From positions 1 through 11,935 of the forward strand of contig JAEYXX010000035.1 of NCBI GenBank assembly GCA_023431055.1: DNA of 11,935 bases, written 5' to 3'. Positions 1 to 11,935 of this stretch are shown piece after piece. This DNA is from Pseudomonadota bacterium (GTDB lineage Bacteria > Pseudomonadota > Gammaproteobacteria > Pseudomonadales > Pseudomonadaceae). Position 1 is the stretch's first letter, and the number at the start of each line of letters is the position of its first letter. The translations under genes and the position numbers were made by a program. Below the pieces are notes generated by a model. The model did not search any database. It had not been told where the DNA came from and saw nothing but the letters and a program-made list of their open reading frames with translations.

Positions 1-945
1 CGCATCGTGCACCTGCCGCTGGCCTGGGACGATCCGTCGACGCGGCTCGCGATCGAGAAGTACGCGCAGTCGGTGCGGCCGGACGCGCCCTGGTGCCCGA
101 GCAACATCGAGTTCATCCGCCGCATCAATGGCCTCGACTCGATCGAAGAGGTGAAGCGCATCGTCTTCGACGCCAGCTATCTGGTGATGGGCCTCGGCGA
201 CGTCTATCTCGGCGCGCCGGTGGCCACCCCGGTCGACCCGCGCCATCGCCTCGTCACCACCAAGTACAACCCCGCCCGCACCTGGACCCCGGAGAATGCC
301 GTCGGCATCGGCGGCGCCTACATGTGTGTCTACGGCATGGAAGGCCCCGGCGGCTACCAGTTCGTCGGACGCACCCTGCAGATGTGGAATCGCTACCGCG
401 CGGTCGAAGCCTTCGACGGCAAGCCCTGGCTGCTGCGTTTCTTCGACCAGATTCGCTTCTACCCGGTCAGCGCCGACGAGCTGCTGCGCATCCGCCGTGA
501 CTTCCCGCTCGGTCGCTACCCGCTGCGCATCGAACACAGCGAACTGGCTCTGGCCGACTACCAGCAGTTTCTCGACGACGAAGCCGATGGCATCGCCGCC
601 TTCCGCCAGCAGCAGCGAGCGGCCTTCGACGCCGAACGCCAGCGCTGGATCGACAGCGGCCAGGCGCACTTCGAAGTCGAGGAAGCGGCCGCCGAGCTTG
701 GCGATGATGCCCCGCTGGGCGCCGGTCAGCACGGTATCGACAGCCATATCGCCGGCAACCTCTGGCAGGTGCAGGTGGAAGCCGGCGCGCAGGTACAGGC
801 TGGCGACGTGCTGGTGATTCTCGAGTCGATGAAGATGGAAATCCCGCTGACCGCGCCGGTGGCCGGCACGGTGCGCGAGGTGCGTGTGCAGCCCGGCTCG
901 CCGGTACGCGCCGGGCAGCGCGTGGTGGTGCTGGAAGAGGCCTGA
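1..945 (+). CDS. Urea carboxylase, C-terminal part (5' end outside window)
   Basis: This is the end of a biotin-dependent urea carboxylase, which makes allophanate from urea, bicarbonate and ATP; allophanate hydrolase then releases ammonia. The reading frame is open from base 1, so the GTG at 7 is not the true start and most of the roughly 1200-residue protein lies upstream. The visible part holds the end of the carboxyltransferase half, with the [10 protein letters not shown] motif typical of the AHS1 (KipI-like) domain at about residues 114-123 counted from base 7. A charged linker follows, then a C-terminal biotinyl domain with ESMKME, whose lysine codon at 832-834 is the predicted biotin attachment site. 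The same motif occurs in pyruvate and acetyl-CoA carboxylases, but the AHS1 part rules those out. The protein is cytosolic. No downstream partner gene lies in the window. Confidence 0.93.
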
Positions 946-972
946 AAGCTCGCAGGCGCCTGAACGCTTGCT

Positions 973-998
973 CCCCTCTCCCGTTTACGGGAGAGGGG
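973..998. terminator. Hairpin after urea carboxylase, possible terminator
   Basis: CCCCTCTCCCG and CGGGAGAGGGG form a perfect 11-bp stem around a TTTA loop, 27 bases after the urea carboxylase stop codon. There is no run of T after it on the plus strand; a G-rich stretch (TTGGGGGAGAGGG) follows. It may stop transcription or protect the mRNA 3' end, or be one copy of a dispersed intergenic palindrome. Its role is inferred from position only. Confidence 0.45.
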
Positions 999-1077
999 TT
1001 GGGGGAGAGGGTCAAGACAGCCACGCAACTCGACATCCCGTAGGAAAACCAGCCACCCGGTCAAATGTCGATACACC

Positions 1078-1150
1078 CAAGGAGCGGCGCCCCGCCGCGA
1101 ACCTGCCTTACGCGGACGCGCAAAGCTTCGCCCCGGGGCGGGGCTCCTAC
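1078..1150. repeat. REP-like inverted repeat (GTAGGAGC family)
   Basis: The element runs from AAGGAGCGGCGCCCCG to GCTCCTAC, with ends that pair (AGGAGC with GCTCCT) and GC-rich inner arms. Bases 1125-1150 are an exact 26-base reverse complement of 9456-9481, so at least two copies of the family exist in the window. The GTAG start and short palindromic form fit REP/REPIN elements mobilised by RAYT transposases; no RAYT gene is in the window. Confidence 0.65.
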
Positions 1151-1293
1151 GCAAGGCTGCTTTGCTCGCCTTGCCGGATTGGCATAACCCCAACTTTTAT
1201 CCCCCCATATACGGCGCCGATCATGATCACAACTGGCGCTATCCCCTCCCGGCAAGCTAGCATCACGCCATCAACCCGCTCCCGGATTCACCC

Positions 1294-2760
1294 ATGTCCC
1301 TGCGCCCTAAACGGCACACGCAAACCTCGTTGGTGTTACTGCTCCTGTTCCTGCTCGGTAGCGGCTTTCTCACCACTTCGCTGCTGAGCTATTACGCCTC
1401 GCGCGACTCGATCCGTAACAGCATCATCAACACCGAACTGCCGCTGACCTCCGACACGGTCTATTCGGAAATCCAGAAGGACCTGGTGCGCCCCATCCTC
1501 ATCTCCTCGATGATGGCCCGCGACACCTTCCTGCGTGACTGGGTGCTGGCCGGCGAACAGGACAACGGACAGATGACCCGCTACCTGCGTGAAGTGCAGG
1601 AACACTACGGCGCCTTCACCAGCTTCTTCGTCTCCGACAAGACCAGCACCTACTACCAGGCCAAGGGCGTGCTCAAGCAGGTCAAGCCGGAAGAACCGCG
1701 CGATGTCTGGTACTACCGCGTGCGCATGCTGCCCGAGCCCTACGAGATCAATGTCGACGTCGACATGGCCAATGCCGACCGCCTGACCATCTTCATCAAC
1801 TACAAGGTGTTCGACTACGACGGCAGCTTCATCGGCGCCACCGGCGTCGGCCTGGCGGTCGATGCCGTGGTCAAGCTGATCGACGAGTACCAGGCGCGCT
1901 ACGAACGCAGCGTCTACTTCGTCGACACCACCGGGCGCATCACCCTGACCGGCGCGCAGGGCGGACCGATGGGTGCCCAGGTCGGCGATTCGCTGGCCGA
2001 CGTGCCCGGCCTCGACGGCTTGATGGCAAAACTGCCCACGCCACAGAGCGGCCAATTCGAATACCAGGAACAGGGCCGCGAGCACTTCCTCAACGTGCGT
2101 TACATACCCGAGCTGGAGTGGTACCTGTTCGTCGACAAGCACGACAAGGCCCTGGCCGGCATCCGCCAGGGGCTCTACATCAACCTGCTGCTGTGCCTGC
2201 TGGTCACCGCCATCGTGCTGACCCTGGTGAGTCTGGCGATTCGTCGCTACCAGCAGCGCATCGCCGCCCTGGCCACTACCGACAGCCTCACCGAACTGCC
2301 CAACCGCCGTGGCTTCGACATCCTCGCCGAACAGGCCCTGCAGGAAGCACAGCGCGACAGCAGCCCGCTGTGCGCCGTACTGCTGGACCTCGACAACTTC
2401 AAACTGATCAACGACCAGCACGGCCACCTCGCTGGTGACGAAGTGCTTCGCCGCTTCGCCGAGCAGTTGCGTGGCACCCTGCGCCAGGCCGACATTCTCT
2501 GCCGCTGGGGTGGCGAGGAATTCATCCTGCTGCTGAAGAATACCGACCGCCACGCCGCCCACGAGCTGGCCGAAAAACTGCGTCAGCACTGCGCCGAACA
2601 ACGTTACCCGGTTGGCGGTGAAGCACTGCAGGTCACCGTCAGCCTCGGACTCAGCCAATGGCGGCCGGGCGAAGCACTGCACGACCTGCTTGGCCGCACC
2701 GATCGCGCCCTGTACCGGGCCAAACAGGCCGGGCGCGACCGCGTCTGCGAAGAGTATTGA
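1294..2760 (+). CDS. Membrane-anchored GGDEF diguanylate cyclase
   Basis: The predicted 488-residue protein makes cyclic di-GMP from two GTP. It has a transmembrane helix at about residues 12-33, a periplasmic sensor region of about 260 residues whose spacing suggests a double Cache (dCache) fold, a second transmembrane helix at about 295-316, and a C-terminal GGDEF domain at about 323-485. The active-site loop is GGEEF (406-410). Acidic residues for metal sit in LLDLDNFK (Asp365/Asp367), and an RxxD product-inhibition site (RQAD, 397-400) lies five residues before the loop, so the enzyme looks active and feedback-controlled. The ligand is unknown. No strong ribosome site precedes the ATG. 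Its stop overlaps the next start (TGATG), and a CWC protein and pseudouridine synthase follow, an order that from memory resembles PA3177-PA3179 of P. aeruginosa. The family call is secure; the sensor fold is inferred. Confidence 0.93.
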   Translation: MSLRPKRHTQTSLVLLLLFLLGSGFLTTSLLSYYASRDSIRNSIINTELPLTSDTVYSEIQKDLVRPILISSMMARDTFLRDWVLAGEQDNGQMTRYLREVQEHYGAFTSFFVSDKTSTYYQAKGVLKQVKPEEPRDVWYYRVRMLPEPYEINVDVDMANADRLTIFINYKVFDYDGSFIGATGVGLAVDAVVKLIDEYQARYERSVYFVDTTGRITLTGAQGGPMGAQVGDSLADVPGLDGLMAKLPTPQSGQFEYQEQGREHFLNVRYIPELEWYLFVDKHDKALAGIRQGLYINLLLCLLVTAIVLTLVSLAIRRYQQRIAALATTDSLTELPNRRGFDILAEQALQEAQRDSSPLCAVLLDLDNFKLINDQHGHLAGDEVLRRFAEQLRGTLRQADILCRWGGEEFILLLKNTDRHAAHELAEKLRQHCAEQRYPVGGEALQVTVSLGLSQWRPGEALHDLLGRTDRALYRAKQAGRDRVCEEY

Positions 2761-2966
2761 TGGACGCCGAGCATTGCCCGCTGTGCGGCAAGGCCAACCA
2801 GTGCAGCATCGCGGCAGGCTGTAGCGATGAACCCTGTTGGTGCTTCGCTGCGCAGATCGACCCCGCCGCGTTGCAGCGTCTGACGCCCGAGCAACGTGAC
2901 CGAGCCTGCATCTGCCCCGCCTGTGCTGGTGCCCTTGAAGCCGCTAAAAGCGAGGAGCGAGACTGA
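2760..2966 (+). CDS. Small cysteine-rich CWC-family protein
   Basis: A 68-residue protein with ten cysteines arranged as CPLCG (6-10), a Cys at 15, a Cys at 21, CWC (26-28) and CICPAC (50-55). This pattern matches the 'cysteine-rich CWC' family of short bacterial proteins of unknown function. The cysteine pairs suggest a zinc-binding fold, which is an inference. There is no signal peptide, so a cytosolic site is likely. The start at 2760 is chosen because the ATG overlaps the cyclase stop as TGATG, implying translational coupling, and because upstream in-frame codons lie inside the cyclase gene in another frame. The pseudouridine synthase begins three bases after its stop, so the protein may be co-produced with an rRNA modifier. 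Confidence 0.85.
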   Translation: MDAEHCPLCGKANQCSIAAGCSDEPCWCFAAQIDPAALQRLTPEQRDRACICPACAGALEAAKSEERD

Positions 2967-2969
2967 GCC

Positions 2970-3662
2970 ATGCGCCTGGATCGCTTCCTCAGCAACTTCC
3001 CGCGTTTCAGCCGCCAGGACAGCCGCCTGCTGATCAGCGCTGGGCGCCTGCGTGTGGATGGCGCCGTGGTACACGATCCGCGCCACGAGGTGCGCGACTT
3101 CCAGCGTGTCGAACTGGATGACGAACTGCTGCAAGCCGGGCGCAGCGCGCGCTACTGGATGCTGCACAAACCGGTCGGCGTGGTCAGCGCCACCGAGCAC
3201 GACGAACACCGCACCGTCCTCGATCTGCTCGACGAGCCGGACAAACACGACCTGCACCTGGCCGGGCGCCTCGACCTGAACACCAGCGGCCTGCTGCTGA
3301 TCACCAACGACGGGCGCTGGTCACGGCGTATCACCCAGCCGCAAGAGCGTAAGCCCAAGGTCTACCACGTCACCACCGAACAGCCGATCACCGCCGAGTA
3401 CGCCGAGGTCTTCGCCCAAGGCCTGTACTTCGCCTTCGAAGACCTCACCACCCTGCCCGCCCAGCTCGACGTGCTGAGCAGCCACCAAGCCCGGCTGACC
3501 CTGTTCGAAGGCCGTTACCATCAGGTCAAGCGTATGTTCGGCCACTTCCGCAATCGCGTCGTCGCCCTGCACCGCGAGAGCATGGGCGAAATCGTCCTCG
3601 ACCCACAGCTCGCCCCCGGCCAATACCGCGCACTGACGGATGCGGAAATCGCCAGCGTTTGA
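2970..3662 (+). CDS. rsuA: 16S rRNA pseudouridine synthase, RsuA family
   Basis: A 230-residue protein that matches E. coli RsuA (231 residues) along its whole length. RsuA converts U516 of 16S rRNA to pseudouridine during small-subunit assembly. An S4-like RNA-binding domain occupies about residues 1-58 (MRLDRFLSNF start). The catalytic domain follows, with the family motif GRLDLNTSGLLL at 99-110, whose Asp102 is the expected nucleophile. Further on are EGRYHQVKRMF and a C-terminal LAPGQYRALTDAEIASV segment, both very close to RsuA. A good ribosome site, GAGGAG at 2952-2957, lies inside the end of the preceding gene, 12 bases before the ATG. Paralogues RluB/E/F share the fold, so the exact target uridine is inferred from overall similarity, length and terminal segment. 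Confidence 0.88.
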   Translation: MRLDRFLSNFPRFSRQDSRLLISAGRLRVDGAVVHDPRHEVRDFQRVELDDELLQAGRSARYWMLHKPVGVVSATEHDEHRTVLDLLDEPDKHDLHLAGRLDLNTSGLLLITNDGRWSRRITQPQERKPKVYHVTTEQPITAEYAEVFAQGLYFAFEDLTTLPAQLDVLSSHQARLTLFEGRYHQVKRMFGHFRNRVVALHRESMGEIVLDPQLAPGQYRALTDAEIASV

Positions 3663-3909
3663 TCGTCGCCCTGCGCCTGAATCTGACTACCCGACCAACG
3701 GCATCGCCAATCGGCTACAAAGATGTGACTCACCCTTGCGTGGCTGCAAGGTAACTGCTTGAATCGAACCATAAGTCTTCGGGTGACCAGCCGGTCACAG
3801 AAAGACAGTGAAGTGTTTTTTCGGTTGCTGGCGCTCTGCGCCGACTGGATTCCTGCCTGGTAACACCGCCCTCTCCACGGCCCTGAAAAAGCCTGGAGCG
3901 CTCGCCTGT

Positions 3910-3940
3910 TTCGATCCTAACTGATTGAAATTCTTATACT
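3910..3940 (+). promoter_or_regulatory. phaG: Candidate phaG promoter (weak)
   Basis: TATACT at 3935-3940 is a good -10 hexamer inside the only AT-rich patch before phaG. The best upstream match, TTCGAT at 3910-3915, is a poor -35 with 19-base spacing. The call is based on position and composition only. Confidence 0.25.
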
Positions 3941-3954
3941 TATAAAAATCTCCA

Positions 3955-3986
3955 GCCTGACATCATGCTGTCACGCTCAGGCGCTT
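3955..3986 (+). promoter_or_regulatory. Terminator-like hairpin in the phaG leader
   Basis: GCCTGA (3955-3960) can pair with TCAGGC (3977-3982), and GCTTTTCT follows, which resembles a weak intrinsic terminator. A competing small hairpin, TGACA (3958-3962) with TGTCA (3969-3973), shares bases with the first, so two folds exclude one another. The site lies about 70 bases before the phaG start and could attenuate it. No anti-terminator logic or leader peptide was identified. Confidence 0.3.
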
Positions 3987-4055
3987 TTCTAACTGCTCAT
4001 TCCAGCGCGAACGGTCGCCCGCTCGCCTTGCTCACTTGCGCCAGGAGGAAACGAC

Positions 4056-4943
4056 ATGAGGCCAGAAACCGCAGTCGTCGAGATCAACAGGAAGCACAAG
4101 GTACACACGGAGTTCTACGGCAACCCGGCAGCAAGCAAGACCATCATCCTGGTCAATGGCTCCCTGGCGACCACCGCCTCGTTCGCGCAAACGATCAAGT
4201 ACCTGCAGCCGCAGTTCAACGTAGTGGCCTTCGACTTGCCCTATGCCGGCCAGTCGAAGCCGCACAACAGCGACTTCACGCCCATCAGCAAGGAAGACGA
4301 AGCGGCGATCCTGCTGCACCTGATCGCCCACTACGGTGCCAACTACCTGATGTCCTTCTCCTGGGGTGGTGTCGCCTCCATGCTCGCCCTGGCCCAACGC
4401 CCGGCGACCCTGGAGCGGGCGGCGATCTGCTCTTTCTCGCCGATCCTCAACGTGCCGATGCTCGACTACCTGCACAAGGGCCTGCGCTTCCTGAACGCAG
4501 TGGATCGCGACAACGTCGCCCTGCTGGTCAACAGCACCATCGGCAAGCACCTGCCGTCGCTGTTCAAGCGCTTCAACCACAAGCACGTTAGCACCCTGGA
4601 CGAACACGAATACCGGCAGATGTACGCCCACATCAAACAGGTGCTGAGCATGGAAGCGCACTGCAGCATGGAGTGCCTGCAGGCCATCGACATCCCGCTG
4701 CTGTTCGTCAATGGCGACCGTGACGAATACACCTCGGTGGAAGACGCCTGCCTGTTCGCCCAGCACATCGACCACGCCCAGTTCGCCGTGATCGACGATG
4801 CCGGCCACTTCCTCGACATGGAACACAAGGCCGCCTGGCTGCAGACCCAACGCGTATTGCTGGACTTCTTCAACGCCCCCAGCAAACGCCTGCAACTGCC
4901 AGTCAAAGGCGACCTGCGCGACCTCCAGGCGATGGCGGTATGA
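4056..4943 (+). CDS. phaG: PhaG, (R)-3-hydroxyacyl-ACP:CoA transacylase / 3-hydroxyacyl-ACP thioesterase
   Basis: PhaG links fatty acid synthesis to medium-chain polyhydroxyalkanoate formation by taking (R)-3-hydroxyacyl chains off ACP; it was described as a CoA transacylase and later as a thioesterase working with an acyl-CoA ligase. The 295-residue length equals that of P. putida PhaG and P. aeruginosa RhlA, and the start (MRPE), NGSLATTASFAQT (34-46), SFSWGG (100-105) and IGKHLPSLFKRFN (162-174) follow PhaG closely. The alpha/beta hydrolase triad is Ser102, Asp223 (NGDRDEYT) and His251 (DAGHFLD), at the same numbers as in RhlA. The H-x4-D motif reported for PhaG is present as His177...Asp182. 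RhlA is the main alternative, but no rhlB follows and the sequence is nearer PhaG. AGGAGG at 4043-4048 sets the start, seven bases before the ATG. The gene stands alone. Confidence 0.92.
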   Translation: MRPETAVVEINRKHKVHTEFYGNPAASKTIILVNGSLATTASFAQTIKYLQPQFNVVAFDLPYAGQSKPHNSDFTPISKEDEAAILLHLIAHYGANYLMSFSWGGVASMLALAQRPATLERAAICSFSPILNVPMLDYLHKGLRFLNAVDRDNVALLVNSTIGKHLPSLFKRFNHKHVSTLDEHEYRQMYAHIKQVLSMEAHCSMECLQAIDIPLLFVNGDRDEYTSVEDACLFAQHIDHAQFAVIDDAGHFLDMEHKAAWLQTQRVLLDFFNAPSKRLQLPVKGDLRDLQAMAV

Positions 4944-4973
4944 CAGGCACCGAGCGTGGAGCGGATGCGTCTA

Positions 4974-5016
4974 TCGGGCACCTCTAGAAACGTAGGTAGT
5001 TTCTAGAGGTGCCCGA
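4974..5016. terminator. Perfect 18-bp hairpin after phaG
   Basis: TCGGGCACCTCTAGAAAC (4974-4991) is matched perfectly by its reverse complement at 4999-5016, around the loop GTAGGTA. It starts 30 bases after the phaG stop and ends shortly before the tRNA promoter. No T run follows on either side, so it is not a classic intrinsic terminator. It could be a processing or stability hairpin, or a dispersed palindrome or remnant transposon end. Confidence 0.5.
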
Positions 5017-5027
5017 ACGCTCCGCGC

Positions 5028-5056
5028 TTCATTTCTGAGTCATGTTCCGGTATAAA
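5028..5056 (+). promoter_or_regulatory. Promoter of tRNA-Gly
   Basis: TATAAA at 5051-5056 is a good -10 hexamer, 17 bases after TTCATT (5028-5033), a partial -35. Transcription would begin near 5063, a few bases before the mature tRNA. The GGCACCC stretch after the -10 is GC-rich, as in the discriminators of stringently controlled stable-RNA promoters. Confidence 0.5.
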
Positions 5057-5066
5057 GGCACCCGCT

Positions 5067-5140
5067 GCGGGTGTCGTATAATGGTAATACCCTAGCTTCC
5101 CAAGCTAGAGCCGTGGGTTCGATTCCCATCACCCGCTCCA
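5067..5140 (+). tRNA. tRNA-Gly (anticodon CCC)
   Basis: A complete cloverleaf is visible. The acceptor stem is GCGGGTG (5067-5073) with CACCCGC (5130-5136). The D arm is GTAT/ATAC (5076-5090). The anticodon stem is CTAGC/GCTAG around the loop TTCCCAA, with anticodon CCC at 5099-5101. The T arm is GTGGG-TTCGATT-CCCAT, and CCA is encoded at 5138-5140. It reads GGG codons. An intrinsic terminator follows 11 bases later. Its 3' end, from the T arm on, is repeated at 7053, which marks this gene as an integration site for the downstream island. Confidence 0.96.
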
Positions 5141-5210
5141 GACAGCCAAGCAAAAGCCCCGTCATCACTGACGGGGCTTTTTCGTTTCCGGCGTTTGAAG
5201 GGCTTGACCG
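5115..5210 (+). repeat. Left direct repeat (attL-like): tRNA-Gly 3' end plus terminator
   Basis: Bases 5115-5158 are identical to 7053-7096 (44 bases). After one mismatch the match continues for 29 bases (5160-5188), then more loosely to about 5210. The repeat covers the tRNA T-loop, 3' acceptor strand, CCA and terminator. Such 3'-end duplication is the usual trace of site-specific integration into a tRNA gene. Confidence 0.85.
5152..5182 (+). terminator. Intrinsic terminator of tRNA-Gly
   Basis: AAAAGCCCCGTCA (5152-5164) pairs with TGACGGGGCTTTT (5169-5181) around the loop TCAC, and the stem ends in TTTTT. It is a strong stem with a U tail, placed right after the tRNA. It is part of the direct repeat found again at 7090-7120. 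Confidence 0.9.
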
Positions 5211-5267
5211 CAAGGGTTTGAGCTGAGAAAGGTGGCGCTTTGCGATCAGACGAAAGGCGTCAGGCAG

Positions 5268-5289
5268 AAAATAAATCTGTCCCCTTTTT
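5268..5289 (-). repeat. GGGGACAGATTTATTT motif, copy 1 (inverted)
   Basis: AAATAAATCTGTCCCCTTTT at 5269-5288 is the exact reverse complement of copies 2 and 3. It lies about 26 bases beyond the 3' end of the minus-strand gene 5315-5764. From memory this motif is widespread in gammaproteobacterial intergenic DNA and is often wrongly translated as 'KRGQIYF'. Confidence 0.85.
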
Positions 5290-5314
5290 GTTCTATTCGT
5301 GACCATCCTCAACG

Positions 5315-5764
5315 TTAGAGCAACTGTCCAATCTCGCGTCCAGCGCCTGCGAGGTGATCAGTAACGAACGACGCGAAACCGACCGCAAGCAACTCGTCCA
5401 TGCCAATGCGAATGCTTTTCGGTCGATTAATTTTTCCCGAAGCCACTCTTGCAGAAAGATCGTGGACGCCTCCTTCTCCCGAATAGAGACTTCCGTATAT
5501 GACTGGAGGTTGGGGAAAGTAGGGCTCTGAGTAAGATACGCGCAGGCTGACGAATGCTTCGGTGCGTTCGCTTTTCCATTGCTTCTCGAAGAAATATCCC
5601 CACCACAAGCGATCTAAACCATGGCCCAAATCTAACCTGTTTCGGTTGCCTGCGTCGCGCAAGGCGATGCCAAGAGACGAGATATAAGAGATAGAACTCT
5701 TCAGACAGTCGTCGAGATTCGCCTCGTTGGCCCGAAAAATGATCTCCGATTCGCGGATGTCCAT
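5315..5764 (-). CDS. Hypothetical island protein, soluble, 149 residues
   Basis: I do not recognise this protein. It is predicted soluble, with no signal peptide or membrane helix. A helical, acidic N-terminal third (residues 1-38) leads to an aromatic-rich middle, LWWGYFFEKQW (53-63), then YSEPYFPQPPVIYGSLYSG (78-96). The C-terminal part is GMDELLAVGFASFVTDHLAG (121-140). The ATG at 5764 has only a weak ribosome site (AGAG, upstream on the minus strand). The gene is bracketed by an 8-bp inverted repeat: GTTAGAGC at 5314-5321, overlapping its stop codon, and GCTCTAAC at 5772-5779, just before its start. Motif copies 1 and 2 lie outside that. Size and cassette setting would suit an immunity or accessory protein, but that is speculation. 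Confidence 0.7.
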   Translation of the reverse strand: MDIRESEIIFRANEANLDDCLKSSISYISSLGIALRDAGNRNRLDLGHGLDRLWWGYFFEKQWKSERTEAFVSLRVSYSEPYFPQPPVIYGSLYSGEGGVHDLSARVASGKINRPKSIRIGMDELLAVGFASFVTDHLAGAGREIGQLL

Positions 5765-5786
5765 CTGATGCGCTCTAACTTTTGAA

Positions 5787-5808
5787 AAAAGGGGACAGAT
5801 TTATTTAT
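5787..5808 (+). repeat. GGGGACAGATTTATTT motif, copy 2
   Basis: AAAAGGGGACAGATTTATTT at 5787-5806 lies between the minus-strand genes 5315-5764 and 5836-6291. It shares two further bases (AT) with copy 3. Its CAGATTT can pair with AAATCTG at 5818-5824, giving a 7-bp stem with a 15-base loop. Confidence 0.85.
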
Positions 5809-5835
5809 GGAACTTAAAAATCTGGATGCGTTGGA

Positions 5836-6291
5836 TTAGCTAGCCAAAGGCGATGATCTTTCACCTTTGCCTGCAAGAATTTTAATATGCTTTGGCATAA
5901 GGCTCAACATACAGAGTAGAGACAAATGCACAAGTATTGATGGAAGAACACCAACTAGAAGCGTCAAGTAACTGAGCTCTCTAGAATTCGCAATATCTGC
6001 CAGCACATTAATCAGATTCCAAGGAATAGTTCTAAAGAAAAACAAAACAAAGACAAAAATGGAAACGACTAAGACGCAGAATAAATAGACCGCTGAAAGA
6101 AATTTATTACGACCAGCGAGAATCAATACTGAGAGTGCAAAAGGCAGTGAAATAAGAAAGGCCCAAAAAAGACTTTCACCTAGTTCCGCCTCACAATTCC
6201 TTGCTCCCCCGCATGAGCCAATAACACCGAACACAACAAAACCAGCGGATAGTGCTGCAAGACCGAGAATCATGCGAATCAGTATCAGCAT
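5836..6291 (-). CDS. Hypothetical island membrane protein, four helices, 151 residues
   Basis: I do not recognise this family. Four hydrophobic segments (about residues 3-25, 40-59, 64-86 and 107-131 from the chosen start) predict a small inner-membrane protein. A short loop between the first two has two cysteines (SCGGARNC, 26-33), and the tail is basic (KHIKILAGKGERS). The ATG at 6291 is preferred: AGGTG lies just upstream on the minus strand. The longer version starting at 6330 has no ribosome site, begins inside the 60-bp repeat, and its ATG is ACG in the other repeat copy. Base composition is far more AT-rich than the backbone, which supports transfer. It reads away from gene 6400-6870, from which the terminator at 6361-6379 separates it. 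Confidence 0.72.
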   Translation of the reverse strand: MLILIRMILGLAALSAGFVVFGVIGSCGGARNCEAELGESLFWAFLISLPFALSVLILAGRNKFLSAVYLFCVLVVSIFVFVLFFFRTIPWNLINVLADIANSRELSYLTLLVGVLPSILVHLSLLCMLSLMPKHIKILAGKGERSSPLAS

Positions 6292-6320
6292 GTAGCACCT
6301 AGCATTGACTGGAAATTGGA

Positions 6321-6380
6321 AGCTAGCCATAGCTTGCAGGCCTGTCTAGCAGCTGCGTCGAAAAAGTGTCGAAGACACTG
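6321..6380 (-). repeat. 60-bp direct repeat, copy 1, with minus-strand terminator
   Basis: These 60 bases match 6908-6967 with seven mismatches and no gap. The most conserved half (6351-6380) contains, on the minus strand, AGTGTC-TTC-GACACT followed by TTTT, an intrinsic terminator for the gene ending at 6400. The other half reaches the upstream region of the next gene. Confidence 0.85.
6361..6379 (-). terminator. Terminator of island gene 6400-6870
   Basis: Read on the minus strand, a 6-bp stem AGTGTC/GACACT with loop TTC is followed by TTTT, about 20 bases past the stop of the gene at 6400. The stem is short but the U tail is right. Confidence 0.6.
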
Positions 6381-6385
6381 AAGCC

Positions 6386-6407
6386 AAAAGGGGACAGATT
6401 TATTTAT
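6386..6407 (+). repeat. GGGGACAGATTTATTT motif, copy 3
   Basis: AAAAGGGGACAGATTTATTT at 6386-6405 plus AT, identical to copy 2 over 22 bases. It overlaps the 3' end of the minus-strand gene: the TAA stop (complement of 6400-6402) is supplied by the motif. Confidence 0.85.
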
Positions 6408-6870
6408 CACCGATAGCGAATTTTCTTTTTTCTTTTCGATACTTGAAATCTCGCCTAACCATTACTCCAAGCATCGCTAGTGAGTATATTGCAGGTCCCC
6501 CACCACATAAAAAAAGCTCCACGCCATTAGATGTAGTGGGTAATGGCGCCCCCATTCTCACATAGAGAATTACGAATGCTGAAACACCCAGAACTATTCC
6601 TGCAACCACCCCTTTACTTAGAGTACTGAGACGCTCCCTATTTTGAAAAAGCGCAAGGCGCCATGAGGAGACCATGCCAAGAGTAATCATAATTATTAAA
6701 TAAGCAGGAAAATCAATTACTCTTTGCCCAGTAGATATTTCGAATGGAAGAAGAATTAAGACCAATAACCAGCCCAGTGAAGATGGCGTTAAAAACATTA
6801 TGCCAAGCACAATAGATAGTGCTTGCTGGCTGTCGCTTGGACCAGACCTATATTTATATCCTTGATACAT
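6400..6870 (-). CDS. Hypothetical island membrane protein, four helices, 156 residues
   Basis: I do not recognise this family. Hydrophobic segments at about residues 17-42, 53-71, 86-105 and 118-138 predict a four-helix membrane protein. The N-terminus is polar (MYQGYKYRSG) and the C-terminus strongly basic (RRDFKYRKEKRKF), so both ends probably face the cytoplasm. The ATG at 6870 is chosen because AGGAAG lies eight bases upstream; a TTG one codon earlier is possible. The stop codon falls inside a motif copy, so the original end may have been replaced when the boundary formed. The gene is AT-rich like its neighbour and similar in size and layout, but I see no clear sequence similarity between them. 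Confidence 0.72.
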   Translation of the reverse strand: MYQGYKYRSGPSDSQQALSIVLGIMFLTPSSLGWLLVLILLPFEISTGQRVIDFPAYLIIMITLGMVSSWRLALFQNRERLSTLSKGVVAGIVLGVSAFVILYVRMGAPLPTTSNGVELFLCGGGPAIYSLAMLGVMVRRDFKYRKEKRKFAIGDK

Positions 6871-6907
6871 CAAGCATTCTTCCTAGTGTTTGGTGTCTTG
6901 CGAGCGA

Positions 6908-6967
6908 AGCTAGCCGTAGCCCTCAAGCCTGTCTAGCTGCTGTGTCGAAAAAGTGTCGAAGACACTG
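6908..6967 (-). repeat. 60-bp direct repeat, copy 2, with orphan minus-strand terminator
   Basis: This is the second copy of the repeat at 6321-6380 (53 of 60 bases identical, offset 587). The hairpin AGTGTC-TTC-GACACT plus T run is fully conserved (about 6948-6966). Here no gene lies upstream on the minus strand, so the terminator serves nothing visible, as if a further gene unit had been lost. Confidence 0.85.
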
Positions 6968-7052
6968 CAAGGGATAGCGGAAAAATGCTGTAGCTGCTGG
7001 GCTGCAAGGCCAGAAAAGCCGGGCTTTGCGGATCACAGCGAAGGGCCGGAAA

Positions 7053-7149
7053 GGGTTCGATTCCCATCACCCGCTCCAGACAGCCAAGCAAAAGCCTCGT
7101 CATCACTGACGGGGCTTTTTCGTTTCTGAGCGTTTGAAAGGTTTGACCG
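7053..7149 (+). repeat. Right direct repeat (attR-like): tRNA-Gly 3' fragment plus terminator
   Basis: GGGTTCGATTCCCATCACCC and the bases up to 7078 reproduce the tRNA-Gly T arm, acceptor strand and CCA, but there is no 5' half, so this is not a tRNA gene. The terminator copy follows at 7090-7120 with one C-to-T change in the stem. It marks the island's right border. Confidence 0.85.
7090..7120 (+). terminator. Copy of the tRNA-Gly terminator at the island border
   Basis: AAAAGCCTCGTCA pairs with TGACGGGGCTTTT around TCAC, with a G-T wobble where the left copy has G-C. It should still act as a plus-strand terminator and would insulate the MscS gene from island transcription. Confidence 0.75.
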
Positions 7150-7231
7150 AAAGGACTCTCGCAGACGTGAATCACGCTAGCTGAACCAGCCGAGACCAAT
7201 TATTCCCCGGAACTTCTGCCCCCCAATGCCA

Positions 7232-7260
7232 CCAGAAATCTATACGTCTTTTTCTGGAGG
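7232..7260 (+). promoter_or_regulatory. Hairpin overlapping the MscS ribosome site
   Basis: CCAGAAA (7232-7238) pairs with TTTCTGG (7251-7257). The right arm runs into the ribosome site GGAGG (7256-7260) of the channel gene, so folding could partly hide it. The stem is AT-rich and only seven pairs long, so any control effect is speculative. Confidence 0.3.
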
Positions 7261-7269
7261 CCCCTGGTG

Positions 7270-8400
7270 ATGGAACAGTGGAACATCTGGCTTGACCGCG
7301 ATCTCTGGCTCAACGTGGCGATCGTCGTCGTCGCCACGGCGCTGATTTATAGCGTGTTGCGTGCCGTGGTCGGCGCGCTGCACAAGCGCTTGATGGCCTG
7401 GTCGAAGGATCAGGACGGCAGTTGGCCGCACTTCGTGGCCGTGGTGATCGGTCGTACCAGCCGCGTGTTGCTGCTGGCCTTTTCCCTGTTGCTGGCGTTG
7501 CGGCTGCCGGAGCTGCCTGGCAGTTGGCAGAGCGCGCTGAGCCATACCTGGTTCGTCGCCCTGGCCTTGCAGGTGGCGCTGTGGGTCGATACCGGCGTGC
7601 GCCTGTGGTCTCGCAGCCTGGTGATGAAGAAGAGCGGCGCCTACAACCCGGTGATGACCACCATCATCAGCATCATGATCCTGATCGTGGTGTGGTCGGT
7701 GATGCTGCTGTCGATCCTGGCCAACCTGGGTGTGGATATCACCGCGCTGGTGGCCAGCCTGGGTGTCGGTGGTATCGCCGTGGCGCTGGCGGTGCAGACG
7801 GTGCTCAGCGATGTGTTCGCGTCGCTATCGATTGGCGTCGACAAGCCGTTCGAGATCGGTGATTTCGTGGTGTTCGGCGAAGTCGCCGGGTCCATCGAGC
7901 ATATCGGCCTGAAGACCACGCGTATTCGCAGCCTCAGCGGTGAGCAGGTGGTGTGCGCCAACGCCGATCTGCTGCGGCAGATCGTCCACAACTACAAGCG
8001 CATGAATACCCGCCGCATCGTCTTCAAGTTCGGCATCAATTACGACACGCCCAGCGCCAAGGTGCGCCAGGTATCGGAAAAGGTCGGCGATATCATCCGC
8101 GCCACGCCCAAGGCCCGCTTCGACCGCGCGCATTTTCTCGGCTTCGATGAAAGCCAGCTGACCTTCGAGGTGGTGTATATCGTGCTGACCTCGGACTACA
8201 ACCAGTACATGGACATCCAGCAGGAAATCAACCTGCAACTGCTCGATGCCCTGCGCGAGCTGGACGTGCGCTTCGCTCTGCCCCGCCGCGATCTGCGCCT
8301 GGTGGGCGAGAGGATGCCGGTACTCAAGGTCGACGGCCTGCCGCAGCCGGCTCAGAGCGAGAGCAACGATTCGGATCAACGCCTGCCAAGGTTCAGCTGA
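7270..8400 (+). CDS. MscS-family mechanosensitive ion channel
   Basis: A 376-residue small-conductance mechanosensitive channel homologue, an inner-membrane pore that opens under tension to release solutes on osmotic downshock. About five transmembrane helices are visible (near 13-33, 56-80, 93-113, 126-150 and 155-180), against three in E. coli MscS. The last is the glycine/alanine-rich pore helix, LVASLGVGGIAVALAVQTVL (160-179). It leads into the beta domain (DKPFEIGDFVVFGEVAGSIEHIG, 191-213) and a cytoplasmic vestibule. The C-terminus (about 350-376) is a variable polar tail. ATG at 7270 is preferred over GTG at 7267, as GGAGG lies nine bases before it. The gene sits just outside the island border and is GC-rich like the backbone. 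Which MscS subgroup it belongs to is not decided. Confidence 0.92.
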   Translation: MEQWNIWLDRDLWLNVAIVVVATALIYSVLRAVVGALHKRLMAWSKDQDGSWPHFVAVVIGRTSRVLLLAFSLLLALRLPELPGSWQSALSHTWFVALALQVALWVDTGVRLWSRSLVMKKSGAYNPVMTTIISIMILIVVWSVMLLSILANLGVDITALVASLGVGGIAVALAVQTVLSDVFASLSIGVDKPFEIGDFVVFGEVAGSIEHIGLKTTRIRSLSGEQVVCANADLLRQIVHNYKRMNTRRIVFKFGINYDTPSAKVRQVSEKVGDIIRATPKARFDRAHFLGFDESQLTFEVVYIVLTSDYNQYMDIQQEINLQLLDALRELDVRFALPRRDLRLVGERMPVLKVDGLPQPAQSESNDSDQRLPRFS

Positions 8401-8566
8401 CGGCAAGGGCGGGAGGTCGCAAGTGCTGCGTGCAGGTTGACGAGCAAAGCAGCAACCAATGCGCCATCCCGCCCGCCATCAAGGCTTCTTGCCATCACCC
8501 AAGCATTTGAAAAACCTGACATTTTCATCTTCACATCGACAGCGGTGACGGCTACTCTGCCGCCCC

Positions 8567-9265
8567 ATGATTCGACGTCTACTACCCCTGCTCTGCTGTT
8601 TCACAGCCCTTTCCCTGCACGCCGCACCCGCCACTTTCGCCGAGGCCAAGCGCCTGGCCTGGCCGCTGTATGCGCAGCAATCCACGGAGTTCTATTGCGG
8701 CTGCAAGTACAGCGGCAATCGGGTCGATCTGCGCTCCTGTGGTTACACGCCGCGCAAGAACGCCAATCGCGCCCAGCGCATCGAGTGGGAACATATCGTC
8801 CCGGCCTGGGTGATTGGCCATCAACGTCAGTGCTGGCAGAAAGGCGGCCGCAAGAACTGCGCGGCCAACGATGCGCAGTTCCGCAAGGCCGAGGCCGACC
8901 TGCACAATCTGGTGCCGAGCATCGGCGAGGTGAATGGTGACCGCAGCAATTACAGCTTCGCCTGGCTGCCGCAGAAGCCTCATCAATATGGCCGTTGCGA
9001 GACGGTGGTGGACTTCAAGGCGCGCAAGGTGATGCCACGCCCGGCCATCCGCGGGATGATCGCGCGCACCTATTTCTACATGTCCGACCGCTACAAGCTG
9101 CGCCTGTCGAAACAGGACCGGCAACTCTACGAAGCCTGGAGCAAGGCCTACCCGCCCAAGGTCTGGGAGCAGCAGCGCAACCAGCAGGTGGCCTGTGTGA
9201 TGGGCTGGGGCAACCCCTATGTGGGCAAGGTGGATATGAGCCGCTGCGCGCGCAAGCGGGCGTAG
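8567..9265 (+). CDS. endA: Secreted endonuclease I (EndA/Vvn-type nuclease)
   Basis: A 232-residue exported non-specific nuclease of the endonuclease I family (E. coli EndA is 235 residues), cutting DNA and often RNA outside the cytoplasm. A signal peptide is clear: MIRR, a hydrophobic stretch, then cleavage after about LSLHA or LSLHAA (19-20). The beta-beta-alpha-Me active site is RIEWEHIVPAW (71-81), with Glu75 and His76 as metal ligand and general base. ADLHNLVPSIGEVNGDRSNY (110-129) follows, and Asn123 is the likely further metal ligand by spacing to Vibrio Vvn. Eight cysteines in the mature part suit four disulphides, as in Vvn. In Pseudomonas such enzymes have been linked to eDNA use and biofilm dispersal. 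The stop codon TAG falls within a GTAGGGCG repeat. No strong ribosome site is visible. Confidence 0.92.
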   Translation: MIRRLLPLLCCFTALSLHAAPATFAEAKRLAWPLYAQQSTEFYCGCKYSGNRVDLRSCGYTPRKNANRAQRIEWEHIVPAWVIGHQRQCWQKGGRKNCAANDAQFRKAEADLHNLVPSIGEVNGDRSNYSFAWLPQKPHQYGRCETVVDFKARKVMPRPAIRGMIARTYFYMSDRYKLRLSKQDRQLYEAWSKAYPPKVWEQQRNQQVACVMGWGNPYVGKVDMSRCARKRA

Positions 9266-9376
9266 GGCGGACTCAGGAGCCTAAGCGAACAGTCCGCCGA
9301 GCCATGCCGAGTCCGGCACGACAACCCACGCGTAATACGCCCCCCAACGGCGTACTGCTTCGCGAGTACGCCCTAC
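9262..9376. repeat. GTAGGGCG-type REP inverted repeat at the endA 3' end
   Basis: GTAGGGCG (9262-9269) is matched by CGCCCTAC (9369-9376), and inside them TACGCC (9337-9342) pairs with GGCGTA (9350-9355). The pattern of two GTAG heads in opposite orientation around inner palindromes is that of a REP pair (REPIN). The left head contains the endA stop codon. Confidence 0.6.
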
Positions 9377-9455
9377 TCGCTGCTTCGCGACGACTGCATG
9401 GGTGCAGGAGGTAGAGCGACGCAAGAAGCCAAAGCCAAGTAAGCCCTACTTGGAT

Positions 9456-9536
9456 GTAGGAGCCCCGCCCCGGGGCGAAGCGCTTGAGTTCTTTATCGCC
9501 GGAATGATTGCATTCGCTGCGGGGCGCAGCTCCTAC
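9456..9536. repeat. GTAGGAGC-type REP pair (REPIN-like)
   Basis: GTAGGAGC (9456-9463) and GCTCCTAC (9529-9536) form the ends of an 81-base inverted-repeat unit with GC-rich inner arms (GCCCCGCCCCGGGGC and CGGGGCGCAGC). Bases 9456-9481 are the exact reverse complement of 1125-1150. It lies between the convergent genes endA and the small minus-strand gene. Confidence 0.7.
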
Positions 9537-9557
9537 AGTTGGTATGCGGCTCGCCAT

Positions 9558-9755
9558 TCATGCCAGCCGCTGCAACTCCCGCCGCACCATGTTGGCGAAC
9601 TCCGGTGGGCTGAGCTGGTACAGCTCCTGCGCCACCCAGGGCAGCCAGCGCCCCTGCAGCTCGGCTTTGCGCGCCAGCAGGCGCTGGGCCTCGGCTTCGG
9701 CGCGGGCCTGGTGTTCGCGGTGGTAGTCGGCGCGGCTCGGTTTTTCTGTGCTCAC
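9558..9755 (-). CDS. Small hypothetical protein, 65 residues
   Basis: A short basic, helix-rich protein that I cannot assign to a family. The first half is charged and probably coiled (SRADYHREHQARAEAEAQRL), followed by a Trp-containing segment (LQGRWLPWVAQELYQLSPPE) and a final helix (FANMVRRELQRLA). There is no signal peptide or membrane helix. I chose the GTG at 9755 because GAGGAAAAGGG lies just upstream on the minus strand; the frame stays open to 9869, but that extension would overlap the divergent regulator. A seven-codon frame (ATG at 9775) ends with its TGA overlapping this GTG. Codon use is GC-rich like the backbone. It diverges from the TyrR-like regulator, with 73 bases between starts. 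Confidence 0.65.
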   Translation of the reverse strand: MSTEKPSRADYHREHQARAEAEAQRLLARKAELQGRWLPWVAQELYQLSPPEFANMVRRELQRLA

Positions 9756-9828
9756 GGTGCAGCCCTTTTCCTCATATCGAGCAGAGCAGGCATAATCGCC
9801 GCCTGTTCGCCCATTTCGACCGTCATCA

Positions 9829-11349
<1,521 letters not shown>

Positions 11350-11379
11350 CGCACTCGCCCTACGCCATCGCCCAGCACT

Positions 11380-11542
11380 GTAGGGTGGGTTAGGCGCCTG
11401 TCTTAGATACGAAAATCCCGCAGGTTCAGATGCGCCGTAACCCACCATCGACGCAACGCGGAAGATCGCTCGGTGGGTTACGCAGCGCACCACCACCGCG
11501 CCGTCAGATCGTTCATCGATCAGCGCCGCTAACCCACCCTAC
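11380..11542. repeat. REP doublet (REPIN-like), GTAGGGTGGGTTAG family
   Basis: GTAGGGTGGGTTAG (11380-11393) is matched by its exact reverse complement at 11529-11542. Nested inside, CGTAACCCACC (11436-11446) is matched by GGTGGGTTACG (11472-11482). All four arms are versions of one GTGGGTTA core. The element fills the gap between the convergent regulator and sodC genes and could act as a two-way terminator. Confidence 0.75.
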
Positions 11543-11558
11543 GGTTCTCGGCGCTGAG

Positions 11559-11935
11559 TCAGATCGGTGTGGTGCTGGTCGGTACCTTGATTACCCCACA
11601 GGCCACTCGCGCACCGCCGCCTCCCAGAGGTTGCGGATGATCGGCGTGATTGTCGCCGCCGGCATGAATCATCAGCGAACGGTTATGCAGGTCTTTCAGG
11701 CTCTTGAGTCGCGGTGCCAGCACCGGCTGGCTGGCGCTGCCATCCTCGGTCACCAGCAACGCTGGCAGGTCGCCGAGGTGGGCGTTGTCCTCCCAGGGGA
11801 AACCGTGGCGTCCGGCTTTTTCCGGGTCCCAGTGGCCGCCTGCCGCGCCGGCCGGGGTCAGCTTGCCGTCCACTTCGGCAGCATTGCAGTTGGCCTCGGT
11901 GTGCACGTGGAAGCCATGCAAGCCGGGTTCCAGGC
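11559..11935 (-). CDS. sodC: Cu/Zn superoxide dismutase, C-terminal part (5' end outside window)
   Basis: This is the 3' portion, about 125 codons, of a periplasmic copper-zinc superoxide dismutase that turns superoxide into hydrogen peroxide and oxygen. The frame is open to the window end; an apparent start at 11921 is a TTG coding Leu in PGLHGFHVH, so the true start and signal peptide lie outside. Metal ligands are all visible: HGFHVH (copper), GHWDP with the bridging His, NAHLGDLP (zinc His and Asp), and the last copper His in [11 protein letters not shown]. The disulphide cysteines are in EANC and RVACGV. The final segment continues a few residues past the usual ACGVI end, with a polar PTSTTPI tail. 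It converges on the TyrR-like gene, with a REP doublet between them. Confidence 0.95.

Follow-up and report, generated by a model that had tools for sequence, protein, structure and literature searches.

The window, meaning the whole stretch of 11,935 nucleotides that was analysed, contains a single tRNA gene called by ARAGORN, tRNA-Gly(CCC), followed by an AT-rich interval that is bounded by a direct repeat (Table 1). The two repeat copies were aligned over 74 nt at 99% identity, with the first 44 nt identical, and a further 25 nt were matched at 88% identity (5191-5215 versus 7130-7154); the length and identity of this match are far beyond chance. The GC content of positions 5189-6938 was 45%, and in 500-bp windows it was 0.40-0.51 between 5251 and 7250 compared with about 0.55-0.68 in the flanks.

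Table 1. Features of the tRNA-Gly(CCC) locus, in positions of the window
Feature	Position	Strand	Basis
tRNA-Gly(CCC), Pf-type attachment gene	5067..5140	+	ARAGORN; Rfam RF00005; Pf-prophage synteny in OQ658363
Left copy of core and terminator, attB-like junction	5115..5188	+	Repeat alignment; 0 arm sites within 250 bp
LE, conserved left flank, 3' end formed by the repeat AAATAAATCTGTCCCC(TTTTT)	5189..5289	+	
RAYT-type repeat, perfectly inverted relative to 5786-5806 over 21 bp	5269..5289	-	
orf1, 149 aa	5315..5764	-	ORF call
RAYT-type repeat, left of the orf2 unit	5786..5806	+	
orf2, 164 aa, four hydrophobic segments	5836..6330	-	ORF call
Truncated RE (model positions 2-30), behind orf2, with the repeat after it	6352..6380	+	
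RAYT-type repeat, left of the orf3 unit	6386..6405	+	
orf3, 157 aa, four hydrophobic segments	6400..6873	-	ORF call
RE, right end of Pf-type satellites, arm pair TGTCGAAAAAGTGTCGA at 6943	6939..7052	+	Alignment; exact pair
attR, second copy of tRNA tail and terminator, adjoining RE	7053..7126	+	

Searches with the products of orf1, orf2, and orf3 gave no match in Pfam (E 0.1), PHROGs (E 0.1), or PADLOC (E 0.01), and no known defence gene was found among the three by PADLOC at that threshold. When 28 Pf-phage proteins were used in tblastn, 0 matches were obtained in the window, int, rep, Zot, and the coat proteins of Pf inoviruses included, and neither this search nor Pfam revealed an integrase gene between the repeats. 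A sequence-only reading of the same DNA had described three unrecognised minus-strand genes of foreign composition, without a recombinase, between duplicated copies of the tRNA 3' end and terminator, and these points were all confirmed. On the searches performed, the three genes are near-orphans, and two of the three products are predicted to be small, membrane-like proteins. A match to orf3 was found in one of 398 genomes of the genus, at 33% identity. Between the orf2 unit and the terminal cargo of the P. yangonensis satellite (L008), identity was 98.1% over 567 nt, and between the MscS flanks of the two loci it was 89.7%. The structure models of orf1 (mean pLDDT 56) and orf3 (48.9) were both too weak to use, and a PDB search with the weak orf1 model returned 0 matches at E <= 0.001 and was given no weight. 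In plasmid and phage nucleotide searches with the island, the tRNA part alone was matched among the matches listed.

The two genes upstream of the tRNA gene were 62% and 64% identical, in conserved order, to those next to tRNA-Gly(CCC) and the Pf prophage in OQ658363, and by sequence comparison the locus is orthologous to the site at which Pf phages attach in P. aeruginosa. In the available part of PMC7549136, specificity for the anticodon CCC is reported for Pf-tRNA-Gly integrases.

The elements found at this site in related strains were assigned to two types; the loci L004, L006, and L011, which reach a contig edge, were left out of this typing. Type A comprises Pf-type satellites in which genes for an integrase, a replication protein, Xis, and a repressor are present and coat and Zot genes were undetected. 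All seven satellites examined had a PA0728-like int (48-54%), a PA0727-like rep (in pieces in L118), and PA0719-, Xis- and repressor-like genes, and 0 matches to Zot, CoaA, CoaB, ssb, or PA0725 were found in the same seven. Compared with type A, the window element possesses the right end alone, and int, rep, Xis, repressor, and the left arm pair are missing.

Type B comprises 12 integrase-less cassettes, that of the window (W) among them, with differing cargo that includes Type II R-M, Septu, retron, FRG, and others. In several cassettes the R-M, Septu, and retron genes form complete two-gene systems with open frames. PADLOC was applied to some of the ORFs of 10 of the 12 cassettes (none from L024 or L110), and five of these ten partly scanned cassettes gave matches. 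Because different genes, some of them anti-phage defences, occupy the site in related strains, it appears to be a spot where swappable genes are parked. A hot spot with exchangeable cargo had also been suggested, as one possibility, by the sequence-only reading, and this view was upheld: the element is tRNA-targeted and integrase-less, different strains have different cargo at the site, L003 and L025 are near-empty, and in related strains an integrase lies next to the same tRNA tail. Satellite and cassette were found in tandem in G002 and G005; environmental strains with this arrangement are Pseudomonas sp. 8O and P. composti LY1.

The second copy of the tRNA tail is adjoined by a conserved right end, RE, of about 115 bp, which was present in the interval at 13 of 17 MscS-anchored loci of the P. 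mendocina group. RE was complete, with an adjoining GGGTTCGATTCCC-like core, at 11 of the 13, partial in L001 and L006, and absent at the other four loci (L002, L003, L023, and L025). The 17-locus set is exclusive of more distant MscS matches and of those of the P. straminea type (L012-L015, L017-L021, L045, and L057), which have no tRNA-Gly within 8 kb, and six loci found through RE itself (G217, G263, G080, G094, G025, and G285) lie outside the 13/17 count. Mean column identity was 87% among 15 chosen RE copies (alignment A1, in which L001, L006, and the L005 middle array are not represented). RE, its truncated copy, and the three copies of GGGGACAGATTTATTT in the window had been missed by the sequence-only reading. 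Four of the weak RE matches elsewhere (G007, G010, G013, and G263) were accompanied within about 15 kb by Zot and a 70% integrase, and these are, to judge from their gene content, Pf-like prophages.

The pair TGTCGAAAAAGTGTCGA within RE is called an arm site here, which is a reading of a conserved repeat as a putative integrase site. With at most one mismatch, the right arm pair was found in six of seven satellites and nine of 12 cassettes, and it was degraded in the cassettes L007, L024, and L119. At the left, two TGTCGA motifs were located at +84 and +95 from the core in 7/7 satellite left ends, and no TGTCGA was found in any of the 12 cassettes, that of the window included, at up to 250 bp from the left core. 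The pair was present at both ends of six of the seven satellites and on both sides of two of three Pf records, which had been fetched without using the pair pattern; the arm pair itself was used to retrieve the IMG/VR contigs L131-L138, and its presence in those is no test.

Seven of the 12 cassettes, including that of the window, lie directly behind the tRNA gene, and attB appears to be intact at their left junction. The cassettes of G010, G094, and G285 have no tRNA-Gly to the left of their cores over 73, 76, and 53 kb, respectively, and another element's end lies immediately before the left core; that of G285, at a contig edge, has no MscS anchor. The right core matched the tRNA tail well in only four cassettes (W, L007, L059, and L119) and poorly in L024; it was core-like and distinct from the tRNA tail in six, and absent in L001. 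A satellite repressor tail of 27-91 bp was kept in six of the 12, and no repressor remnant was found in the window cassette. The earlier view of an island between two repeats is supported in part and corrected in that it does not have two element ends: the right junction alone is the end of an element, and the left junction is attB-like, with arm sites in 0/12 cassettes versus 7/7 satellites. Two other origins were rejected. After internal deletion of a tRNA-sited satellite the left junction should keep arm sites, which none of the 12 cassettes has, and an old tandem tRNA remnant is ruled out by the variable cargo and by the satellite right end adjoining the second copy.

Satellites and cassettes are shown by sequence to form one family with a common RE, differing cargo, and left arm pairs that are present in satellites and lacking in cassettes. 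The source of the window element can be named from its sequence as the Pf-type filamentous-phage satellites, and the element reads as a satellite right half parked beside attB. That it is the integrase-less right half of a Pf-type (inovirus) satellite, composed of cargo, RE, and attR at tRNA-Gly(CCC), is considered probable. The alternatives weighed against it overlap in part, and the likelihoods given for them are not exclusive.

The element could instead be a dead relic, a decayed satellite that lost its integrase half, is immobile, and is inherited vertically only, with the variety of cargo due to several old satellites that decayed separately. Such decay, a serious alternative that is nevertheless held to be somewhat doubtful, is consistent with the lack of left arm sites in all 12 cassettes, with the degraded right arm pair in three and the missing right core in L001. 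No copy of the satellite integrase of at least 93% was found in any of nine genomes with a cassette and no satellite found, and in G080 and G025 no match to it was obtained at E 1e-20, so that the cassettes in these nine genomes look stranded. RE identity also tracked host (MscS) identity (Spearman 0.52, 55 pairs), which indicates partly vertical descent. Decay alone is, however, hard to reconcile with complete, open-frame two-gene systems in several cassettes, with an orf2 unit shared at 98.1% between species whose flanks are 90% identical, and with the satellite-cassette tandems.

Cargo might also be swapped by RecA through flanks that are conserved on the left (tRNA, terminator, LE) and on the right (RE, core, MscS), with a site-specific recombinase unneeded after the first insertion. 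LE and RE are indeed conserved, sequence common to any two cassette cargos does not exceed about 210 bp, beside RE (E 1e-10), and LE identity was compared with that of the upstream gene (rho 0.44, 15 pairs, p = 0.10). This slot for homologous recombination is nonetheless regarded as rather unlikely, since the sequence behind RE diverges between loci right after GGGTT (into the tRNA tail, GGGTTYAATCCCC, or GGGTTCGATTCCCGCC), as expected for an integrase crossover.

A third possibility is that the genes are moved by the 20-bp repeat AAAAGGGGACAGATTTATTT through an IS200-like (Y1) transposase. The repeat stands on both sides of orf1 as perfectly inverted 21-bp copies and also to the left of each of the orf2 and orf3 units. 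In the window, GGGGACAGATTTATTT occurs in three exact copies, against a mean of 0.00 in 200 shuffles (2 mismatches allowed). A Y1_Tnp gene was located between two inverted copies in G009 (L186). Three of five exact two-ended copies of 63-65 bp found in eight genomes were in this hot spot, as were 13 of the 55 exact single copies counted by position in 16 genomes. The remaining 42 single copies lay elsewhere, however, the island has no transposase gene, and neither the tRNA-tail duplication nor RE would be explained; such RAYT/MITE cassettes are judged improbable.

For the favoured satellite right half, a course of events can be proposed. A satellite would have lost its left half, from int to repressor, beside a copy of the RAYT-type repeat AAATAAATCTGTCCCC, leaving a cassette. 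Because the tRNA would keep an intact attB, a new satellite could integrate upstream of it to give the order tRNA-satellite-cassette. Recombination of the satellite attL with its own attR by Int and Xis would then leave the cassette behind, and recombination with the distal attR of the cassette would take it along, so that movement of the cassette, which we infer to depend on the integrase of the incoming satellite, would occur only within a satellite composite. The cargo would pay its own way, often as anti-phage defence. It is a more tentative suggestion, and an unlikely one as a whole, that attB-left/attR-right cassettes are a working storage of defence genes, in front of which satellites integrate and with which they can leave as a composite circle, to be carried between cells in filamentous particles with a full Pf phage as helper; if true, the cargo chain would have three tiers, from helper phage to satellite to cassette.

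Pf prophages (Inoviridae) share with the elements at this site the tRNA-Gly(CCC) attachment gene, the neighbourhood, the kind of core, a related integrase, the TGTCGAAAAAGTGTCGA pair near the end (2/3 records), and variable accessory genes beside att. They differ in that the window element has no phage genes and the satellites have no detectable coat, Zot, or ssb genes. CIMEs and ICE-IME accretion islands are alike in their integrase-less cargo, common att site, and tandem arrangement with an integrase-bearing relative, and no integration or transfer genes were found in the window by Pfam, PHROG, PADLOC, or Pf tblastn searches, as in a CIME. According to the available part of PMC5704250, however, CIMEs keep both attL and attR, whereas the window element, by its sequence, keeps attR only; other differences are the 1.9-kb size of the cassette and its presumed helper, an inovirus-type satellite instead of a conjugative element. 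The window element thus resembles a CIME without attL. The ssrA islands of Dehalococcoides, in the part of their description available (PMC3146451), likewise lie behind an RNA gene, are arranged in tandem, some without a recombinase, and have direct repeats and variable cargo, but they use a serine recombinase and ssrA, with a 15-bp conserved motif beside the repeat instead of a one-sided arm pair. RS1 of CTXphi, in the excerpts available, depends on a filamentous phage as the site satellites would. A plasmid satellite of an inovirus, said to have been described by Schmid in 2024, is reportedly also dependent on a filamentous phage. Unlike both, the satellites here form a Pf-type family that encodes a tyrosine integrase of its own and carries defence cargo; no description of such a family was found in the open-access papers searched. 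In 2022, Rousset reportedly described hot spots at which phages and satellites, likewise small phage-related elements, carry defence genes that can be exchanged; their phage class and attachment system are unlike those here.

If the satellite right half is the correct reading, it would explain how swappable defence genes come to lie on small recombinase-less islands at a tRNA gene, and would tie such islands to this Pf-type inovirus satellite family. The one-sided signature, an RE pair and core with no left pair, could then be used to find parked cassettes elsewhere, and near-orphan genes beside known defence systems would be candidates for new defence systems.

The two genes upstream of the tRNA-Gly(CCC) have homologues in the Pf record OQ658363 (hydrolase, 62% identity; pseudouridine synthase, 64%), in unchanged gene order beside a tRNA-Gly(CCC) at which a Pf prophage sits. 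Because of this order, and because Pf-tRNA-Gly integrases are reported to select the CCC tRNA (Fiedoruk et al., PMC7549136), the window locus is identified as the site where Pf phages attach on a chromosome of the P. mendocina group. The nearest flanks observed were a hydrolase 96% identical (locus L059) and an MscS, the downstream anchor gene, 93% identical (L114).

In the window, the last 26 bases of the tRNA plus the terminator are repeated downstream (74 nt, 99%), and 25 further bases are alike at 88%. Three minus-strand ORFs sit between the copies, and GC content is 45% over 5189-6938. None of the three matched Pfam, PHROGs, or PADLOC; a shared-word search of 5.8 billion proteins returned one relative of orf2, two of orf1, and six of orf3, including the window-like copy itself. 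A simple hydropathy scan gave four hydrophobic segments each in orf2 and orf3. Both the orf2 and the orf3 units terminate in the conserved right end (RE), and the RE behind orf2 stops after model position 30, followed by the repeat AAATAAATCTGTCCCCTTTT; with two such units, the first one cut, at least two cassettes seem to be combined in the island.

Features of the window and of the compared loci
Locus	Feature	Coordinates	Remark
Window	Pseudouridine synthase gene	2970-3662	Upstream of tRNA-Gly(CCC)
Window	Alpha/beta hydrolase gene	4056-4943	Upstream of tRNA-Gly(CCC)
Window	Perfect 18-bp inverted repeat, 7-nt loop	4974-5016	Hydrolase gene/tRNA gap
Window	tRNA-Gly(CCC)	5067-5140	Sole tRNA gene found
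Window	Left flank (LE)	5189-5289	
Window	orf1	5315-5764	Minus strand
Window	orf2	5836-6330	Minus strand
Window	orf3	6400-6873	Minus strand
Window	RE	6939-7052	
Window	Repeat of tRNA tail and terminator	7053-7126	
L186	Y1/RAYT transposase gene	566-1347	Bounded by AAAAGGGGACAGATTTATTT repeats, seen also at L190 and L191
L001	Type II R-M		Cassette
L005	PDC-S15 FRG protein		Cassette
L022	AriAB		Satellite
L059	Reverse transcriptase		Cassette
L109	TIR		Array
L113	AbiTii		Satellite
L115	PIN_8		Cassette
L116	PtuA/PtuB (Septu)		Cassette
L117	RT + ATPase-Toprim, retron type I-B		Cassette
L119	HEC-04-like ATPase + C5 methylase		Cassette

When the downstream MscS protein was used as query in a single scan, 76 loci were obtained, of which 17 from the P. 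mendocina group were used (L001-L011, L016, L022-L025, L059); for L005, L009, L010, and L016 the RE count draws on L109-L112. RE was present at the locus in 13 and absent there in L002, L003, L023, and L025; it was only partial in L001 and L006, and the remaining 11 copies end in GGGTT, GGGTC, or GCGTT of sequence like the core (the tRNA-tail attachment sequence). L003 and L025 are near-empty, with the tRNA, the terminator, and then about 0.7 kb up to MscS; at the satellite loci L112 and L114 the right repeat is followed by an equal length of sequence related to this gap. An RE model built from 15 copies matched 16 of those 17 genomes at E <= 0.001, counting weak matches at other places; at 1e-6 and across the genus, it matched 14 of 298 genomes. 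RE identity partly tracks host identity (rho 0.52, 55 pairs), and therefore vertical descent also plays a part.

Type A elements (L008, L109, L111, L112, L113, L114, and the more distant L118, with genome G005 added by its integrase) carry an integrase adjoining the tRNA, genes for a replication protein and for PA0719-, Xis-, and repressor-like proteins, and, in addition, AT-rich cargo and RE. Zot, CoaA, CoaB, ssb, and PA0725 were not found in the seven satellites using tblastn with 28 Pf proteins (E 1e-3). L112 holds a PA0722-like piece, and the L118 rep gene is in pieces. The rep-Xis stretch, about 1.4 kb in L112, is too short for the absent phage genes. Zot homologues are present in 12 of 24 genomes. 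Type A elements are here called Pf-type satellites, and they presumably depend on a helper. In the IMG/VR contigs L135 and L138, a tRNA-SeC gene separates such a satellite from the greater part of a Pf-like phage, the two being arranged back to back.

Type B, the integrase-less cassettes (n=12: window, L001, L005, L007, L022, L024, L059, L110, L115, L116, L117, L119), consists of tRNA tail, terminator, and LE (about 100 bp; just about 50 bp in L059), then cargo and RE, with MscS to the right in 11; L119 reaches the contig edge. At E 1e-10, cassettes compared with one another had only about 210 bp beside RE in common (L001/L024, L005/L022); the window and satellite L008 had 567 nt in common (98.1%), L059 and satellites L112 and L113 about 480 nt, and the satellites of L022 and L114 358 nt. 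The orf2 unit in common shows exchange between satellites and cassettes at some time in the past. PADLOC matched 5 of 10 cassettes, each scanned in part; the window, L007, L115, the L022 cassette, and one L059 ORF drew no match. An integrase match of at least 93% was found in 7 of 24 genomes, always at this locus (G002, G003, G004, G005, G007, G217, G263), and G002 and G005 carry satellite and cassette tandems. Nine cassette genomes are without one, the best matches being 71% (G009), 70% (G010), 60% (G006), 58% (G001), 57% (G285), 45% (G094), and 39% (G008), with none in G080 and G025 at E 1e-20.

The left ends of all seven satellites carry two TGTCGA motifs, presumed integrase arm sites, at +84 and +95 relative to the core; within 250 bp of the left core, TGTCGA occurs in none of the 12 cassettes. 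The right-hand pair (<=1 mismatch) is present in six of seven satellites (exception L118) and nine of 12 cassettes (exceptions L007, L024, L119). Three Pf records that had been retrieved independently of this pattern were checked for the pair: AY324828 and OQ658363 have it near both prophage ends, and none was found in phage 62-2. Seven cassettes (window, L001, L007, L024, L059, L115, L117) have the tRNA left of the core; L005 and L022 have an RE of satellite type there, and L110, L116, and L119 another element. To the right of RE, the window, L007, L059, and L119 have a copy of the tRNA tail, L024 has a poor one, and L005, L022, L110, L115, L116, and L117 have core-like non-tRNA sequence; no core was found there in L001. 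Li et al. (PMC7379572) reported that Pf4 Int and Xis bind attL, and that Xis binds attR but not attB; hence one junction of the window cassette is attB-like and the other attR-like. CIMEs have lost their integration genes and kept attL and attR (PMC5704250); the left end of the window element did not test as attL. The closest analogue in layout is the Dehalococcoides ssrA islands without integration modules (PMC3146451). Searches of an open-access library, with subscription papers mostly outside it, gave no account of Pf-type satellites that combine an integrase of their own with defence cargo, or of such integrase-less cassettes.

In L110, L116, and L119 the cassette left core reads GGGTGCTGTTCCC and a different element ends just before it; it therefore seems that this tRNA tail also serves another kind of integrase. 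The L110 left core, like the tRNA-Gly of L118, is followed by TTCGCCCGCTCC and not by ATCACCCGCTCC, and was possibly imported from another species.

A satellite repressor tail of 27-91 bp is retained in six cassettes (L001, L022, L059, L116, L117, L119), with none in the other six, the window among them. For five of the six remnants, no more than about 15 bp separate the start from the LE end or, in L059, from an internal AAATAAATCTGTCCCCTTTT copy, and the start points vary; L116 has a degraded repeat, with a repressor-like frame beginning about 25 bp behind it. Cassettes probably arose by loss of the satellite left half at AAATAAATCTGTCCCCTTTT, a repeat that also bounds the Y1_Tnp (RAYT-like) gene of L186. 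The AAAAGGGGACAGATTTATTT repeats also occur as 63-65-bp two-ended copies, and a SUKH-type immunity gene adjoins the L186 transposase gene. In a more distant Pseudomonas (L126, genome G180), tRNA-Gly(CCC) is accompanied by a repeat piece and, about 4 kb downstream, by a weak RE; the hot spot may not be confined to the P. mendocina group.
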